Shown piece by piece: positions 1 through 64,000 of a stretch of 64,000 bases of DNA. The notes under the pieces are model-generated. The model searched no databases. It was not told the origin of the DNA and saw nothing but the letters and a program-made list of their open reading frames with translations. A program made the translations under genes and the position numbers. The stretch comes from Pseudomonadota bacterium (GTDB lineage: Bacteria > Pseudomonadota > Gammaproteobacteria > Acidiferrobacterales > UBA6901), in the NCBI GenBank assembly GCA_027364845.1, contig DAHXOO010000004.1, positions 51,841-115,840 of the forward strand, given 5' to 3'. The first letter of the stretch is position 1. Each line of letters begins with the position of its first letter.

Positions 1-1849
1 GACCATTTTGTGTGTCGCGAACCTCGCACGCTCAGCCCAGCCAGTGGAGCTCGACTTGGCGCAATATCGCGGACGCGTTCCGCTGGAGCTCATGGGGCGC
101 ACCGCATTTCCTCCGGTCGGCAGTTTGCCCTATCTGCTGACGCTTCCGGGACACGGGTTCTACTGGTTTCAGCTGGTAAAGGATGCGGAAGTGCCCGCAT
201 GGCACGAGCAACGGCTCGCGATCGAAGAGCTTCCGGTGCTGGTGCTGTTCGACGGCTTGCACAGCCTGTTCCGCGACCGGGTCGTACCCTGGCGCATACG
301 CATGGCCGAAAAGCTGCGCACCCAACTCGAGATCGAAGTGTTCCCGAAGTTTGTCGCAACCCAACGCTGGTTCGGATTGAAAGAGCAGACGCCCGAGCGC
401 GTGTTGCTCGCCGACAATGCCGAATGGGGCGGGGATCCGGCGAAATGGCTGGTGACGATGCTGCGGATCGAGGCGGGTGGCGGCCTGGTCGAGACGTATT
501 TTGCCCCGTTTGCGCTGCTCTGGGACAGCGACGAGATGCGCGACCGCAGTCTGTCATCCGTGACGCTGGCGCGCGTGCGCCAGCAGGCGAGTACTGGTGT
601 GCTCACTGATGCTTTTTCCGACGACAGCTTCTGCCGCGCCGTGGTGGCCGCGACCGGCCGGCGCGAGCAGCTTCGCTGCACCGCGGGCACCATCCGGTTT
701 GTGCCGGCGGCTGCTTTCGAGAAAACCAAGGGCACGGTAGCACTGGAGGAATTGCCGGTGTCGGCACTAGGCACGAGAGGTAGCCACACCGCGGTGCGTT
801 TCGGCAGCCGACTGTTTCTCAGGGCCTATCGCCGCCTGCGGGCCGGACTGCACCCGGAGATCGAGTTCTGCCGCTTTCTCGGGGAAGTGGCGCATTTCAC
901 GCATAGCGTGCCGCTTGCCGGCCACGTCGTGTATACCGGTGATGATGGCGTGGTCGCGACGCTCGCCGTGATCCAGGGTTTCGTTGAGAACCAGGGGGAT
1001 GGCTGGAGTTATACGCTTTCCTACCTGGAACGCTTTCTTGAGCAGGAGCGCACACGCGGTTTGGCAAGGGCCGCGGCGATGGAGACAGAGACGCATGGCG
1101 CCTATTACTCCCTCATAAGCGTGCTTGGGCGCCGCACCGGCGAGCTGCATCTGGCGCTGGCCGCGCATGGCGACGACCCGGCGTTTGCCGCCGAACCCAT
1201 AAGACGCCAGGATCCGGAGGACTGGGTGGTGGATGCGCGTGCCGCGTTAACGGCTGCGCTCGAAGAGCTGGCGCAACAACAAATGGCGCTGGCCCCTGAG
1301 GTCCGTGAACAGGCGCGAACCATCCTGGACCGGCGCGCCGAGCTGCTGCAGCGCATTGACGCCGCTGGCCACACGCCGTCGAACGGTCTGAAGACGCGAC
1401 TCCACGGTGACCTCCGCCTGGCCAAGGTTCTGCTGGCGCAGAATGACTTTTTTATTATTGGGTTCGAAGGCGGTGCGGCGCGGATGCGTGCAGAGTATCG
1501 CGGAAAGCATTCGCCGCTGTGGGATGTGGCGAGCATGTTGCGCTCGTTGTCCGAAGTGTGCCCCGCGGCGCTTCTGGCCGGAACGCCTGGACGTCCCGAA
1601 GATGCGCGTTCGCTTGAACCGCTGCTTCGGACTTGGGAGCAGGGGGCGCGGCGCACTTTTCTTCAAGCCTATACTGAGACGACCCGCGACACCGGACTGC
1701 TGGGAGATCAGAGCGGTATGCCGGGACTGTTGGACATGTTCGAGCTTGAACAGGCCCTGTATGGGTTGCGCAGGGATCTGGATCAACGGCCGGAACGGAT
1801 ATCCTTTGCCTTGGGCGGAATCTCGGATCTCCTGGGTCCGCCAAAATAG
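1..1849 (+). CDS. treS: Trehalose synthase/maltokinase fusion, C-terminal part (5' end outside window)
   Basis: The reading frame is open from the first bases, so this is the 3' end of a longer gene; 615 residues are visible. About the first 95 residues match the C-terminal beta domain of TreS-type GH13 enzymes (NLARSAQPVELDL; the LPGHGFYWFQL motif). The rest is the maltokinase (Pep2/Mak) domain, starting at FVATQRWFGLKEQ. TreS isomerises maltose and trehalose; the fused maltokinase makes maltose-1-phosphate for GlgE-type glucan synthesis. The HGD catalytic motif is present (codons 1403-1411), but the usual HLGQVL reads RLAKVL and the Mg-binding Asp of the IIDFEG motif is Gly (codon 1460-1462), so kinase activity is doubtful. 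The next gene is channel-like, which fits an osmoadaptation setting (inference). Confidence 0.85.
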   Translation, partial: TILCVANLARSAQPVELDLAQYRGRVPLELMGRTAFPPVGSLPYLLTLPGHGFYWFQLVKDAEVPAWHEQRLAIEELPVLVLFDGLHSLFRDRVVPWRIRMAEKLRTQLEIEVFPKFVATQRWFGLKEQTPERVLLADNAEWGGDPAKWLVTMLRIEAGGGLVETYFAPFALLWDSDEMRDRSLSSVTLARVRQQASTGVLTDAFSDDSFCRAVVAATGRREQLRCTAGTIRFVPAAAFEKTKGTVALEELPVSALGTRGSHTAVRFGSRLFLRAYRRLRAGLHPEIEFCRFLGEVAHFTHSVPLAGHVVYTGDDGVVATLAVIQGFVENQGDGWSYTLSYLERFLEQERTRGLARAAAMETETHGAYYSLISVLGRRTGELHLALAAHGDDPAFAAEPIRRQDPEDWVVDARAALTAALEELAQQQMALAPEVREQARTILDRRAELLQRIDAAGHTPSNGLKTRLHGDLRLAKVLLAQNDFFIIGFEGGAARMRAEYRGKHSPLWDVASMLRSLSEVCPAALLAGTPGRPEDARSLEPLLRTWEQGARRTFLQAYTETTRDTGLLGDQSGMPGLLDMFELEQALYGLRRDLDQRPERISFALGGISDLLGPPK

Positions 1850-2031
1850 CCCAGGCGTTCCCGCCGTCTTGAAGTAAAGATTCCGCCAGGATTGATTCGC
1901 CGGGCTGACCGCGCGTGGTGCATCCCATTTCGCTTTGATGCTGCGGACCTTTGGAAGAGCAGGATGTGCAAAGCACATATCACGCACGAATCACTTTGTA
2001 AACGACGACGCTGAAGCGATAGGAGGGTGTC

Positions 2032-2721
2032 ATGGTAACAGTAGGCATATCATTGGAACCGGTGCGCACGTTCCTGGCTCAGGCCGGGGCGTTGCTGCCG
2101 AAGCTGGTACTTGCAATCGTCATCCTGCTGGTCGGTTGGCTATTGGCGAAGTTGCTGCGCCTCGCGGTGGCCAAGGGGCTTCGCGCGATCAACTTTCATA
2201 TCCTCACGGAGCGTGCCGGGATCGACGGTTTCCTGCGGCAGGGCGGCATAGCAACCGATACCAGTGGAGTACTGGTGCTGCTGCTGTACTGGCTGGTGAT
2301 TCTGGCAGCGCTTATGATCGCGTTCAACAGCCTTGGCCTCACGCACGTGACGGAAGTCGTGGGGCGCGTCGCGCTGTTCATTCCGGACGTGATCCTGGCA
2401 GTGCTGATCCTTGCCTTCGGCGGCTATTTCGCCCGATTCGTCGACCGGACCATCACTGCCTACGGGAAGAACGTCGGCGTCGCCGACGCTGAGCTGCTGG
2501 GGCAGCTGGCGCGCTATGCGGTTCTGGTATTTGTCGTGCTGATGGCGCTCGAACAGGTACAGGTCGAAACGCAGCTGGTTCATCAAAGCTTCCTTATTCT
2601 GCTCACCGGGGTCGTGCTCGCAGCGGCGTTGGCCTTCGGACTCGGTGGACAGCAGTGGGCTGCAAAAATGCTGGAACATTGGTTCCCCACCAAAGACCCA
2701 CAGGAACGCAAAGACGGATGA
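2032..2721 (+). CDS. Conserved-TM-helix membrane protein, MscS-channel-like
   Basis: The product is 229 residues with about five hydrophobic segments (residues ~22-45, 80-105, 115-135, 160-180 and 190-210). Each amphipathic Gly/Ala-rich helix resembles the conserved TM helix repeat of small mechanosensitive-channel-related proteins (for example PKLVLAIVILLVGWLLAKLL and LAAALAFGLGGQQWAAKML). There is no large cytoplasmic MscS beta domain, so this is the short helix-only class. A good ribosome binding site (TAGGAGGG) precedes the ATG. It probably sits in the inner membrane. A role in osmotic adjustment is inferred from the trehalose gene upstream; transport activity is not proven by sequence. 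Confidence 0.7.
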   Translation: MVTVGISLEPVRTFLAQAGALLPKLVLAIVILLVGWLLAKLLRLAVAKGLRAINFHILTERAGIDGFLRQGGIATDTSGVLVLLLYWLVILAALMIAFNSLGLTHVTEVVGRVALFIPDVILAVLILAFGGYFARFVDRTITAYGKNVGVADAELLGQLARYAVLVFVVLMALEQVQVETQLVHQSFLILLTGVVLAAALAFGLGGQQWAAKMLEHWFPTKDPQERKDG

Positions 2722-3194
2722 TCAGGCGGACTCTGGGTTGGCCTCAGCCGCTGCTACGGAGCCGACTTCGCCGTCGCTCGGTCAGCAAGCTCCTGGGCGG
2801 GTGGTATCCCCCATGAGACCTGCCGCCATGTGCCGTCAAACCGGCGCCCGTCTTGAACCGGGAGTTTTTGAACCTTATGACTTTCCTTGCGGCCTTAGGT
2901 ACAATGCGGCTCCGCAAAATTGCCGGTGGGTCGATGGATCGTAGACCAACCGTGGCGAACACGGAGGTGCCGAGCCGGACCCGCGCCGTCGGGCGAGTCG
3001 GGGTAGCGCTTCCCCGCGTGCGCGGATGCGCGGTGCAGCCATCGATGGCGGAAGGCAAGGTCCATTGCTTCCGCCGCGTTCCGGAAAACAGCGGGCGCAC
3101 GGTTTGCCGGGACCTGCGATAGCGGATGCCGCGGGCCTGCTGGCTGCGATCCAGGTTGAATTGCAGTCATGCCTCATCATGCAAGGGGGAGAGT
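2722..3194. other. Intergenic region, 473 bp, no gene seen
   Basis: Short open frames here overlap on both strands and none has a family resemblance or a convincing ribosome binding site. No terminator hairpin with a T tract was seen after the upstream gene. The promoter of the downstream lipoprotein gene is expected here but I cannot place it. Confidence 0.4.
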
Positions 3195-4907
3195 GTGCGT
3201 TTCGCCGTCCGTTTCATCCGTGCCGTCGCGCTTCTCTGGATCGTTGCCGCACTGTCGGCATGCGGTACCGGTAACCAGCAACCGGTTGCCAGCGTTTCCA
3301 CCAACAGCATCAACTTTTTCGCCGCCAGCCCGGACGATCCGACGCCAGCCTCTCAGACCGTCAGTGCCAGTGTCAGCCCCGGCACCGTGTCGATCGCGAT
3401 TCTGCATGGCGGAAGCGCCATCGCCGACGCCACCTACACCCTGTCGGGCAACACGGCGCAGATCGTCGTCGATCCTGCATCACCCAGCTCCCTCGGCGCC
3501 GGGGTATTCCACGGTACGATCACCGTAACCGGCTACAGCTGCGGGAATCCCAGCTGTAGCCAGCTGGTTTCGGGCAATTCGCAGGTTATCACTGCCACCT
3601 ATGGTATCCCGCCGATCGTGCGCTATGTCGCGCCTTATGTCGGAACGTTCGTTGCGCCGAACACCACTGCTAGTGGTACGGTAATCATTCGTGGCCAGGG
3701 CTTCGAGCAGTTTCCGGTGCAGAATGTCACGTTCAACGGTAGTTCGGCCAGCTCGTTCAGCGTCACGAGTGACACCGAGATCCAGGCGAGCTATTCGGCG
3801 CTGCCGGCCGGCACCTACTCGGTTGAGATCGTTGCCCCGAGTAGCCCGGGAACCACTATCAAGTCCGAGGCCAACCTGGTAGTCGTCAAGGGGCCGAGCT
3901 ATGCTGCCACGACGCTCCCCTATCCGACCGGCACCACCGGGGTGGAGGTGGAACAGCTGCTGTACGATGCGCAGAGGCAGGCACTGCTGCTGGCCGTGAA
4001 CAACACACCCTCGGGCCCTGAGGTGCTGCGCTACGCCTACGTGCCAGGGTCGGGGAGCTGGACTTCCAATACGCCTGAGCCCATCACGAGCCTCTCCGAC
4101 ATCGCGCTGTCGACGGACGGCAATAAGCTGCTGGCACTGTCCCAGCAGCAGCTGATCCAGCTCGATCCGGCTTTACTTTCACCGCTGACCACGCCCACGC
4201 CCAACCCCACCCTGGCGCCCGCGGGAGTCAACTTCAAGAACTTGGCGGTGGCCAACGATGGCAATGCCATCATCACGACCGGGAACGGGCTTTTGGTCAG
4301 CACTGCGACGCCACTTTATCTGTATGCCGCGCGCAGCCCGGCGTTTACTCAGTCATCGACCACGCCCAGTCTCGATAACGCGACCCCTGGTGCCTCTGCC
4401 GACGGATCAATCATTGCGTTGGAACAGGGAGACGCTTCCGCTGCCACGGTACCCGACGCCTACCAGTACACTGCCGCCTCCGAAACTTTTGCCGCCACCA
4501 GTGCGGCGATCAATGCGTACAATTCGACCATTCAGAATTCGATCGCTCCGGCGCTTGACCGGTCTGCGACCCATATCGTGCTCAACGGGACAAACGTCTA
4601 CGGTAACGGCTTCAATTTTCTTGGCACTCTGCCCAGCACGACGCTCGCCGTGGTCGTCAACCCTGATGCAAGCTGCGCCTACACATTCGATTCGAGCAAC
4701 GGCGGACAGATACTGACTTTCAATCTGGCCACGAGCCCCGGTGGTGGCGCATTTTCCCAGGTCGGGACGGGGCTGACGCTGACCAGCAGCCCCGGTACCG
4801 GTGGAATGATCAAGATGGCCATCAGCCCCGATGGCGGCACGTTGTTTATCGCGGGCAGCAGCCAGATCGTGATTGAGCCGTCGCCGTCCCAGTTACAGTG
4901 CCCATAA
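3195..4907 (+). CDS. Secreted lipoprotein with IPT/TIG domain and propeller-like repeats
   Basis: I chose the GTG at 3195 because AAGGGGGA lies just upstream and translation from it gives a clean lipoprotein signal: positive MRFAVRF, a hydrophobic stretch, then LSAC as lipobox. The product is 570 residues. Residues ~40-125 look like an Ig-like domain. Residues ~135-220 resemble an IPT/TIG fold (GTVIIRGQGF, VTFNGSSASSFSV, LPAGTYSVEIV). Residues ~230-560 are low-complexity, Thr/Ser/Pro-rich repeats with a beta-propeller look (LSTDGNKLLALSQQQL, AISPDGGTLFIAGSSQ). It is probably anchored in the outer membrane, facing periplasm or surface. The next gene follows within 11 nt, so the two are likely co-transcribed. 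Binding partner unknown. Confidence 0.75.
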   Translation: MRFAVRFIRAVALLWIVAALSACGTGNQQPVASVSTNSINFFAASPDDPTPASQTVSASVSPGTVSIAILHGGSAIADATYTLSGNTAQIVVDPASPSSLGAGVFHGTITVTGYSCGNPSCSQLVSGNSQVITATYGIPPIVRYVAPYVGTFVAPNTTASGTVIIRGQGFEQFPVQNVTFNGSSASSFSVTSDTEIQASYSALPAGTYSVEIVAPSSPGTTIKSEANLVVVKGPSYAATTLPYPTGTTGVEVEQLLYDAQRQALLLAVNNTPSGPEVLRYAYVPGSGSWTSNTPEPITSLSDIALSTDGNKLLALSQQQLIQLDPALLSPLTTPTPNPTLAPAGVNFKNLAVANDGNAIITTGNGLLVSTATPLYLYAARSPAFTQSSTTPSLDNATPGASADGSIIALEQGDASAATVPDAYQYTAASETFAATSAAINAYNSTIQNSIAPALDRSATHIVLNGTNVYGNGFNFLGTLPSTTLAVVVNPDASCAYTFDSSNGGQILTFNLATSPGGGAFSQVGTGLTLTSSPGTGGMIKMAISPDGGTLFIAGSSQIVIEPSPSQLQCP

Positions 4908-4918
4908 CGAGACAACCC

Positions 4919-5701
4919 ATGAAACGCCTTTTTCTCGCCGGCCTGCTCCTGGTGTATGGCGGCAGCGCGCTCGCCGATCCGCCGGCCGTGAAAGCAACGA
5001 ATTATCAGCTCGGTTATGAGTCCGGGGACATCAATACGGTTGGCGGCAGCGATAGCCGCGTCAACGCCGTCGACGGCAGTATTACGTTCCCGCTGGCCGG
5101 CTATCTCGGGGCCTCGGTCTCCGGGTCCTATGCCCGCTACAGTCTTGCGGCGAACTTCGCGTCCCAGGGCAGTGGCCTGACCTTAGCGAGTTCCCTGCCT
5201 AATTGCACCATGATCGACAAAGGGTTGAACGCGGACCTGTTTGTACGCGATCCGTCCGTCGGCCGGATTAGCGCTGGCTACGGCGAGGGGAAGGCCATGG
5301 CACATTGCGAGTCGACTTTTCTCAACAGCGGCAGCGAAAAGCTTGACGCGAAGAATCTAGTCGCCGCCACCGAGTACTATCTGTCCCGGTTCACGATCGG
5401 GTTTTCGTGGAACCAGACTCGGTTCAGCTCAGTGGACCGGTTCAACAGCGACAGCCTGACAGGCAGCTGGTATCCCACGAACATCCTACGCGTCGATTTG
5501 TCGTCCTATGGGCAGGATTTGAAAAACACCTACAGTCTTGGGGTCGAATATCAGCCGCAATTCTTCGATAACTCCTCGGGTCTGTGGTTCACCTACACGA
5601 GGCGGCACCAGACCGTCACGAACAACACCTTCATGGTCGGGATTCGGTATTATTTCGGCAGACGCGTCGATCTGTTGACGCGCGACCGTGAATACCGGTA
5701 G
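4919..5701 (+). CDS. Outer-membrane beta-barrel protein of unknown function
   Basis: The ATG at 4919 gives a cleavable signal peptide (MKRLFLAGLLLVYGGSALA) followed by 240 residues of alternating aromatic/polar beta strands ending RYYFGRR, the look of an outer-membrane barrel. Strands such as FTIGFSWNQTRFSS and SLGVEYQPQFF are amphipathic. A GTG 21 nt upstream is in frame but would spoil the signal peptide. It lies 11 nt after the lipoprotein gene, so a surface complex of lipoprotein and barrel is plausible (inference). I do not recognise a named family. Confidence 0.65.
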   Translation: MKRLFLAGLLLVYGGSALADPPAVKATNYQLGYESGDINTVGGSDSRVNAVDGSITFPLAGYLGASVSGSYARYSLAANFASQGSGLTLASSLPNCTMIDKGLNADLFVRDPSVGRISAGYGEGKAMAHCESTFLNSGSEKLDAKNLVAATEYYLSRFTIGFSWNQTRFSSVDRFNSDSLTGSWYPTNILRVDLSSYGQDLKNTYSLGVEYQPQFFDNSSGLWFTYTRRHQTVTNNTFMVGIRYYFGRRVDLLTRDREYR

Positions 5702-5830
5702 CGTCCGGGATACCATATTCCGCCGGCGGTTCCCGGGTGAAGGAGCGGCGCTGTAAGGCCGGGTGTGGTCACGTGGCAGGCAGCGCTACCGGGATGAGGC
5801 TTTACTCGTGATGACGCTAAAAGGGGGCCG

Positions 5831-6196
5831 GTGGTGACCGAGGATGTGCCGAAGGACGCTGGTGATAACGGCGAGATGAAGCGCCTGGTCAGGTTGGCCA
5901 CGGCCGTCTACGTTTTGCAGGCGCTGGGCCTGGTGTTGCCGGTCTGCCTGGTCGTCGCGGTGATCATTGATTACGTCAAACTGCCCGATACTGCCGGCAC
6001 TTGGATCGAGTCCCATTTCCGCTGGCAAATACGCACGTTCTGGGTAGCGGTGGTGCTGATGGTGCTGGGCATCGCCAGCTTCCTCTTTGTCGTCGGCTAT
6101 TTCATTCTTCTCGGCACCTGCGTATGGGTGATCTACCGCGTCGTCAAGGGGTGGCTCTACCTGAACGACCGCAGGGAGCTTGCCCGCAAATCGTGA
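5831..6196 (+). CDS. Small inner-membrane protein (DUF4870-like)
   Basis: The product is 121 residues with a hydrophilic N-terminus and three hydrophobic segments (about residues 23-47, 70-92 and 96-110). The pattern of a short cytoplasmic lead followed by three helices, with FVVGYFILLGTCVWVIYRVVKGWLYL at the end, resembles membrane proteins of the DUF4870 type common in gammaproteobacteria. The start is GTG, preceded by AAGGGGG; a second in-frame GTG follows immediately. tsaB begins 65 bp downstream on the same strand. Function unknown. Confidence 0.6.
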   Translation: MVTEDVPKDAGDNGEMKRLVRLATAVYVLQALGLVLPVCLVVAVIIDYVKLPDTAGTWIESHFRWQIRTFWVAVVLMVLGIASFLFVVGYFILLGTCVWVIYRVVKGWLYLNDRRELARKS

Positions 6197-6261
6197 GGGT
6201 AGCCGCTGCCTGCGGCAAGTGTGCGTGATATCATGGACCGCACCACCAGCGACAACCGCTC

Positions 6262-6936
6262 TTGAAGATTCTGGCTCTGGATACCTCCACGACAGCCTGT
6301 TCTGTCGCCCTCTGGGACGATGGGCGGGTGCACGAACGCTTCGAGCTTGGCGAACAGCACTCACATCGCATCCTGCCCATGATCGACGCATTGCTGGGCG
6401 ATGCCGGCCTGCGGCTGGCGGGTCTCGATGCTCTGGCTTTCGGACGCGGTCCCGGATCCTTCACCGGTTTGCGCATAAGCGCTGCAGTTGCGCAGGGCCT
6501 GGGGTTCGCCGCGGACCTGCCTGTCGTTCCGGTTTCGTCTCTGGCGGCGCTTGCTCAGGGCACGACGCAGGAGCGTGTGCTGGTGGCGATGGATGCGCGC
6601 ATGAACCAGGTGTACTGGGGGATTTATGTGCGTGACGCGCAGTTGCGTCCGCGTCTCGTGGGCGACGAGCTCGTCGCCGCACCGGCGGACTTCCCCGATC
6701 CTCAGGGGTCGGGATGGTGGGGTGCAGGCAGTGGCTGGGATCTGTACGCTGAGCGGCTGCTGGCGCGCTGGCCGGATCAGGTGATCGGCTGGACACCGCA
6801 GTGCTTTCCGCATGCGCGCGATGTCGCCATTCTCGGCGCGGCCGGGTTTGTCGCAGGCGAAGCACTACCGGCTGAGCGTGCGCTGCCGGTTTATGTGCGC
6901 GACGACGTGGCGAAAAGAAAATCCGCTGACCGCTGA
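6262..6936 (+). CDS. tsaB: tRNA t6A biosynthesis protein TsaB
   Basis: The product is 224 residues, the usual TsaB length. The N-terminal ASKHA-type motif (MKILALDTSTTACSVAL) and the region HSHRILPMIDALL followed by FGRGPGSFTGLRIS are diagnostic. TsaB is the non-catalytic partner of TsaD in making threonylcarbamoyl-adenosine at position 37 of ANN-decoding tRNAs in the cytoplasm. The start is TTG at 6262; no in-frame ATG lies before the conserved N-terminus. The usual neighbours of tsaB are not present. Confidence 0.9.
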   Translation: MKILALDTSTTACSVALWDDGRVHERFELGEQHSHRILPMIDALLGDAGLRLAGLDALAFGRGPGSFTGLRISAAVAQGLGFAADLPVVPVSSLAALAQGTTQERVLVAMDARMNQVYWGIYVRDAQLRPRLVGDELVAAPADFPDPQGSGWWGAGSGWDLYAERLLARWPDQVIGWTPQCFPHARDVAILGAAGFVAGEALPAERALPVYVRDDVAKRKSADR

Positions 6937-6986
6937 ATCTGCTGATCGGGTTGGCAGCCCGTGCGCCGCCGCGGGGGGACGGAACC

Positions 6987-8301
6987 ATGCAAAGCGACCT
7001 GAAGGCCCTTGAGTTCGAGGCAGTGCGACGGCTGCTGGAGAAGCTGACGTCCACACCCTATGGCGCGGAGGCCGCGCGGCACATCGAGCCGGCTCCCGAG
7101 CTAAGCGTAGCGCGTGCCATGCTTGCGGCGGTCACGGCGGCGCGTGTCGCGCTCGATGCGGGCGAAGCGCCAGTGCTCACGGAAGTTCCGGACGTACGCG
7201 CAGCGCTACGGCAGGCATCCCAGTCCGGAACGGCTCTGTCAGGCACGGCACTGCGCAACCTGCGGCAGGTGCTTGCGACGATCAGTGGCCTGCGATCGGC
7301 GGTAGCGGCGCATCCTGGTCTTTATCCCGGCCCCATAGAGCATCTGGATCCGCCACCGCCGGTGGTGCAACGGCTGGACCGCACCATTCTCGCCTCGGGA
7401 CGTGTGCGTGAAGAACCGCGCCGAGGCGCTTTCCGGACAACAGGAGGTCGAGATCCAGGCGCTGCTGCGCGAGGTGACCGAGTTTCTGCGGGGTCATCTC
7501 GCCGTCCTCGGCCGGATGCTCGACGCTCTGACCTGGATCGATCTGGCCCTGGCCGCGGGGAAGCTGAGTGCGCAGTTCAATGCACATGCGCCGCAGATGG
7601 TCGATGTTCCGCGAATACAGCTCGATCGGGCCTATCATCCGGCACTGCTGCTGCAATTCGCCGGCGGCCAAGGACCTCGCCCGGTGCCCCTGAGCGTGAC
7701 GCTCGATGCGCACCAGCCCATGCTGATCATTACCGGCCCGAATACCGGTGGCAAGACTGTGGTTCTCAAGACCGTCGGTTTGCTGGTGACCATGGCACAT
7801 TGCGGGCTGCACATTCCGGCTGACGGCGATTGCATCATCGGCGATTTCAGCCGAGTGATCGTCGACATCGGCGACCCGCAGAGCTTTTATCACCATCTGT
7901 CCACCTTTGCCGGCCATGTGGAAGCGCTCAAGCGCATCCTGCGCGATGCCGGCCGTGGCACGCTGGTGCTGCTCGATGAACTTGGCACCGGCACCGACCC
8001 GGAGGAGGGCGCGGCTCTGGCCATGGCGGTACTGGATGAACTTGCCGCACGGCATGTTCAGGGCATCGTGACAACCCATCTCGCGCCGCTCAAGGCGTTC
8101 GCCGCGCACCATGACTGGTTGACCAATGCGTCGATGGCGTTCGACGAAGCACGGCTGCAACCCACCTATCAATTGCAGATCGGCACGACCGGACGCTCTC
8201 TGGGGCTTGTCATCGCCAGGAAAAACGGGCTGCCGCAGGAAGTTGTGGAACGCGCGCAGGCATACCTGCGCCGCATGGCGACGCCGCAGGACAGTGGATA
8301 A
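6987..8301 (+). pseudogene. mutS2: MutS2-family ATPase, internally deleted and frameshifted
   Basis: The N-terminal part (6987 to about 7410) reads as a typical MutS2 start (LKALEFEAVRRLLEKL) and ends in a helix normally followed by the lever/clamp core. A second frame takes over at about 7402-7415 and runs to 8301 with the ATPase domain: Walker A GPNTGGKT, the DIGDPQSF segment, Walker B LVLLDELGTGTDP and TTHLAPLK. About 80-85 residues expected between the two halves (the RYVLPVK...GIVHD...FVEP region of relatives) are missing, and the frame changes at the join. The C-terminal linker and Smr nuclease domain are also absent. The 3' half could still be translated from a GTG near 7402 as a bare ATPase domain. 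MutS2 acts in recombination control and ribosome rescue; this copy is probably dead. Confidence 0.75.
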
Positions 8302-8428
8302 CCGGGGGCATCCTTCGGCCCGTGGTTGCGCCTCGCTGCCTGTCATGCCGGAACGCTGTCTGCGGATACGGACTGCATGGCGTCATGCCTGTGACGAGGA
8401 AGGAGCTGGTCACCGGACCGGAACGAAA

Positions 8429-8450
8429 CCCGCTTTTCAAATGAAGCGGG
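8429..8450 (-). terminator. Possible weak terminator of the hyf-like operon
   Basis: A 7-bp perfect stem (CCCGCTT / AAGCGGG) with an 8-nt loop lies about 35 bp beyond the last gene of the minus-strand operon. Read on the minus strand the stem is followed by TTTCGTT, a poor T tract, so termination may be weak. Confidence 0.35.
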
Positions 8451-8484
8451 AATCCAGCACACGGCTAGTGATGAGTTGCTTTGG

Positions 8485-9024
8485 TCAAACCTGGACGAAC
8501 GATCTACAATCCTTGCGTGCACCGATGGCTTCGAGTATCCCACGCATGAGATCAAGCGGCGTGGGCGGACAGCCGGTGATGACCGCGTCCACCGGAACCA
8601 CCTTCGACACGGGACCGGCGCAGGCATAGCTGACGCCGAATTCGCCGCCGTTGGCGCCGCAGTCGCCGATAGCGATCACCAGCTTGGGGTCGGGGGTGGC
8701 TGCGTGCACCCGGCGCAAGGCTTCTTCCATGTGTCGCGATACCGGCCCGGTTACCAGCAGCATGTCGGCATGACGCGGGCTGGCGACGAAATGCACGCCG
8801 AAGCGTTCGATGCCGTAGTATGGATTGTTGAGCGCCTGGATCTCAAGTTCACAGCCGTTGCACGAGCCTGCATCCACCTGGCGGATCGCCAGACTTCCAC
8901 GGAAGCGTTCGCCTACCGCCGCCTTCAGCCGGTCGCCAACCTGGCTCAGTGCCGGATCGTCCCACGGCGACAGGCGCTCGGTGATAATGCCGATACGCTG
9001 CACTTTTCCGAGAATTCTCAGCAT
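8485..9024 (-). CDS. hyfI: Hydrogenase-4/Ehr-like small subunit, NuoB-like Fe-S protein
   Basis: The product is 179 residues of the NuoB/HyfI family. The four cysteines expected to hold the N2-type [4Fe-4S] cluster are visible: C55 and C58 in GSCNGCELE, C122 in GDCGANGG and C152 in TGCPPTP. It should pair with the HyfG-like protein encoded just upstream and form the connecting electron-transfer module at the membrane. It is the last gene of the operon, 81 bp after hyfG, with GAGG as a ribosome binding site before the ATG. The complex context argues against an ordinary complex I, which would carry the nuo gene order. Confidence 0.85.
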   Translation of the reverse strand: MLRILGKVQRIGIITERLSPWDDPALSQVGDRLKAAVGERFRGSLAIRQVDAGSCNGCELEIQALNNPYYGIERFGVHFVASPRHADMLLVTGPVSRHMEEALRRVHAATPDPKLVIAIGDCGANGGEFGVSYACAGPVSKVVPVDAVITGCPPTPLDLMRGILEAIGARKDCRSFVQV

Positions 9025-9105
9025 GGATCCGAAACCTCGCGTTCCGCTGTTGCGGATTTTGTCACCATCTTCATGCCCAAGCGGCGCACGGGAGCGATGC
9101 GTCCA

Positions 9106-10695
9106 TCACAGATCATTGCCTGAATACGAGCCATTTACCGATTTGTTGCATACCGGAAAGTCCGGCACGATGTTCTCCTGAATCAGATGTTCGAGCAGCG
9201 GCCAGTTGATCAGGCTCGGATCGCGCGGGTAATAGCGCGCGATGCGCCCGTCATCGGCGAAGCGCACGAAGGCGAGCGTTTCGCCGCGCCATCCTTCGAT
9301 CAGACCCAGTCCGTGGGAGTCGGGCGCAGGCGGCACCCAGGGCGCACACGTCGGTCCCGGCATGAGCTTGTCGAACAGTGTCTCGATCAGCACAAACGAG
9401 TTGCGGATCTCATCGGCCCGTACCCGCACGCGCGCCGCGACGTCGCCGCCATGAAGGATCGGTACTGAGACCGTCAGGATGTCGTACGGGGCATAGGGTG
9501 AATCGCGGCGCACATCCAGGTCGACTCCACTTGCCCGCCCGACGTAGCCGAGAGCGCCGAACTCGGCAGCCACCTCGTGGCTGAGTTTGCCAGTGCCAAT
9601 CAGGCGGTCTTCGACCGTGGGGCTGGTGTTGATGATGTCCATAAGGCGATCCAGCTGCGGTCGAACGGCACGAATCTGCGCACGCTGGGCGGCGATCGCT
9701 TCGGGCACGAGGTCCACCGTGACGCCCCCGGGTATGACGCGGTCCATCAGCAGCCTGTGACCGAAGATCTCCAGGTTGATGCGTTGCCAGAGCTCGCGCA
9801 GACGGCTGAACTGGTAGAAGGCAAAGCTGAAGCTCACATCGTTGCAGATGGCGCCGATGTCGCCCAGATGGTTAGCAATGCGCTCGCGCTCCGCCATGAT
9901 CGCCCGCAAAACGAGCGCGCGCGTCGGAACCTCGAGCCCTGCCGCCTTTTCCATCGCCATGCAGGCAGCCCAGCCATGGGTCACGGTGGAATCCCCGGAA
10001 ACGCGCGCCGCCAGGCGCGCCAGCCCCGCGGCGTCACGCCCTTCAGCCAGCTTTTCCGTACCCTTGTGGACGTAACCCAGCCGCTCCTCCAGATGAAGCA
10101 CGGTCTCCCCGACCGCCTGGAAACGGAAATGTCCGGGCTCGATGATGCTAGCATGCACCGGCCCCACCGGAATCTCGTAGACGCCGCTGCCCTGGGCGAA
10201 CAGGAATTTGTAATCGTTATCCGCCGGTGTCTGCGGCTGGGGGTGTCCGGCCAGCGGAAAATCCTTGCGCAGCGGGTATTCGCTGTCTTTCCAGGCCTGA
10301 TGACGGATCCAGCGACGCGGGTCGGGATGATCGCCGAAGACGATACCGAAGAGATCCTGAAGATGACGCTCGGCGCGGTCGGCCGCCGCAAAATACGGCG
10401 CATGCGAGGGTAATATGGGCGTGAGGCGGCGCACGTCGGTGCGCGCCAGCAGGTAACCGCGGTCCTTTTCGAAACAGGTATGGACCTGAAAGTGCTCTCC
10501 GCGGTCCTCGCCCCAGCAGGCGACCCAGCGACAACCCCAGTTCTTGGCGGCCTGTCCGAGCTTTCCCCAGTGATCTGCATCGACGCTGATGGTGCGGGCA
10601 GGAGCAAGGGCGGGAACCGCCGGCTGTTCCCGCACCATCACATCCTCGGCGACGAGCCGGCCGAGGAAAGCGTCGAGCCAGGCGAAGCGCTTCAC
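9106..10695 (-). CDS. hyfG: Hydrogenase-4/Ehr-like large subunit (NuoC-NuoD fusion) without Ni-binding cysteines
   Basis: The GTG at 10695-10693 overlaps the hyfF stop (GTGA), giving 529 residues. Residues 1-160 correspond to NuoC (30-kDa subunit) and the rest to NuoD or the hydrogenase large subunit. In true [NiFe] hydrogenases the first metal motif is CxxC; here the equivalent is RVSGDSTVTHG (residues 231-241) with no cysteine. The C-terminal CxxC motif is replaced by DFPVCNKSVNGSYSGNDL, which has one cysteine. This places it with energy-converting hydrogenase-related (Ehr) subunits rather than H2-active enzymes. The substrate of the redox module is therefore unknown. Confidence 0.85.
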   Translation of the reverse strand: MKRFAWLDAFLGRLVAEDVMVREQPAVPALAPARTISVDADHWGKLGQAAKNWGCRWVACWGEDRGEHFQVHTCFEKDRGYLLARTDVRRLTPILPSHAPYFAAADRAERHLQDLFGIVFGDHPDPRRWIRHQAWKDSEYPLRKDFPLAGHPQPQTPADNDYKFLFAQGSGVYEIPVGPVHASIIEPGHFRFQAVGETVLHLEERLGYVHKGTEKLAEGRDAAGLARLAARVSGDSTVTHGWAACMAMEKAAGLEVPTRALVLRAIMAERERIANHLGDIGAICNDVSFSFAFYQFSRLRELWQRINLEIFGHRLLMDRVIPGGVTVDLVPEAIAAQRAQIRAVRPQLDRLMDIINTSPTVEDRLIGTGKLSHEVAAEFGALGYVGRASGVDLDVRRDSPYAPYDILTVSVPILHGGDVAARVRVRADEIRNSFVLIETLFDKLMPGPTCAPWVPPAPDSHGLGLIEGWRGETLAFVRFADDGRIARYYPRDPSLINWPLLEHLIQENIVPDFPVCNKSVNGSYSGNDL

Positions 10696-12161
10696 ACTGG
10701 CAGGCTCCCGGAGATGAGTTGGGTGGCCTGCTCGAACCAGTGCGCGAGGAACAACGGTATCGACAGACCGAGCCACAGCACCAGCGCGAGATGGACCATG
10801 ACCGGCAGCATGTTGGCCTTAACCCGGGTCTGGCCCACAGGCGGGGTGCCGTAGATCATGGGATGCAGGTGGCGAAACAGACCGGCAAACGCGATCGCGA
10901 GACCCAGCAGCAGTGGTACGGTCAACCATGGCCAGGATTTCATGGTCGCGTTAAGTACCAGAAACTCGCTCATGAACACGCCGAAAGGCGGGAAGCCGGC
11001 GATCGCGAGAGAGCCGGCCAGCAGTCCCCAGCCGACCGCCGGCTGAGTACGGATAAGTCCACGTATATGCTCAATGCGTTGGGTGCCGGCGAGCTGTGCC
11101 GCATGGCCGACAGTGACGAAGATCGCCGATTTGGTGAGCGAATGCACGGTCATGTGCAGCAGAGCGGCGAACGTGGCGAGCGCGCCGCCAATGCCGAAAG
11201 CGAAGGTCGTCAGCCCCATGTGTTCGATCGAGGAATAGCTGTACATGCGCTTGATGTCGTGCTGGCGGTGCAGAAACAGACCGGCCACCAGGAAGGACAG
11301 CAGGCCGAACCCCATCATGAGGTGTCCCGCAAGCGCGGTGTGCAGCGAGCCGTCCACCAGCATCTTGACGCGTACGAGCGCGTACAGCGCGACATTGAGC
11401 AGCAGCCCCGATAGCACCGCCGACATGGGGGTGGGGCCCTCGGAATGCGCATCCGGCAGCCAGTTGTGCAGCGGCACCAGTCCGACCTTGGTTCCGTAGC
11501 CCACCAGCAGGAACACAAAGGCGATTGCAAGCACGGCAGGATCGAGCTGGGCAGCATGGGTGTGCAGAACACTCCATAGCAGTGAATCGTTGCGCTTGGC
11601 GCCGAGGCGCCGCTCAGCTGCGAAGTACAGCAGCACCGTTCCGAAAAGCGCCTGGGCGATGCCGACTCCGCACAGGATGAAATATTTCCAGGCGGCCTCC
11701 ACCGACTCCGGGGTGCGGTACAGGCTCACCAGCAGCACCGTGGTAAGTGTCGCGGCCTCCATGGCCACCCACAGCACGCCCATGTTATTGGTCGTGAGCG
11801 CGAGCAGCATCGCGAACAGAAAGCCCTGGTACATGGAGTGGTAAAGCCGCATGCGCTGGGATCCGACGCGGCCACGCTCGACCTCGTGCTGCATGTAGGG
11901 ACGCGAGAAGATCGCTGTGGTCATGCCGACGAACGCGGTCAATGCCACGAGATAGACGTTGAAGGCGTCGATGTAGAACAGCTTGTCGGGAGACAGCTCG
12001 GGCCCGGTGCCCAGCACGTTCAAGGCGAGCCACACGGAGGCGCCACAGGTTGCCGTCGAGACCGCTACGTTGATGAGGCCCGCGATGCGGTGGCTCCTCA
12101 CCAAGGCGAGCACCAGACCGCCGCCGAGCGGCAGCCCCAGCACCAGGTACAGGGGATTCAT
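10692..12161 (-). CDS. hyfF: Hydrogenase-4 component F-like, proton-pumping antiporter-type subunit
   Basis: The product is 489 residues, strongly hydrophobic, of the NuoL/M/N-MrpA/D superfamily. The conserved helices are recognisable: MEAATLTTVLL with the key Glu, and KVGLVPLHNWLPDAHSEGPTPMSAVLSG with the conserved Lys and the discontinuous-helix region. It should be one of two antiporter-like ion-translocating subunits in the complex, with HyfB. Its ATG overlaps the hyfE stop by 4 nt and its stop overlaps the hyfG start, which shows tight translational coupling. Confidence 0.88.
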   Translation of the reverse strand: MNPLYLVLGLPLGGGLVLALVRSHRIAGLINVAVSTATCGASVWLALNVLGTGPELSPDKLFYIDAFNVYLVALTAFVGMTTAIFSRPYMQHEVERGRVGSQRMRLYHSMYQGFLFAMLLALTTNNMGVLWVAMEAATLTTVLLVSLYRTPESVEAAWKYFILCGVGIAQALFGTVLLYFAAERRLGAKRNDSLLWSVLHTHAAQLDPAVLAIAFVFLLVGYGTKVGLVPLHNWLPDAHSEGPTPMSAVLSGLLLNVALYALVRVKMLVDGSLHTALAGHLMMGFGLLSFLVAGLFLHRQHDIKRMYSYSSIEHMGLTTFAFGIGGALATFAALLHMTVHSLTKSAIFVTVGHAAQLAGTQRIEHIRGLIRTQPAVGWGLLAGSLAIAGFPPFGVFMSEFLVLNATMKSWPWLTVPLLLGLAIAFAGLFRHLHPMIYGTPPVGQTRVKANMLPVMVHLALVLWLGLSIPLFLAHWFEQATQLISGSLPV

Positions 12162-12856
12162 TCCTCACGCTCCGAGAGGCGGTTCAGGCGATCGACATCG
12201 AGCGAGTCGATGCTGGTGCGGATCTGGAAGAAGAACACGCCGAACAGCACGGCCGCCACCAGAACGTCGAAGGCGATACCGAGTTCAACGATCATGGGCA
12301 TGCCGTAGGTCGAGGCTACCGCCGCGAAGAACAGACCGTTCTCGATCGACATGAATCCGATCACCTGCGCTACTGCGGTTCGGCGGGTGATCATAAGGAG
12401 CATACCGAGCAGGACGATTGCCATGCTTACCGCGATCGTGTTGCGGGTCACCAGCGTCGAAAGCTGGGCGACTGGTAGTGCCACGTAGTAGCAGAATACC
12501 ACCAGCACTGCGCCACCCAGCAGCGTGAGTGAGGGATGGGAGACGATTTCAACATCCTGTTGGATATGGAGTCGCTGCACCAGGCGGTAAAGCATCCACG
12601 GGATCAGCAGCGCCTTGAGTACGAACGTGAGCAGTGCCGATATATAAAGGTGCGTATGGCCTGATACCAGTGCTACGAGCGCCGTTGTGACCGACAGCAG
12701 TACGCCCTGCCACGCGAAGGTGTAAATAAGCGGCTGGATGCGTGCCTGGGCGAGCATCACGAACGAGGTGAACAGCACCAGCGCGGCCGACACCAGGATG
12801 CCCTGGCTGAAAAGGCTTAGGTCAGTCAGATGCATGGTAACGGGCTGCAGATTCAT
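12158..12856 (-). CDS. hyfE: Hydrogenase-4 component E-like membrane subunit
   Basis: The product is 232 residues with about seven hydrophobic helices and a conserved region (VIGFMSIENGLFFAAVASTYGMPMIVELGIAF) that is typical of HyfE, a protein with a NuoK-like core. It probably links the two antiporter-like subunits in the membrane arm. The ATG at 12856 is preceded by AGGAAA. A later ATG at 12835 is possible but has no better site. It starts 30 bp after hyfC and overlaps hyfF by 4 nt. Confidence 0.85.
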   Translation of the reverse strand: MNLQPVTMHLTDLSLFSQGILVSAALVLFTSFVMLAQARIQPLIYTFAWQGVLLSVTTALVALVSGHTHLYISALLTFVLKALLIPWMLYRLVQRLHIQQDVEIVSHPSLTLLGGAVLVVFCYYVALPVAQLSTLVTRNTIAVSMAIVLLGMLLMITRRTAVAQVIGFMSIENGLFFAAVASTYGMPMIVELGIAFDVLVAAVLFGVFFFQIRTSIDSLDVDRLNRLSEREE

Positions 12857-12886
12857 GTTTCTTTGGTTTCCTGTGGTCGACAGAAA

Positions 12887-13846
12887 TCACACTGAAGTCT
12901 CGAGGATCACGTGCATCAAAATTCCCAGCAGGCTCAATAGGAATGCAAACCCCAGAAACTGCGGAACCCGGAACAGACGCATCTTGGCGAGCACGGTCTC
13001 CCACAGCGCCAGCAGCACTGCAAGGAGTGCAAGCTTTGCGGTCACAGCCACGGTGCCGAGCACCAGGCCGGAAAGCGTAAGCTGCCGGGAGATCCCCCAC
13101 GGAAAGAATATATTGCTGATCAGGACCGCATAGATCGTGAGCTTGATCATGCCGGCCCAGTCTATCAGTGCCAGATGGCGGGCGCCGTATTCCAGGACCA
13201 TCGCCTCATGGAGCATGGTGAGCTCGAGATGGGTCGCCGGATTGTCGATCGGAATGCGGCCGGTTTCCGCGACTGCGACCATGGCCAGACTGAGCAGCGC
13301 GAACAGAAAAGATGGGCGCAGCACCAGGCCGGCATTCAGAATATGCTGCATCGCCACTGAGAGATTGGTCGTGGAGGCGGTCATGGTGAGCGTGAATACC
13401 GCCATCAACGTCGCGGGTTCGGCGAGCGATGCCACTGTCATCTCGCGTGACGCACCCATGCCGCCAAAGGCCGTTCCAATGTCCATACCCGCCAGTGCCT
13501 GGAAGAAGCGCGCCAGCGAGAAAAACCCCACCAGGACGATGACATCGGCGATGGCGGAGGTCGGAAGCGGTATCGCCACCAGTGGTACTGTTGACGCCGC
13601 CAGCAGCATGGCACCGAACACCACGTACGGTGTCGTCCGAAAGATCCAGGACGCATTCTGTGCCAGCACCAGATCCTTGGTGAACAGCTTGGCGAGATCA
13701 CGATAGGGCTGAAAGAGCGAGGGAGCGGCGCGGTTCTGCAAGTGGCATTTCAAACGTTTGATCCACCCGGCCAGCAGCGGTGCGCCGCCGATGAACAGCA
13801 GTGTCTGCAGTGCGGCAAACAGCCAGCCGTTCAGGTTATCAGCCAT
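12887..13846 (-). CDS. hyfC: Hydrogenase-4 component C-like, NuoH-type membrane subunit
   Basis: The product is 319 residues from the ATG at 13846, which overlaps the hyfB stop by 16 nt; a longer open frame upstream is only a shadow of hyfB. The NuoH-family signatures are clear: FQPYRDLAKLF, MGASREMTVASLAEPATL and AETGRIPIDNPATHLELTM. This subunit forms the membrane anchor for the HyfG/HyfI module and the entry to the ion path. It has about eight transmembrane helices. Confidence 0.88.
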   Translation of the reverse strand: MADNLNGWLFAALQTLLFIGGAPLLAGWIKRLKCHLQNRAAPSLFQPYRDLAKLFTKDLVLAQNASWIFRTTPYVVFGAMLLAASTVPLVAIPLPTSAIADVIVLVGFFSLARFFQALAGMDIGTAFGGMGASREMTVASLAEPATLMAVFTLTMTASTTNLSVAMQHILNAGLVLRPSFLFALLSLAMVAVAETGRIPIDNPATHLELTMLHEAMVLEYGARHLALIDWAGMIKLTIYAVLISNIFFPWGISRQLTLSGLVLGTVAVTAKLALLAVLLALWETVLAKMRLFRVPQFLGFAFLLSLLGILMHVILETSV

Positions 13847-15891
13847 AGCAGTAGCAGCAGAGTGAAAAAGGAATAGGCGAGGTAGATGCGTATGCTGCCG
13901 GTCTGAATGCGGCCGACGCGTCGGGCCGCCGCGAGAACCAGATTGCCGATCGGCAGGTAGGCCGCGAGCCACGACCAGTCGCCGATGCGCAGCTGGTGGC
14001 GCACGCTGGTAATGCGGGTCGGAGAAGCCTGGACCTTTTCGATGCGCTCGTCGATCCGCCACACCGGAGCGAACACCCGGCGGATCGGTTGCGCAAATGC
14101 GGTGGAAGTGTATTGCATGCGCGCATTCAATCCCCCGAAGCCGCAGTCCCAAGGATCGCTGCGGCGCGCGCTCCTGGCGCGGCGGTGCAGCAGCAGGTAG
14201 CCAACGACGAAGGTGATTGCAATGGCGGCGACCACCAGTGGTGCGGAATACGAGGCGACGTGCGGCGAGACCGGTGTCAGCCATAGCCACCCGCGGGCCG
14301 TAGCGGCCGCCGGGCTGAGCTGCAGCAGCTGCTGCGTGATCGGGTCGATCAGGCGGATCACCAGCGTGGGTACCACGCCCAGTACTATGCACAGCAGCGC
14401 CAGCAGACCCATGCCGGCGCGCATCCCCAGACTGACCTCACGCGCGTGCGCCACGTGGCGCGTACGCGCCTGGCCGAGGAATGCCACGCCATAGACCTTG
14501 ACGAATGTGGCAGCCGCCAGAGCAGTGGTGAGTGCCAGCAGCGCCGCCGCGATGGGAATAATGGAGCGTAGTACGCCGCTGGCGAGAACCGGCACCTGCA
14601 GTGCCGCCTGCAGTGTGAGCCATTCCGAGACAAAGCCGTTGAAGGGCGGCAGGGCGGCGATGCTGAGACAACCGATGAGGACGAAGAACGCGGTTACCGG
14701 CATACGCCGGATCAGACCGCCGAGGCGGTCGAGATCGCGTTCGTGGGTACGGTAGAGTACTGCCCCGGCACCAAGGAAAAGCAGGGTCTTGAACACGGCA
14801 TGATTGAGACTGTGATACAAGGCGGCAAGCAGCGCCACGACAGCGAGAGCCGGATGGCCGGTGCCGATGAAGATCATGCCTAGGCCAAGTCCCATCAGGA
14901 TGATCCCGATGTTTTCCACGGAAGAGTAGGCGAGCAGCCGCTTGAGGTCATTCTGCGTGAGTGCATACAGTACCCCGAGCAGGGCGGTGGCGGTGCCGAT
15001 CGCCAAAGTCGCCAGACCCCAGGACCATTGGGGTTGGCCAAGCAGATCAAAAACGAAGCGGATGAGCCCGTAGATTGCCACCTTGATCATTACCCCGCTC
15101 ATCAGCGCCGAGATGTGGGACGGCGCCGCTGGATGCGCCTCTGGCAGCCATACGTGCAGTGGCACCATGCCCGCCTTCATGCCGAATCCGAACAGTGCCA
15201 GCGTGAACGCGACCGACGCCCAAATCGGGGAGAGGTGCGCGGCGCGCATCGCGCTGAAAGTGAAATTGCCGCCAAATCCGGCGAGCACGCCAAAGGCAAG
15301 TAGGATCACGAGTGCACCGACTTCGGCGAGCAAGAGGTACAGGAAGGCGGCGTGACGGTTGGCCGGATTGTGGTGCTGGTAGGCGACGAGCAGGTAACTC
15401 GATACCGACATCAGTTCCCACGAGATCATAAAGACAAAGGCATCGTCGGCCAGCAGTACTGCCAGCATGCCGGCCACAAATATGCCGGTAAACAACCCTA
15501 ACGCTGCCAGCGACTGGTGCGTGTGCGATTCGCCGTCGCTGTGCGCGGGATCGGCGGTACGTGTGGGGCGCTCGAACTCGCGCACGTAGCCCGGTCCGTA
15601 CAGGCTGACCGCAATCACGGCGATGCCAACTATTGCCATGAAGAACCCGGAGAGCGGGTCCAAGCGCAGGTGCCAGTTGAGCCACGGCAGGCCGAAGGGT
15701 AACTGAGAGGTAATCCGCGTGCCCGACAGCAGTTCCTCAACGCCGGCCGCCACTGCGGCGACGCCGGCAGCACCCAGAATGCTGAATGAGCCAAAGCGCA
15801 ATGCTGCGGGGAAACGGTCTGCCGCCAAGGACACCACGCCCGACAGCAGCGCACCCGCTACGGCTGCATACGCAAGAGTGAGGGGCGACAA
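13831..15891 (-). CDS. hyfB: Hydrogenase-4 component B-like, NuoL-type antiporter subunit
   Basis: The product is 686 residues and highly hydrophobic. The antiporter-like core is visible (ISWELMSVSSYLL with the conserved Glu; KAGMVPLHVWLPEAHPAAPSHISALMSG with the Lys), and a long C-terminal extension ends in LLLLWLIT. The start must be the TTG at 15891: an in-frame stop lies 15 nt upstream, no earlier ATG exists, and GAGGA sits about 9 nt before it. It is first in the operon hyfB-C-E-F-G-I. No ferredoxin-type HyfA or HyfH, no HyfD and no maturation genes are seen. Confidence 0.87.
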   Translation of the reverse strand: MSPLTLAYAAVAGALLSGVVSLAADRFPAALRFGSFSILGAAGVAAVAAGVEELLSGTRITSQLPFGLPWLNWHLRLDPLSGFFMAIVGIAVIAVSLYGPGYVREFERPTRTADPAHSDGESHTHQSLAALGLFTGIFVAGMLAVLLADDAFVFMISWELMSVSSYLLVAYQHHNPANRHAAFLYLLLAEVGALVILLAFGVLAGFGGNFTFSAMRAAHLSPIWASVAFTLALFGFGMKAGMVPLHVWLPEAHPAAPSHISALMSGVMIKVAIYGLIRFVFDLLGQPQWSWGLATLAIGTATALLGVLYALTQNDLKRLLAYSSVENIGIILMGLGLGMIFIGTGHPALAVVALLAALYHSLNHAVFKTLLFLGAGAVLYRTHERDLDRLGGLIRRMPVTAFFVLIGCLSIAALPPFNGFVSEWLTLQAALQVPVLASGVLRSIIPIAAALLALTTALAAATFVKVYGVAFLGQARTRHVAHAREVSLGMRAGMGLLALLCIVLGVVPTLVIRLIDPITQQLLQLSPAAATARGWLWLTPVSPHVASYSAPLVVAAIAITFVVGYLLLHRRARSARRSDPWDCGFGGLNARMQYTSTAFAQPIRRVFAPVWRIDERIEKVQASPTRITSVRHQLRIGDWSWLAAYLPIGNLVLAAARRVGRIQTGSIRIYLAYSFFTLLLLLWLIT

Positions 15892-16446
15892 CTTAGCCCG
15901 TCCTCAACAACGACCGGGCTGTTTGCAAATGTTGATCAGGAGAAACCGTGGCTGCCTCGTTTTTCCGCGATTTGGGTCCTGCTACCTAGCATCAGGCCCG
16001 CTGGTGTGTCCCGGAAAATGATGCCGACCAGCGCGACGGATGCTAAGTTGCCGGCACGAAAATTTCAAGTGTTTCTTGGGGCAGGGTGCACGGAAAGCCT
16101 CCGGTTTCAAAAAGATCAGTCGGCTGGTCTTGGCAGGACCCGTGAAGCGATTGGCGTGGCCGATGGCTCGCGGTATGCCGGAGCAGGCACGCCCTGATCT
16201 ATACTGAACAAAGCCGCTGGCCCTCGCATGCAACGCAGTTCACCTCGGTTGTGACTTCCCGACACACGTCAGACTTAACGACGATTGCTGGCTGCACGTC
16301 CTCGAGCAGATCGTACGGCAGCGGGTTAAGTAAAACACTTACGCCTTAATAACATTGCAAGGGTCGCAATCCGGTATTTGCGTGCCGGCAAGGGTCAGCT
16401 TTTCGTGTGAGCAAAACTTTTCAATACGATTACTCAGAGGTCTGTA
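15892..16446. other. Intergenic region, 555 bp, no gene seen
   Basis: This AT-richer gap separates two minus-strand units. It should carry the hyf-like operon promoter at its left end. No open frame with a family resemblance, RNA gene or clear terminator was found. Confidence 0.4.
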
Positions 16447-17736
16447 TCAAGGGTTGGCTTCTGTGTCGGAGCCAGTCTTTGCCAACTTAGGACGCACGCG
16501 CGCCAGCTGTACGGCAGTGCCGCGTGTGCGCACGATTTCGATCTGGTAACCCTCCAGCGCCAGACTGGTTCCTGACTCAGGAATGTCCTCGAGATACTCG
16601 GTGATGAGACCATTGAGTGTTTTGGGGCCGGTTGTAGGGAGGTTCCACTTGAGCCGCCGGTTGAGGTCGCGCAATGTGATGCCGCCGCTGACCAGATAGC
16701 TGCCGTCGTCCTGGAGCTGGACTTCATCGGTGATGCCCGGGAGCGGGGCAGTGAACTCGCCGACGATCTCTTCCAAAATCTCCCGCAGCGACACGAGTCC
16801 CACGAGATCCCCGTACTCGTTCACCACCAGCGCGATGCGGCGCTTCGCTTCGCGGAAGTTCAGCAGCTGCCTTCCGAGCGGGGTTCCCTCAGGCACAAAA
16901 TACGGTGCTTCCAGGATTTTCTCTAGGTTGTCGCGCTGGAATTCGCCGGCGCGCATCAGGAGCAACACCTTCCGTACATGCACGAATCCGACGATGTTGT
17001 CCAGGCTGCCGTGGCAGACCGGCAGGCGTGAATAGTGACTGGCGATGATGCGCGTCGCGATGTGATCCCAGTCGGAATCGAGATCGATGGTCTCTATTTC
17101 GCCGCGTGGCACCATCACGTCCTCGACCGTCATGTCCTCCAGTTCAAGAATGGCGAGCAGCATCTGCTGGTGGCTTTGCGGCATGAATGCGCCTGCCTCC
17201 CGCACTACCGTGCGCAACTCCTCAGTGCTCATTTGGTCTGCGGTCCTGCGATGGATCGAAAAGCCGAGAAGCCGCAGCAGTCCGTTGGCGATTGTATTCA
17301 CCAGCCACACCAGCGGTGACAGTAGTATCAGCAGTGGACTGAGCACATATGCGACCGGAAACGCGACGCGCTCCGGGTAAAGTGCAGCAAGTGTCTTAGG
17401 GGCCACCTCGGCAAAGATTAGCACCAGCAGCGTCAGCAGTAGGGTGGCGATGCCGATGGCCGGTGCGCCGTATAGGCGCAGTGCCAGCAGTGTGGCCACG
17501 GAAGCTGCCGCGATGTTGGCAAAATTGTTTCCGAGCAGGATCACGCCCAGCAGTCGGTCGGGGCGTTCGAGCAGGTGCGACGCGATGCGTGCCGCGCGAT
17601 GCCCGGAGTTGGCGAGGTGGCGCAGACGGTAGCGGTTCAGGGTCATCATCCCGATCTCCGCGGCGGAGAAAAACGCCGCAAGGAGAATCAGGAACACCAG
17701 GACCGCAAGAAGTTCACCAATATGCGAATCGTTCAA
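16447..17736 (-). CDS. CNNM/CorB-type membrane protein (DUF21-CBS-CorC_HlyC)
   Basis: The product is 429 residues. Residues ~1-190 are the DUF21 transmembrane domain (FFSAAEIGMMTLNRYRLRHLA, LLGNNFANIAAASVATLLAL, FAEVAPKTLAALYPERVA). Two CBS motifs follow (VEDVMVPRGEIETIDLD; ALVVNEYGDLVGLVSLREILEEIVGE), then the C-terminal CorC_HlyC domain (DGSYLVSGGITLRDLNRRL). Family members are linked to Mg2+/Co2+ efflux or homeostasis. Similar genes lie next to ffh and a ypjD-like gene in many gammaproteobacteria, as here, which supports a YfjD/CorB-like assignment. Confidence 0.85.
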   Translation of the reverse strand: MNDSHIGELLAVLVFLILLAAFFSAAEIGMMTLNRYRLRHLANSGHRAARIASHLLERPDRLLGVILLGNNFANIAAASVATLLALRLYGAPAIGIATLLLTLLVLIFAEVAPKTLAALYPERVAFPVAYVLSPLLILLSPLVWLVNTIANGLLRLLGFSIHRRTADQMSTEELRTVVREAGAFMPQSHQQMLLAILELEDMTVEDVMVPRGEIETIDLDSDWDHIATRIIASHYSRLPVCHGSLDNIVGFVHVRKVLLLMRAGEFQRDNLEKILEAPYFVPEGTPLGRQLLNFREAKRRIALVVNEYGDLVGLVSLREILEEIVGEFTAPLPGITDEVQLQDDGSYLVSGGITLRDLNRRLKWNLPTTGPKTLNGLITEYLEDIPESGTSLALEGYQIEIVRTRGTAVQLARVRPKLAKTGSDTEANP

Positions 17737-17831
17737 ATTGTGGTCTCGGATTTTTGCGGCCCGGGGAACCTAGTACATTCGCCTTCGGACCCGAACGCAA
17801 CGGCAATCCATGATGCGGTTGCGACGTGCGC

Positions 17832-18650
17832 TCAGCGGCGCAGGAGAATTTCCAGCGCCAATTTGCTGCCGAAATAGGCGAAGGCGAGCAGCGTGAACCC
17901 ACCCAGTGTCCAGCGGATCGCGGTGCGGCCACGCCACCCGAAACGCCAGCGCCCGGTGAGCAGCACCGCGAACACCACCCACGCAATTATCGATAATACG
18001 ATATGATCAGTGAATTCCAGCGGCTTGTTGAACACCTGTTCCGAGAAGAACACGCCACTGATTACGGTTAGCGTAAGCAGCACAAAGCCGAGCGTGATGA
18101 TCTGGAACATGAGGTTTTCCATGGTCTCAAGCGGTGGCAGGGCGCGCAGGAAGCGGCTCGGCTGGCGGCGACGGCGAAGGTGGCGCTCGACCAGGGCAAG
18201 CATCAGGCTCTGGACCACGGCGATGCTGAGGAGGCTGTAGGCGAGCAGTGAAATCACGATATGCGTCGACTGCATGGGTGTAGCCGTGACGACCAGGAGC
18301 TGTCCGCGCGGTGACAGCCAGTCGAGCAGGACGGTCGCTGCCGCCACCGGCATGATGAAGATGCCGAGGCTCTCGATGGGGAGGGTGACGGTGGCGATCA
18401 GGAACAGCACCGCGACCGCCCAAGCGATCAGCGAGATGGCGTTAGTCAGGCCCAGGTTCAGGCCACCCTCGTGTATCAGGCCGGAGTACAGGACTGCAGC
18501 ATGCGCCGCGACCGCCCCCACCGCCAGCGCGTAGATACCCATGCGTGCCGCGCCGCGGGCAGACCCTGGACGGCTTAGGCCGAGCCACAGCAGGGCGCCG
18601 ACGCACAGGTACAGGACAGCGGCTAGCAAATTCATCGCAGAATTGATCAT
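17832..18650 (-). CDS. ypjD: YpjD-like inner-membrane protein, cytochrome c assembly (CcsA/HemX) family
   Basis: The product is 272 residues with eight predicted transmembrane helices. The CcsA/HemX-type signature regions are present (HIVISLLAYSLLSIAVVQSLMLAL; FTDHIVLSIIAWVVFAVLLTGRWRFGWRGR). The function of YpjD is not well defined; the family includes haem-handling proteins of cytochrome c maturation. A start at 18635 is also possible. It is read divergently from ffh and in the same direction as the CorB-like gene, an arrangement conserved in gammaproteobacteria. Confidence 0.78.
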   Translation of the reverse strand: MINSAMNLLAAVLYLCVGALLWLGLSRPGSARGAARMGIYALAVGAVAAHAAVLYSGLIHEGGLNLGLTNAISLIAWAVAVLFLIATVTLPIESLGIFIMPVAAATVLLDWLSPRGQLLVVTATPMQSTHIVISLLAYSLLSIAVVQSLMLALVERHLRRRRQPSRFLRALPPLETMENLMFQIITLGFVLLTLTVISGVFFSEQVFNKPLEFTDHIVLSIIAWVVFAVLLTGRWRFGWRGRTAIRWTLGGFTLLAFAYFGSKLALEILLRR

Positions 18651-19170
18651 AATGTAATTATTTAAGCCGCATCATGGCACAGCTTATGCCGCCGTTGAAG
18701 AGGACGATACGGAACACGAACAGCCTGTGCCTTGCCCGGGTGCGCGGCAGCGGATAGGGCGTGAGCGGATTGTGTCACGGCGTGCACCCTTCCGTGCACT
18801 GCTTGGTGTTGCCGGCGCGGGTTGCGCCTGTTGACCCAAAAAGCCGTTTGCCGACGGTGCCTGCCTTGTTCGTGAGAGATGCTCGCCGTGGTGGCACGAG
18901 CTGCTCGCGCGCAGTGTCGATGGCGGGTTAGGGTGTGGTGCGGTTCTGGCCGCCTTCGGCGTGAAGTTCCCATGGGCGGACCATGGGCTCGTGGTTTAAC
19001 GTATCGGGTGGGCTCAAGCACGGCGCGCTGTCTCAGTGACGGCGCCCTCCGTGGGGCCCTCGCGCATGCTTTGCGCTTAGATCCGGGCAAAGTCGCCGCA
19101 GATGTGGCGCTAGGGATTGCGGATCAAGTGGCAGCAACGGAGGAATTCATGGACAAACAGGAAACAGCCC
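18651..19170. other. Divergent intergenic region between ypjD-like gene and ffh
   Basis: The 520 bp hold promoters for both directions but I cannot assign them securely. A long open frame on the minus strand (18662-19090) is Arg/His/Ala-rich without family features and is not called. No 4.5S RNA gene was recognised. Confidence 0.35.
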
Positions 19171-20526
19171 ATGTTCGATAATCTGAGCCAGCGACTGCAG
19201 CAGGTCCTGAAGAAGCTGCGCGGCGAAGGTCGGCTGACCGAAGAGAACATCACCGATGCCTTGCGCGAAGTACGTATGGCTTTGCTCGAGGCGGATGTGG
19301 CGCTGCCGGTAGTAAAGTCCTTCATCGACGACGTGCGCTCGCGCGCGGTCGGCAAGGAGGTTCTCTCCAGCCTCACTCCCGGTCAGGCCGTGATCAAAGT
19401 CGTGTACGACGCACTAGTAGTGCTCATGGGGGAGGCGAACGACAGCCTGCATCTTGCGACGCGGCCGCCGGCAGTGATCCTGATCGCGGGCCTGCAGGGA
19501 TCCGGCAAGACCACGACCGTTGCGAAGCTCGCGCGTTTCCTGCGCGAACGCGAGCACAAGTCGGTGATGGTCGCGAGCGCCGACGTGTACAGGCCGGCGG
19601 CAATCGAGCAGCTCAGGATCCTGGCCGGGACGGTCGGGGCCACTTTCTTTCCGAGCACGGCGCAGCAGAAGCCGGTCGACATCGCGCTTGCGGCGGTCGA
19701 GCAGGCACGCAGATCAGCTACGGATGTGGTCATCATCGACAGCGCTGGGCGATTGCATGTCGATCGCGAGATGATGGACGAGATCCGCGCAATCCACGCT
19801 GCAGTCGATCCAGTCGAGACGCTGTTCGTCGTCGACAGCATGACCGGACAGGATGCCGTGAACACTGCCAAGAGCTTCAACGAGGCGTTGCCCCTGACCG
19901 GCGTGATACTGACCAAGGCTGACGGCGACGCGCGCGGCGGTGCGGCACTGTCCGTGCGTCGTGTCACCGGCAAGCCCATCAAGTTTCTCGGGGTCGGGGA
20001 AAAAACTGATGCGCTCGAGCCGTTTTACCCAGACCGCATGGCTTCGCGCATCCTGGGTATGGGCGATGTGCTGAGTCTCGTCGAGCATGCGCAGCATACG
20101 GTGGACCAGGACCAGGCGCGCAAGCTGGCGCAGAAGATCACCAAGGGCAAGGGCTTCGATCTGGGGGATTTCCGCGACCAGTTGCAGCAAATGGAAAAAA
20201 TGGGCGGGATCGCGAGCCTCATGGACAAGCTTCCGGGAGCAGCCAGCATCCCCGAGGCTGCCAAGGCGCAGATGGACGACAGACAGACGCGGCGCATCAT
20301 CGCGATCATAAATTCGATGACGCCCCAGGAACGGAGCTTTCCCGACATCATACGCGGTTCACGCAAGCGCCGGATTTCCGCGGGGTCGGGCACGCAGGTC
20401 CAGGAAATAAACCGAATGCTGAAGCAGTTCGGCGAAATGCAGAAGATGATGAAACGTCTGGGAAAAGGGGGCCTCGGCAAGATGATGCGGGGCATGAAGG
20501 GCAAGATGCCGGGGCTTCCGTTCTGA
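19171..20526 (+). CDS. ffh: Signal recognition particle protein Ffh
   Basis: The product is 451 residues from the ATG at 19171 (AGGAAA upstream). The NG GTPase domain shows G1 GLQGSGKTTTVAKLA, DSAGRLHVD and TKADGDARGGAAL. The Met-rich M domain follows at residues ~300-440 (IINSMTPQERSFPDII, GSGTQVQEINRMLKQF and the GKGGLGKMMRGMKG tail). Ffh binds 4.5S RNA and signal sequences and docks with FtsY for co-translational membrane targeting. The usual downstream rpsP cluster is absent; an intergenic gap and rsd follow instead. Confidence 0.96.
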   Translation: MFDNLSQRLQQVLKKLRGEGRLTEENITDALREVRMALLEADVALPVVKSFIDDVRSRAVGKEVLSSLTPGQAVIKVVYDALVVLMGEANDSLHLATRPPAVILIAGLQGSGKTTTVAKLARFLREREHKSVMVASADVYRPAAIEQLRILAGTVGATFFPSTAQQKPVDIALAAVEQARRSATDVVIIDSAGRLHVDREMMDEIRAIHAAVDPVETLFVVDSMTGQDAVNTAKSFNEALPLTGVILTKADGDARGGAALSVRRVTGKPIKFLGVGEKTDALEPFYPDRMASRILGMGDVLSLVEHAQHTVDQDQARKLAQKITKGKGFDLGDFRDQLQQMEKMGGIASLMDKLPGAASIPEAAKAQMDDRQTRRIIAIINSMTPQERSFPDIIRGSRKRRISAGSGTQVQEINRMLKQFGEMQKMMKRLGKGGLGKMMRGMKGKMPGLPF

Positions 20527-20983
20527 GCGGCCGCAGTGCGCCTACCACACGCCGGGGCGCACGGTGCTGTTGTCGTACAGTGCAGCTTCTGCCATTGCGG
20601 ACCCGGAAATACGGTCCGTGCCAGGCGAAGCGGAACCCGATGGGTCCCGTCTGCGATGAAATCGATTTATGTACAACCCCGGGGACTGGCTGGCAGCGCG
20701 TGACAACCGGTTTGCAGACAGCCGATTCTCGTAACCCAGGCAGCGGGTCCACGGTGCCATCCGCCGCTATTGGACGGCGGGCGCAGGCAAGCGAACCCCG
20801 GAATGTCAGTTTGTTGCGGGGGGAAGGCACCTGCTTATGTTGAATCGGTGCCAGCGCGCGCAGCAGGTTGAATTGATTGAAGGGAACTGATATATACGGA
20901 CTATCCGGTATTTAGATAACGTCAAACAATTACGCACGACCGCTTTTCGTCAGGAATCGCGGGTAACGGAGGGAGGCGAGCGC
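20527..20983. other. Intergenic region, 457 bp, no gene seen
   Basis: Between ffh and rsd. A GC-rich hairpin (GTGCGCC / GGCGCAC) lies soon after the ffh stop but has no T tract. No family-like open frame is present. AT-richer sequence around 20885-20940 probably carries the rsd promoter. Confidence 0.35.
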
Positions 20984-21457
20984 ATGAGTATCGTGAAGGA
21001 GACGACATCAAAGCAAAAGTCGGATGAGCGTCGCGAGCGTAGCCACCAGCTGACGCAGAAACTTGTTGTGGAAAGAACCGGGATGCTGGTCCTGTTCTGC
21101 CGCTTGGCAGGTATCGAATCCTATACCCCGGAAAACAGACCGGTGAAGGAATTGCTTGAGGAGTTCTGCCAGATCCTGGTCGACTACATCGCCGCCGGGC
21201 ATTTTGCCCTGTACGAACGCATCATCGATGGCACCGAACGCCGGCGCGAAGTTTCCAGCCTCGCCGCGAAGCTTTATCCGGGCATCGCCCGGACCACGGA
21301 TGCGGCACTCGAGTTCAACGACAAGTACGATCGCGACGATCACCGTCCAATGCTAGAAAACCTGCCACAGGAGCTGTCGCTGCTGGGCGAGCAGATTGCG
21401 GTGCGCATCGAACTGGAAGACCAGCTGATTGCCGCGTTAGCCAGTTCAGCAGGGTAG
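20984..21457 (+). CDS. rsd: Regulator of sigma D, Rsd/AlgQ family
   Basis: The product is 157 residues and matches the helical Rsd/AlgQ family in length and in the conserved stretches LVVERTGMLVLFCRLAG and FCQILVDYIAAGHFALYERI. Rsd binds region 4 of the housekeeping sigma-70 and lowers its availability in stationary phase. GGAGGGAGG precedes the ATG. The 3' end directly abuts a degenerate IS110-type transposase on the other strand, so downstream sequence has been replaced. Confidence 0.85.
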   Translation: MSIVKETTSKQKSDERRERSHQLTQKLVVERTGMLVLFCRLAGIESYTPENRPVKELLEEFCQILVDYIAAGHFALYERIIDGTERRREVSSLAAKLYPGIARTTDAALEFNDKYDRDDHRPMLENLPQELSLLGEQIAVRIELEDQLIAALASSAG

Positions 21458-21469
21458 CGTCTCGGCAGG

Positions 21470-22370
21470 TCTGCACCGGGAGTTTGCTGCGCCCGATGAG
21501 ATCACGATAACGCTGGCACAGCTGCTTCTGGGCGGTCCAGGCGACGCCGGTGGAGTGTGCTTGGCGCGCCGTGCAGTTTCGCTGTCTTGCGCGCCGGGAA
21601 GCGATGGCACCACACCACCTAGACTCACACCCGCCGTGTCATAACTGTTACCGGTCTTCATGATGCTGCCTTGACGTTGATTGCCGCCGCTCGAATGCGC
21701 ACGCAGCACGAGCCTCGGATATGCCATGTGCTGACGGGGCGTGTCGAAATGGCGGAGGTCGCCCAGCTTCGCGTCGACCGTTACATCAGAAAGTGCCCGG
21801 CGCATCTCGGCTTCGGGCATCAGCACGCGTCGCACCATTTTTTGCACTAGGTTCACTATTTCTGGAACACGATCTGCGGGACTGGATGGTCGAAACGCAC
21901 TGTCTCCAGCCAGCAGAAGAACGCCGGCTTCCACTGGGCCTTCCGGCATTGGGTCGGCCATGGCAGGGCAGGAACCCGAGGAGACGATGACGCCGCGACC
22001 CGCGTCATCTCCTTGAGGTCGGCGTTTTGTGCCCGCGTGAGATTTCGCCGCCTCCTGCGCCGTGTCCGGCACCTAGGCCACCGTGAGTTCGTGGGCCTGA
22101 TGTAGTCGGGCGAGCATCAGCGCATCGTGCTGGCCGGTCTTGGCCCGCTTGCCGGCCCTGTGCGGGATCAGCGAAGGTACCACCACAGCACACAGTCCTG
22201 GCCCCACCCGGTCAGCCGACGGGTGGTTCCGTACCTACTCGGCCTTGCCTCATAGCAGAACGACAGCACCTCGCCAGCCGGGCTCAGCTTCTTCACAAGC
22301 TTTGCCATCGCCTCCGGACGCGGCTACAGCGACGGCATCGATTCCTTGGGCACATCCAGCCTGAAATACT
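21470..22370 (-). pseudogene. Degenerate IS110-family transposase
   Basis: Conceptual translation on the minus strand in shifting frames recovers the IS110 pattern in order: FRLDVPKESM near 22350; LVKKLSPAGEVLSFCYEAR, then RRLTGWGQDCAVVVPSLIPH, near 22290-22170; GQHDALMLARLHQAHELTV then an in-frame TAG near 22080; HFDTPRQHMAYPRLVLRAHS with GGNQRQGSIMKTGN near 21740-21650; and VAWTAQKQLCQRYRDLIGR near 21540. Several frameshifts and at least one stop make it non-functional. Terminal repeats were not identified. Confidence 0.75.
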
Positions 22371-22490
22371 TGCTAAACTCATTTATGACTTGCCCGCTTC
22401 GTTGTGGCTCGGTGTGGAAGTGAGTAATGTTGCCTCCAACATAACCCACATGATCGGAGGGCCCCCACGTAATCTTGGGAGATTCATACA

Positions 22491-23360
22491 GTGCATGACA
22501 CGTCCAGGACCGCCATCGCCTTTTTGCGACCCATCGCGTTACCCGACACCGAAATCTGGACCGTAAAGTCCGACACCAAGTGCTGGCATGTTTACCATGA
22601 TCGATACGTAATCTGCAGCTGTACATCCGCTGCGGCCGGCTGGAAATACCGTGGAAAAGCGCTATTTGTAAGCGATCGTACCCACATGCTCATGGAGCCG
22701 GGCGAAACCCATATCAATACCGTGGTGCACAAACCGGCTGACCATCGGGTCATGCAAATCGCGCCATCGCTGATCGAAGAGGCCGCCCGGGAATTGGGGC
22801 AACCCCATACGCCACATTTCCGCGTCGCCCAAGTCGCCGATGATCCATTGTTTGTGGGACTAGAACGTTTCTACGCTGCCATCGATAACCAAGAAACCGC
22901 ACTCGAGCAGCAATCACGATTTGCCGCCTGCATCCATTTACTGCTCAGCCATCACACCGAGCGGGCACTGCCGACGTTGCGAAGCGCGAATGCGCATCGC
23001 GCCGTCAAGCGTGCCAAGGCCTATCTTCTGGAACGCTTCGATAAACCGGTCAGCCTCGACGCGCTTTCCGCGGTCGCGGGTCTGAGTCGGTATCACCTGA
23101 TGCGCATCTTCGCGCACCATGTCGGCCTGCCGCCGCACGCCTACCAGATTCACGTTCGCATCGCGCGTGCTGCCACTCTGCTGCGCTCTGGTGTTCCATC
23201 ATCGCAGGTGGGCTCAACAGTCGGCTTTGCGGACCAGAGTCATTTCACCCGACACTTCAGGCGTGTCATGTCAATCACGCCAGGAGAATACGCCAGGATA
23301 ATGAGGAAAATGCGTATGAAAATACGATCTTGCCCCGTTATTCCGGACCCCCAGGTATGA
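22491..23360 (+). CDS. AraC-family transcriptional regulator
   Basis: The product is 289 residues from a GTG at 22491 (GGGAG upstream). Residues ~20-150 form a cupin-like sensory domain (GKALFVSDRTHMLMEPGETHINTV). Residues ~185-280 carry the two helix-turn-helix motifs of AraC proteins: DKPVSLDALSAVAGLSRYHLMRIFAHHVG and VPSSQVGSTVGFADQSHFTRHFRRVMSITPGEY. Its target and ligand are unknown. It sits among IS remnants and its last codons run into an IS30 remnant, so it may be a transferred orphan regulator. Confidence 0.85.
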   Translation: MHDTSRTAIAFLRPIALPDTEIWTVKSDTKCWHVYHDRYVICSCTSAAAGWKYRGKALFVSDRTHMLMEPGETHINTVVHKPADHRVMQIAPSLIEEAARELGQPHTPHFRVAQVADDPLFVGLERFYAAIDNQETALEQQSRFAACIHLLLSHHTERALPTLRSANAHRAVKRAKAYLLERFDKPVSLDALSAVAGLSRYHLMRIFAHHVGLPPHAYQIHVRIARAATLLRSGVPSSQVGSTVGFADQSHFTRHFRRVMSITPGEYARIMRKMRMKIRSCPVIPDPQV

Positions 23361-23600
23361 CGGCGGCTTCAATGTCCACGTGCAAGCGGCGCTGCAGGTT
23401 AGGCGCACGGTCGTGGGTGCTGACCCCTGTCTGGAATTTGTCCCTGCCGGTCTTGGTCGCGCACACGGGGACGGCGCTTGGCATGGCCCAAGTGCATCCA
23501 GTCAAATACCTCCGTGTGCAACTCGCCACGCGCCATGGCGTAGACCGCAGTGTCGATGGTTTCGTGAGAAACCTGCAACAAAGGCGTTTGCGAATGTACA
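23345..23600 (-). pseudogene. IS30-family transposase fragment
   Basis: Minus-strand translation gives VSHETIDTAVYAMARGELHT and then HAKRRPRVRDQDRQGQIPD, matching the middle of IS30 transposases (HETIY..IYA..RGEL...L; H..RRPR.R..DRRG.I). After a frame change the next conserved piece reads VSTHDRAPNLQRRL. Only about 85 residues survive and the catalytic core is missing. Confidence 0.7.
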
Positions 23601-24353
23601 AGCGCCGGTGTGCCGGCTGTCTGCTCGGTCGGATAGCCCGCCATCGGGCAGCATAGAATCTGCTTTCATTTATACACTCCTCCCTCAAGCTTCCGGAAAT
23701 CGGAAATTTCGTACTTACGGCACGCGCCTGCGCAAACTGGCGTTGCCGCTGCGGCGCATTGGTGTTACCCGCCCTAACGTCAGTCTCGATTCCCTTGCGC
23801 TCGCGGTAGTACTCATCGTAGGTCGTACAAGCCTTATGACCTGAATTTATGCTGCCAATTGGCAGGTGTGCATTCTCGGGTAGACGCGGAATGCCTTCAG
23901 ATGAAGGCCTGTAATTGAAGAAAAAGAGGTGGCTCCCGCTGGAAAAATGACTTGCCACAACCGACGGCAGTTGTTGCATGGCATGGAGTCCAAGGCCGCC
24001 ACGTCGATCTGCCCTGCAAGACGGAGCAGTCGCCCTTCTCATTCCTCGTTTGATTTGGTCATGCCGCAGACGAGTGACCAAGCCCTGGCATGCCTGCATG
24101 TGATTTTTTTGCATTAAATCTCATTTGGGAGACGTGCAATCGAGTCGGCACATCGAGCCTGTCGATATGCTCAAAGGAAATGGAATCCTGCTGCACGCAC
24201 GATGCCTGTCTCCAACGAATGAACACGAGACAGCAATAACGTTCTAGCCAAATCAGACGGCGTCGTTATCTTTCTTAATAGAAGAAATGGTCTGCGTCGC
24301 AGAACGACGCGAGCTGTCCCTAATTACAATCTATCAATCTGATCGGAGAATAT
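23361..24353. other. Remnant-filled gap
   Basis: Roughly 1 kb without an intact gene. It holds most of the IS30 fragment and a stray moaA fragment; from about 23800 to 24353 I see nothing coding. A 5-bp hairpin (CGTCG / CGACG) lies about 45 bp before the next gene. Confidence 0.45.
23717..23796 (+). pseudogene. moaA: 80-bp fragment duplicating the middle of moaA
   Basis: Seventy of 80 bases match the complement of 27001-27080 inside the intact moaA. It reads GTRLRKLALPLRRIGVTRPN, then VSLDSL, against GTRLRKLALPLRRAGVTRLN and VSLDSL in the gene. Flanking bases show no moaA similarity. Differences are spread along the piece, mostly at third positions, which suggests either an old duplication or a relic of a related moaA brought from elsewhere. 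Confidence 0.8.
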
Positions 24354-24860
24354 ATGCTGAAACGAACACTCTTCCGTACCCTTCTGGGGAGCTTTGCCGT
24401 TGTTGGCGCCCTTGCGGGCTTCATTCCTGTCGCATCCGCCGCATTGAGCGGAAGCTGCGGAATGGTGGTATCGCTGCCTCATAACTACGTCCTCGGCAGC
24501 ATGTCGGGAACCATGAACACGGGCACCGGCGCTTATAGTGGCAACTTCCAGCTTGCCACCCCCGGATCGACAAAAGGGGTGAACGTGCTTGCGGTGCTCG
24601 ATTTCAACACCAGCACCATCAGCTTCAACGTCACGCAGGTCACCATCGGCAACCCCAACTCCTACGGAACATCGGAGGCCTCAACCCCGTTTACGACCGT
24701 GGCGGGACCGCTGCCGAATTCATACACGATCACCTTCACGCCGCCGTCGTCCACCGCGATCAATCTCAACCTTCTGCCCGTGAATTCGGGCAACACGATA
24801 CTGGTTCAGGGAACTGCTTCCGGCGCCTCTGCGCTGGTGGGCGTCTGCCAGGCACTCTAG
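24354..24860 (+). CDS. Small secreted protein of unknown function
   Basis: The product is 168 residues with a clear signal peptide (LLGSFAVVGALAGFIPVASA) and a mature part rich in Thr, Ser, Asn and Gly, probably all beta. Two cysteines (in SGSCGMVV and VGVCQAL) near the ends of the mature protein could form a disulfide. CGGAGAA precedes the ATG. I do not recognise a family. Two further exported proteins follow on the same strand. Confidence 0.65.
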   Translation: MLKRTLFRTLLGSFAVVGALAGFIPVASAALSGSCGMVVSLPHNYVLGSMSGTMNTGTGAYSGNFQLATPGSTKGVNVLAVLDFNTSTISFNVTQVTIGNPNSYGTSEASTPFTTVAGPLPNSYTITFTPPSSTAINLNLLPVNSGNTILVQGTASGASALVGVCQAL

Positions 24861-24898
24861 ATAGGACTCCGAGGCATCCAGCAGGGGGAAACAACGTC

Positions 24899-25096
24899 AT
24901 GAAACGCATTAAAAAACTGCTGTGGGGTCCGTTGCTGGGCATGTTCCTGGCGCTCGCCGCGTGCGGGGGCGGCGGCGGGGGCGGGTCCACCCCATCATCG
25001 TCTTCATCGTCCAGTGGTTCCAGTCCGACCGCCGCGGCCAATAATGGCACCGCGTCAACCGTTGTGGTCGCAACGGTGGTGGTGGGCTCTCAGTAA
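24899..25096 (+). CDS. Tiny lipoprotein with Gly and Ser runs
   Basis: The product is 65 residues: MKRIKKLLWGPLLGMFLALAA is a lipoprotein signal with Cys in the AAC lipobox context, followed by a run of seven glycines and then a Ser-rich stretch and a hydrophobic VVVATVVVGSQ end. The low-complexity lead looks like a linker, so a longer ancestral protein may have been truncated. It starts 38 bp after the previous gene and is probably co-transcribed. Confidence 0.5.
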   Translation: MKRIKKLLWGPLLGMFLALAACGGGGGGGSTPSSSSSSSGSSPTAAANNGTASTVVVATVVVGSQ

Positions 25097-25172
25097 TCGG
25101 CGCTTGGCTCCACGGGCCAGGCGTTCCCTGGTCCGTGGAATCCGAGTTTGACCCCGACTTTGTTGCATCGCA

Positions 25173-25181
25173 TGCTATAAT
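25173..25181 (+). promoter_or_regulatory. Extended -10 promoter
   Basis: TGCTATAAT combines the TGn extension with a perfect TATAAT. The hexamer 17 bp upstream (CCCGAC) is a poor -35, which is usual for extended -10 promoters. It would drive the lipoprotein gene at 25301 with a leader of roughly 110 nt. Confidence 0.55.
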
Positions 25182-25224
25182 GGGAAGTGGTGAGATCGCA
25201 TAGAGGATAGAGGAGAGAATCGCT

Positions 25225-25284
25225 ATGCCACGATTCGCAACGAGCGTGGCATTATTGTCGATGGATAAGGATCGCTCACAATAA
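25225..25284 (+). CDS. Possible 19-residue upstream peptide
   Basis: A short frame (MPRFATSVALLSMDKDRSQ) lies between the extended -10 promoter and the lipoprotein gene, with GAGGAGAG about 7 nt before its ATG and its stop 16 nt before the next start. Length, ribosome binding site and position fit a leader peptide, but no regulatory codon run is present and it may be chance. Confidence 0.3.
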   Translation: MPRFATSVALLSMDKDRSQ

Positions 25285-25300
25285 CAAGAGAGAAAGTAAC

Positions 25301-25918
25301 ATGAAATGCTACGTTCGTTCGTCAGGCGCTTCGCGGCTTTTCTTGGTAGTTTTCGCAACCGTGGCGGCCATGGTTTCGGGTTGCAGTTCGGTTCCACCTA
25401 CTTATGAAAATGCACTCAACTTGTCCGATGCGGTAAAGGCGAATACTGCTGTCATACCTGCACCGCTGGATACTACGTGGCCGCACGTGCTGCTCATTCT
25501 GCCGCAAGACGGATTTATCGTGCAAAGTATTGACGACAAGAACCATGTGATTACCGCGCATCGGGAGATAGCCGATGCCAACAATCCCGATACCTCCTAC
25601 GATATCACGACTTCATTCACCTTGGTGTCCGCCGCGGCGAATAAGACCGAAGTGGTCATGGCGGCCAATCGTAAGACCGAGATGCATTACAAGGAGCACA
25701 CCTGGTGGCACCTGCTGTGGTTGATACCTATCTTCCCGACAGGCACCGAATACACCACCGTGGTGGTGGCTCGCGACACGATCCATTCGTCGCATTTCTA
25801 TGATGAATTTTTTGTGTCACTGAAGACGTCGATTCAAGCAGCATCCGTGCACACGGCCGCTGCGCCAACGGCGGCTGTGCCGGTGGGAACGGCTGTGCCG
25901 GCTGGAACGAAGAACTGA
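25301..25918 (+). CDS. Lipoprotein of unknown function
   Basis: The product is 205 residues with a lipoprotein signal and lipobox VSGC at about residue 28. The mature part (residues ~45-170) is a compact alpha/beta domain (DTTWPHVLLILPQDGFIVQSIDDKNHVITAHRE) of the kind seen in small periplasmic lipoproteins. A tail of AAAPTAAVPVGTAVPAGTKN is a low-complexity Pro/Ala/Val linker. I cannot assign a family with confidence. Two exported proteins lie upstream but it has its own promoter. Confidence 0.65.
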   Translation: MKCYVRSSGASRLFLVVFATVAAMVSGCSSVPPTYENALNLSDAVKANTAVIPAPLDTTWPHVLLILPQDGFIVQSIDDKNHVITAHREIADANNPDTSYDITTSFTLVSAAANKTEVVMAANRKTEMHYKEHTWWHLLWLIPIFPTGTEYTTVVVARDTIHSSHFYDEFFVSLKTSIQAASVHTAAAPTAAVPVGTAVPAGTKN

Positions 25919-26391
25919 AGTGGTGTGTGCGGGTCGGGGCCAGATTTGTCATTGTCCAGGGCGGAAGTTATGGATTGTTTCATCAACAAGCGTGCGCGAG
26001 ACCAGTGGCACGAGTTTGATTCGCTCTCCGCCGGTGAAATCAATCAGCCCGGCTAACGTGCAGCCCAATTCAGCGAGCCAATCAGCGCGATTTAGCGCAA
26101 GTGCTATCGCAACCGTTGCACCGGTCGGTTGCGCCGCCCAGGCGTCGCGACCGCTGCGTTTCGCATCGCGAGATGTCCCGCCAGGCGTTTGAACTCGGCT
26201 TGTACAAATCGGGCGCGAAACCGGCCGAGCTGTGCCAACAGCCGTTTCTCTTTGTTACCACGCCTCCGGGCTGATCCTCGTTATCGGCTATCGTGATGCG
26301 GCGTTGAGAACCAATATGATCACCGAGGAGAAATCAACCTTTATTATTGATGAATCGGCAAAACGGTTGCCTTGCAGAAGTGACGTTGGTG
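25919..26391. other. Intergenic region, 473 bp, no gene seen
   Basis: It lies between the lipoprotein gene and the 3' end of moaA. Short open frames have no family features. No terminator with a T tract was identified. Confidence 0.35.
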
Positions 26392-27378
26392 CTAGCCCCC
26401 CGTCACTGACATGAAGCGGACTATTTTGTCTGGCCGGGTGGTGAATTCGTGTCTTTCAGGTTTGAGCGAGATTGCCAGGCAGATGGCTTCCTTGAGTCCT
26501 TCGTCGGTCACGCCCGCCCGCAGCAGCGGGCGCAGTTCCAGGTTGTTCTCTTGTCCAAGGCAGGTGTAGATCGTCCCATCCACCGTCAGTCGCACCCGGT
26601 TACAGGTAGCGCAGAAGTGCTGGGAGATGGGCGTGATGAAGCCGATCCTGAGGTTGGTCCCGCCCACCCGGACATAACGCGCAGGGCCGCCACCTGTCAT
26701 CACAGTAGGGATCAGCTCATATCGGGACTGCAGCGTGCGTTTCACCTCCTGCAGGTCCAGGTAGTGTTCGGTAGCCTCGCGCCCGGTGGCGCCCATGGGC
26801 ATCGTTTCAATCAGCCGCAGGGTAAAATCGTAGCGGATGCAGAAGTCGACCATGTCGACGATCTCGCCGTCGTTCACGCCCTTCATTGCCACCATATTGA
26901 TCTTGACCGGATCAAAACCCGCTTCCTTGGCTGCCATCAGCCCGTCCAGCACCTGCTCTAGCCGGCCGCCGCCGGTGATTTCGGCGAAGCGTTCGGGATT
27001 CAGGGAATCGAGGCTGACATTGAGGCGGGTAACGCCGGCGCGCCGCAGCGGCAGCGCCAGTTTGCGCAGGCGCGTGCCGTTGGTGCTGAGCGACAGGTCG
27101 CGCAGCCCGGGGATCCGTACCAGTCGGCCAGCAAGATCCGGCAGCTTGCCGCGCGACAGTGGTTCGCCGCCAGTCAGGCGCACGCGCATGACACCCAGTT
27201 GCGTGAAAGCGCCCACGACACGCTCTATCTCATCAAAGGTGAGCCAGTGCTCGGGCTCTTCGAAACCCGTGAAGCCTTTCGGGATGCAGTATGAACAACG
27301 CAGCTCACAGCGATCGGTCACCGAGATCCGCAGGTACTCGATGCGGCGGTTGAACGAATCGATTAATGCGGTTTGCAT
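26392..27378 (-). CDS. moaA: GTP 3',8-cyclase MoaA (molybdenum cofactor)
   Basis: The product is 328 residues from the ATG at 27378, the usual length. MoaA is a radical-SAM enzyme that rearranges GTP in the first step of molybdopterin synthesis together with MoaC. The N-terminal cluster motif CELRCSYC, the C-terminal cluster cysteines (HFCATCNRVRL and IYTCLGQ) and the terminal Gly-Gly (SVTGG) are all present. Earlier in-frame ATGs exist but give a non-conserved N-terminus. No other moa or moe genes lie in the window. Confidence 0.92.
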   Translation of the reverse strand: MQTALIDSFNRRIEYLRISVTDRCELRCSYCIPKGFTGFEEPEHWLTFDEIERVVGAFTQLGVMRVRLTGGEPLSRGKLPDLAGRLVRIPGLRDLSLSTNGTRLRKLALPLRRAGVTRLNVSLDSLNPERFAEITGGGRLEQVLDGLMAAKEAGFDPVKINMVAMKGVNDGEIVDMVDFCIRYDFTLRLIETMPMGATGREATEHYLDLQEVKRTLQSRYELIPTVMTGGGPARYVRVGGTNLRIGFITPISQHFCATCNRVRLTVDGTIYTCLGQENNLELRPLLRAGVTDEGLKEAICLAISLKPERHEFTTRPDKIVRFMSVTGG

Positions 27379-27577
27379 GGCACGGAAATGTTTGCACATC
27401 TGCCTTGCCGGGTCCATATGACTAAGGTGGGGGGTACTGCCCCTCCTCGGAATCGGGCCATTGGAGCGCAGTGCTCGAACGGCCGTGTGCAGGTGCGTAA
27501 TGGCCGGTGCATGCAACGTTGCATGCGGCGACGCAAGCGGCTACCTTCTGCTGAGTCATTATAAAAACGGGGGGCTA

Positions 27578-28420
27578 ATGAACAAGGCAGTAATGCGGAC
27601 CTTGGGTTTGGTGGTGTTCATCGCCGGCGCCGGTCGTGCCGCGCTGGCGCGTGACTTCTGGAATTTTGGTCCGCAGCAGACTTACGTGCAGGCGGGGGTG
27701 CAGCAATACGATTGGAAGGAATTCAGCACCAATGGCGGGCCTCTAGACAAGGAATCCGGCCCTATGTTCACGGTCGGTGCGGGTGTGAGTGATTTCCGGC
27801 GTGTCGACAGCGGGCCGATCTTTCGGACTGGGGGCCGGTTGTACCTCGGTACCCTGGACTACGACGGCCAGACCCAGGCTGGCATCCCGCTGACGACCAA
27901 ATCGAATTACAGTGGGCTGCAGTTCGAAGTTCTCGGCGGCTATCGCTTTGCCCGGTGGCTTCGCGGGATCGATCTGTTTGGCGGTGGTGGATGGGAATAT
28001 TGGAACCGTTCCCTCCAGAATACATTGGCTGCCGACGGCTCACCGGCCTACGGCTACCGCGAACAGTACTATATCCTGTATACACGATTTGGTGCCGGAT
28101 ACTTCCAGGAGTTCGGGTCATGGTCGTACCGCATCAAGGCGGGCGGTAAGTATCCCATATATACCTTCGAGCATGCGAACCTCGGCGATGGCCTCAATCT
28201 TGCGCCGGGACGGGACCTGTCCGGATTCGCCAGGGTCAGCTTCGAATTCGGGCCCAGTACGCAAAGTCATTTTGGCCTGATTCTGAGCTACGACACCTAT
28301 CGCTTCAGCCAGTCCTCCCCCAAGCTGCTGACCAATGGCGGCGTTCCAGTGGGTTATTTCGTGCAGCCGGAGAGTCACCGCGACATCTATGGAATTCGCG
28401 GTGTCTACTATTTCCGCTGA
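27578..28420 (+). CDS. Outer-membrane protein of unknown function
   Basis: The product is 280 residues from the ATG at 27578 (GGGGGG upstream). A signal peptide (MRTLGLVVFIAGAGRAALA) precedes a mature part of amphipathic, Tyr/Phe-rich strands ending RGVYYFR, typical of a beta-barrel. Conserved-looking strand turns are rich in Gly and Asn. It is convergent with the SDR gene, 11 bp between stops. Ligand unknown. Confidence 0.65.
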   Translation: MNKAVMRTLGLVVFIAGAGRAALARDFWNFGPQQTYVQAGVQQYDWKEFSTNGGPLDKESGPMFTVGAGVSDFRRVDSGPIFRTGGRLYLGTLDYDGQTQAGIPLTTKSNYSGLQFEVLGGYRFARWLRGIDLFGGGGWEYWNRSLQNTLAADGSPAYGYREQYYILYTRFGAGYFQEFGSWSYRIKAGGKYPIYTFEHANLGDGLNLAPGRDLSGFARVSFEFGPSTQSHFGLILSYDTYRFSQSSPKLLTNGGVPVGYFVQPESHRDIYGIRGVYYFR

Positions 28421-28431
28421 TCGAGGTTTTC

Positions 28432-29181
28432 TCAGCGCACATTGAAAGCCTTGCCGGTGGTACCGCGGCTGTCCGGCCCCATCAGATACAGGTACGGTGC
28501 CATGACCTCCTCGGGGCGTGGATGCTGGTCCGGAATTTCGCCCGGGTAGGCGCGGGCGCGCAGCCCGGTTGCCACCGCGCCCGGGTCAAGGCTGTTGAAC
28601 CGGATGCAGGTGTTGCGCTCGAGTTCATCGGCCCAGATCTCCATGAGACGCTCGAGCGCACCGCCGGCGGCCGCGTAAGCGCCCCAGTAGGCACGACCCT
28701 TGCGTGCTACCTCCGAGGAGCTGAATATCACTGACGCATCGTCCGAGCGCTTGAGCAGATCGAGGCACAGGCGCGTGATGATATATGCGGCGTTGAAGTT
28801 GACCTGCATGACCCGGGTCCACAGCTCGGGCTCGTAGAGTTCAAGCGGAGTGAGGGTCCCGAGCTCGGCAGCGCTGTGTAGAATGCCGTCCAGCCTGCCA
28901 AATTCCTTGTCAATAGCGGCCGCGATATTTTCGTATTCCTTGGAAGTGGCCCGTGCCAAGTCCATGGGGGTGATCGCCGGCGGAGGACCGCCATCGGCAA
29001 GAATCTCGTCGTAGACCTGTTCCAGTTTAGAAACCGTGCGTCCCAGGAGGATCACGCTGGCACCATGCTTTGCATAAGCGCGAGCGGCCGCCCGCCCGAG
29101 GCCGTCGCCCGCGCCGGTGACTAGCACAATGCGGCCGGCGAGCAGATCAGGAACAGGGTGATAAGGAGTCGGTGCAGTCAT
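28432..29181 (-). CDS. yciK: YciK-like short-chain dehydrogenase, catalytic Lys missing
   Basis: The product is 249 residues and aligns with YciK-type SDRs: PDLLAGRIVLVTGAGDGLGRAAARAY (Rossmann glycine motif), HSAAELGTLTPLELY, FSSSEVARKGRAYWGAYAAAGG and FNSLDPGAVATGLRA. In relatives the last motif reads YAASKFA; here the YxxxK lysine codon is Gly (28663-28665). The Tyr is kept. Oxidoreductase activity is doubtful, though nucleotide binding could persist. In Pseudomonas this gene sits beside the gph/mupP and ubiG genes, which are about 3 kb away here. The start at 29193 is also possible. Confidence 0.8.
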   Translation of the reverse strand: MTAPTPYHPVPDLLAGRIVLVTGAGDGLGRAAARAYAKHGASVILLGRTVSKLEQVYDEILADGGPPPAITPMDLARATSKEYENIAAAIDKEFGRLDGILHSAAELGTLTPLELYEPELWTRVMQVNFNAAYIITRLCLDLLKRSDDASVIFSSSEVARKGRAYWGAYAAAGGALERLMEIWADELERNTCIRFNSLDPGAVATGLRARAYPGEIPDQHPRPEEVMAPYLYLMGPDSRGTTGKAFNVR

Positions 29182-29485
29182 GGATTGTGGCATGGATTTC
29201 AAGGGGGTCAGGTTGAAACCGCGCATTGTACCGCACTCCGTACAGCCGCTTCGAGCATTGCCGGGTGCCGCTACTCCCCGAAAAACTGCAATCACAGTTG
29301 CCGCCGGTGCGCTCACGGCAGGGCTGATATGGCACACAGAGGTGCCACATCAAGCCAGCCATATGTGACTGCGGTTCCTCCCGTTCCCTGCTTCTGTCCC
29401 ACCGTGTGCGTGTGTGAATCGGTCGGAGTGGCAAGCCGAGGCGATGACAGGTTATCATCGCGCCAAGTCAGACACGGGGACGATC

Positions 29486-29713
29486 GTGGGCAGGTTTTTG
29501 TTCGGAGTGATCATCGGGGCGCTGGCGGCTTTTGTGCTTGGGTACAATTTCGGGCGGGGTGTGCCATTGCTGACCAACCCCCTCGCCAAGCGGTCAGAAT
29601 TTCCAGCGGAGGTGAAGAGAAAGGCTAACGAGTTGCTTGAATCCACCAAAGCTGCAATCCACAAGGCGACCGCCCCGTCGCACAGGCCCGGTGTCGGAGT
29701 GTCTGGCCGCTGA
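29486..29713 (+). CDS. Small single-pass membrane protein
   Basis: About 75 residues with one strong transmembrane segment (FLFGVIIGALAAFVLGYNFG) and a Lys/Glu-rich tail (EVKRKANELLESTKAAI). I favour the GTG at 29486 because GGGGA lies 5 nt upstream and a TATCAT-like -10 sits before it; an ATG at 29444 in the same frame would add 14 residues. Role unknown. Confidence 0.45.
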   Translation: MGRFLFGVIIGALAAFVLGYNFGRGVPLLTNPLAKRSEFPAEVKRKANELLESTKAAIHKATAPSHRPGVGVSGR

Positions 29714-29766
29714 TCTGCCGAAGGCGGAATACGACCGGACTGCGCACCACTGCGCAGGTCTGTTGA

Positions 29767-30735
29767 TCAGGCAAAGCTCGATTTTCCCTCGTCGCTTACG
29801 CAGATACGATTACGGCCACTATTCTTGGCGAGATAAAGGCGTCGGTCGGCAACAGCAAGCAGTTCATCAAAGGTGTCGACGCTCTCGGCGCTGAATGTCG
29901 CCATCCCGATGCTGACAGTGACCCGGATGCGCGCATCGGCGGTCACGATTTCTCCTTTTTCAATGCGTGCACGTATGCGCTCGGCCAGCACCGCGGCACC
30001 GAGGCGGTTGGTTTCGGGCAGCAGCACCGCGAACTCCTCGCCGCCAATACGTCCGACGACATCGCCGTTACGAACGATGCCGCCGAGCAGGTTCGAGACC
30101 TTCACCAGCACCTCGTCACCTGCCTGGTGGCCGTAGCGATCATTGACCTGCTTGAAGTGGTCGATGTCGGTCAGCAGCACCGACAGCTCTCCCAGGTAAC
30201 GCTTCACGCTAGCGATCTGCTGCGCGCCTTGATCGTAGAAGCTGCGCCGGTTGCGCAGTCGGGTCAGGGGATCGGTGCTGGCCTGTTCCACCAGGGCATG
30301 GCGGCTCTCCTCGAGCTCGCGGATCGTTCTGGAGAGCTTATAGTGGACGTTGACCCGTGCCTGGAGCTCCATGACGTCAATCGGCTTGGTGAGAAAGTCG
30401 TTGGCGCCGTTGAGAAACGCGAGGTTCTTGTCGACACTGTCATTGGCCGTGGTCATTACGATCACCGGTATGCTCGCGATGCGCGAAATCGGGCTCTTGC
30501 GAATCTTGACCAGCAACTGCTGTCCAGTCATGCGTGGCATGTTGACATCGGTGATGACCACGTCGATGTGCTCATCCGCCGTCAGGATCTGCCACGCCTC
30601 TTCGCCGTCCTTGGCCTCGATGAGCCGGTAGTTTTCCGAGAGATACTTGGTCAGCATCGCCTTCGAGGTCTGGGAATCCTCGGCAAGCAGGATGCGAGGC
30701 CGGGAGTCGGTACCGGCTGGGTTGTCGTGCACCAT
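29767..30735 (-). CDS. Response regulator with GGDEF domain (diguanylate cyclase)
   Basis: The product is about 322 residues. Residues ~12-130 are a receiver domain with the phospho-acceptor Asp in VVITDVNMPRMTG and the conserved Lys in FLTKPID. Residues ~165-315 are a GGDEF domain with GGEEF in the active site and the inhibitory I-site RNGD five residues before it. The layout makes c-di-GMP in response to phosphorylation, with product inhibition. The start is uncertain: an ATG at 30804 would extend it and none has a strong ribosome binding site. No sensor kinase is adjacent. Confidence 0.87.
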   Translation of the reverse strand: MVHDNPAGTDSRPRILLAEDSQTSKAMLTKYLSENYRLIEAKDGEEAWQILTADEHIDVVITDVNMPRMTGQQLLVKIRKSPISRIASIPVIVMTTANDSVDKNLAFLNGANDFLTKPIDVMELQARVNVHYKLSRTIRELEESRHALVEQASTDPLTRLRNRRSFYDQGAQQIASVKRYLGELSVLLTDIDHFKQVNDRYGHQAGDEVLVKVSNLLGGIVRNGDVVGRIGGEEFAVLLPETNRLGAAVLAERIRARIEKGEIVTADARIRVTVSIGMATFSAESVDTFDELLAVADRRLYLAKNSGRNRICVSDEGKSSFA

Positions 30736-30865
30736 GGGTTGTCGCTGGCGTGTCACGTTTTTGTCCGGATCACGGGAGCTGGGAACGATACTGCAAATAC
30801 GCAATTAGTACTATAGCACCACGCGCGCGGCCGCGGGCAGTGGGGAAGCGCCAGCGCGCGGGTTA

Positions 30866-32110
30866 TCAACCCCGGTCGTCGCTTTCCGGCCGGGATATTT
30901 CGCGCACGCCTTTCTCTATCTGCGTCAGGGGCTCGATGTCTTTCCTGGCGCTCACTCCCATCTCGGTGAACTTGCGTGCCCCCGGAAGGAGCTTGCTGTC
31001 GAACGAGCCGATGGCACGGTTGTAATGCCCGACGCTGCTGTCGAGGCTCGTGCCGAGGCGTGCGAGGTGCTCCGAGAACGTCGCCAAGCGGGCATAAAGC
31101 TCCTCGCCGGCGTCGCGGATTTCCACGGCATTGGACGCCAGCGCCTCCTGGCGCCAGCCATAGGCCACGGCGCGCAGCAGCGCGACGAAGCTTGTGGGAG
31201 TGGCCAGGATCACCTTCTGGCGCAGCGCGTCCTCCAGAAGGTTGCGATCGATGTCGAGCGCCGCGCTCAAGAACTGTTCGCCGGGGATGAAAAGAACAAC
31301 AAAGTCCGGCGCATTTTTGAACTGGCTCCAGTACGCTTTGCGCGAGAGTTCGGTCACGCGCTCCCGGACCTTGCGTGCGTGGTGTTCGAGGTGACGCGCG
31401 CGCTCGGCGTCGTCGGTCGCCTCCATGGCGTTGAGATAGGCATCGAGCGGGGTTTTGACATCCACCACGATCTCGCGGCCGTCTGGCATGCGCACCACCA
31501 TGTCCGGGCGCAGCATGCCCTCGTCGGTGCTCACCGACTCCTGCTGGGTGAAGTCGCAGTACTCGACCATGCCGGCGATCTCGGTCAGGCGTTTCAGCGT
31601 GAGCTCGCCCCACTTGCCGCGGACTTCGGGGCGGCGCAGGGATTTGACCAGATTCTGAGTCTCGGTCTTCAGCTGGTCCTGCGCCTGTGCCATCGTCTCC
31701 AGATGCTTGGTAAGGGCACCGTAGGCTTCTTTGCGTGCATTTTCCATCTGTTGAATCTGATGCTCGGCCTTGTGCAGGGCCTCCTTGATCGGCGTGACCA
31801 GGTTCTCCACCGCCTTTTCCTTTTGCTCGAGATCGGCCGCCGCCTGGACATGGAAGCGTTTGAGGGTCTCCTGGGCGAGCTGCAGGAATGCCTCGTTATT
31901 GTGCTGCAGCGCGTCACGTGAAAGCGCGTTGAAGGGCCGTTCCAGCCCCTGCAGCTGGTCGGCCGCTTTGCGTCGCTCCAGGTCCAGGGTGACCGAGAGT
32001 TCGGCGATACGCTTCTGGCCGCGGGCGCGCGCGAGCAACCAGCCGAGCGTGCCGGCTATGGCCGCTACCGCCGCCAGCAGAGCCAGGGTTGCGGGGTCAG
32101 CGGCGGGCAT
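30866..32110 (-). CDS. rmuC: RmuC-family DNA recombination protein
   Basis: The product is 414 residues from the ATG at 32110, which overlaps the gph stop. An N-terminal transmembrane anchor (LALLAAVAAIAGTLGWLLA) is followed by a long coiled coil (residues ~40-175) and the conserved RmuC nuclease-like core (RGKWGELTLKRLTEIAGMV, FLFIPGEQFLSAAL, LAELYARL-like segment). RmuC limits inversions at short repeats in E. coli. It is the last gene of the mtaD-ubiG-gph-rmuC unit. Confidence 0.88.
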   Translation of the reverse strand: MPAADPATLALLAAVAAIAGTLGWLLARARGQKRIAELSVTLDLERRKAADQLQGLERPFNALSRDALQHNNEAFLQLAQETLKRFHVQAAADLEQKEKAVENLVTPIKEALHKAEHQIQQMENARKEAYGALTKHLETMAQAQDQLKTETQNLVKSLRRPEVRGKWGELTLKRLTEIAGMVEYCDFTQQESVSTDEGMLRPDMVVRMPDGREIVVDVKTPLDAYLNAMEATDDAERARHLEHHARKVRERVTELSRKAYWSQFKNAPDFVVLFIPGEQFLSAALDIDRNLLEDALRQKVILATPTSFVALLRAVAYGWRQEALASNAVEIRDAGEELYARLATFSEHLARLGTSLDSSVGHYNRAIGSFDSKLLPGARKFTEMGVSARKDIEPLTQIEKGVREISRPESDDRG

Positions 32111-32762
32111 CGATCCATTCCAGGACATCGCCGGGCGAGTGCACGAGGGCGTCGGCGCCCCAGCTCGGCGGATCGTCGGTTTCGCCGATGTAGCCGAACA
32201 TCGCCACGAGGGTGTGCATGCCGGCGACGCGTCCGGCCTCAATGTCGCGTGCGGCATCTCCGACGTACAGGCAGTTGGCGGGTGCGGTGCCGCACTGTGC
32301 ACAGGCGTAAAGCAGCGGGGCAGGGTGCGGCTTGGTGTTGGCCGTGGTATCGCCGCTCACCACGCATGCGGCCGTGGCGGCCAGTCCGAGGGCACGTACC
32401 AGGGGCTCGGTCAGAAACGCCGGCTTGTTCGTAACGATGCCCCAGTTGAGCCCGCGCTGGGGTAGCGCCGAAAGTAGTTCGCCCACACCGGGAAATAGCT
32501 GCGTCTCGCGGCACAGGTTCGCGGCGTACAGATCGAGAAAACGGCGGCGCAGCGCATCGTAGCCGGTGTCGTCCGGTGTGATTCCAAAGCCGAGCTGCAG
32601 GAGCGCACGCGCTCCGTACGAGGCTCGCGGGCGGATCTGGTCATGGGATAAAGGTTGCTGGCCGTGTTCGCGCAACAGCTCGTTGAGAGCGAAACCCAGA
32701 TCGGGGGCGGTGTCCGCGAGTGTCCCGTCGAGATCGAACAGGACGGTGTGAATGTCAGTCAT
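32097..32762 (-). CDS. HAD phosphatase, phosphoglycolate phosphatase or MupP-like
   Basis: The product is 221 residues from the ATG at 32762, overlapping the ubiG stop. HAD motifs: [13 protein letters not shown] (nucleophile Asp), IVTNKP (Thr), KPHPAPLL (Lys) and [12 protein letters not shown] (acidic). Gph hydrolyses 2-phosphoglycolate; MupP hydrolyses N-acetylmuramate-6-phosphate in peptidoglycan recycling and in Pseudomonas lies beside ubiG, as here. The position beside ubiG therefore makes MupP a serious alternative to Gph. The motifs alone do not decide it. Confidence 0.8.
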
Positions 32763-33468
32763 CCGCGCGTCGGCACCAGGCAAGATAATTGACATCGACG
32801 CCCGGCCCGAGCGTGTACTGGGCAGTCAGGGGGTTGTAGTGCATACCGGTAAACTGGCGCAGATCGAGGTCGGAATGACGGCACATGTCCTGCAGCTCGG
32901 ACGGTTTGATGAATCTCATGTAATCATGGGTGCCGCGCGGCAGCAGACGCAGCACATATTCCGCACCCACGATCGCCAGCAGCCAGGACTTTGGATTGCG
33001 GTTGATCGTGGAGAAGAACACTTGTCCGCCCGGCTTGACCAGGCGCGCGCAGGCCGCGACCACCGAGGCCGGTTCGGGGACATGCTCCAGCATCTCCAGG
33101 CAGGTGACCACGTCAAATGCCTGCGGCTGCTGCTGCGCCAGGTCCTCGGCCGAGATCCTGCGGTAGTCGACTGAGTGGCCGGTCTCCTTCAGGTGCAGGC
33201 GTGCCACTGCCAGCGGTGCATCCCCCAGATCGATCCCGGTCACCTGTGCTCCGAGGGCGGCCATGCTCTCGGCGAGAATGCCGCCACCGCAACCGACATC
33301 GAGCACGGTCTTGCCACGCAGGCCTGCACGCTCATCGATGAACCGCAGCCGCAGCGGATTGATATCGTGCAGCGGCTTGAACTCGCTTGTTGGATCCCAC
33401 CAGCGTTCGGCCAGCTTCTCGAATTTGGCGATCTCGGCTTGGTCGACGTTTTGAGTGGTCGTTGTCAT
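32755..33468 (-). CDS. ubiG: Ubiquinone biosynthesis O-methyltransferase UbiG
   Basis: The product is 237 residues from the ATG at 33468. SAM-binding motif [16 protein letters not shown], then [14 protein letters not shown] and [11 protein letters not shown], with the UbiG-specific N-terminus [21 protein letters not shown]. It performs both O-methylations of the ubiquinone ring. It is between mtaD and gph/mupP, the arrangement seen in Pseudomonas. It overlaps gph by 8 nt. Confidence 0.93.
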
Positions 33469-33565
33469 CGTGTGCTGACCCGCTGCCGGGGATGAATGTG
33501 GCGGTCGCTGGCGTGCCGCCGGACCTGTGTCCAGGTGGCCGTGCACCCTGTTCCGCTGGCGCGGG

Positions 33566-34888
33566 TCAAAGGCCCCGCTGATGCCGTATTCTATCACTCC
33601 AGCGGTTGGCACGGTGCAGAATTTCGGCTTCGTCCAGCGTGGTCAGTCGCCCGCCTTCGAGCAATTGACGCCCGGCCACCCAGACGTCGGTGACCTGGTC
33701 GCGGCCGGCGGTGTAGACGATCTGTGACAGTGGGTCGTAGACCGGCTGACTCGAAATGCGGGCGAGGTCGATCGCCGCGAGATCCGCGTACTTGCCGGTG
33801 CTGATAGATCCCGTGACCTGGTCGAGCCCGAGCGCGCGCGCACCATGGAGTGTGGCCATGCGCAGCGCCTGGCGGGCGGGCAGAGCGGTGGCGTCTCCGC
33901 TCACTGCTTTGGCCAGCAGCGCCGCGACGCGCATCTCGTCCAGCATGTCGAGGTCATTGTTGCTGGCCGCACCATCGGTGCCGAGCGCGACATTGACCCC
34001 GGCGCGCAGCAGCTCGAACACCGGACAGAAACCGCTGGCGAGCTTGAGGTTCGACTCCGGGCAGTGGACGATGCTGACTCCCGCTTGGGCCAGAAGCGCG
34101 ATCTCCTCAGGCAGTAACTGCGTCATATGCACCGCAACCAGATTCGGAGTGAGCAGGTCCAGGTCGTGCAGCCGCTCGATCGGCCGCCGCCCGGTCTTGG
34201 CGAGAGCCTCTTGCACCTCGTGGGCGGTCTCGTGCACATGCATGTGCACCGGAAGATCCAGCTCGTTGTTGAGGGTTCGGATCCGGGTGAGTGGCTCGTC
34301 GGATACGGAGTAGGGTGCATGCGGCGCAAACGCGGTCGTGATCAGCTCACTGCTGCGCAGTTCGTCATGCAGTCTGAGGCCCTTGTCGAGATAGGCGTTG
34401 GACGAGTCGGCGTAGACCGTCGGAAAATCGATAACGATCAGCCCCATGCAGGCGCGGATGCCCGCTTTGCGCACCACCTGCGCGCAGTCTTCAGGGAAGA
34501 AGTACATGTCGCTAAAGCAGGTGGTGCCGCCCTTGATCATCTCGGCGACCGCCAGCTGTGCTCCGTCGCGTACGAACTCCGGTGAAACCCAGCGGCCCTC
34601 AGCCGGCCAGATGTGGTTCTGCAGCCAGTCCATGAGTGGCAGGTCGTCTGCCAGGCCGCGAAACAGTGCCATAGCCGCATGGGTATGGGCATTGACCAGG
34701 CCCGGGATCAGGGCATGGGTCGCGAGCTCGCCGGTCCGGCGCGCCCGGTAACGCACGGCCGCCGCGGACGCCGGCAGAATTTCCAGGATACGCCCCTGGT
34801 CGATGGCGACGCTGTGGTGGTCGAGACAGCCATCCGGATCCACCGGAATCACCCAGCGCGCATTGATCAGCAGTTCGACTTCAGTCAC
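33566..34888 (-). CDS. mtaD: 5-Methylthioadenosine/S-adenosylhomocysteine deaminase-type amidohydrolase
   Basis: The product is 440 residues of the TRZ/ATZ amidohydrolase family. The metal ligands are visible: [11 protein letters not shown] (HxH), [10 protein letters not shown], and [14 protein letters not shown] (Asp). The start is the GTG at 34888. It acts on methylthioadenosine and SAH to give the inosine forms, linking to mtnA, the next step in methionine salvage, located across the IS element. The IS begins 13 bp upstream of the start, so the native promoter is displaced. Confidence 0.88.
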
Positions 34889-34892
34889 AGAG

Positions 34893-34901
34893 ATATAAGG
34901 T
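34893..34901. repeat. Target site duplication, left copy
   Basis: ATATAAGGT is repeated directly at 36280-36288. The pair brackets the IS4-type element exactly. Confidence 0.9.
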
Positions 34902-36279
34902 CACTCTTGTCCAAAATAACTCATGACGTTGGGGCCCTCCGGAGAAGTTGAGTAAGATGAGTTTGCGATCCACACCACTCATCCTCAACCGGAGGTCCAA
35001 CGTGAAGGCATCATGCAGCATGTTTAGCCAGATACTCAAGCTCATCCCGCGTGCCGACTTCCAGCGCCTGGTGAAGGAAACCGGTGCCGAGCGTGCCGCC
35101 AAGGGATTAAGCTCCTGGAGCCAGTTCGTGGCGATGCTGGTCTGCCAGCTCGGGCGCGCCCACAGCCTGCGCGAGATCGAAGGGGGGCTAAAAAGCTGCG
35201 AGGGCAAGCTCCAGCATCTCGGCATCGAAGCCCCCAAACGCTCCTCGCTCGCCTACGCCAACGCCCACCGGCCGTGGCAGCTCTATGAGAAGGTGTTCGG
35301 TCAACTCTACACCCACGTCCGCGCCCACGTGCGCACCCCGCGCAAGTTCCGCTTCAAGAACAAGCTGGTCAGTCTCGATGCGAGCACCATCGATCTGTGC
35401 CTGTCGGTCTTCGACTGGGCGAAGTTCCGTCGCACCAAGGGGGCGGTGAAACTGCATCTGCTGCTCGATCACGACGGCTACCTGCCCTGGCTTGCGGTCA
35501 TCACCGACGGCAAGGTGCACGACGTCAGGGTCGCCAAAACCCTCGCTTTCCCGGCCGGGACCGTGGTGGTCTACGACCGCGGCTACATCGACTACCGGCT
35601 CTTTGGCGAGTGGACCGAGGCGGGGGTGTATTTCGTCACCCGCGTCAAGGACAACACCCGCTACGTCATCACCGAAGAGAAAACGGCCCCTGCACACCGC
35701 GGGATCCTCAGCGATCAGGTGATCGAGTTGACCGGCGTCCAGGCCGAGGAACGCTGTCTGTATCCGCTGCGCCGGGTGGAGACCGTGCATCCCGAGACCG
35801 GCCAAACCTTGGTCTTCCTCACCAACCCTCTGACCCTCGGGGCCTCCACCATTGCCGCAATCTACAAGGACCGCTGGGCGGTGGAGCTCTTTTTCAAGGC
35901 GATCAAGCAGAACCTGAAGGTCAAGACGTTTGTCGGCACCCCACCCAATGCGGTCAAAACCCAGCCCTGGTGCGCGCTCATCGCGATTCTGCTGTTGCGC
36001 TACCTGCAGCTGCTGTCGCGCTTTGGCTGGTCGATGTCCAATCTGGTGGCGCTGCTTCGTATGAATCTGTTCACGCACCGCGATTTGCGGGCCTGGCTCG
36101 ATGAGCCGTTCGCCGTGCCGCCGGATCCGGTGGACGTTCCGCTGCAGTCTGCCTTGGCGTTCGCCTGATCTTGGACAGCATCGAGGGGGCAGGAACATGA
36201 AAAGGCGATTCTCCCTATCCAAAACCGCGGAGAAACTAAGGTGTCAGGTCCATGCGGTCAGCTGTTTTGGACAGCAGTG
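34902..36279 (+). mobile_element. Intact IS4-type insertion sequence
   Basis: This 1378-bp element has imperfect inverted ends. The left end reads CACTCTTGTCCAAAATA and the right end, reverse complemented, CACTGCTGTCCAAAACA. It is bracketed by a 9-bp direct duplication of the target. One full-length transposase fills it. It sits between mtaD and the DUF433 gene, and the joined flanks (mtaD ... DUF433) give the pre-insertion sequence. The intact transposase and perfect target repeat suggest recent insertion. Confidence 0.92.
34948..36168 (+). CDS. IS4-family transposase
   Basis: The product is up to 406 residues; the N-terminal DUF4372-type domain starts around MFSQILKLIPRADFQRLVKE, so an ATG near 35020 may be the real start. 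The DDE core is visible: SLDASTIDLCL (first Asp), VVYDRGYIDYRLF (second Asp) and IAAIYKDRWAVELFFKAIKQ, the Y(2)R(3)E(6)K-type motif (Glu). The gene is uninterrupted. Confidence 0.9.
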   Translation: MSKMSLRSTPLILNRRSNVKASCSMFSQILKLIPRADFQRLVKETGAERAAKGLSSWSQFVAMLVCQLGRAHSLREIEGGLKSCEGKLQHLGIEAPKRSSLAYANAHRPWQLYEKVFGQLYTHVRAHVRTPRKFRFKNKLVSLDASTIDLCLSVFDWAKFRRTKGAVKLHLLLDHDGYLPWLAVITDGKVHDVRVAKTLAFPAGTVVVYDRGYIDYRLFGEWTEAGVYFVTRVKDNTRYVITEEKTAPAHRGILSDQVIELTGVQAEERCLYPLRRVETVHPETGQTLVFLTNPLTLGASTIAAIYKDRWAVELFFKAIKQNLKVKTFVGTPPNAVKTQPWCALIAILLLRYLQLLSRFGWSMSNLVALLRMNLFTHRDLRAWLDEPFAVPPDPVDVPLQSALAFA

Positions 36280-36288
36280 ATATAAGGT
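36280..36288. repeat. Target site duplication, right copy
   Basis: ATATAAGGT, identical to 34893-34901. Confidence 0.9.
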
Positions 36289-36404
36289 CATTTTTGCGTT
36301 GTGCGCAGTATACCGAATCACGGCTTGCACTTTACTCAAAAAGGCTCTTGAAATGTTATTCTCAATCATCCAGCATTTCGACGAGTTTTGATAAGGAGAG
36401 ATGC

Positions 36405-36635
36405 ATGGGGCGGACTGATCGCGTGACCCGACAGCCCGAAGTGATGAGCGATAAAGCGTGCATCCGGGGCATGCGGGTTGCGGTGGGCATTATCGTCGGC
36501 CGGATCGATGTGGGCCGCAGTATCGGGAAAATCCTCGCTGACTATCCCTGCCGGGAGTGCGAGGACATCCAGCAGACACTTTGCGGTGGCGCGTGGCGAG
36601 CCGAGGAACGCGAAGTCGCTCTGGTCCGCGCATGA
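36405..36635 (+). CDS. DUF433 (VapB-like antitoxin type) protein
   Basis: The product is 76 residues from the ATG at 36405 (AAGGAGAG upstream). The DUF433 core is visible: DKACIRGMRVAVGIIVGRID, then GRSIGKILADYPCRECEDIQ. DUF433 proteins resemble DNA-binding antitoxins and normally sit in front of a PIN-like DUF5615 toxin gene. Here the stop overlaps the ATG of an exonuclease gene (ATGA) instead. It may form an unusual pair or be a leftover after toxin replacement. Confidence 0.78.
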   Translation: MGRTDRVTRQPEVMSDKACIRGMRVAVGIIVGRIDVGRSIGKILADYPCRECEDIQQTLCGGAWRAEEREVALVRA

Positions 36636-37273
36636 AACTGCCGGTCGGCACCAATGGCAAAATCATTGTGCTCGACTTCGAGACCACGGGGCTTTCTCCT
36701 GATATGGGCGATCGGGCCACGGAGGTTGCGGCAGTCATGATTGAGGGTGGCTGTATCGTGGATCGGTTTCAGAGTCTTATGAACGCCGGTGTCCGCATTC
36801 CCGCTTTTGTGGAAGAATTCACCGGTATTACAAACAAAATGATTCAGAAGGCGCCCCCTGCAGGTCGCGTCATGGAGAGTTTGGTTCGGTTTGTGAAATC
36901 GTGCCCTGTCATTGCCCACAACGCTTCATTCGACAGGAAGTTTTTCGATGCAGAACTGTCGCGAATTCGGCGCACCCGTCAACAGGAATTCATATGTTCT
37001 ATGCGGCTTGCGCGACGCATATTCCCGGATGCGCCCGGCCACAGTCTTGAGACCGTGGCGCGCTATGCCGGTGTCGAACAAGGCGGTACGTATCATCGAG
37101 CGCTCGCAGATGCGACCACGACTGCACGACTCTGGATCAAGATGGTTGATTGGCTCAAGACGACCTATTCGCTGAGTGAGGTGCCATTGAGCCTGATGGT
37201 ACAACTACAGTCCGTTCCAAAAAGCCAGTCGCGGCGATTTCTAAGTAATTGTGCCAATGAATTTTGCGTCTGA
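36632..37273 (+). CDS. DnaQ-like 3'-5' exonuclease (DEDDh)
   Basis: The product is 213 residues. The DEDDh active site is intact: D15 and E17 in LDFETTGLS, the Asp in HNASFDRKFF, and His/Asp in HRALADA. The length and order match stand-alone epsilon-like exonucleases. The ATG overlaps the DUF433 stop by 4 nt, so it is translationally coupled. The first eight residues (MKLPVGTN) are not part of the fold and resemble the start of a DUF5615 toxin, so the gene may be a fusion at that point (inference). Confidence 0.83.
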   Translation: MKLPVGTNGKIIVLDFETTGLSPDMGDRATEVAAVMIEGGCIVDRFQSLMNAGVRIPAFVEEFTGITNKMIQKAPPAGRVMESLVRFVKSCPVIAHNASFDRKFFDAELSRIRRTRQQEFICSMRLARRIFPDAPGHSLETVARYAGVEQGGTYHRALADATTTARLWIKMVDWLKTTYSLSEVPLSLMVQLQSVPKSQSRRFLSNCANEFCV

Positions 37274-37424
37274 CCGCGATTGCGGCAATCGGTCGCACGT
37301 CTGGTCGCCTGCAGCTTATCGCGTGCGCTGGTTCCGGATATATCCGGGTCGGGGTCGGTAGCCCAGCCGTTCTGGCAAGTGAGGGTGTCGTTATTAGGTT
37401 CTGCCGCGAGGTGATGATTTTCCG

Positions 37425-38492
37425 ATGATCAATCTGAAAACTGCTGAGAACATACCTTATGACCGCGTGCGTGCGGTGCAGTGGGAGGACGACCGGCTTA
37501 GCCTGATTGATCAGCGCTTGCTACCGTCGCAGACCGTGACCGTGGCGTTTGAGCATTTGCCGGAATGCATCCGCGCGATCCGGGACATGGTTGTACGCGG
37601 CGCGCCGGCGATCGGTATCACTGCAGCCTATGCTGTGGTCCTGGCAGCGCGCGACCGCCATCGCGCCGACCCTGCAGGTTGGCGTCGGGCGCTTCTTCCT
37701 GACCTCGAACAGCTGGCCGCCGCGCGCCCAACCGCGGTGAATCTGCGCTGGGCGGTGGACCGCATGCGGCACATCGTCGAATCGGCAACCGACGCCGATC
37801 CGGTGGCGCGCCTGCTGGCTGAGGCGCGCCACATCCACGCTGCCGACATCGCCGCCAACCATCGCATGGGTGGCCTGGGGATGGCGCTGATTGAACCCGG
37901 CAGCGGTGTACTGACGCATTGCAATACCGGCGCGCTTGCCACTGGCGGCTACGGTACCGCACTTGGCGTAGTGCGCGCCGGGGTTGCCGCCGGGCGCATC
38001 GGACAGGTGTTCGCGGACGAGACCCGGCCGTGGTTGCAGGGCGCGCGCCTGACGGCTTGGGAGCTGGTGCAGGAAGGCATCGCCGTTACGCTGATCGTCG
38101 ACGGCGCGGCGGCGCAGCTTATGCGGCAGGGCCGCGTTCGCTGGGTCATCGTGGGCGCCGACCGCATCGCGGCCAACGGTGACACGGCGAACAAGATCGG
38201 CACTTACGGGCTTGCGGTGAGCGCGCGGTACCACGGTGTGAAATTCATGGTCGTAGCGCCGCGCAGCAGCATAGACATGGCGGTCGCGTCCGGCGCCGAC
38301 ATTCCCATCGAAAGTCGCGATCCCGCGGAGGTGCTCAGCTACGCCGGAACCCGTACGGCCGCCGACGGCGCGCATGCCTGGAATCCCGCTTTCGACGTAA
38401 CCCCCGCGGAGCTCATCGATGCCATCGTGACGGAAGCGGGTGTCGTCCGGGCGCCTACGACTACCGCGATGCACGCTCTGATGGGCCTATGA
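37425..38492 (+). CDS. mtnA: S-methyl-5-thioribose-1-phosphate isomerase
   Basis: The product is 355 residues. Catalytic Cys in [17 protein letters not shown] and Asp in [21 protein letters not shown] are present. MtnA converts methylthioribose-1-phosphate to the ribulose form in methionine salvage, downstream of the MTA-processing step served by mtaD. In Pseudomonas mtnA lies directly between mtaD and gyrA; here both junctions have been interrupted. The ATG at 37425 follows GAGG about 13 nt upstream. Confidence 0.94.
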
Positions 38493-38943
38493 GACGTTTT
38501 TGACGCAGACGGGTTGAACCGCGCCGCATGTTGGACCTCTTCACCCCCCCCCCTGAACGTAGGCTGACGTGAGCGGGCGCATGCCGTGCCGGGTAGGCAT
38601 GCGGAACTGTACGTTGCCTGAGGTTTCAGGTCGTTAGGCACGAATCGGGGTTGTCGTACTCGCCGCACGTGACGTGCATATTTTCGTCGTATCACCTTGA
38701 TAGGGTATGCAAAACTAACACGTCGGCTGCAGCCGAGGTGAGCCTGAAATTCTCCTGCACCATCAAGGGCCGGATATCGAAAACGTTAGTCTGCACACGG
38801 AACGGACAGCAACCCTTCTCCGTACGTAGCGTACAGATTTCGGGTTGCCGTACTATTTTTTTTAGCGCCGCGAATCCAAACCGGGTTTTCATGCCTCTTA
38901 ATTGGTGTGGAATATCCTCGATAACGTGCGAAAGGAGCATGAA
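38493..38943. other. Gap with first 166-bp repeat
   Basis: No gene seen. It starts with a run of nine C (about 38547) and a CCTGA/TCAGG hairpin near 38620, then the 166-bp repeat, then 130 bp leading to the DUF2892 gene, which should contain its promoter. Confidence 0.45.
38647..38812. repeat. 166-bp direct repeat, copy 1
   Basis: Copy 2 is at 41325-41490; only 3 of 166 positions differ, and similarity stops abruptly at both ends. It contains two palindromes: GCACGTGACGTGC (38665-38677) and TCGGCTGCAGCCGA (38723-38736), the second extended by CAC/GTG one base further out. No open frame of note. The two copies bracket the sigma-factor and hicBA genes. Confidence 0.95.
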
Positions 38944-39159
38944 ATGCTTTACGTTAAGAATTTACCGATGTGGGAACGGTCATTGCGTATCGGTTTGGGA
39001 ACGGCAACAGCGGCTTACGCGGTTCTGAATATTGGCGGTGTGTTGGGCTGGGCAATCGTGGCAGGCGGCGCCCACGCCGCATTGACTGGCATATTCGGTT
39101 TTTGCCCCGCCTGTGCACTGGCCGGACGCCGTTTGGAAAAGCGTACCCAGCAAGAGTAA
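38944..39159 (+). CDS. DUF2892 (YgaP-type) inner-membrane protein
   Basis: The product is 71 residues: MWERSLRIGLGTATAAYAVLN, a glycine-rich hydrophobic hairpin, GIFGFCPACALAGRR at the end. The two cysteines (CPAC) fit the DUF2892 pattern, found alone or attached to rhodanese domains. AAAGGAG precedes the ATG. It begins a unit with the sigma factor, 14 bp downstream. Confidence 0.82.
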   Translation: MLYVKNLPMWERSLRIGLGTATAAYAVLNIGGVLGWAIVAGGAHAALTGIFGFCPACALAGRRLEKRTQQE

Positions 39160-39173
39160 ATGCAGATGACTCA

Positions 39174-39689
39174 ATGAGTATCACGGAGAACCATTATCCT
39201 TTGCTGGAAGCGGCCCGGCTGGGCGATACATCCGCGCTCGATCGTTTGTTGCAAGTATGCCAACCGGATGTTCGTCGCTATGTATACCGGCATTGTTTGG
39301 CCAGCGACGTGGACGATGCTGTCCAGGAAACGTTGCTGATCATTACACGCCGGCTGCGGTCACTGCGGGCGGCGGCGTTCTCTGGTTGGCTGCTCCAGGT
39401 TGTACGGCGTGAATGCCGCCGCCTGGAGCGTCGCCTGTTCAACCTCGATCCCTACGATGAAGAAAAGATGGAGTGTTGGCTGACGACATGCTCAGATGAA
39501 ACGGTACCACTTGATCTGATCAGCGCCCTGGAATCACTGCCGGAACATTACCGTGAGATTATTCTGTTGAGGAATTTTCACGAAATGACCATTCGCGAGG
39601 TCGCGGCACAGATACGACTTACCACTTCTGCTACGAAAAGCCGATTGCGCCGGGCGCGGCAACTGATACGGGAATATTTATTGGCGTGA
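39174..39689 (+). CDS. ECF-like RNA polymerase sigma factor
   Basis: The product is 171 residues. Region 2 is seen at YRHCLASDVDDAVQETLLII and region 4 at ALESLPEHYREIILLRNFHE followed by MTIREVAAQIRLTTSATKSRLRRARQ (helix-turn-helix). There is no linked anti-sigma factor of obvious type; the next gene (39740) encodes a soluble unknown protein. The upstream 166-bp repeat and DUF2892 gene are its neighbours. Target promoters unknown. Confidence 0.87.
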   Translation: MSITENHYPLLEAARLGDTSALDRLLQVCQPDVRRYVYRHCLASDVDDAVQETLLIITRRLRSLRAAAFSGWLLQVVRRECRRLERRLFNLDPYDEEKMECWLTTCSDETVPLDLISALESLPEHYREIILLRNFHEMTIREVAAQIRLTTSATKSRLRRARQLIREYLLA

Positions 39690-39739
39690 GCCTAGGCGAA
39701 TCAATGGATATTCCCACGTCAGGTATTCAGGAGGATGCA

Positions 39740-40120
39740 ATGATGGATTGGCTGTCACGACTAACGGGCAACAGGGGATCAACCACGACAATTAAAATAG
39801 CTGGCAAGGAAATCGAGGTAATCTGTTCGGCAAGTGCTGATAAAGCGCTGGTTCAACGCGATTGCTCCCTGGCGGTAGAAATAGAACTGGCCTTTGCATG
39901 TTTTGCCCGAAAGCAGGTATTTTTTCATAACACACCAGGTGGAGATAACGTAATCGACGTGAATGAAAAACTGGCATTGCTAATTACAACAATCATTCCA
40001 GATACCTGCGAGAGGGTCGAAACCAAGACTACAACAAGAATCACATTGCGGAATTTCATACCTAAGTGGGTTCAAATCGACTATGCCAAGGGAAAATGGG
40101 TCGGCGAATATGGCTTGTAG
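39740..40120 (+). CDS. Unknown protein linked to the sigma factor
   Basis: The product is 126 residues from the ATG at 39740, chosen because CAGGAGG lies 6 nt upstream; longer frames begin inside the sigma gene. It has no signal peptide or membrane segment. Three to four cysteines (VICSASAD, VQRDCSLAV, LAFACFAR, DTCERV) could be metal- or redox-active. It follows the sigma gene by 50 bp and may be its regulator, but no family resemblance supports that. Confidence 0.6.
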   Translation: MMDWLSRLTGNRGSTTTIKIAGKEIEVICSASADKALVQRDCSLAVEIELAFACFARKQVFFHNTPGGDNVIDVNEKLALLITTIIPDTCERVETKTTTRITLRNFIPKWVQIDYAKGKWVGEYGL

Positions 40121-40276
40121 GTTGAGCGGCTAACGCGTTTCACCCCGGACTGCCAAAGCGCCGCTTCGCACTGCTGTCGCACGCCGGTTCAGACTCATAC
40201 TATGTTGGAGAGCCTGCGCGAGTCGCCCGGAATTGCCCCACGTGCTATTCTCCCTTCGATACAGGAGAACTTTTAA

Positions 40277-40501
40277 ATGGCTAAGAATCTGTACACAGCG
40301 ATTTTAGAACGTGAAGGCGATTTATACGTCGCCTTGTGCCCAGAGCTGGATATCGCCAGCCAGGGAAAAACCGTGGAAGAGGCCACAGCCAACCTGAAAG
40401 AGGCGGTGGAACTGTTCCTGGAAACCGCCGATCCCGCCGAAATCAAAACCCGCCTGCACGACCAGATACTGGTGACCACTTTCGAAGCGGCGCGTGGGTA
40501 A
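40277..40501 (+). CDS. hicB: HicB-type antitoxin
   Basis: The product is 74 residues: YTAILEREGDLYVALCPELD, IASQGKTVEEATANLKEAVE, a partial RNase H-like fold typical of HicB. ACAGGAGA precedes the ATG. It overlaps hicA by 8 nt, so the two are translated together. HicB neutralises HicA and represses the operon in known systems. Confidence 0.88.
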   Translation: MAKNLYTAILEREGDLYVALCPELDIASQGKTVEEATANLKEAVELFLETADPAEIKTRLHDQILVTTFEAARG

Positions 40502-40715
40502 ACTGCGCGTCCTATCGGGGCGCGAGGTCTGCCGTATCCTGGGTAAACACGGGTTTGTTGAGGTCCGCCGGCGCGGCAGCCATATCGTCATGCAACGCCA
40601 GACCGACGCTGGCACCACCACCGTTCCCGTGCCGGATCACGCTGAGCTCAAAATCGGTACATTGCTTTCCATCATCCGGCAAAGCGAACTGCTCCGCAGC
40701 GAGTTTGAGTCCTGA
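40494..40715 (+). CDS. hicA: HicA-type mRNA interferase toxin
   Basis: The product is 73 residues with the dsRBD-like HicA fold: LSGREVCRILGKHGFVEVRR and the catalytic His in GSHIVMQ, then TTVPVPDHAELKIGTLLSII. Start is GTG at 40494. The order antitoxin-toxin is the reverse of the E. coli hicAB order but common elsewhere. It is inside the segment bounded by the 166-bp repeats. Confidence 0.88.
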   Translation: MGKLRVLSGREVCRILGKHGFVEVRRRGSHIVMQRQTDAGTTTVPVPDHAELKIGTLLSIIRQSELLRSEFES

Positions 40716-40751
40716 AGAGCAAGACAGGGCGAAGCTTGCCTGAGTCCAGCC

Positions 40752-40952
40752 CCGGCGCTGCGCCGGCGCGGACGAGCCCTTCATCATCTCATCCATCTGC
40801 TTGCGCATCCGGTCCATACGCTTCTGCATATCGGCGTCCATCATCATGCCCTTACCGGCCATACCCGACATCTCGTCCGTCATGGTCGCCATTTGTTTCA
40901 TACGCTCAGCTATCCACTTCTGCTGGGCCGCACTTAGGTTACCCATGGCCAT
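40752..40952 (-). pseudogene. Met-rich protein remnant
   Basis: Translation from the ATG at 40952 gives a charged, Met-rich helix (MTDEMSGMAGKGMMMDADMQ, then KRMDRMRKQMDEMMKGSSA). The frame then runs antisense through hicA, so the natural C-terminus is lost or lies near 40750. No signal peptide is seen at this start. It resembles small Met-rich metal-responsive periplasmic proteins in composition only. Confidence 0.4.
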
Positions 40953-41324
40953 GTCGCCGGATTAGGACGGCCAGGGCAATTTTATATGTTGTCATTATTG
41001 ACAACCTCTCCGCATCAAGATCAATGGCCAAGCTGGAACTGAACGTCGAAGCAGTGAAGAACATCTTTAAAATCAGAAGTGCAAGATGATCGTAGGATAT
41101 TTTCCGAATCGGTCTCCTCGTGAGCTCCTTACATATATGCATCTCGGATCCGGCTTTCAGCCGCCGCGTCATTTGTGCGGTTCTTCCCTAGTAATCACGC
41201 GATATCGCTTGAGGACTGCCGCTGCTTTGGTATGCTGTTACGGTACCATTTTCGTTACGGCAAGGATTTGTCATACAGCGTAGGATACAAAGTCCTTTTC
41301 CCTTAGAAATTTCATTCGCTATTT

Positions 41325-41490
41325 GGGGTTGTCGTACTCGCCGCACGTGACGTGCATATTTTCGTCGTATCACCTTGATAAGGTATGCAAAACTAACACG
41401 TCGGCTGCAGCCGAGGTGAGCCTGAAATTTTCCTGCACCATCAAGGGCCGGATATCGAAAACGTTAGTCTGCACACGGAAAGGACAGCAA
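41325..41490. repeat. 166-bp direct repeat, copy 2
   Basis: 163 of 166 positions equal copy 1 at 38647-38812, same orientation. Palindrome TCGGCTGCAGCCGA at 41401-41414. Flanks share nothing with those of copy 1. Confidence 0.95.
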
Positions 41491-42117
41491 GCCTGAATCA
41501 AGTGTGTCGAAAGTAGGTGGGGTTGGCGCTTGTCAGCGGGTCACTGCCGCTCAGTAACGCGCCTTTCATTACCCGTGGCGTTGTACGTAATACATTGATT
41601 TAATATGACATTCTGTCATCCGGACTGCCGTTGTAGGGTGTGGGCTGGGGTGCCGCGGGCCGGCAGGTATCCGGGGTGGCAAAGTCCCGGGCCGGGAAGC
41701 CGCATGCCCTGAACCCGTCGATCTTTGCCGATCGGCGCAGACCGGGATTACTGGAAATGACTGTATGCCACGGTTTGCCGCGGCGCTTGCCACACCAGAT
41801 CCGCACGCTCGATTGTCCGTGATGTATTGCACCTTCGGGAACATCCGGTAATCGCCTGTGTGTCATGCCGGCCGCGGCAGCGAAGGTCGCTGATCGAATC
41901 TGGTTGTTCTTGGAGCATCCCAGCCTCATGGATTCACGTTGCGATACGTATGCACGAAGTCGCGGGTGTAGCGGCGGGGGTTTCCGTGTTAAAATTCCTG
42001 TTTTCCCGGAGTGCCGAACCGGGTCTCGCAGGTTGAGCTGATGCACAAGAAAAGCGACAAAACAGCGCTCTGCCTATGGGTCCTAGCTGAGTTAACGCCC
42101 CCTTAGCGGCATCGAAA

Positions 42118-44685
42118 ATGGAACAATTCGCCAAAGAGACGATCCCTGTAAATATTGAACAGGAGATGCGCCAGTCCTATCTCGATTACGCAATGAGCGT
42201 AATCGTCGGGCGCGCTCTTCCCGATGTCCGCGACGGACTCAAGCCGGTGCATCGCCGCATTCTCTATGCGCAGCACCAGGCCAACAACGTCTGGAACCGG
42301 TCGTACGTCAAGTGCGCACGCATCGTCGGTGAAGTGCTCGGCAAGTTCCACCCGCACGGAGATACGGCTACCTACGACGCATTGGTGCGTATGGCGCAGG
42401 ATTTTTCGATGCGCTATCTGCTGACCGACGGCCAGGGAAACTTCGGGTCGGTCGACGGCGATCCGCCTGCCGCCTACCGCTACACCGAATGCCGCATGAC
42501 CAAGCTTGCCTCGGAAATGCTGGCCGACATCGAGATGGAGACCGTGGACTTCGTGCCGAACTACGACGGCAAGGAGTTCGAGCCGGTCGTGCTGCCCACG
42601 CGGTTGCCCAACTTGCTGGTGAACGGCTCTTCCGGCATCGCTGTGGGTATGGCCACGAACATACCTCCGCACAATCTCACCGAGATCGTCAATGCCTGCA
42701 TCGCGCTGATCGACGACGAGAGCATCAGCGTGGACGGGTTGATGAAGCATGTGCCGGGACCGGATTTCCCAACGGCCGCGATCATCAACGGCAGCGCTGG
42801 CATACGCGAAGCCTACCGCACCGGACGCGGCAAGATCTACGTGCGTGCGCGCGTATCGTTCGAGACGGACGAGAAGCGCGGCGGCCGCCAGTCGATCATC
42901 GTCACCGAGCTTCCTTACCAGGTGAACAAGGCCCGGCTTCTGGAAAAGATCGCCGAGCTGGTGAAGGAGGGCAAGCTTGAAGGGATCTCGGAGCTGCGCG
43001 ACGAATCAGACAAGTCCGGAATGCGGATGGTCATCGAGCTCAAGCGTGGCGAGGTGGCCGATGTCGTGCTGAACAACCTCTACCAGCACACGGCGCTGCA
43101 AAGCGTGTTCGGCATCAACATGGTCGCGCTCGACGGCGGACAACCGCGCGTGCTCAACCTCAAGGAGATCATCGAGGCTTTTGTTCGCCACCGCCGCGAG
43201 GTGGTCACCCGTCGCACCCTTTTTGATCTGCGCAAGTCGCGCGACCGCGCTCATATTCTGGAAGGCCTGGCGGTCGCTCTGGAGAACATCGATGCCGTGA
43301 TCGCGGTCATCAGGGCGGCCGGTGATCCGGCCGCCGCCAAGCTCGGGCTCATGCAGCGGACGTGGCCGGCAAAGATGGTTGGCAGCATGCTGGAGCGCAC
43401 GGACACAGCCTTGTCGCGTCCAGCCGGGCTCGATGCGGACTACGGGTTGCGCCCGGACGGCTACCGCCTGACAGACACCCAGGCGCAGGCGATCCTGGAT
43501 CTGCGCCTGCACCGCCTGACCGGCCTCGAACAAGAAAAGATTCGCAGCGAATACCAGGAGATTCTCGAAAAGATCCGGGATCTGTTGGATATTCTGCAGA
43601 GTCACGAGCGGCTGATGCGCGTCATCCGAGATGAACTCAACGCCGTGCGTGCCGAATATGGAGACAAGCGACGTACCGAGATTCAGCAAAGCCAGGTGGA
43701 TCTGAGTCTCGAGGATTTGATTGCCGAAGAGGATGTCGTGGTTACGTTGTCGCACGCGGGTTACGTGAAGGCGCAGCCGCTTGACGATTACCGCGCCCAG
43801 CGCCGCGGCGGACGTGGCAAGTCCGCAACCGCGATGAAAGAAGAGGATTTCGTCGACAAGCTCTTCATCGCCAATACTCACGACACAATTTTGTGCTTTT
43901 CCAACCGCGGCAAGGTCTATTGGCTGAAGGTATACGAGATTCCGCAGGCCGGACGCGGTGCGCGGGGCAAGCCTATCGTCAACCTGCTGCCGCTGGAGGA
44001 TGGCGAACGCATCAATGCCATTCTTCCGGTGCGGACCTTCGAGGAAGGCAAGACGGTGTTCATGGCCACATCCGACGGGACCGTGAAAAAGACGGCGCTT
44101 GCTGAATTCTCCCGACCGCGCGCGAGCGGCATCATCGCGGTCGAGCTGGTCAACGACAACTGCCTGATCGGGGTTGGCCTGACGGACGGCAGCTGCGACA
44201 TCCTGCTGTTCAGCACCGCTGGCAAGGTCATACGCTTCGGTGAAGCGGATGTGCGGACCATGGGGCGTGCGGCTCGTGGCGTGCGCGGCATCGGGCTATC
44301 GGAAGGGCAGGCGGTTGTGTCGTTGATCATCGCGGGTGCTACTGAAGCCGAGGCCGCGGTCCTGACAGCGACGGTCCGCGGTTACGGCAAGCGCACGCCG
44401 CTGGCCGAGTATCCCCGGCATGGTCGCGGCGGTCAGGGTGTGATCTCCATCCAGGTGAGCGAACGCAATGGCCCGGTGGTGGGCGCGACCCTGGTGCACG
44501 GCGATGACGAGGTGATGCTCATTACCGATGGCGGTACGCTGATTCGCACGCGCGTCAGTGAGATTTCCGTTGTCGGACGCAACACCCTGGGTGTACGCCT
44601 GATCGAGCTTGGCGATGGCGAGAAGCTGGCCGGTGTCGAGAAAGTGGCCGAGTCCGAAGGCGACGAAGGCGCAAAAGACTTGTAG
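42118..44685 (+). CDS. gyrA: DNA gyrase subunit A
   Basis: The product is 855 residues. The breakage-reunion domain shows [30 protein letters not shown] and the catalytic Tyr in AAYRYTE. The quinolone-determining region reads [15 protein letters not shown], with Thr and Asp at the positions of E. coli S83 and D87, as in Pseudomonas, so it looks wild type. The GyrA box (QRRGGRG) and the beta-pinwheel follow (residues ~535-840). It makes negative supercoils with GyrB. serC starts 26 bp later. Confidence 0.97.
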
Positions 44686-44711
44686 CTAAAACTTTTTAAG
44701 GTGAAACCGTA

Positions 44712-45797
44712 ATGACGAGAGTATTCAATTTCGGTGCTGGGCCAGCGGTGCTGCCGCTGGCGGTACTTGAGCGCGCGCGTGATGAACTCACGGACTGGCA
44801 CGGATCAGGCATGTCAGTGATGGAGATGAGCCATCGCGGCAAGGAGTTCATGGGCATTGCGGAGAAGGCGGAGCACGATCTGCGCGAGCTGCTTGCGATC
44901 CCGGCCGAGTACAAGGTGTTGTTCCTGCAGGGTGGGGCAAGTGCGCAGTTCGCCATGGTCCCCATGAATCTGCTGCGTGGAAAGCGCACGGCCGACTACA
45001 TCAATACCGGGGAATGGTCGAAGAAGGCGATCAAGGAAGCGGGCAAGTTCTGCCGGGTGAACGTGGCGGCGAGCTCCGAGGCGTCGAAGTTCACTACCGT
45101 GCCGGCGCGCAGCGAGTGGCAACTCGATCCGGATGCCGCTTATGTCCACTATACCCCCAACGAGACCATCGGCGGGGTCGAATTCCACGATATCCCCGAT
45201 GTCGGCGGGGTGACCCTGGTGGCCGACATGTCTTCGACCATCCTGTCCCGGCCCATCGACGTGCGCCGCTTCGGCCTCATTTATGCCGGCGCGCAGAAGA
45301 ACATCGGTCCCGCGGGGCTCACCATTGTGATCGTGCGTGAGGATCTCATCGGGCAGCCGCTGGCAGGTACGCCGACCATGTTCGACTATAAGGTTCAGGT
45401 CGACAACGAGTCCATGTACAACACGCCGCCGGTCTACGCTTGGTACGTCGCCGGGCTGGTGTTCGAGTGGCTGAAGGAACTGGGTGGCCTGCGCGCCATC
45501 GCCGAGATCAACTTGCGCAAGGCCGAGAAGCTCTACACCTATATCGATAGTAGCGACGGGTTCTACCGCAACCCGGTCGTCCGTAGTTACCGCTCGTGGA
45601 TGAATGTGCCGTTTACGCTGCTCGACCCGGCCCTCGATGATGCGTTCTTGAAGGGTGCCAAGGCTGCTGGGCTGCTGCAGCTCAAAGGGCACCGTTCCGT
45701 CGGCGGCATGCGTGCGAGCATTTATAATGCCATGCCCGAAGCGGGCATCGACGCGCTTGTCCACTACATGCAGGAGTTCCGTAATAAACAAGGTTAA
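44712..45797 (+). CDS. serC: Phosphoserine aminotransferase
   Basis: The product is 361 residues. PLP-binding Lys lies in GAQKNIGPAGL; the N-terminus FNFGAGPAVLPLAVLERA and MSHRGKEF are family hallmarks. SerC makes phosphoserine from 3-phosphohydroxypyruvate and glutamate, and also serves pyridoxine synthesis. It is followed 5 bp later by serA, which supplies its substrate. Confidence 0.96.
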   Translation: MTRVFNFGAGPAVLPLAVLERARDELTDWHGSGMSVMEMSHRGKEFMGIAEKAEHDLRELLAIPAEYKVLFLQGGASAQFAMVPMNLLRGKRTADYINTGEWSKKAIKEAGKFCRVNVAASSEASKFTTVPARSEWQLDPDAAYVHYTPNETIGGVEFHDIPDVGGVTLVADMSSTILSRPIDVRRFGLIYAGAQKNIGPAGLTIVIVREDLIGQPLAGTPTMFDYKVQVDNESMYNTPPVYAWYVAGLVFEWLKELGGLRAIAEINLRKAEKLYTYIDSSDGFYRNPVVRSYRSWMNVPFTLLDPALDDAFLKGAKAAGLLQLKGHRSVGGMRASIYNAMPEAGIDALVHYMQEFRNKQG

Positions 45798-45802
45798 CAG
45801 AA

Positions 45803-46966
45803 ATGTTCAAGATATTGATTTTGAATAATATTTCTGTGTCCGGGCTGGAGCGGCTTCCACCCGGGCGCTACCAGATTGGCGACGATGTCGGTGAGCCCGA
45901 CGCGATCCTGTTGCGTTCTTACAAGATGCACGACATGGCTATTCCACCGAGCCTGAAGGCGGTAGGACGGGCTGGCACCGGGGTCAACAACATACCGGTC
46001 GACAAGCTCAGCCGCCTGGGCATCCCGGTATTCAACGCCCCGGGGGCCAATGCCAACGCGGTGAAGGAACTCGTGGTGGCGGGGCTGATTCTTGCCTACC
46101 GCCACGTGTGCGAGGCCTGGGATTTTGCGCGCAATCTGCAGGGAACGGATGCGGAGATCGGCAAGGCGGTCGAGGCTGGCAAAAAGAAATTCGCCGGGTT
46201 CGAGTTACCTGGGCGCACCTTCGGGGTAATCGGCCTCGGGGCGATCGGGCGCTATGTAGCCAACGCCGGCGTATCTCTGGGCATGAATGTCGTCGGCTAT
46301 GATCCGGGGCTGACAGTGGAGGGTGCCTGGCAACTTTCGGCTGAAGTGAAAAAGGCCGCGAGTGTTGAGGAGCTGCTGCGCGTCGCCGACTTCGTCAGTT
46401 TTCACGTGCCTCTGGTCGAAGCGACCCGCCACATGATCAATGCCACGCGCCTCAAGCTTATGAAGGACGGGGTGGTGATCCTCAATTTTGCGCGCGACGG
46501 CATCGTCGATGATGTCGCGGTAAGCGCGGCGATCAAAGCTGGTAAGGTCTACTCCTACATCTGTGACTTTCCGTCAAACCTGCTCAAGAACCACGAACGT
46601 GTGATCACGCTTCCGCACCTCGGTGCCTCAACGGCCGAGGCCGAGGACAACTGCGCGGTGATGGTCGCCGAGCAGGTACGCGATTTCCTGGAGAACGGAA
46701 ACATCCTCAATGCCGTGAACTTTCCGGATGTCGTAGTTCCGCGCGAGTCTGAGCACCGGCTGGTCGTGGCCAACGCCAATGTGCCGAACATGCTCGGGCA
46801 GATCTCCACCCTTATGGCCGAGGCCGGCCTCAATATCCACGACATGGTGAACCGCTCGCGCGGTGAACGGGCCTACACGCTTGTGGATGTCGACAGCCCG
46901 GTGCCGGAGTCGGTGCGCAGCCAAATCGCCGCGATCCAGGGCGTGATGATGGCGCGCATTGTCTGA
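45803..46966 (+). CDS. serA: D-3-phosphoglycerate dehydrogenase
   Basis: The product is 387 residues, the short class with a C-terminal ACT domain (residues ~315-387, NMLGQISTLMAEAGLNIHDM). NAD-binding GVIGLGAIGRYVA and the catalytic His in TLPHLGAST are present; the catalytic Arg lies in NFARDGIVDD. It carries out the first committed step of serine synthesis; the ACT domain suggests serine feedback. Placement between serC and pheA differs from Pseudomonas, where serA is elsewhere. Confidence 0.95.
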   Translation: MFKILILNNISVSGLERLPPGRYQIGDDVGEPDAILLRSYKMHDMAIPPSLKAVGRAGTGVNNIPVDKLSRLGIPVFNAPGANANAVKELVVAGLILAYRHVCEAWDFARNLQGTDAEIGKAVEAGKKKFAGFELPGRTFGVIGLGAIGRYVANAGVSLGMNVVGYDPGLTVEGAWQLSAEVKKAASVEELLRVADFVSFHVPLVEATRHMINATRLKLMKDGVVILNFARDGIVDDVAVSAAIKAGKVYSYICDFPSNLLKNHERVITLPHLGASTAEAEDNCAVMVAEQVRDFLENGNILNAVNFPDVVVPRESEHRLVVANANVPNMLGQISTLMAEAGLNIHDMVNRSRGERAYTLVDVDSPVPESVRSQIAAIQGVMMARIV

Positions 46967-46980
46967 ACGTGAGTGGACCC

Positions 46981-48066
46981 ATGAGCGACGACCCGCAGCG
47001 CCTTCAGGACCTGCGCAACCGGATAGACGGCCTGGACGAACGCATTCAGGATCTGATCACGCAGCGCGCGCACTGCGCCCAGGAAATCGCTGCGATCAAG
47101 CACGCGGCTGGCTCGCAGAACTTCTACCGGCCGGAGCGCGAGGTTGACGTGCTGCGCCGGGTGCTTGAGCGCAATCGTGGGCCCCTGCCGGACGAGGAAA
47201 TGGCGCGCCTGTTTCGCGAGATCATGTCAGCCTGCCTTGCGCTTGAATCGCCCATGAAAGTCGTTTTTCTCGGTCCCGAGGGAACCTTTACCCAGGCGGC
47301 GGCGCTCAAGCATTTCGGGCATTCGGTACATACCCTGCCGCTCAATGCCATCGACGAGATATTTCGCGAGGTCGAATCCGGAGCGGCAGATTTCGGGGTG
47401 GTGCCGATTGAGAACTCGACCGAGGGCGTGATCAACCATACGCTCGACATGTTCATGAGCTCAAGCCTCAAGATTTGCGGGGAAGTGGAACTGCGCATTC
47501 ACCACTACCTGCTTGGTCTGGGACAGGGCCTGGAGGGAAGAAAAAAGATTGTTTCCCATCACCAGTCTCTGGCGCAGTGCCGCGAATGGCTGGACGCGAA
47601 TCTGCCGGGTGTGGAGCGCATGAGCGTGGCGAGCAACGCCGAGGCGGCGCGCCTCGCCGCCCAGGACCGGACTCTGATAGCTATCGCGGGCGGATCGACT
47701 GCGGAGATATACGGCCTCGAAGTGCTGGCATCGAACATCGAGGACGAACCGGACAATACCACTCGCTTCCTGGTCATCGGTAAGCTCGAGACGCAGCCAA
47801 GTGGCGATGACAAGACCAGCCTCCTGCTGTCGGGCCAAAATCGGTCAGGCGCGCTGGCGAGTCTGTTGGCACCGCTCGCGCGCCACGGCATCAACATGAC
47901 GCGCATCGAATCACGGCCCTCGCGCAAAGGGCTGTGGGAGTACGTCTTTTTCATAGACATCGTCGGCCACGTATGCGAGGAGAATGTGCGACAGGCGATC
48001 GGGGAGCTCGAGCGCGAAGCCGCCTTTGTCAAATTCCTTGGTTCGTATCCGAAGGCTGTGTTATGA
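46981..48066 (+). CDS. pheA: Bifunctional chorismate mutase/prephenate dehydratase
   Basis: The product is 361 residues from the ATG at 46981 (a GTG at 46969 is in frame). Residues ~1-88 are the AroQ-type mutase (LRNRIDGLDERIQDLI). Residues ~92-270 are the dehydratase with FLGPEGTFTQAAAL and the TRF motif in DNTTRFLVIG. The C-terminal ACT domain carries TRIESRPSRKGLWEYVFF, which binds phenylalanine for feedback inhibition. The stop overlaps the hisC start (ATGA). Confidence 0.96.
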   Translation: MSDDPQRLQDLRNRIDGLDERIQDLITQRAHCAQEIAAIKHAAGSQNFYRPEREVDVLRRVLERNRGPLPDEEMARLFREIMSACLALESPMKVVFLGPEGTFTQAAALKHFGHSVHTLPLNAIDEIFREVESGAADFGVVPIENSTEGVINHTLDMFMSSSLKICGEVELRIHHYLLGLGQGLEGRKKIVSHHQSLAQCREWLDANLPGVERMSVASNAEAARLAAQDRTLIAIAGGSTAEIYGLEVLASNIEDEPDNTTRFLVIGKLETQPSGDDKTSLLLSGQNRSGALASLLAPLARHGINMTRIESRPSRKGLWEYVFFIDIVGHVCEENVRQAIGELEREAAFVKFLGSYPKAVL

Positions 48067-49178
48067 GCGCGACGGGCGGATTGATCGACCTGGCAGTGCC
48101 CGGTGTTCGCGGCCTCCAGCCCTATCCGCCGGGCAAACCGATCGAGGAGCTGGAGCGCGAATACGGGGTGCAAGGCGCCATCAAGCTCGCGTCGAATGAG
48201 AATCCCCTGGGCCCGAGCCCGCGCGTGCTGGCGGCGCTGGAACGTGCTGCGCCGGCCATCGCCCGTTATCCGGACGGCGGGGGATTTGCGCTCAAGAACG
48301 CGATCGCCCGACACTACGGGGTGGATCCGGAATGTGTCACGCTTGGCAACGGCTCCAACGATATCCTGGAGTTGGCCGCGCGCAGTTTCGCCGGCGTCGG
48401 AGACGAGGTGGTGTTTTCCGAACACGCCTTCGCGATCTACCCAATCGTCACCCAGGCTGTGGGTGCGCGCGCCGTGGTGGTTGCGGCACGGCACTGGGGT
48501 CACGACCTCGATGCCATGCAACGCGCGGTCACGGCGCGCACCAAGCTTGTTTTCATCGCCAATCCCAACAACCCGACCGGGACATGGCTGGAACGGGTGA
48601 CGCTCAAACGCTTTCTTGAGGAAGTTCCGGACCGGGTGATCGTGGTGCTGGACGAAGCGTATTTCGAATATGTCGATGAGTCGAGTTATCCGAACGGCAT
48701 CAAATGGATCGGCGAGCACCCGAATCTCCTGGTGACGCGCACGTTCTCCAAAGCCTATGGACTCGCCGGTCTGCGCGTCGGGTTTGGGGCGTCGAGTGCG
48801 GCACTGGCGGACCTGCTGAACCGGGTGCGCCAGCCGTTCAACGTCAACAGTCTTGCGCAGGTCGCCGCCCTGGCCGCGCTCGAGGACAGCGATCATCTGG
48901 AGCGCGCGTGCCGGATGAACCGTGAAGGCATGCGCCAGCTTACTGAAGGCTTCCGCCGACTCGGCCTCAGCTTTATCCCGTCGGTCGGCAACTTCGTCAG
49001 TGTGGAGCTGCCGCTACCGGGCCGCGAGGTGTATGAACGTCTCTTGCGGCAGGGCGTGATTGTGCGGCCGTTGGACAACTACGGCATGCCGCGCCACCTG
49101 CGCGTCACGGTCGGACTGCCTCAGGAGAACCAGCGCTTCCTCGAGGCGCTCGCGAAGGCGATCGCCGCCAGCGGCTAG
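48063..49178 (+). CDS. hisC: Histidinol-phosphate/aromatic aminotransferase
   Basis: The product is 371 residues. SNENPLGPSP, NPNNPTGTWL and the PLP Lys in TRTFSKAYGLAGLRVGF identify fold-type I HisC-like enzymes. In this position (pheA-hisC-tyrA/aroF) it is commonly hisC2, serving both histidinol phosphate and aromatic keto acids. It overlaps pheA by 4 nt. After it, the usual next gene (aroF/tyrA) is delayed by a 3.4-kb accessory patch. Confidence 0.93.
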   Translation: MSATGGLIDLAVPGVRGLQPYPPGKPIEELEREYGVQGAIKLASNENPLGPSPRVLAALERAAPAIARYPDGGGFALKNAIARHYGVDPECVTLGNGSNDILELAARSFAGVGDEVVFSEHAFAIYPIVTQAVGARAVVVAARHWGHDLDAMQRAVTARTKLVFIANPNNPTGTWLERVTLKRFLEEVPDRVIVVLDEAYFEYVDESSYPNGIKWIGEHPNLLVTRTFSKAYGLAGLRVGFGASSAALADLLNRVRQPFNVNSLAQVAALAALEDSDHLERACRMNREGMRQLTEGFRRLGLSFIPSVGNFVSVELPLPGREVYERLLRQGVIVRPLDNYGMPRHLRVTVGLPQENQRFLEALAKAIAASG

Positions 49179-49359
49179 CGATGCAAAATCATCCCGATGC
49201 GCACGGTTGAAATCCGCTGCGCCGGCCCGGCAGGGCGGATCACCGTTTCTGGAACTACGGGCAAATATCGCAAGGGCTGGATTGCAATGCCTTGAGACAA
49301 GGCCACTGTGCTTGGCAAACCGCATCCCGGGCGGCTAGGTGCGCGCGTAGCAACCAGAC

Positions 49360-50034
49360 TCAACCTGACTCTTTCTGAAGACGGACCTGTTCGGTGACAA
49401 TCTCCTCGAAATACCGTCTCAGTTGCTTTGCTGTCTTGGCGTTTCCTCTGGCCATCGCCGTAATCTCTGGCCCTTTGGCGATTCGCTGCAGTAATGCGAC
49501 GTGTTGATCACCCAGATATGGCGCGGCCAGCTCTGCATCGAAACGTGTATTTCCGGTACCAGCGATCAACGCGATACGTACCAGGTCCTTGGCATCCTTT
49601 TGTCCTTTCGCACTATCGCGTCGATCACGGTAGGCTTCCAGTTTGAGTGCAAAAAGATGTTCAAGACAGGCGACACGGTACTCGCCATATGACACCGCAT
49701 ACGCAACGACGCTGTCGAACGGTACGATCAGCGCCGAATGCCGTTCGGTGTAGATATCGAATTCGAATCCACGTTTGATTAACTGGTGTTTGTTGAGCCG
49801 GCGGTTCGGTGTGACGTCCTCTATGTCCCGCAAATCAGCCATGTCGGCGAGCGAGATGTAGAAGTCGGCGTCGTGCGTAAACTCGGCGAATGGCTTTGCC
49901 GCTTCATTGTTTACGGCATGGAGATAAACGGCTATCCCGCCAATAAACACGACCCCGTTGGGAAACATTTCCGCGATATCGTGACAGGCGCGAAGCAGTT
50001 CCTCGAACTCTGTATTATCGTCCTTGGTTGTCAC
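49360..50034 (-). CDS. Nucleotidyltransferase-like protein
   Basis: The product is 224 residues starting at a GTG. The N-terminal part VFIGGIAVYLHAVN followed by EFTHDADFYISLAD matches the GG...DxD pattern of minimal nucleotidyltransferases; later helices (ARVALEHLFALKLEAYRDR-like segment, KGQKDAKDLVRIALIAG) resemble AbiEii or MNT-type proteins. Such proteins are often toxin components, but no partner of known type is adjacent. A divergent gene of unknown kind starts 30 bp away. Confidence 0.6.
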   Translation of the reverse strand: MTTKDDNTEFEELLRACHDIAEMFPNGVVFIGGIAVYLHAVNNEAAKPFAEFTHDADFYISLADMADLRDIEDVTPNRRLNKHQLIKRGFEFDIYTERHSALIVPFDSVVAYAVSYGEYRVACLEHLFALKLEAYRDRRDSAKGQKDAKDLVRIALIAGTGNTRFDAELAAPYLGDQHVALLQRIAKGPEITAMARGNAKTAKQLRRYFEEIVTEQVRLQKESG

Positions 50035-50064
50035 GATGAATGATTTTGCGTTATAGTAACGAAT

Positions 50065-50472
50065 ATGTCAATCCCGTTTTTCATTCCGCCACCGACTTAT
50101 GTGGCGCGACTTCGGCCGCAGTGTCCTCGGACCCTGGAGACGGTGTGTGCTGCCGCAGGCATTTGCTGCAAGGCTTCGGGCGCCTGGACCCAGCGCCCTA
50201 TCAGTATTGTGCACGGCGAACGATTGGAGGTAGTTGCCGAGCCCGGGGATTGGGGTGCAGTACAGATCAGCATGAAGCCTGATACATCCATACGTGAAGC
50301 GCGGCTCGCCTTGGCGGTCCTTGCCTTTTCCCTGCATGATCTGGTCGCTAAGCAAAGTATTGCGGGACGACCCTGGGCGGATGTTTCAGCGCCACGCGGC
50401 CGCCCAGTTTCCGGCACGGCGTTGTCGAATGTGGCGCGCCAACGTCGCCACCGCCGGCGATCGATTGGTTAG
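50065..50472 (+). CDS. Hypothetical protein, divergent partner candidate
   Basis: The product is 135 residues, with IREARLALAVLAFSLHDLVA as a central helix and a basic C-terminus (RGRPVSGTALSNVARQRRHR) that could bind DNA. It is read divergently from the nucleotidyltransferase gene with only 30 bp between starts, which contain a TTATAGT-like box. No family recognised. Confidence 0.45.
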   Translation: MSIPFFIPPPTYVARLRPQCPRTLETVCAAAGICCKASGAWTQRPISIVHGERLEVVAEPGDWGAVQISMKPDTSIREARLALAVLAFSLHDLVAKQSIAGRPWADVSAPRGRPVSGTALSNVARQRRHRRRSIG

Positions 50473-50797
50473 TTGTTGCTGCATCGCATGTTTGTCTGAG
50501 GATGGGTCGCGATCTGTGACTCGCATCAGCCAGAGCCTTTCGCCGGACTAGGTTTCCGGCAATCAGGTCCGGCACCGCCTGCCGGTATCGTCTACGGATC
50601 TCCGGGGAATAGGTCGTCGTTTTGTCCATCATTTCATCCTTTCGAGAAAAGGAGTCTCGACAGATGCCGGGGGAAGGATTCAATCCGATGCGATCGGACC
50701 TGCATGGGCTCGAGCAATCGTCTCACCATCGCGCTGTTTGCTATATTATTTTATTAGGTCGCGTAAATTCGTCGACCCAGAGAAAGGTGCAGCGACT
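50473..50797. other. Intergenic region, 325 bp, no gene assigned
   Basis: A minus-strand frame (about 50632 downwards) starts MMDKTTTYSPEIRRRYRQAV after AAAGG but its later part is antisense to the preceding gene; not called. No terminator seen. Confidence 0.3.
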
Positions 50798-51361
50798 ATG
50801 AAAATAACGACGATACAGTTGGTCTTGGCAATCTTCTGCATGATTGCAGTGGCCGGCCCAGCGTTAGCCGAAACCCCAGGCCTTTCCAATCTGGAGAGGC
50901 GGGCGGAGGCAGGAAACGCGCCCGCGGCAGATCTGCTTGGTCTCAGCTATCTGCGAGGTCGCGGTGTCGAACAGGACTACGCCAAAGCCAAGTATTGGTT
51001 CGAAAAGGCTGCGGCACACCACGGCCCAGCAGCCATGATGAATCTGGGTTGGATGTATTTACGCGGCGTCGGCGTACCACAGGATGATGTCAAAGCTGCC
51101 GCCTGGTTCAAGAAATCCTCCGACCTGGGCTGGGCGCCTGGTCAATTTTGGATGGGCTACATGTACCAGCATGGCTTCGGCGTAAACAAAGACATCGAAC
51201 ATGCGAAACTGCTATACGGGCTGTCAGCCTATTCAGGGTTCAAGCCTGCCATCAAAGCACTCGTCCAAATCAAGGCAGAACAAGACTTTGAAACGATACA
51301 CAAGGATGACGGCAGAGCGAAAGATTCCGACAAATCGGATAACACGAAAAATCGGATTTAA
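50798..51361 (+). CDS. Secreted Sel1-repeat protein
   Basis: The product is 187 residues with a signal peptide (LAIFCMIAVAGPALA). Three Sel1-like repeats follow: AADLLGLSYLRGRGVEQDYAKA, AMMNLGWMYLRGVGVPQDDVKA and GQFWMGYMYQHGFGVNKDIEHA (each about 36 residues). The hydrophilic tail is Lys/Asp-rich. Sel1 repeats mediate protein contacts in the periplasm; the partner is unknown. Confidence 0.8.
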   Translation: MKITTIQLVLAIFCMIAVAGPALAETPGLSNLERRAEAGNAPAADLLGLSYLRGRGVEQDYAKAKYWFEKAAAHHGPAAMMNLGWMYLRGVGVPQDDVKAAAWFKKSSDLGWAPGQFWMGYMYQHGFGVNKDIEHAKLLYGLSAYSGFKPAIKALVQIKAEQDFETIHKDDGRAKDSDKSDNTKNRI

Positions 51362-51475
51362 CCCCGAACAGGGCAAGAACGGGACAGGCGACCGACATGT
51401 CAGGGAAGCGCACACCAGCTTCGCCATGGTTGCGCTGCGGGGTGCCCTAACGACATTGTCCTGCACCACCGTTTC

Positions 51476-52093
51476 ATGATCCCGCGGTTCGACGTGGCTC
51501 CCGGCAGACGAAGGCTGGGATTCGAAGATGCCTGTGCGTTGTCCGGCTTGAAGCGCACCGGGAAATACCGGGGCACGGTGGAGGATCTTTTCCGCATGAT
51601 CGAGCATTTTGTTCCATCGGACGAACGACATGTCGCGCGGCGCGACATGTTTTCGAGGCTCCTTTTGAACGACGTGCTGCGCAACGGCGATGCGCACCTC
51701 AAGAACTTCGGCCTTGTCTACGATGACTTGTCCCGGCCCAAGCTGTCTCCTGTGTACAATGTGCTTACCACGCAGGTCTGGATCAAGAACGACCTTCCGG
51801 CTCTGCGGATAAAATCTGGTGATAGCGGGCTGGAATGGTTGAGCGATTCGAGTCTTGATCGCTTGGCCAAAATGGCTCGGGTATCGGAAGACGCATGGCA
51901 GATGGTCGACAGGCTCAAGGAAATCGCCGCGCATGCCATGCAAAGTGTGCTTGATTTGGATATCGCCAGAGTGAACCCTGCGGCCAGGACTGCTCTGGAG
52001 CGCGCTTCGCGAATCGTTGAAGGTGCTTCGATGCGCCGAGAATCCTCATCGCGCAGCAGGAAACAAACCGGGCGAAGGTTGTCTCCAGACTGA
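51476..52093 (+). pseudogene. hipA: HipA C-terminal remnant
   Basis: About 205 residues corresponding to the C-terminal lobe of HipA-type Ser/Thr kinases, with the catalytic loop region LLLNDVLRNGDAHLKNFGLVYDD. The N-terminal couple domain and nucleotide-binding half are missing, and the frame opens mid-domain (FMIPRFD). No hipB is adjacent. It is a truncated toxin gene, probably inactive. Confidence 0.72.
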
Positions 52094-52549
52094 CCAAGAA
52101 AGGATCGAACTGTTCGCTATCAATCTGACTGAATATACGCCGATGTCTCCATGAGAACGGAACAGTGGCGGCCGGAGACCGGTGCACATGGAACCCTCGC
52201 CTCGTCGTGTCCGCATAAAAAATATTTCAGGGTGCATTCCAAGTGCCATTGGGTTAATCACATAAACGTACGCACAGGCCGGTAAGCGGATGTGTGATAT
52301 GCTTTCGAAGCCGGTAGGCCGGGTCACGTGCACAGATTCATCTGCTGCAGGGGTTGTCCGCCGGGCTCCGGGCCCGCAGAACAAGCGCAGCAGATGGGTT
52401 CGGGGAACGCACGCCAGGAAGTGCTTGCGCCCCAGGTTGGTTTCCGCGTTTTGCCAAGGAGCTTCGGCCGGCGCGGGTTCATGGAGCTGGTGCTCCCAAC
52501 GCAGGCTATCGTTGCTGCCCCCTGGGGTGGCTGACAGGGCGGAGATATT
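52094..52549. other. Intergenic region upstream of aroF
   Basis: 456 bp. A long minus-strand frame crosses into aroF and is its shadow. No attenuator structure or leader peptide rich in Phe/Tyr codons was found. Confidence 0.35.
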
Positions 52550-53566
52550 ATGATTATTGTCATGCGCTCGGAGGCCACCGAGGAGCAGGTCATGGCGGTG
52601 GACGAGAGACTGCGCGCGCTGGAGCTCGCATCCAACATCTCGCGTGGGCGCGAGCGTACCGTGATCGGCGCGATCGGCGACGATCGCAAGGTACAGACCG
52701 AGACCCTCGAGGCGATGGCGGGCGTGGAGCGCGTCATTCGCATCCTCAAGCCTTATAAGATCGTCGCACGCGAATGGCACCGGGATGACAGTGTCATTCA
52801 GATAGGCGGCGTTCCGCTGGGCGGCCGCACTGTGCAGGTGATCGCCGGCCCGTGTTCGGTCGAGACCCCAGAGCAGATGGATGTTTCGGCCGCTGCGGTA
52901 CGTGCCGCCGGCTGCCGGCTCATGCGCGGCGGGGCGTTCAAGCCCCGCACCAGCCCCTACACGTTCCAGGGCCTGGGCGAGAAAGGACTCGAATACCTTG
53001 TGAACGCCGCGCGCCAGCATGGGCTGCCTGTCGTCACCGAGCTTATGGATGTGCGCCAGCTCGACACCTTCATGCGGTACGGAGTGGACGTTATTCAGAT
53101 CGGCACGCGTAACATGCAGAATTTTGATCTGCTGAAGGAGGTCGGTCGTGTGGACCGGCCGGTGATCCTGAAGCGCGGGATGGCGGCGACCATCAGCGAG
53201 TGGCTCATGTCAGCGGAGTACATCGCCGCCGGCGGTAACCACAAGATCATCTTCTGCGAGCGCGGCGTGCGCAGTTTCGAAACTGCTTACCGCAACATGC
53301 TGGACGTGACCGCAGTGGCAGTGCTCAAGCGCGAGACGCATCTGCCGGTGATCATTGACCCGTCGCATGCCGGCGGTAAGGCGTGGATGGTCCCTTCCTT
53401 GGCCCGCGCCGCGGTGGCAGCCGGTGCCGATGGGCTGCTCGTGGAGATGCATCCCTGCCCGAACGAGGCGTGGTGCGACGCCGACCAGGCGCTCACGCCG
53501 CAGGAGCTCAACACCTTGATGGGCGAACTGCGCGGGATTGCCGCGGTGCTCGGGAGGGACCTGTGA
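52550..53566 (+). CDS. aroF: DAHP synthase with N-terminal ferredoxin-like domain
   Basis: The product is 338 residues. Residues ~1-70 are the ferredoxin-like regulatory domain of the aroF/aroA-type Ibeta subfamily (MIIVMRSEATEEQVMAVDER). The barrel shows VIAGPCSVETPEQM, RGGAFKPRTSPYTFQGLGEK and DPSHAGGKAWMV. It condenses PEP and erythrose-4-phosphate, opening the shikimate pathway. GCGGAG precedes the ATG. It is followed by tyrA, aroA in order. Confidence 0.93.
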   Translation: MIIVMRSEATEEQVMAVDERLRALELASNISRGRERTVIGAIGDDRKVQTETLEAMAGVERVIRILKPYKIVAREWHRDDSVIQIGGVPLGGRTVQVIAGPCSVETPEQMDVSAAAVRAAGCRLMRGGAFKPRTSPYTFQGLGEKGLEYLVNAARQHGLPVVTELMDVRQLDTFMRYGVDVIQIGTRNMQNFDLLKEVGRVDRPVILKRGMAATISEWLMSAEYIAAGGNHKIIFCERGVRSFETAYRNMLDVTAVAVLKRETHLPVIIDPSHAGGKAWMVPSLARAAVAAGADGLLVEMHPCPNEAWCDADQALTPQELNTLMGELRGIAAVLGRDL

Positions 53567-53630
53567 CGCGGACCGAATTCCCGCGGTGGCAGGGCCGCGG
53601 ACAGCGTGTCTGCATTTCGAGCGGTAGCCT

Positions 53631-54497
53631 GTGATCAGACGGCTGGCGATCCTTGGCGTCGGTCTCATCGGTGGGTCGCTGGCGCGCGCTCTACGTGCGG
53701 CGGGTGCGGTCGAGGAAGTTGTCGGCTTTGGCCGCGGGCTCGCCAATCTCGAACGGGCGGTGGCTCTCGGCGTGATCGATCGCGTAGAGAGCTCGGCCGC
53801 GCGCGCGGTAAGCGGTGCGGACATGGTCGTGCTTGCGCTTCCGGTCGGATCGATGGCCACTACGCTGCGCCAGATCGCCCCGCAGCTCGGCATGCAGACC
53901 GTAGTGACTGACGTCGGCAGCGTGAAGAGCAGCATTGTGAGCGCGGCGCACACGGCGCTGGGCGAGCACTTTCCCCGGTTCGTGCCGGGACATCCGATTG
54001 CGGGTACGGAGAAGTCAGGCGTCGAGGCATCGTTCGCTGAGCTGTTCCGTGGCCGGCGTGTGGTGCTGACTCCGGTTGCCGAGACCGAGCCCGATGCCCT
54101 TGAGCGAGTGCGATCGATGTGGCGCGCGACCGGGGCGGAAACCGTCGTGATGGATATCGGCCATCATGATGAGATCCTGGCGGCAACGAGCCATCTGCCG
54201 CACCTGCTGGCCTATTGCCTGGTCGACACCCTGGCGCGCATGGATGACAGCCGCGTGATCTTCGATTTTGCCGCCGGCGGGTTCCGCGATTTTACTCGGA
54301 TCGCGGCAAGCGATCCGGTGATGTGGCGCGATATCTGCCTGGCCAATCGCACTGCGATCCTGGACGCGCTCGGACAATACCGAAGCGACCTGGACGCACT
54401 GATGGCCGCGATAGGGCGGGATGACGGCGTCTGGCTGCAGGAACTGTTTGCACGCGCCAAGCGCGAGCGCGATGCGCTCAACGGCGAACGCAAGTAG
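53631..54497 (+). CDS. tyrA: Prephenate/arogenate dehydrogenase
   Basis: The product is 288 residues starting at GTG 53631. NAD-binding motif LAILGVGLIGGSLARAL, VVTDVGSVKSSI, PGHPIAGTEKSGV and the SHLPH segment (ATSHLPHLLAY) match TyrA. It converts prephenate to 4-hydroxyphenylpyruvate. It is a stand-alone domain without fused mutase or aroA, unlike the fusion in Pseudomonas. Confidence 0.94.
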   Translation: MIRRLAILGVGLIGGSLARALRAAGAVEEVVGFGRGLANLERAVALGVIDRVESSAARAVSGADMVVLALPVGSMATTLRQIAPQLGMQTVVTDVGSVKSSIVSAAHTALGEHFPRFVPGHPIAGTEKSGVEASFAELFRGRRVVLTPVAETEPDALERVRSMWRATGAETVVMDIGHHDEILAATSHLPHLLAYCLVDTLARMDDSRVIFDFAAGGFRDFTRIAASDPVMWRDICLANRTAILDALGQYRSDLDALMAAIGRDDGVWLQELFARAKRERDALNGERK

Positions 54498-54560
54498 GAC
54501 GTCGTACATGCCCAACGCTGCGCCATGCGCGCGCCAACCCAGGTACTGCGATAAACCCCA

Positions 54561-55913
54561 ATGACTGCAAGTTCTGAAAAGCCCGATGCTTCGCTTGACT
54601 ACCTGATTGAGCCTGGGGGGAGATTGACCGGCCAGCTGCGCGTTCCCGGCGACAAGTCTATTTCTCACCGCAGTGTCATGCTCGGGGCGCTCGCCCGCGG
54701 ACAGACTCGGGTGAGCGGTCTGCTGGAAGGCGAGGACGTGCTCGCTACGCTCGCCGCCTTCCGCGCTATGGGCGTGCAAGTCGAAGGCCCGCGGGATGGG
54801 CGTCTGGTGATCCACGGCGCGGGTCTGCATGGCTTGCGCCCGCCCGCCGTGGCACTCGACATGGGCAACTCCGGCACTGCGATGCGCCTCATGGCCGGAA
54901 TTCTCTCCGGGCAGGCGTTCGATTCGGTGCTCACCGGCGATGAATCGTTATGTAATAGGCCTATGGGACGGGTTGCCGAACCGTTGTCCGCGATGGGTGC
55001 CCACATCGAGACTGCCGCCGGCGGCAAGCCGCCGCTTCGTATCCGGGGCGGGCAGCAGCTGCGCGGCATTGACTACCACCTGCCGGTACCGAGCGCCCAG
55101 GGGAAGTCGGCGCTGCTGCTGGCTGGCCTGTACGCCGACGGCGTGACGCGGGTGAGCGAGCCCGCGCCCACGCGCGACCACACCGAGCGCATGCTGCAAG
55201 GTTTCGGCTATGCGGTCGAGGTCGATGGCGGCACCATCAGCCTGCGTGGTGGCGGTGTGCTGACCGCCTCCGCCATCGACGTGCCGGCGGACATTTCGTC
55301 AGCCGCGTTCTTTTTGGTGGGCGCGGCTATGACCCCCGGTTCCGATCTGGTGCTCGAGCATGTGGGCGTCAACCCGACGCGCACCGGTGTGCTGAATATT
55401 CTGCGCGCCATGGGGGCGACGATCGAGGTGGTCAACGAACGCACGATCGGCGGTGAGCCGGTTGCCGACCTGCGCGTGACCGGAAGCCGCCTGCGCGGCA
55501 TCACCATTGCGCAGGACCAGGTACCGCTGGCGATCGACGAATTTCCGGCGCTGTTCATTGCGGCCGCCTGCGCGGAAGGGCAAACGCGGCTGGCCGGGGC
55601 AGGGGAGCTGCGGGTGAAGGAAAGCGACCGTATAGCGGTCATGGCCGAAGGGCTCAAGCGCCTGGGCGTGGCCGCGCACGAAACGCCGGATGGGATCATC
55701 ATCCAGGGCGGGAGTTTGGCGGCTAGTCGGGATGGAGTGGAAGTAGCCAGTCATGGGGATCATCGCGTGGCCATGGCGTTCGCGATGGCGGCACTGCGAG
55801 CCGGGGGATCCATACGGGTGCGGGACTGCCGCAACGTCGCGACCTCGTTTCCGGGCTTCGTGGCGCTTGCTCGCCGCGCCGGGCTTTCGATACGCACAGC
55901 CGGGCCGGACTGA
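54561..55913 (+). CDS. aroA: 5-enolpyruvylshikimate-3-phosphate synthase
   Basis: The product is 450 residues. GDKSISHRSVMLGALA, MGNSGTAMRLMAG (class II style GNSGTA) and RVKESDRIAVMAEGL are present. AroA joins PEP to shikimate-3-phosphate. The stop is immediately followed by the cmk start. EPSPS sequence here has the GNSGTAMRL loop with Ala after Thr, as in class II enzymes. Confidence 0.95.
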   Translation: MTASSEKPDASLDYLIEPGGRLTGQLRVPGDKSISHRSVMLGALARGQTRVSGLLEGEDVLATLAAFRAMGVQVEGPRDGRLVIHGAGLHGLRPPAVALDMGNSGTAMRLMAGILSGQAFDSVLTGDESLCNRPMGRVAEPLSAMGAHIETAAGGKPPLRIRGGQQLRGIDYHLPVPSAQGKSALLLAGLYADGVTRVSEPAPTRDHTERMLQGFGYAVEVDGGTISLRGGGVLTASAIDVPADISSAAFFLVGAAMTPGSDLVLEHVGVNPTRTGVLNILRAMGATIEVVNERTIGGEPVADLRVTGSRLRGITIAQDQVPLAIDEFPALFIAAACAEGQTRLAGAGELRVKESDRIAVMAEGLKRLGVAAHETPDGIIIQGGSLAASRDGVEVASHGDHRVAMAFAMAALRAGGSIRVRDCRNVATSFPGFVALARRAGLSIRTAGPD

Positions 55914-56600
55914 ATGGGTGCCATGGAGACAGCACCGGTCCTGGCCATCGATGGCCCCGGCGGATCCGGTAAGGGCACGATAAGCCAGCTTCTGGCAGCG
56001 CGCCTGGCCTGGCATTACCTGGATAGCGGCGCACTGTACCGGGCAGTCGGCCTGGCAGCACGCGAAAAAGGGGTCAGGCTGGATGATGCCCCGGCCCTGG
56101 CGCGTCTGGCGCGGGCGGTGGACATCCGATTTGAACCGCAGTCCGATGGGCGGCCGGCGCAGGTTTGGCTCGAAGCCCTGGACGTGAGTGATGTGCTGCG
56201 CACCGAGGAGACGGGGCGGCTTGCTTCCGAGGTCGCGGTGCTCGCCGCCGTGCGTGAGGCGCTGCTCGACAAGCAGCGGGATTTCCGCCGCCCGCCGGGC
56301 CTAGTCGCGGACGGGCGCGATATGGGCACTACGGTGTTCCCAGAGGCGATTCTTAAGGTGTTTCTGACCGCCAGTCCGGAAGTGCGCGCCGAAAGACGTT
56401 ATAAACAGTTGAAGGAAAAGGGGTTAGATGTTACCCTTTTAGGGCTATTGGGGGAGATTCGTGAGCGCGATGCGCGTGATGCTGCGCGCCAGGCTTCACC
56501 GTTAAAACCTGCTTCAGACGCCGTGATCCTCGACACTTCCAGCTTGAGCATTGCGGAGGTGGTAGAGACCATCTTTCGACGCCTGCAGCAGAGATTGTGA
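55914..56600 (+). CDS. cmk: Cytidylate kinase
   Basis: The product is 228 residues. P-loop LAIDGPGGSGKGTISQLLA, the NMP domain LDSGALYRAVGLAA and VADGRDMGTTVFPEA identify Cmk. It makes (d)CDP. The ATG follows the aroA stop directly; a second ATG at 55923 is an alternative. rpsA follows 170 bp later, as in many gammaproteobacteria. Confidence 0.95.
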   Translation: MGAMETAPVLAIDGPGGSGKGTISQLLAARLAWHYLDSGALYRAVGLAAREKGVRLDDAPALARLARAVDIRFEPQSDGRPAQVWLEALDVSDVLRTEETGRLASEVAVLAAVREALLDKQRDFRRPPGLVADGRDMGTTVFPEAILKVFLTASPEVRAERRYKQLKEKGLDVTLLGLLGEIRERDARDAARQASPLKPASDAVILDTSSLSIAEVVETIFRRLQQRL

Positions 56601-56770
56601 CGGCAGGGCCGGCGGGCGGTTGGCACGAAACTCCGGAACTTAACGTCTATCCCATGGTGCCACGCAGCCTTCCGCATGTGGAGGGTGTGCCGTGATGCTA
56701 TGGACAGCGCACGGGAACGTCACGGCTCGCGCCGCGGCTGCCCCGAATTGCAACGGGTTAACCATCAATC

Positions 56771-58447
56771 ATGAGTGAAAGTTTTGCCGAGCTGTTCGAA
56801 CAGAGCCTGAGCAAGGTCCCAGTCCGTGCCGGCGGGTTGGTTACGGGCGAAGTCATGCGTATCGATAACGAAGTGGTCGTCGTAGATGCCGGCCTCAAGT
56901 CGGAAGGTATGATTCCGGCTGAGCAGTTCCGGGACAGCCACGGCGAGCTGAACGTGAAGGTCGGCGACATGGTCGAGGTCGTCGTCGAGAACATCGAGGA
57001 CGGGTATGGCGAAACCCGCCTGTCGCGCGAGAAGGCGTGCCGCGTCAAGGCCTGGGACGTTCTGGAGAAGGCGTTCGAGATCCAGTCCGTGGTTACCGGT
57101 GTCATCACCGACAAGGTCAAAGGCGGATTCACGGTCGCGATCGACTCCATTCGCGCCTTTCTGCCAGGGTCGCTGGTGGATGTGCGTCCGGTGCGCGATT
57201 CGAGCTATCTTGAAGGCAAAGACCTGGAGTTCAAGGTCATCAAGCTGGACCGCAAGCGTAACAATGTCGTTGTGTCGCGCCGCGCCGTGGTTGAATCGGA
57301 GATGTCGGTGGAGCGCGATGCACTCCTGTCCAATCTCGAAGAAGGCCAGATCGTCAAGGGTGTGGTCAAGAACCTTACGGATTACGGCGCATTCGTGGAC
57401 CTCGGTGGTATCGACGGTCTGCTGCATATCACCGATCTCGCCTGGAAACGCGTGAAGCATCCTTCTGAGGTACTCAAGATCGGTGATGAAATCGAGGCGA
57501 AGGTGCTGCGCTTCGACCGCGAACGCAATCGCGTCTCGCTCGGGCTCAAGCAGCTCGGTGATGACCCCTGGGTCGATCTCGCGCGGCGCTATCCCGAAGG
57601 CACGCGCCTGTTCGGGAAAGTCACCAACATTACCGACTACGGCGCCTTCGTGGAGATTGAAGAAGGTGTTGAGGGCTTGGTGCATGTCTCGGAGATGGAC
57701 TGGACCAACAAGAATATTCATCCCACCAAGGTCGTGCAGCTGGGCGACGAGGTGGAAGTGATGGTGCTCGACATCGATGCCGAGCGCCGGCGCATCTCAC
57801 TCGGCGTCAAGCAGTGCCAGCCGAACCCGTGGGAGGAGTTCGCCACCAGCCATAACAAGGGTGACAAGGTGCGTGGCCAGATCAAGTCGATTACCGACTT
57901 CGGCGTGTTTGTCGGCCTGGAAGGCGGCATCGACGGCCTGATTCACCTGAGCGACCTGTCATGGGGTCGTGCCGGAGAAGAAGCGGTCCGCGACTACAAG
58001 AAAGGCGACGAACTAGAGGCCGTGGTGCTGGCCATCGATCCGGAGCGCGAGCGCATCTCGTTAGGTATCAAGCAGATGGACGGCGATCCGTTTACGAGTT
58101 TCGTGTCGGAGCACGGCAAGGGCAGCGTCATCAAGGGCACTATTGGCGTAGTTGACGCCAAGGGCGCAGTGGTTAAACTTTCTGATGAGGTCGAGGGATA
58201 TCTGCGGGCGTCCGAACTCTCGCGTGATCGCGTGGAGGATGCGCGTACGGTACTCAAGGAAGGTGATGCCATAGAGGCCAAGATCACCACGATCGACCGC
58301 AAGAACCGCAAGATCTCGTTGTCCGTGAAGGCTAAGGACCTCGAGGAAGAAAATGAGGCGGTGCAGGAGTACACGCGTAAGTCCGGCACGGGGGCATCGA
58401 CCCTTGCGGACAAGCTGAAGGAAAAGCTGGTCAATAAGGACGGCTAG
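56771..58447 (+). CDS. rpsA: 30S ribosomal protein S1
   Basis: The product is 558 residues with six S1 domains; repeated cores read [40 protein letters not shown] and [21 protein letters not shown]1 recruits mRNA to the 30S subunit. Length and domain count match gammaproteobacterial S1. It lies between cmk and ihfB, the standard order. Confidence 0.97.
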
Positions 58448-58500
58448 GAGCGCGTGGCCGTCCGGGACAGGCTTTGTTCGCAGTGCTGAGGGCGCCAGAG

Positions 58501-58779
58501 ATGACCAAATCAGAGTTGATCGCAGTGCTCGCGGCCAAGCAGCCGCAGCTTGAATATCGGGACGTGGAACTTGCTGTGAAGGAGCTGCTCGAGCAGATGT
58601 CCGCGGCGCTGGCGGCGGGAGAGCGCATCGAGGTGCGGGGCTTTGGGAGCTTTTCGCTGCATTACCGCCCACCGCGGTTGGGACGCAACCCCAAGACCGG
58701 CGATTCGGTCCGGGTTCCTGATAAGCATGTACCACACTTCAAACCCGGCAAGGAATTGCGGGAGCGCGTCGATCTCTGA
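58501..58779 (+). CDS. ihfB: Integration host factor subunit beta
   Basis: The product is 92 residues from the ATG at 58501. The HU/IHF fold and the DNA-binding arm [29 protein letters not shown] are clear. With IhfA it bends DNA at specific sites. A terminator follows 40 bp after the stop. Confidence 0.95.
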
Positions 58780-58816
58780 GACGGTCTTCGGTCCGGTCCG
58801 GTCACAGGACAGAAAG

Positions 58817-58850
58817 CGGCATTGGGGTCCTTCCAATGCCGTTTTTTGTT
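58817..58850 (+). terminator. Rho-independent terminator after ihfB
   Basis: A 9-bp perfect stem (CGGCATTGG / CCAATGCCG) with a 7-nt loop is followed by TTTTTTGTTTT. This ends the rpsA-ihfB unit before lapA. Confidence 0.9.
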
Positions 58851-58941
58851 TTGTGGGCATGTCCGGGCGCGTCGGTTAATCCTTTCCGGTTTTTCTTGTA
58901 TTGTGTCTGCCGGATCCTGAATGCGAAGTTGCGGAGGCGGA

Positions 58942-59238
58942 ATGAAACGGCTGCTGTATTTCCTGCTGGAGGTCGTGACGGTTTTCATCGGTCTGAGTTT
59001 CGCCTACAAGAACGCCGAAGTGGTCGCGCTGAACTACTACTTTGGCCTGCATTGGAAGAGCCCGCTGTCACTGATGCTGCTGGCGACCCTGGCGATTGGC
59101 ATCGGTCTCGGTTTCATCGCGAGTCTCGGGATGGTTGTGCGCATGCAACGCCAGCTGGTGCGTGCTCGTCGCGAGATACGCGAAATAGAACAAGAGGTCA
59201 TGAATCTGCGCGCGTTGCCGATCAAGGACGTGCTGTAA
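58942..59238 (+). CDS. lapA: LapA (lipopolysaccharide assembly protein A domain)
   Basis: The product is 98 residues with two transmembrane helices (LLYFLLEVVTVFIGLSFAYKN; LSLMLLATLAIGIGLGFIAS) and a C-terminal coiled coil. It acts with LapB at the inner membrane. The ATG at 58942 follows GGAGGCGGA. It ends 3 bp before lapB. Confidence 0.88.
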   Translation: MKRLLYFLLEVVTVFIGLSFAYKNAEVVALNYYFGLHWKSPLSLMLLATLAIGIGLGFIASLGMVVRMQRQLVRARREIREIEQEVMNLRALPIKDVL

Positions 59239-59241
59239 GGC

Positions 59242-60444
59242 ATGCAGTTCAGCGCGACCAATCTGCTATGGCTGCTGCTGCCCCTGGCGGCGGCGTCCGG
59301 CTGGCTCGCTGCGCGCCTGGATCAGAAGCGCCGGCCGGGAAGGACGGCCCAGGGTCTTCCTTCGGCTTATTTCAAAGGTCTCAATTTCCTGCTGAACGAG
59401 CAGCCTGATAAGGCGATCGAGGTGTTCATCCAGATGCTCGAGGTCGACTCGAATACGGTCGAAACACATCTTGCCTTGGGGAATCTCTTCAGGCGACGCG
59501 GCGAAGTGGAACGTGCCATCCGTATTCATCAGAACCTCATTGCGCGCCCCACGCTGGACAAGAACCAGCGGTCTCTGGCGCTACTGGAGCTCGGCCAGGA
59601 TTATCTTAAGGCAGGTTTGTTTGATCGCGCCGAGAACCTGTTTCTGGAGCTCGCGGAGATCAGGCTGCACACTGAGCAGGCACTGCGCTTCCTGGTGCAT
59701 ATATTTCAGCAAGAAAAGGAGTGGGATCAGGCGATCTCGGTGAGCCGCCGACTTGCGCGGGCGTCTGGCCGCAGCCAGGACGAAGTGATCGCGCAGTTTT
59801 ACTGCGAACTGGCCGAACAGGCTTTTGCCGATGGAAATCCCGCCGCAGCGCGGCGCCTGACGAATGAGGCATTCGGTGCCGATCGCAATTGCGTGCGTGC
59901 AAGCATCCTGCTCGGCCGTCTCGAGGTGGCGGCCGGCAAGCACCGGGAGGCGCTCAAGGCATGGAAAAGGATCGAGGAACAGGACTCGGTTTATCTGGGT
60001 GAGGTGGCCAGCTTGATTGCCGCGAGCTATCAGACGCTCAATGACGAGGCCGGACTGTATGAGTATTTCGATGCATTACTGCGCCGGCATGGCGGTGTTG
60101 CGCTGATGCTGGCGCTTGCCGACGTCATCAGGAACCGGGATGGGGTGCAGGCCGCCGAGGAGTTTGTTACCGCCTGGCTGCGTCAGCAGCCTTCGGTCCA
60201 AGGCCTGCATCGCCTGCTGGATCTGAATCTGGTCGCGGCGGATGCGTCGACTCAGACTGATCTCAACCTGCTGCAGGGCGTGATTGGAGAGCTGCTGGAG
60301 CAGCAGCAGGGCTACCTGTGTCAGGAATGCGGCTTCCGTGGCAAGACGCTGCATTGGCAGTGTCCGGGTTGCCACCGGTGGAACACGGTAAAACCGGTCT
60401 CGGGTCAGCCGCCGCAGCGGGCGTCGGAGAAGCGGCATGGTTAG
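59242..60444 (+). CDS. lapB: LapB/YciM, LPS synthesis regulator
   Basis: The product is 400 residues: N-terminal membrane anchor, about nine TPR repeats, and the C-terminal rubredoxin-like metal site CQECGF...CPGCHRW. LapB links FtsH-dependent turnover of LpxC with LPS assembly. It overlaps pyrF by 8 nt, the standard lapAB-pyrF order. Confidence 0.94.
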
Positions 60445-61177
60445 CGGCTTAGGCAGTATGACCGGACCGGCGCAGGAGGGTCCGCGCGTCATTGTCGCGC
60501 TGGATTACCCGTCGAAAGTGGATGCGTTGGCGTTTGCCGGCCGGGTCACGCCCACCCTGTGCCGCCTCAAGGTGGGGCTGGAGCTGTTTACTGCCGCCGG
60601 CCCCGGCGTAGTCGGAGAACTTACGGCACGCGGATTCGACGTATTTCTCGACCTGAAGTTTCATGATATCCCGACTACGGTTGCGAGGGCATGTGCGGCC
60701 GCAGCGCGGCTGGGCGCGTGGATGCTCAACGTGCATGCCTTCGGAGGCGTCGAGATGCTCGAAGCGGCGCGCGCGGCGCTGGAGACGAGCACAACACGCC
60801 GGCCGCTGTTGATCGGCGTGACAGTATTGACAAGCCACAGTGCCGGGACCCTGCAGGAAATTGGGTTGCAGACCGACCCGGCTACACAGGTGCTGCGGCT
60901 AGCTGGATTGGTCCAGGCTGCCGGACTGGACGGCGTCGTGTGTTCGGCCCTGGAAGCCGGGATCCTGCGTATACGGTTTGGAACAGGTTTCGTCCTGGTC
61001 ACCCCGGGAATCCGTCCCGCCAGCGCCGCATCCGACGATCAGCAGCGCACGATGACGCCGCTTGCGGCAGTGCGGCAAGGTGCGGACTTCCTTGTGGTTG
61101 GACGGCCCATTACCCAGGCTCCAGATCCAGTCGTGGCGCTGGAAGAGATCAATAGCCAGTTGTATGCCCGGCTTTGA
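60437..61177 (+). CDS. pyrF: Orotidine 5'-phosphate decarboxylase
   Basis: The product is 246 residues. [12 protein letters not shown], the catalytic Lys in [21 protein letters not shown] and VTPGIRP are family hallmarks. It makes UMP. The ATG at 60437 overlaps lapB; an ATG at 60458 is the alternative. Confidence 0.96.
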
Positions 61178-61353
61178 GATCCGCATACGTGTAGCACGGC
61201 CGGATTGGATCTGGATCAGCGCGCCGTAAAAATATCGCCACACCGGCTGCGTGCCCAGGATGCGTCTTGCGGTTATGGACACCGATGCAGGCCTTGGGTC
61301 ATTTACAGTGGCAGGACTGGTTCGTCGATTGAAAACTACATAATTGCAGTGTC

Positions 61354-61869
61354 ATGAGCATTTCCGAAACTGATGCCTGGTTTCTCGTGTATTCGAAGCC
61401 GCGCCAGGAGGAAACGGCGAAACAGAACCTGGAGCGCCAAGGCTACAGCGTATACCTGCCGCGCGCGGTCCAAAATCGGCGGCGGGAAGGACGGCGCGTT
61501 GCAGTAGTGGGGCCGCTGTTTCCACGCTACCTCTTCGTCCGGTTCAATGTGCAGTCGGACAATTGGGCGCCGATCCGCTCGACTGTCGGGGTCGCCGCAT
61601 TGGTGCGCTTCGGGTCGGCACCGGCGCGCGTACCGGACGCGCTTATTGCCCTGTTGCGTTCGAATGAAGCTGCATCCGGGATTCATGAGTGGACCCATGC
61701 GCCTTTGAGGGTCGGCCAAACGGTGCGGGTCGCGGAAGGAGCGTTCGTTGGTTACCAGGGGATCTTCCTCGCCCGTACCAGCCGCGAGCGGGTGATCGTG
61801 TTGCTCGATATCCTAGGACGTCCGGTACGTGCGCAGTTTACGGCAGATCAGGTGGATCCGGCGGAATAG
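61354..61869 (+). CDS. rfaH: RfaH-type transcription antiterminator
   Basis: The product is 171 residues. The NGN domain (AWFLVYSKPRQEETAKQNLE, PLFPRYLFVRF) and the C-terminal KOW segment (VGQTVRVAEGAFVGYQGIFLA) fit RfaH rather than NusG by length and lack of the NusG acidic insertion. RfaH is recruited by ops DNA in the transcription bubble and prevents premature termination of surface polysaccharide operons. An exact ops element lies at 63753-63764. Confidence 0.88.
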   Translation: MSISETDAWFLVYSKPRQEETAKQNLERQGYSVYLPRAVQNRRREGRRVAVVGPLFPRYLFVRFNVQSDNWAPIRSTVGVAALVRFGSAPARVPDALIALLRSNEAASGIHEWTHAPLRVGQTVRVAEGAFVGYQGIFLARTSRERVIVLLDILGRPVRAQFTADQVDPAE

Positions 61870-61926
61870 TCGTACTGGAACAACAGGTCCCCAATGCACC
61901 GAGTGAGGCTCGGTGACTTCTCCTGG

Positions 61927-62283
61927 TCACCCCGGCGCGGGCGCCAAATCCAGTACCTCGCCCAGGGCACTGTCCACCCGCACCATGAACTCTACTGAGC
62001 ACTGCACCAGCGGACCCTCGATCAGACGTTGGTTATCGATTGCGCGCAGCTGATCGATTAAGAGGTCCGAGTCATTCTTTAGCTGTCCATGCGCGCACAG
62101 ACGCAGCCGCAACGGTACGGCTTCCTCCACCAGGTGGGTAGTCAGCGGAACGACGAGCGTAGAGGGATGGTTGGCGTCCAGCAGCGCCTGGCTCTGCACG
62201 ATCAGCACCGGGCGTATCTTGCCCGCTTCGGTGCCGCGTGGTGGGTTGAGGTTTGCAAGCCAGATGCTTCCGCGCTTACGCAT
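61927..62283 (-). CDS. mazF: MazF/PemK-type mRNA interferase
   Basis: The product is 118 residues from the ATG at 62283. RGSIWLANLNPPRGTEAGKIRPVLIVQ (conserved Arg) and VVPLTT (Thr) are the MazF catalytic regions. It overlaps its antitoxin gene by 8 nt. It faces rfaH tail to tail. Confidence 0.88.
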   Translation of the reverse strand: MRKRGSIWLANLNPPRGTEAGKIRPVLIVQSQALLDANHPSTLVVPLTTHLVEEAVPLRLRLCAHGQLKNDSDLLIDQLRAIDNQRLIEGPLVQCSVEFMVRVDSALGEVLDLAPAPG

Positions 62284-62512
62284 CCGGTGCGTCTTCAATG
62301 GCATCAAATTCGGCGTTGACCCGCATGCTTTCGCCGCGTACCCGCCGCGAGGCCTCCATCATGCGCTGGCGGCGGTGCTCGGCGAGCACCTGTGCATTGA
62401 GTACGGTAATCGCCCGCCGGATGTATTCGGCGCGTGGAATCTTGAGATCCCTCGCGCGTTTGTCCGCCTCCTTGACGAGTTCATCCGGCAGGCGCAACGA
62501 AACAGTAGCCAT
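62276..62512 (-). CDS. Ribbon-helix-helix antitoxin
   Basis: The product is 78 residues. The N-terminal RHH motif reads ATVSLRLPDELVKEADKRAR and IPRAEYIRRAITVL; the acidic tail would bind the toxin. It is upstream of and overlaps mazF, the usual order. It probably represses its own promoter. Confidence 0.83.
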   Translation of the reverse strand: MATVSLRLPDELVKEADKRARDLKIPRAEYIRRAITVLNAQVLAEHRRQRMMEASRRVRGESMRVNAEFDAIEDAPDA

Positions 62513-63056
62513 ATATGTATCTCGATTTGTACTCTGATATTAGTATATATTTCGTAGTCATTTCGGGCAAGCCTGAATTCTCCGTGTAGCCCGTGCCCGA
62601 TAACGGTAGATGGATGTGCTTTGAAGTACTCTCTGCCATTCAATGGATTATCGATGTTCTAGTAAGATCTTTCCCGTGGTAACCCTTCTTTCTTTAGTCG
62701 CAAAGGCAATAAAATTGCGCCTGATCCGCAATCACCCAGCGAATGCTGGTGCCAGTGCCGGCACAAAATGCGGATGAACGACGACCTCACCCGAGCGTGC
62801 GGACCGGGAACAACAGCGGTGGATTCCTGCGGGGATATGGAGAGCAGACGGGTACGGTGTTGGATGGAAACAGGGCTTTCATTAAGTGCCGTCGCTCGCA
62901 AAGCGACTTCGCTGCCGCTCCATAATGAAAGAGCGCCCCTCACGCATGGTCGTTCGATCGTTGAGCCGGACAGGCCATTCTTGGCAGAGGATTAGGACAC
63001 TTTTTCTCGCTTAGCGCTTGACCAGATGTTTTGAACATAAGTATAGTGTTCAACAA
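62513..63056. other. Divergent intergenic region
   Basis: 544 bp between the toxin-antitoxin operon and the winged-helix gene. Apart from the promoter/operator at its right end I see nothing definite. Confidence 0.4.
63018..63053 (+). promoter_or_regulatory. Sigma-70 promoter with overlapping operator palindrome
   Basis: TTGACC (63018-63023), 18-bp spacer, TATAGT (63042-63047). A perfect inverted repeat TTGAACA (63031-63037) and TGTTCAA (63047-63053) covers the -10 region and ends 3 bp before the ATG at 63057, so the transcript would be nearly leaderless and occupancy of the palindrome should block it. Confidence 0.7.
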
Positions 63057-63674
63057 ATGAACACAGAGCGTAACCGGGAGGATGCCTTGACTCTGGAGAT
63101 TCTGGACGTGGTCCAGAAACAGAGTGACGTGAGTCAACGGCACCTGGCGAGGCACCTGGGCGTCGCTCTGGGACTTGCGAATTCCTACTTGAAGCGTTGT
63201 GTGCGCAAAGGACTGATCAAGATTACCGAGGCTCCGGCCAACCGCTATCTCTATTACCTCACTCCCCAGGGTTTTGCGGAAAAGAGCCGACTCACGGCCC
63301 AATATCTGAGTTACTCGTTCTCGTTTTACCGCCAAGCCGGTGAGTCCTGTGTCCGCGTCTTTGACAGCTGCCGGGACAGGGGCTGGATGCGGCTGCTGCT
63401 GTGCGGAGTTTCGGATCTTGCAGAGATCGCCACCCTGCGTGCCGCAGAGCGAGGGGTTGGTATCGTCGGTTTCTACGATCCGCGCAGTGAGCGCAAGCTG
63501 TATCTTGATCGACCGGTATGGCGCGAGTTTGCCAAGGCGGGCGCATATGACGCCTGCATGGTAACGGATTTCCTGGCGCCGCAGATGACTTATGACCACC
63601 TGGCAGGCCTTATTGAACACGAGCGGGTGCTGGTGCCAGACGTGCTGGGTTTGGCGCCGAGAGACAGCGATTAA
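63057..63674 (+). CDS. Winged-helix regulator of the polysaccharide-cluster type
   Basis: The product is 205 residues. Residues ~1-75 are a winged-helix DNA-binding domain (LEILDVVQKQSDVSQRHLAR, LGVALGLANSYLKRCVRKGLI). Residues ~100-200 look like a Rossmann-like half domain (LCGVSDLAEIATLRAAERGVGIVGFYD). Such proteins often open capsule, O-antigen or EPS clusters. It probably autoregulates through the palindrome in its promoter. The ops element follows 79 bp downstream of its stop. Confidence 0.75.
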   Translation: MNTERNREDALTLEILDVVQKQSDVSQRHLARHLGVALGLANSYLKRCVRKGLIKITEAPANRYLYYLTPQGFAEKSRLTAQYLSYSFSFYRQAGESCVRVFDSCRDRGWMRLLLCGVSDLAEIATLRAAERGVGIVGFYDPRSERKLYLDRPVWREFAKAGAYDACMVTDFLAPQMTYDHLAGLIEHERVLVPDVLGLAPRDSD

Positions 63675-63752
63675 CAGGCGTGGACAACCCCGGCGGCAAG
63701 GCCGGTTTGCGCTGAACAGGTAACGAAAAGCCGTGTGGAGCATGCTCTGCAT

Positions 63753-63764
63753 GGCGGTAGCGTG
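63753..63764 (+). promoter_or_regulatory. ops element (RfaH recruitment site)
   Basis: GGCGGTAGCGTG is an exact copy of the E. coli ops sequence. It lies on the plus strand in non-coding DNA downstream of the regulator gene. Chance occurrence of a given 12-mer in 64 kb is low (inference), and rfaH is 1.9 kb upstream. Confidence 0.8.
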
Positions 63765-63956
63765 CCCGAAACCCGAGCAGTACCTCGAGTCTGGTAACGG
63801 ACAGCCGGCCGGGTCTTAACGTTGATCGGATGCGTCGCGCATGCTGCTATCCCCCTGCGTCCTTTTTCAGCAGACAGGCACAAACAATCGCAACGTGGCG
63901 GCGCGACCATCAAGAGCACCTTCCTTCTTTCATGATGCGTAACTCACAGAGGTAAG

Positions 63957-63975
63957 CCCCCGGCTCTGCCGGGGG
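63957..63975. repeat. Strong GC hairpin at window edge
   Basis: CCCCCGGC and GCCGGGGG with a 3-nt loop, 8 bp perfect, not followed by a T tract. It could be an IS200/IS605-type end, a REP-like element or a pause hairpin in the leader. Confidence 0.5.
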
Positions 63976-64000
63976 ACTCACCCGGGTTTGACCTATACCG

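Follow-up and report, generated by a model that had tools for sequence, protein, structure and literature searches.

Four known systems come closest to the pair of extracytoplasmic function (ECF) sigma factor and membrane protein described here. The closest worked-out analogue is EcfF-OsrA of Bradyrhizobium japonicum, in which an ECF16 sigma factor is coupled to an anti-sigma factor of the DUF1109/NrsF type (PMC3420878). Like the operon analyzed here, EcfF-OsrA combines an ECF sigma factor with a cysteine-bearing membrane partner; it is autoregulated, and among its targets are a membrane-anchored thioredoxin and a DsbD-like protein. Unlike here, a six-TM DUF1109 protein serves as the partner and its gene comes after that of the sigma factor, the key cysteines lie in the anti-sigma factor, and the promoter reads GTAAC-N14/15-CG(t,a) instead of GCGAATC-N17-CCTCTTA (PMC3420878). 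Our operon encodes no DUF1109 (NrsF) domain and its promoter is not of the GTAAC type, which places it outside the ECF16/NrsF-type systems. CorE and CorE2 of Myxococcus xanthus (ECF238) offer a second likeness, as they are metal-responsive, need their own cysteines and have no anti-sigma factor (PMC8999054). CorE, however, carries a C-terminal cysteine-rich domain and a CXC motif in its linker (PMC8999054), whereas the sigma factor studied here has its cysteines in region 2, ends right after region 4 with no C-terminal extension of the ECF238/CorE-like kind, and has a membrane partner.

The partner itself resembles Escherichia coli YgaP, which shares the two-TM domain PF11127 and likewise has a cysteine where the second TM helix ends (PMC4730233). 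YgaP differs in having a rhodanese domain and a single cysteine at that helix, and no sigma factor has been described for it (PMC4730233); here the TM domain is unfused and has a CPxC motif, Pfam returns PF11127 as the only domain of the 71-aa protein, and the rhodanese domain of the YgaP sulfurtransferase is missing. A fourth likeness is to the sigma factors of MNIO/bufferin gene clusters, for which NrsF-type anti-sigma factors are listed and DUF2892 is not mentioned (PMC12452194): bufferin-type genes adjoin some homologues of our sigma factor that lack DUF2892 (loci L075, L078 and L158/L201), and the promoter of the sigma operon also precedes DUF2282 genes. Two other candidate relatives were set apart, EcfQ (ECF33) on its differing promoter and RpoQ of Cupriavidus on its predicted membrane anti-sigma factor (RsqA).

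The literature searched, represented for YgaP and sigma factors by titles and abstracts, describes no pairing of DUF2892 with an ECF sigma factor, and neither DUF2892 nor PF11127 appeared among the matches listed in a broader literature search. The initial annotation had likewise not recognized the pairing from described ECF groups; this agrees with the literature searched, although the 2021 ECF reclassification may already have numbered this sigma group.

The DUF2892-sigma pair and its distribution

As first annotated, three same-strand genes run in tandem with short gaps, measuring 14 nt between the DUF2892 and sigma genes and 50 nt between the sigma gene and the third gene (Table 1). The first product matches the PF11127 (YgaP-like_TM) profile with 50 bits against a curated cut-off of 25.3. 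The second matches Sigma70_r4_2 (47.5 bits) and Sigma70_r2 (34.9 bits), both above the Pfam cut-off; its best PDB matches are E. coli sigma-E and other ECF sigma factors, and its 171 residues, comprising regions 2 and 4 only, fall within the ECF size of about 170-200 aa. No family exceeded the cut-off for the 126-aa third product in Pfam, none was found in NCBIfam, and the PDB held no relative. Pfam and NCBIfam gave no known anti-sigma domain in any of the three proteins, bearing out the initial annotation in that no recognizable anti-sigma factor lies beside the ECF-type sigma factor.

Table 1. Features of the operon and its 5' region, in positions of the window (the whole 64,000-nt stretch of DNA analyzed)
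Feature	Position	Strand	Remarks
T-run 5' of the -35 element (AT-rich tract; possible UP element)	38856-38863	+	An AT-rich tract recurs here in most of 82 aligned upstream regions
-35-like element GCGAATCC	38870-38877	+	Same element, equally spaced, in 81 of 82 homologous operons
-10-like element CCTCTTA	38894-38900	+	23 bp from CGAA to CCTC; conserved in homologous operons
DUF2892/YgaP-like_TM membrane protein, 71 aa	38944-39159	+	PF11127, 50 bits; 5' of sigma in three samples
CPAC motif (C54, C57; residues 54-57 of the DUF2892 protein)	39103-39114	+	End of second hydrophobic segment; CPxC invariant when sigma-linked
ECF-type sigma factor, 171 aa, regions 2 and 4 only	39174-39689	+	Pfam Sigma70_r2, Sigma70_r4_2
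Sigma C29 codon	39258-39260	+	Cys in 79/88 homologues
Sigma C41 codon	39294-39296	+	Cys in 88/88 homologues; common in other ECFs too
Sigma C81 codon	39414-39416	+	Cys in 88/88 homologues; 0/24 other ECFs
126-aa protein with conserved C54 and C90, family unannotated; likely effector	39740-40120	+	No Pfam, NCBIfam or PDB match

We surveyed the surroundings of the sigma factor in three samples. The first comprised the 80 best homologues in genome contigs (52-79% identical, mostly from Burkholderiales and metagenome-assembled Proteobacteria), and an iterated profile placed DUF2892 directly 5' of the sigma gene in 75 of them, the exceptions being L068, L075, L076, L078 and L083. Within the host order, all 10 of the 10 close homologues showed the same arrangement. 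The third sample was an even draw of 399 Proteobacteria, in which the sigma factor occurred at 15 places in 13 genomes, host included; DUF2892 precedes it at 13 of the 14 non-host loci, down to about 40% sigma identity and into another class. The association is reciprocal, as 14 of the 15 matches to the sigma-linked DUF2892 profile in these 399 Proteobacteria adjoin the sigma gene. Many of the gene pairs overlap by 4 nt, and the protein distances of the two partners are strongly correlated (Mantel r 0.80, null maximum 0.09), a correlation that shows joint inheritance, not contact. The adjacency is thus far beyond chance in all three samples, and the pairing is an old, nearly obligate and conserved two-gene module.

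The remaining variation lies in the neighbors. L083 and L158 are among the sigma factors without DUF2892, and at L068, L075 and L078 the position 5' of the sigma gene, behind the same promoter, is occupied by a DUF6789-like membrane protein instead of DUF2892. On the 3' side, other lineages carry a gene for TusA (in several of them) or for an FNR/CRP-type regulator. The distribution also bears on whether the sigma factor might be held by an unlinked or unrecognized anti-sigma factor encoded elsewhere in the genome, with DUF2892 and the 126-aa protein both being only targets. Some ECF systems are known to be controlled from an unlinked locus and the host has other membrane proteins, but the linkage to DUF2892 is tight over three proteobacterial classes, and we regard this explanation as improbable.

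Promoter and predicted regulon

A promoter of the form GCGAA[T/C]C-N17-CCTCTTA is recognizable with the same spacing in 81 of 82 homologous operons, L055 being the exception. The underlying dyad CGAA-N19-CCTC lies 5' of DUF2892 at 76 of the 82 loci; in ten mononucleotide shuffles, no dyad reached more than 5. Two alphaproteobacterial-type loci (L202 and L203) carry the promoter too, and a third (L198) has it with one change. Given how strongly the promoter is conserved and how closely it goes with the sigma factor, the sigma factor very probably reads it and, since 81 of the 82 operons carry it at fixed spacing, the operon is very probably autoregulated, such conservation being the expected mark of autoregulation and not a proof of it. 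A sigma-70 promoter scan of the region gave nothing above chance. In homologous operons (e.g., L013, L029 and L093) the first ~30 nt after the -10 element, where the transcript is expected to start, can form a stem-loop, GAGGG-N-CCTC, with a mean folding energy over 81 loci of -9.3 compared with -5.4 for shuffles; changes in the arms keep the pairing, and the structure is weak in the window.

Pattern scans of the host genome located the exact promoter at its own operon only. With an extended pattern and up to 3 mismatches, the host and eight relatives from its order gave the promoter of their own operon and almost nothing else. A wider set of predicted targets emerged from relatives, where 803 kb around 80 homologues contained 28 further sites compared with 1 for the reversed pattern. 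Six of the 28 are the promoter of the sigma operon itself (L053, L068, L075, L076, L078 and L083), leaving 22, and the number of independent sites is slightly below 22 because L075 and L078 are near-identical loci. These sites precede a gene for a SoxA/TsdA-like cytochrome c followed by thioredoxin and DsbD_TM genes, as well as genes for secreted Lys-Cys-rich peptides consisting of a signal peptide (MKTSLKLASLAALTAATLALPAAA) and KCGAKCAPKC-type repeats (L241, L243, L246, L247, L248 and L249); in several loci the peptide genes diverge from the cytochrome c-thioredoxin-DsbD genes. Peroxiredoxin-like and DUF2282-type (bufferin) genes also lie behind sites, and for a few sites the downstream gene is ambiguous. 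In a genome-wide pattern scan of 31 genomes, exact sites were found 5' of CMD/AhpD-like genes in Massilia and Duganella, and at L198 a CMD-like gene directly follows the sigma gene. Judged by gene identity, the probable common theme of the targets in relatives is the handling of thiol-disulfides, sulfur and thiophilic metals, and the sigma-DUF2892 pair appears to turn on defenses against sulfur, thiol or metal stress. The sigma cysteines, the promoter at 38870-38900 and the regulon in relatives had all been overlooked in the initial annotation.

The third gene and the genomic setting

The 126-aa protein had been proposed, alongside the CPAC membrane protein, as a possible sensor for the sigma factor. 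It shares the operon here, and in an alignment of 17 sequences its C90 is invariant and its C54 near-invariant, features that would suit a soluble sensor in the host lineage. Its distribution does not. The gene follows the sigma gene only in the host genus and in Acidiferrobacter-type close relatives, and is absent from nearly all sigma loci; the family is represented in 40 of the 57 host-order genomes, mostly away from such a sigma gene, and in 2 of the 399 genomes of the phylum draw at the threshold used. What stays constant across loci is the promoter, which does not depend on the partner, together with DUF2892. We therefore rejected the 126-aa protein as the sensor on its distribution and consider such a role very unlikely. 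The neighborhood survey of its homologues, suggested at the outset as a check, accordingly did not show it to be a conserved partner of the sigma factor; the constant neighbor, and a candidate sensor, is the CPAC protein. Consistent occurrence of sigma homologues apart from these neighbors, named beforehand as grounds for abandoning the association, was not seen for DUF2892 and is the case for the 126-aa gene at nearly all loci.

With the operon as the sole clear target in the host, the 126-aa protein is the likely output there; its gene is a lineage-specific addition, and the protein is probably an effector recruited to the operon. AlphaFold modeling with only five homologues yielded a pLDDT of 42, and the model was unusable. 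The host encodes a paralogue (L142, G000:C66:35919-36278), and at L144 the gene for another paralogue comes after those for DsrE2 and a small membrane protein, close to MsrA- and MsrB-like genes.

The DUF2892-sigma-126-aa cassette lies between mtnA and gyrA. These two genes directly adjoin in two other genomes (G005 and G012), and four genomes of the host genus have a different gene after mtnA. A HicB-like/HicA toxin-antitoxin pair (40277-40715) sits directly 3' of the operon; HicA matches PF07927 with 66 bits, and the HicB-like matches are below the cut-off. PADLOC returned no matches. A 170-nt direct repeat (38647-38816 and 41325-41494, 98% identical), present in only these two copies in the host assembly, brackets the cassette and the HicBA pair. 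The repeat and the mtnA-gyrA neighbors fit insertion of the cassette in the host lineage and are not proof of it.

Conserved cysteines and control of the sigma factor

Both members of the module carry conserved cysteines. In the sigma-linked DUF2892 proteins, an invariant CPxC closes the second hydrophobic segment, and the head KN[VLI]PxxER is present in nearly all of them. None of the unlinked DUF2892 proteins recovered from the host order has CPxC; they read CPxY, CPxW, CPxN, CPxF or CGxY at this position. The rhodanese domain of YgaP is cytosolic and its C159 ends the second TM helix (PMC4730233), so CPxC probably faces the cytoplasm. This orientation agrees with the basic residues found at either end of the DUF2892 protein in the window, and we infer an inner-membrane protein with both termini and the CPxC pair on the cytoplasmic side. 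On the sigma side, C29, C41 and C81 are near-invariant and all lie in region 2. Among 24 other ECF sigma factors used as controls, C41 was common, C29 occurred once and C81 never; distant homologues of our sigma factor keep C41 and C81, and several alphaproteobacterial-type ones have lost C29. The predicted sigma model (pLDDT 71, pTM 0.58; Foldseek TM-scores mostly 0.3-0.45) is unreliable in its domain arrangement, and we therefore drew no cysteine distances from it.

That both proteins of this two-gene module have conserved cysteines suggests switching by thiols or metals at the membrane. We give an even chance to an autoregulated ECF sigma operon in which DUF2892 holds or gates the sigma factor by thiol or metal chemistry. 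DUF2892 at the inner membrane would do so through its CPxC motif and the region-2 cysteines of the sigma factor; oxidants, reactive sulfur species or thiophilic metals would modify these cysteines and free the sigma factor, which would then amplify its own operon and activate genes for scavenging and repair. The host offers no clear target other than the operon itself, which leaves the 126-aa protein as the likely output there. Several features speak against DUF2892 as the regulator: its cytoplasmic parts are short for a classical anti-sigma domain, it is encoded before and not after the sigma gene, and a few sigma factors (L083 and L158) lack it. A variant that we hold only tentatively makes the sigma factor itself the cysteine switch, with no anti-sigma factor of the usual kind, the two-TM CPxC protein passing a thiol, sulfane-sulfur or metal signal straight to the region-2 cysteines at the face of the membrane.

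DUF2892, proposed here to regulate the sigma factor or to sense thiols for it at the membrane, could instead be an effector. As the main rival explanation, it would act as a membrane relay for thiols or sulfane sulfur that is produced along with the sigma factor, and control of the sigma factor would lie with its own cysteines and with autoregulation. The one CPxC-type DUF2892 with no sigma gene nearby (L267, G461:C2:189500-195500) adjoins two thioredoxin genes and a DsbD/CcdA-like gene, as expected for an effector; YgaP, the namesake of the family, is a sulfurtransferase; TusA follows the sigma gene in several lineages; and the sigma cysteines are retained where DUF2892 is absent. Against this, near-obligate adjacency to the sigma gene alone, and not to other targets, is more usual for a regulator, and we consider the effector role possible but rather unlikely. 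The surroundings of L267 also include genes for an ArsR-type regulator and an ArsM-like methyltransferase, both named from their sequences.

ECF sigma factors with no recognizable anti-sigma factor form an open class. For this group, a near-obligate partner, a promoter precise enough for regulons to be predicted from sequence and conserved cysteines on both partners make a specific sensing mechanism testable. If DUF2892 does hold or gate the sigma factor, one subtype of DUF2892, itself a very common membrane domain, would acquire a regulatory role, and Lys-Cys-rich secreted peptides, bufferins and thiol-disulfide relays would be tied into one predicted response.
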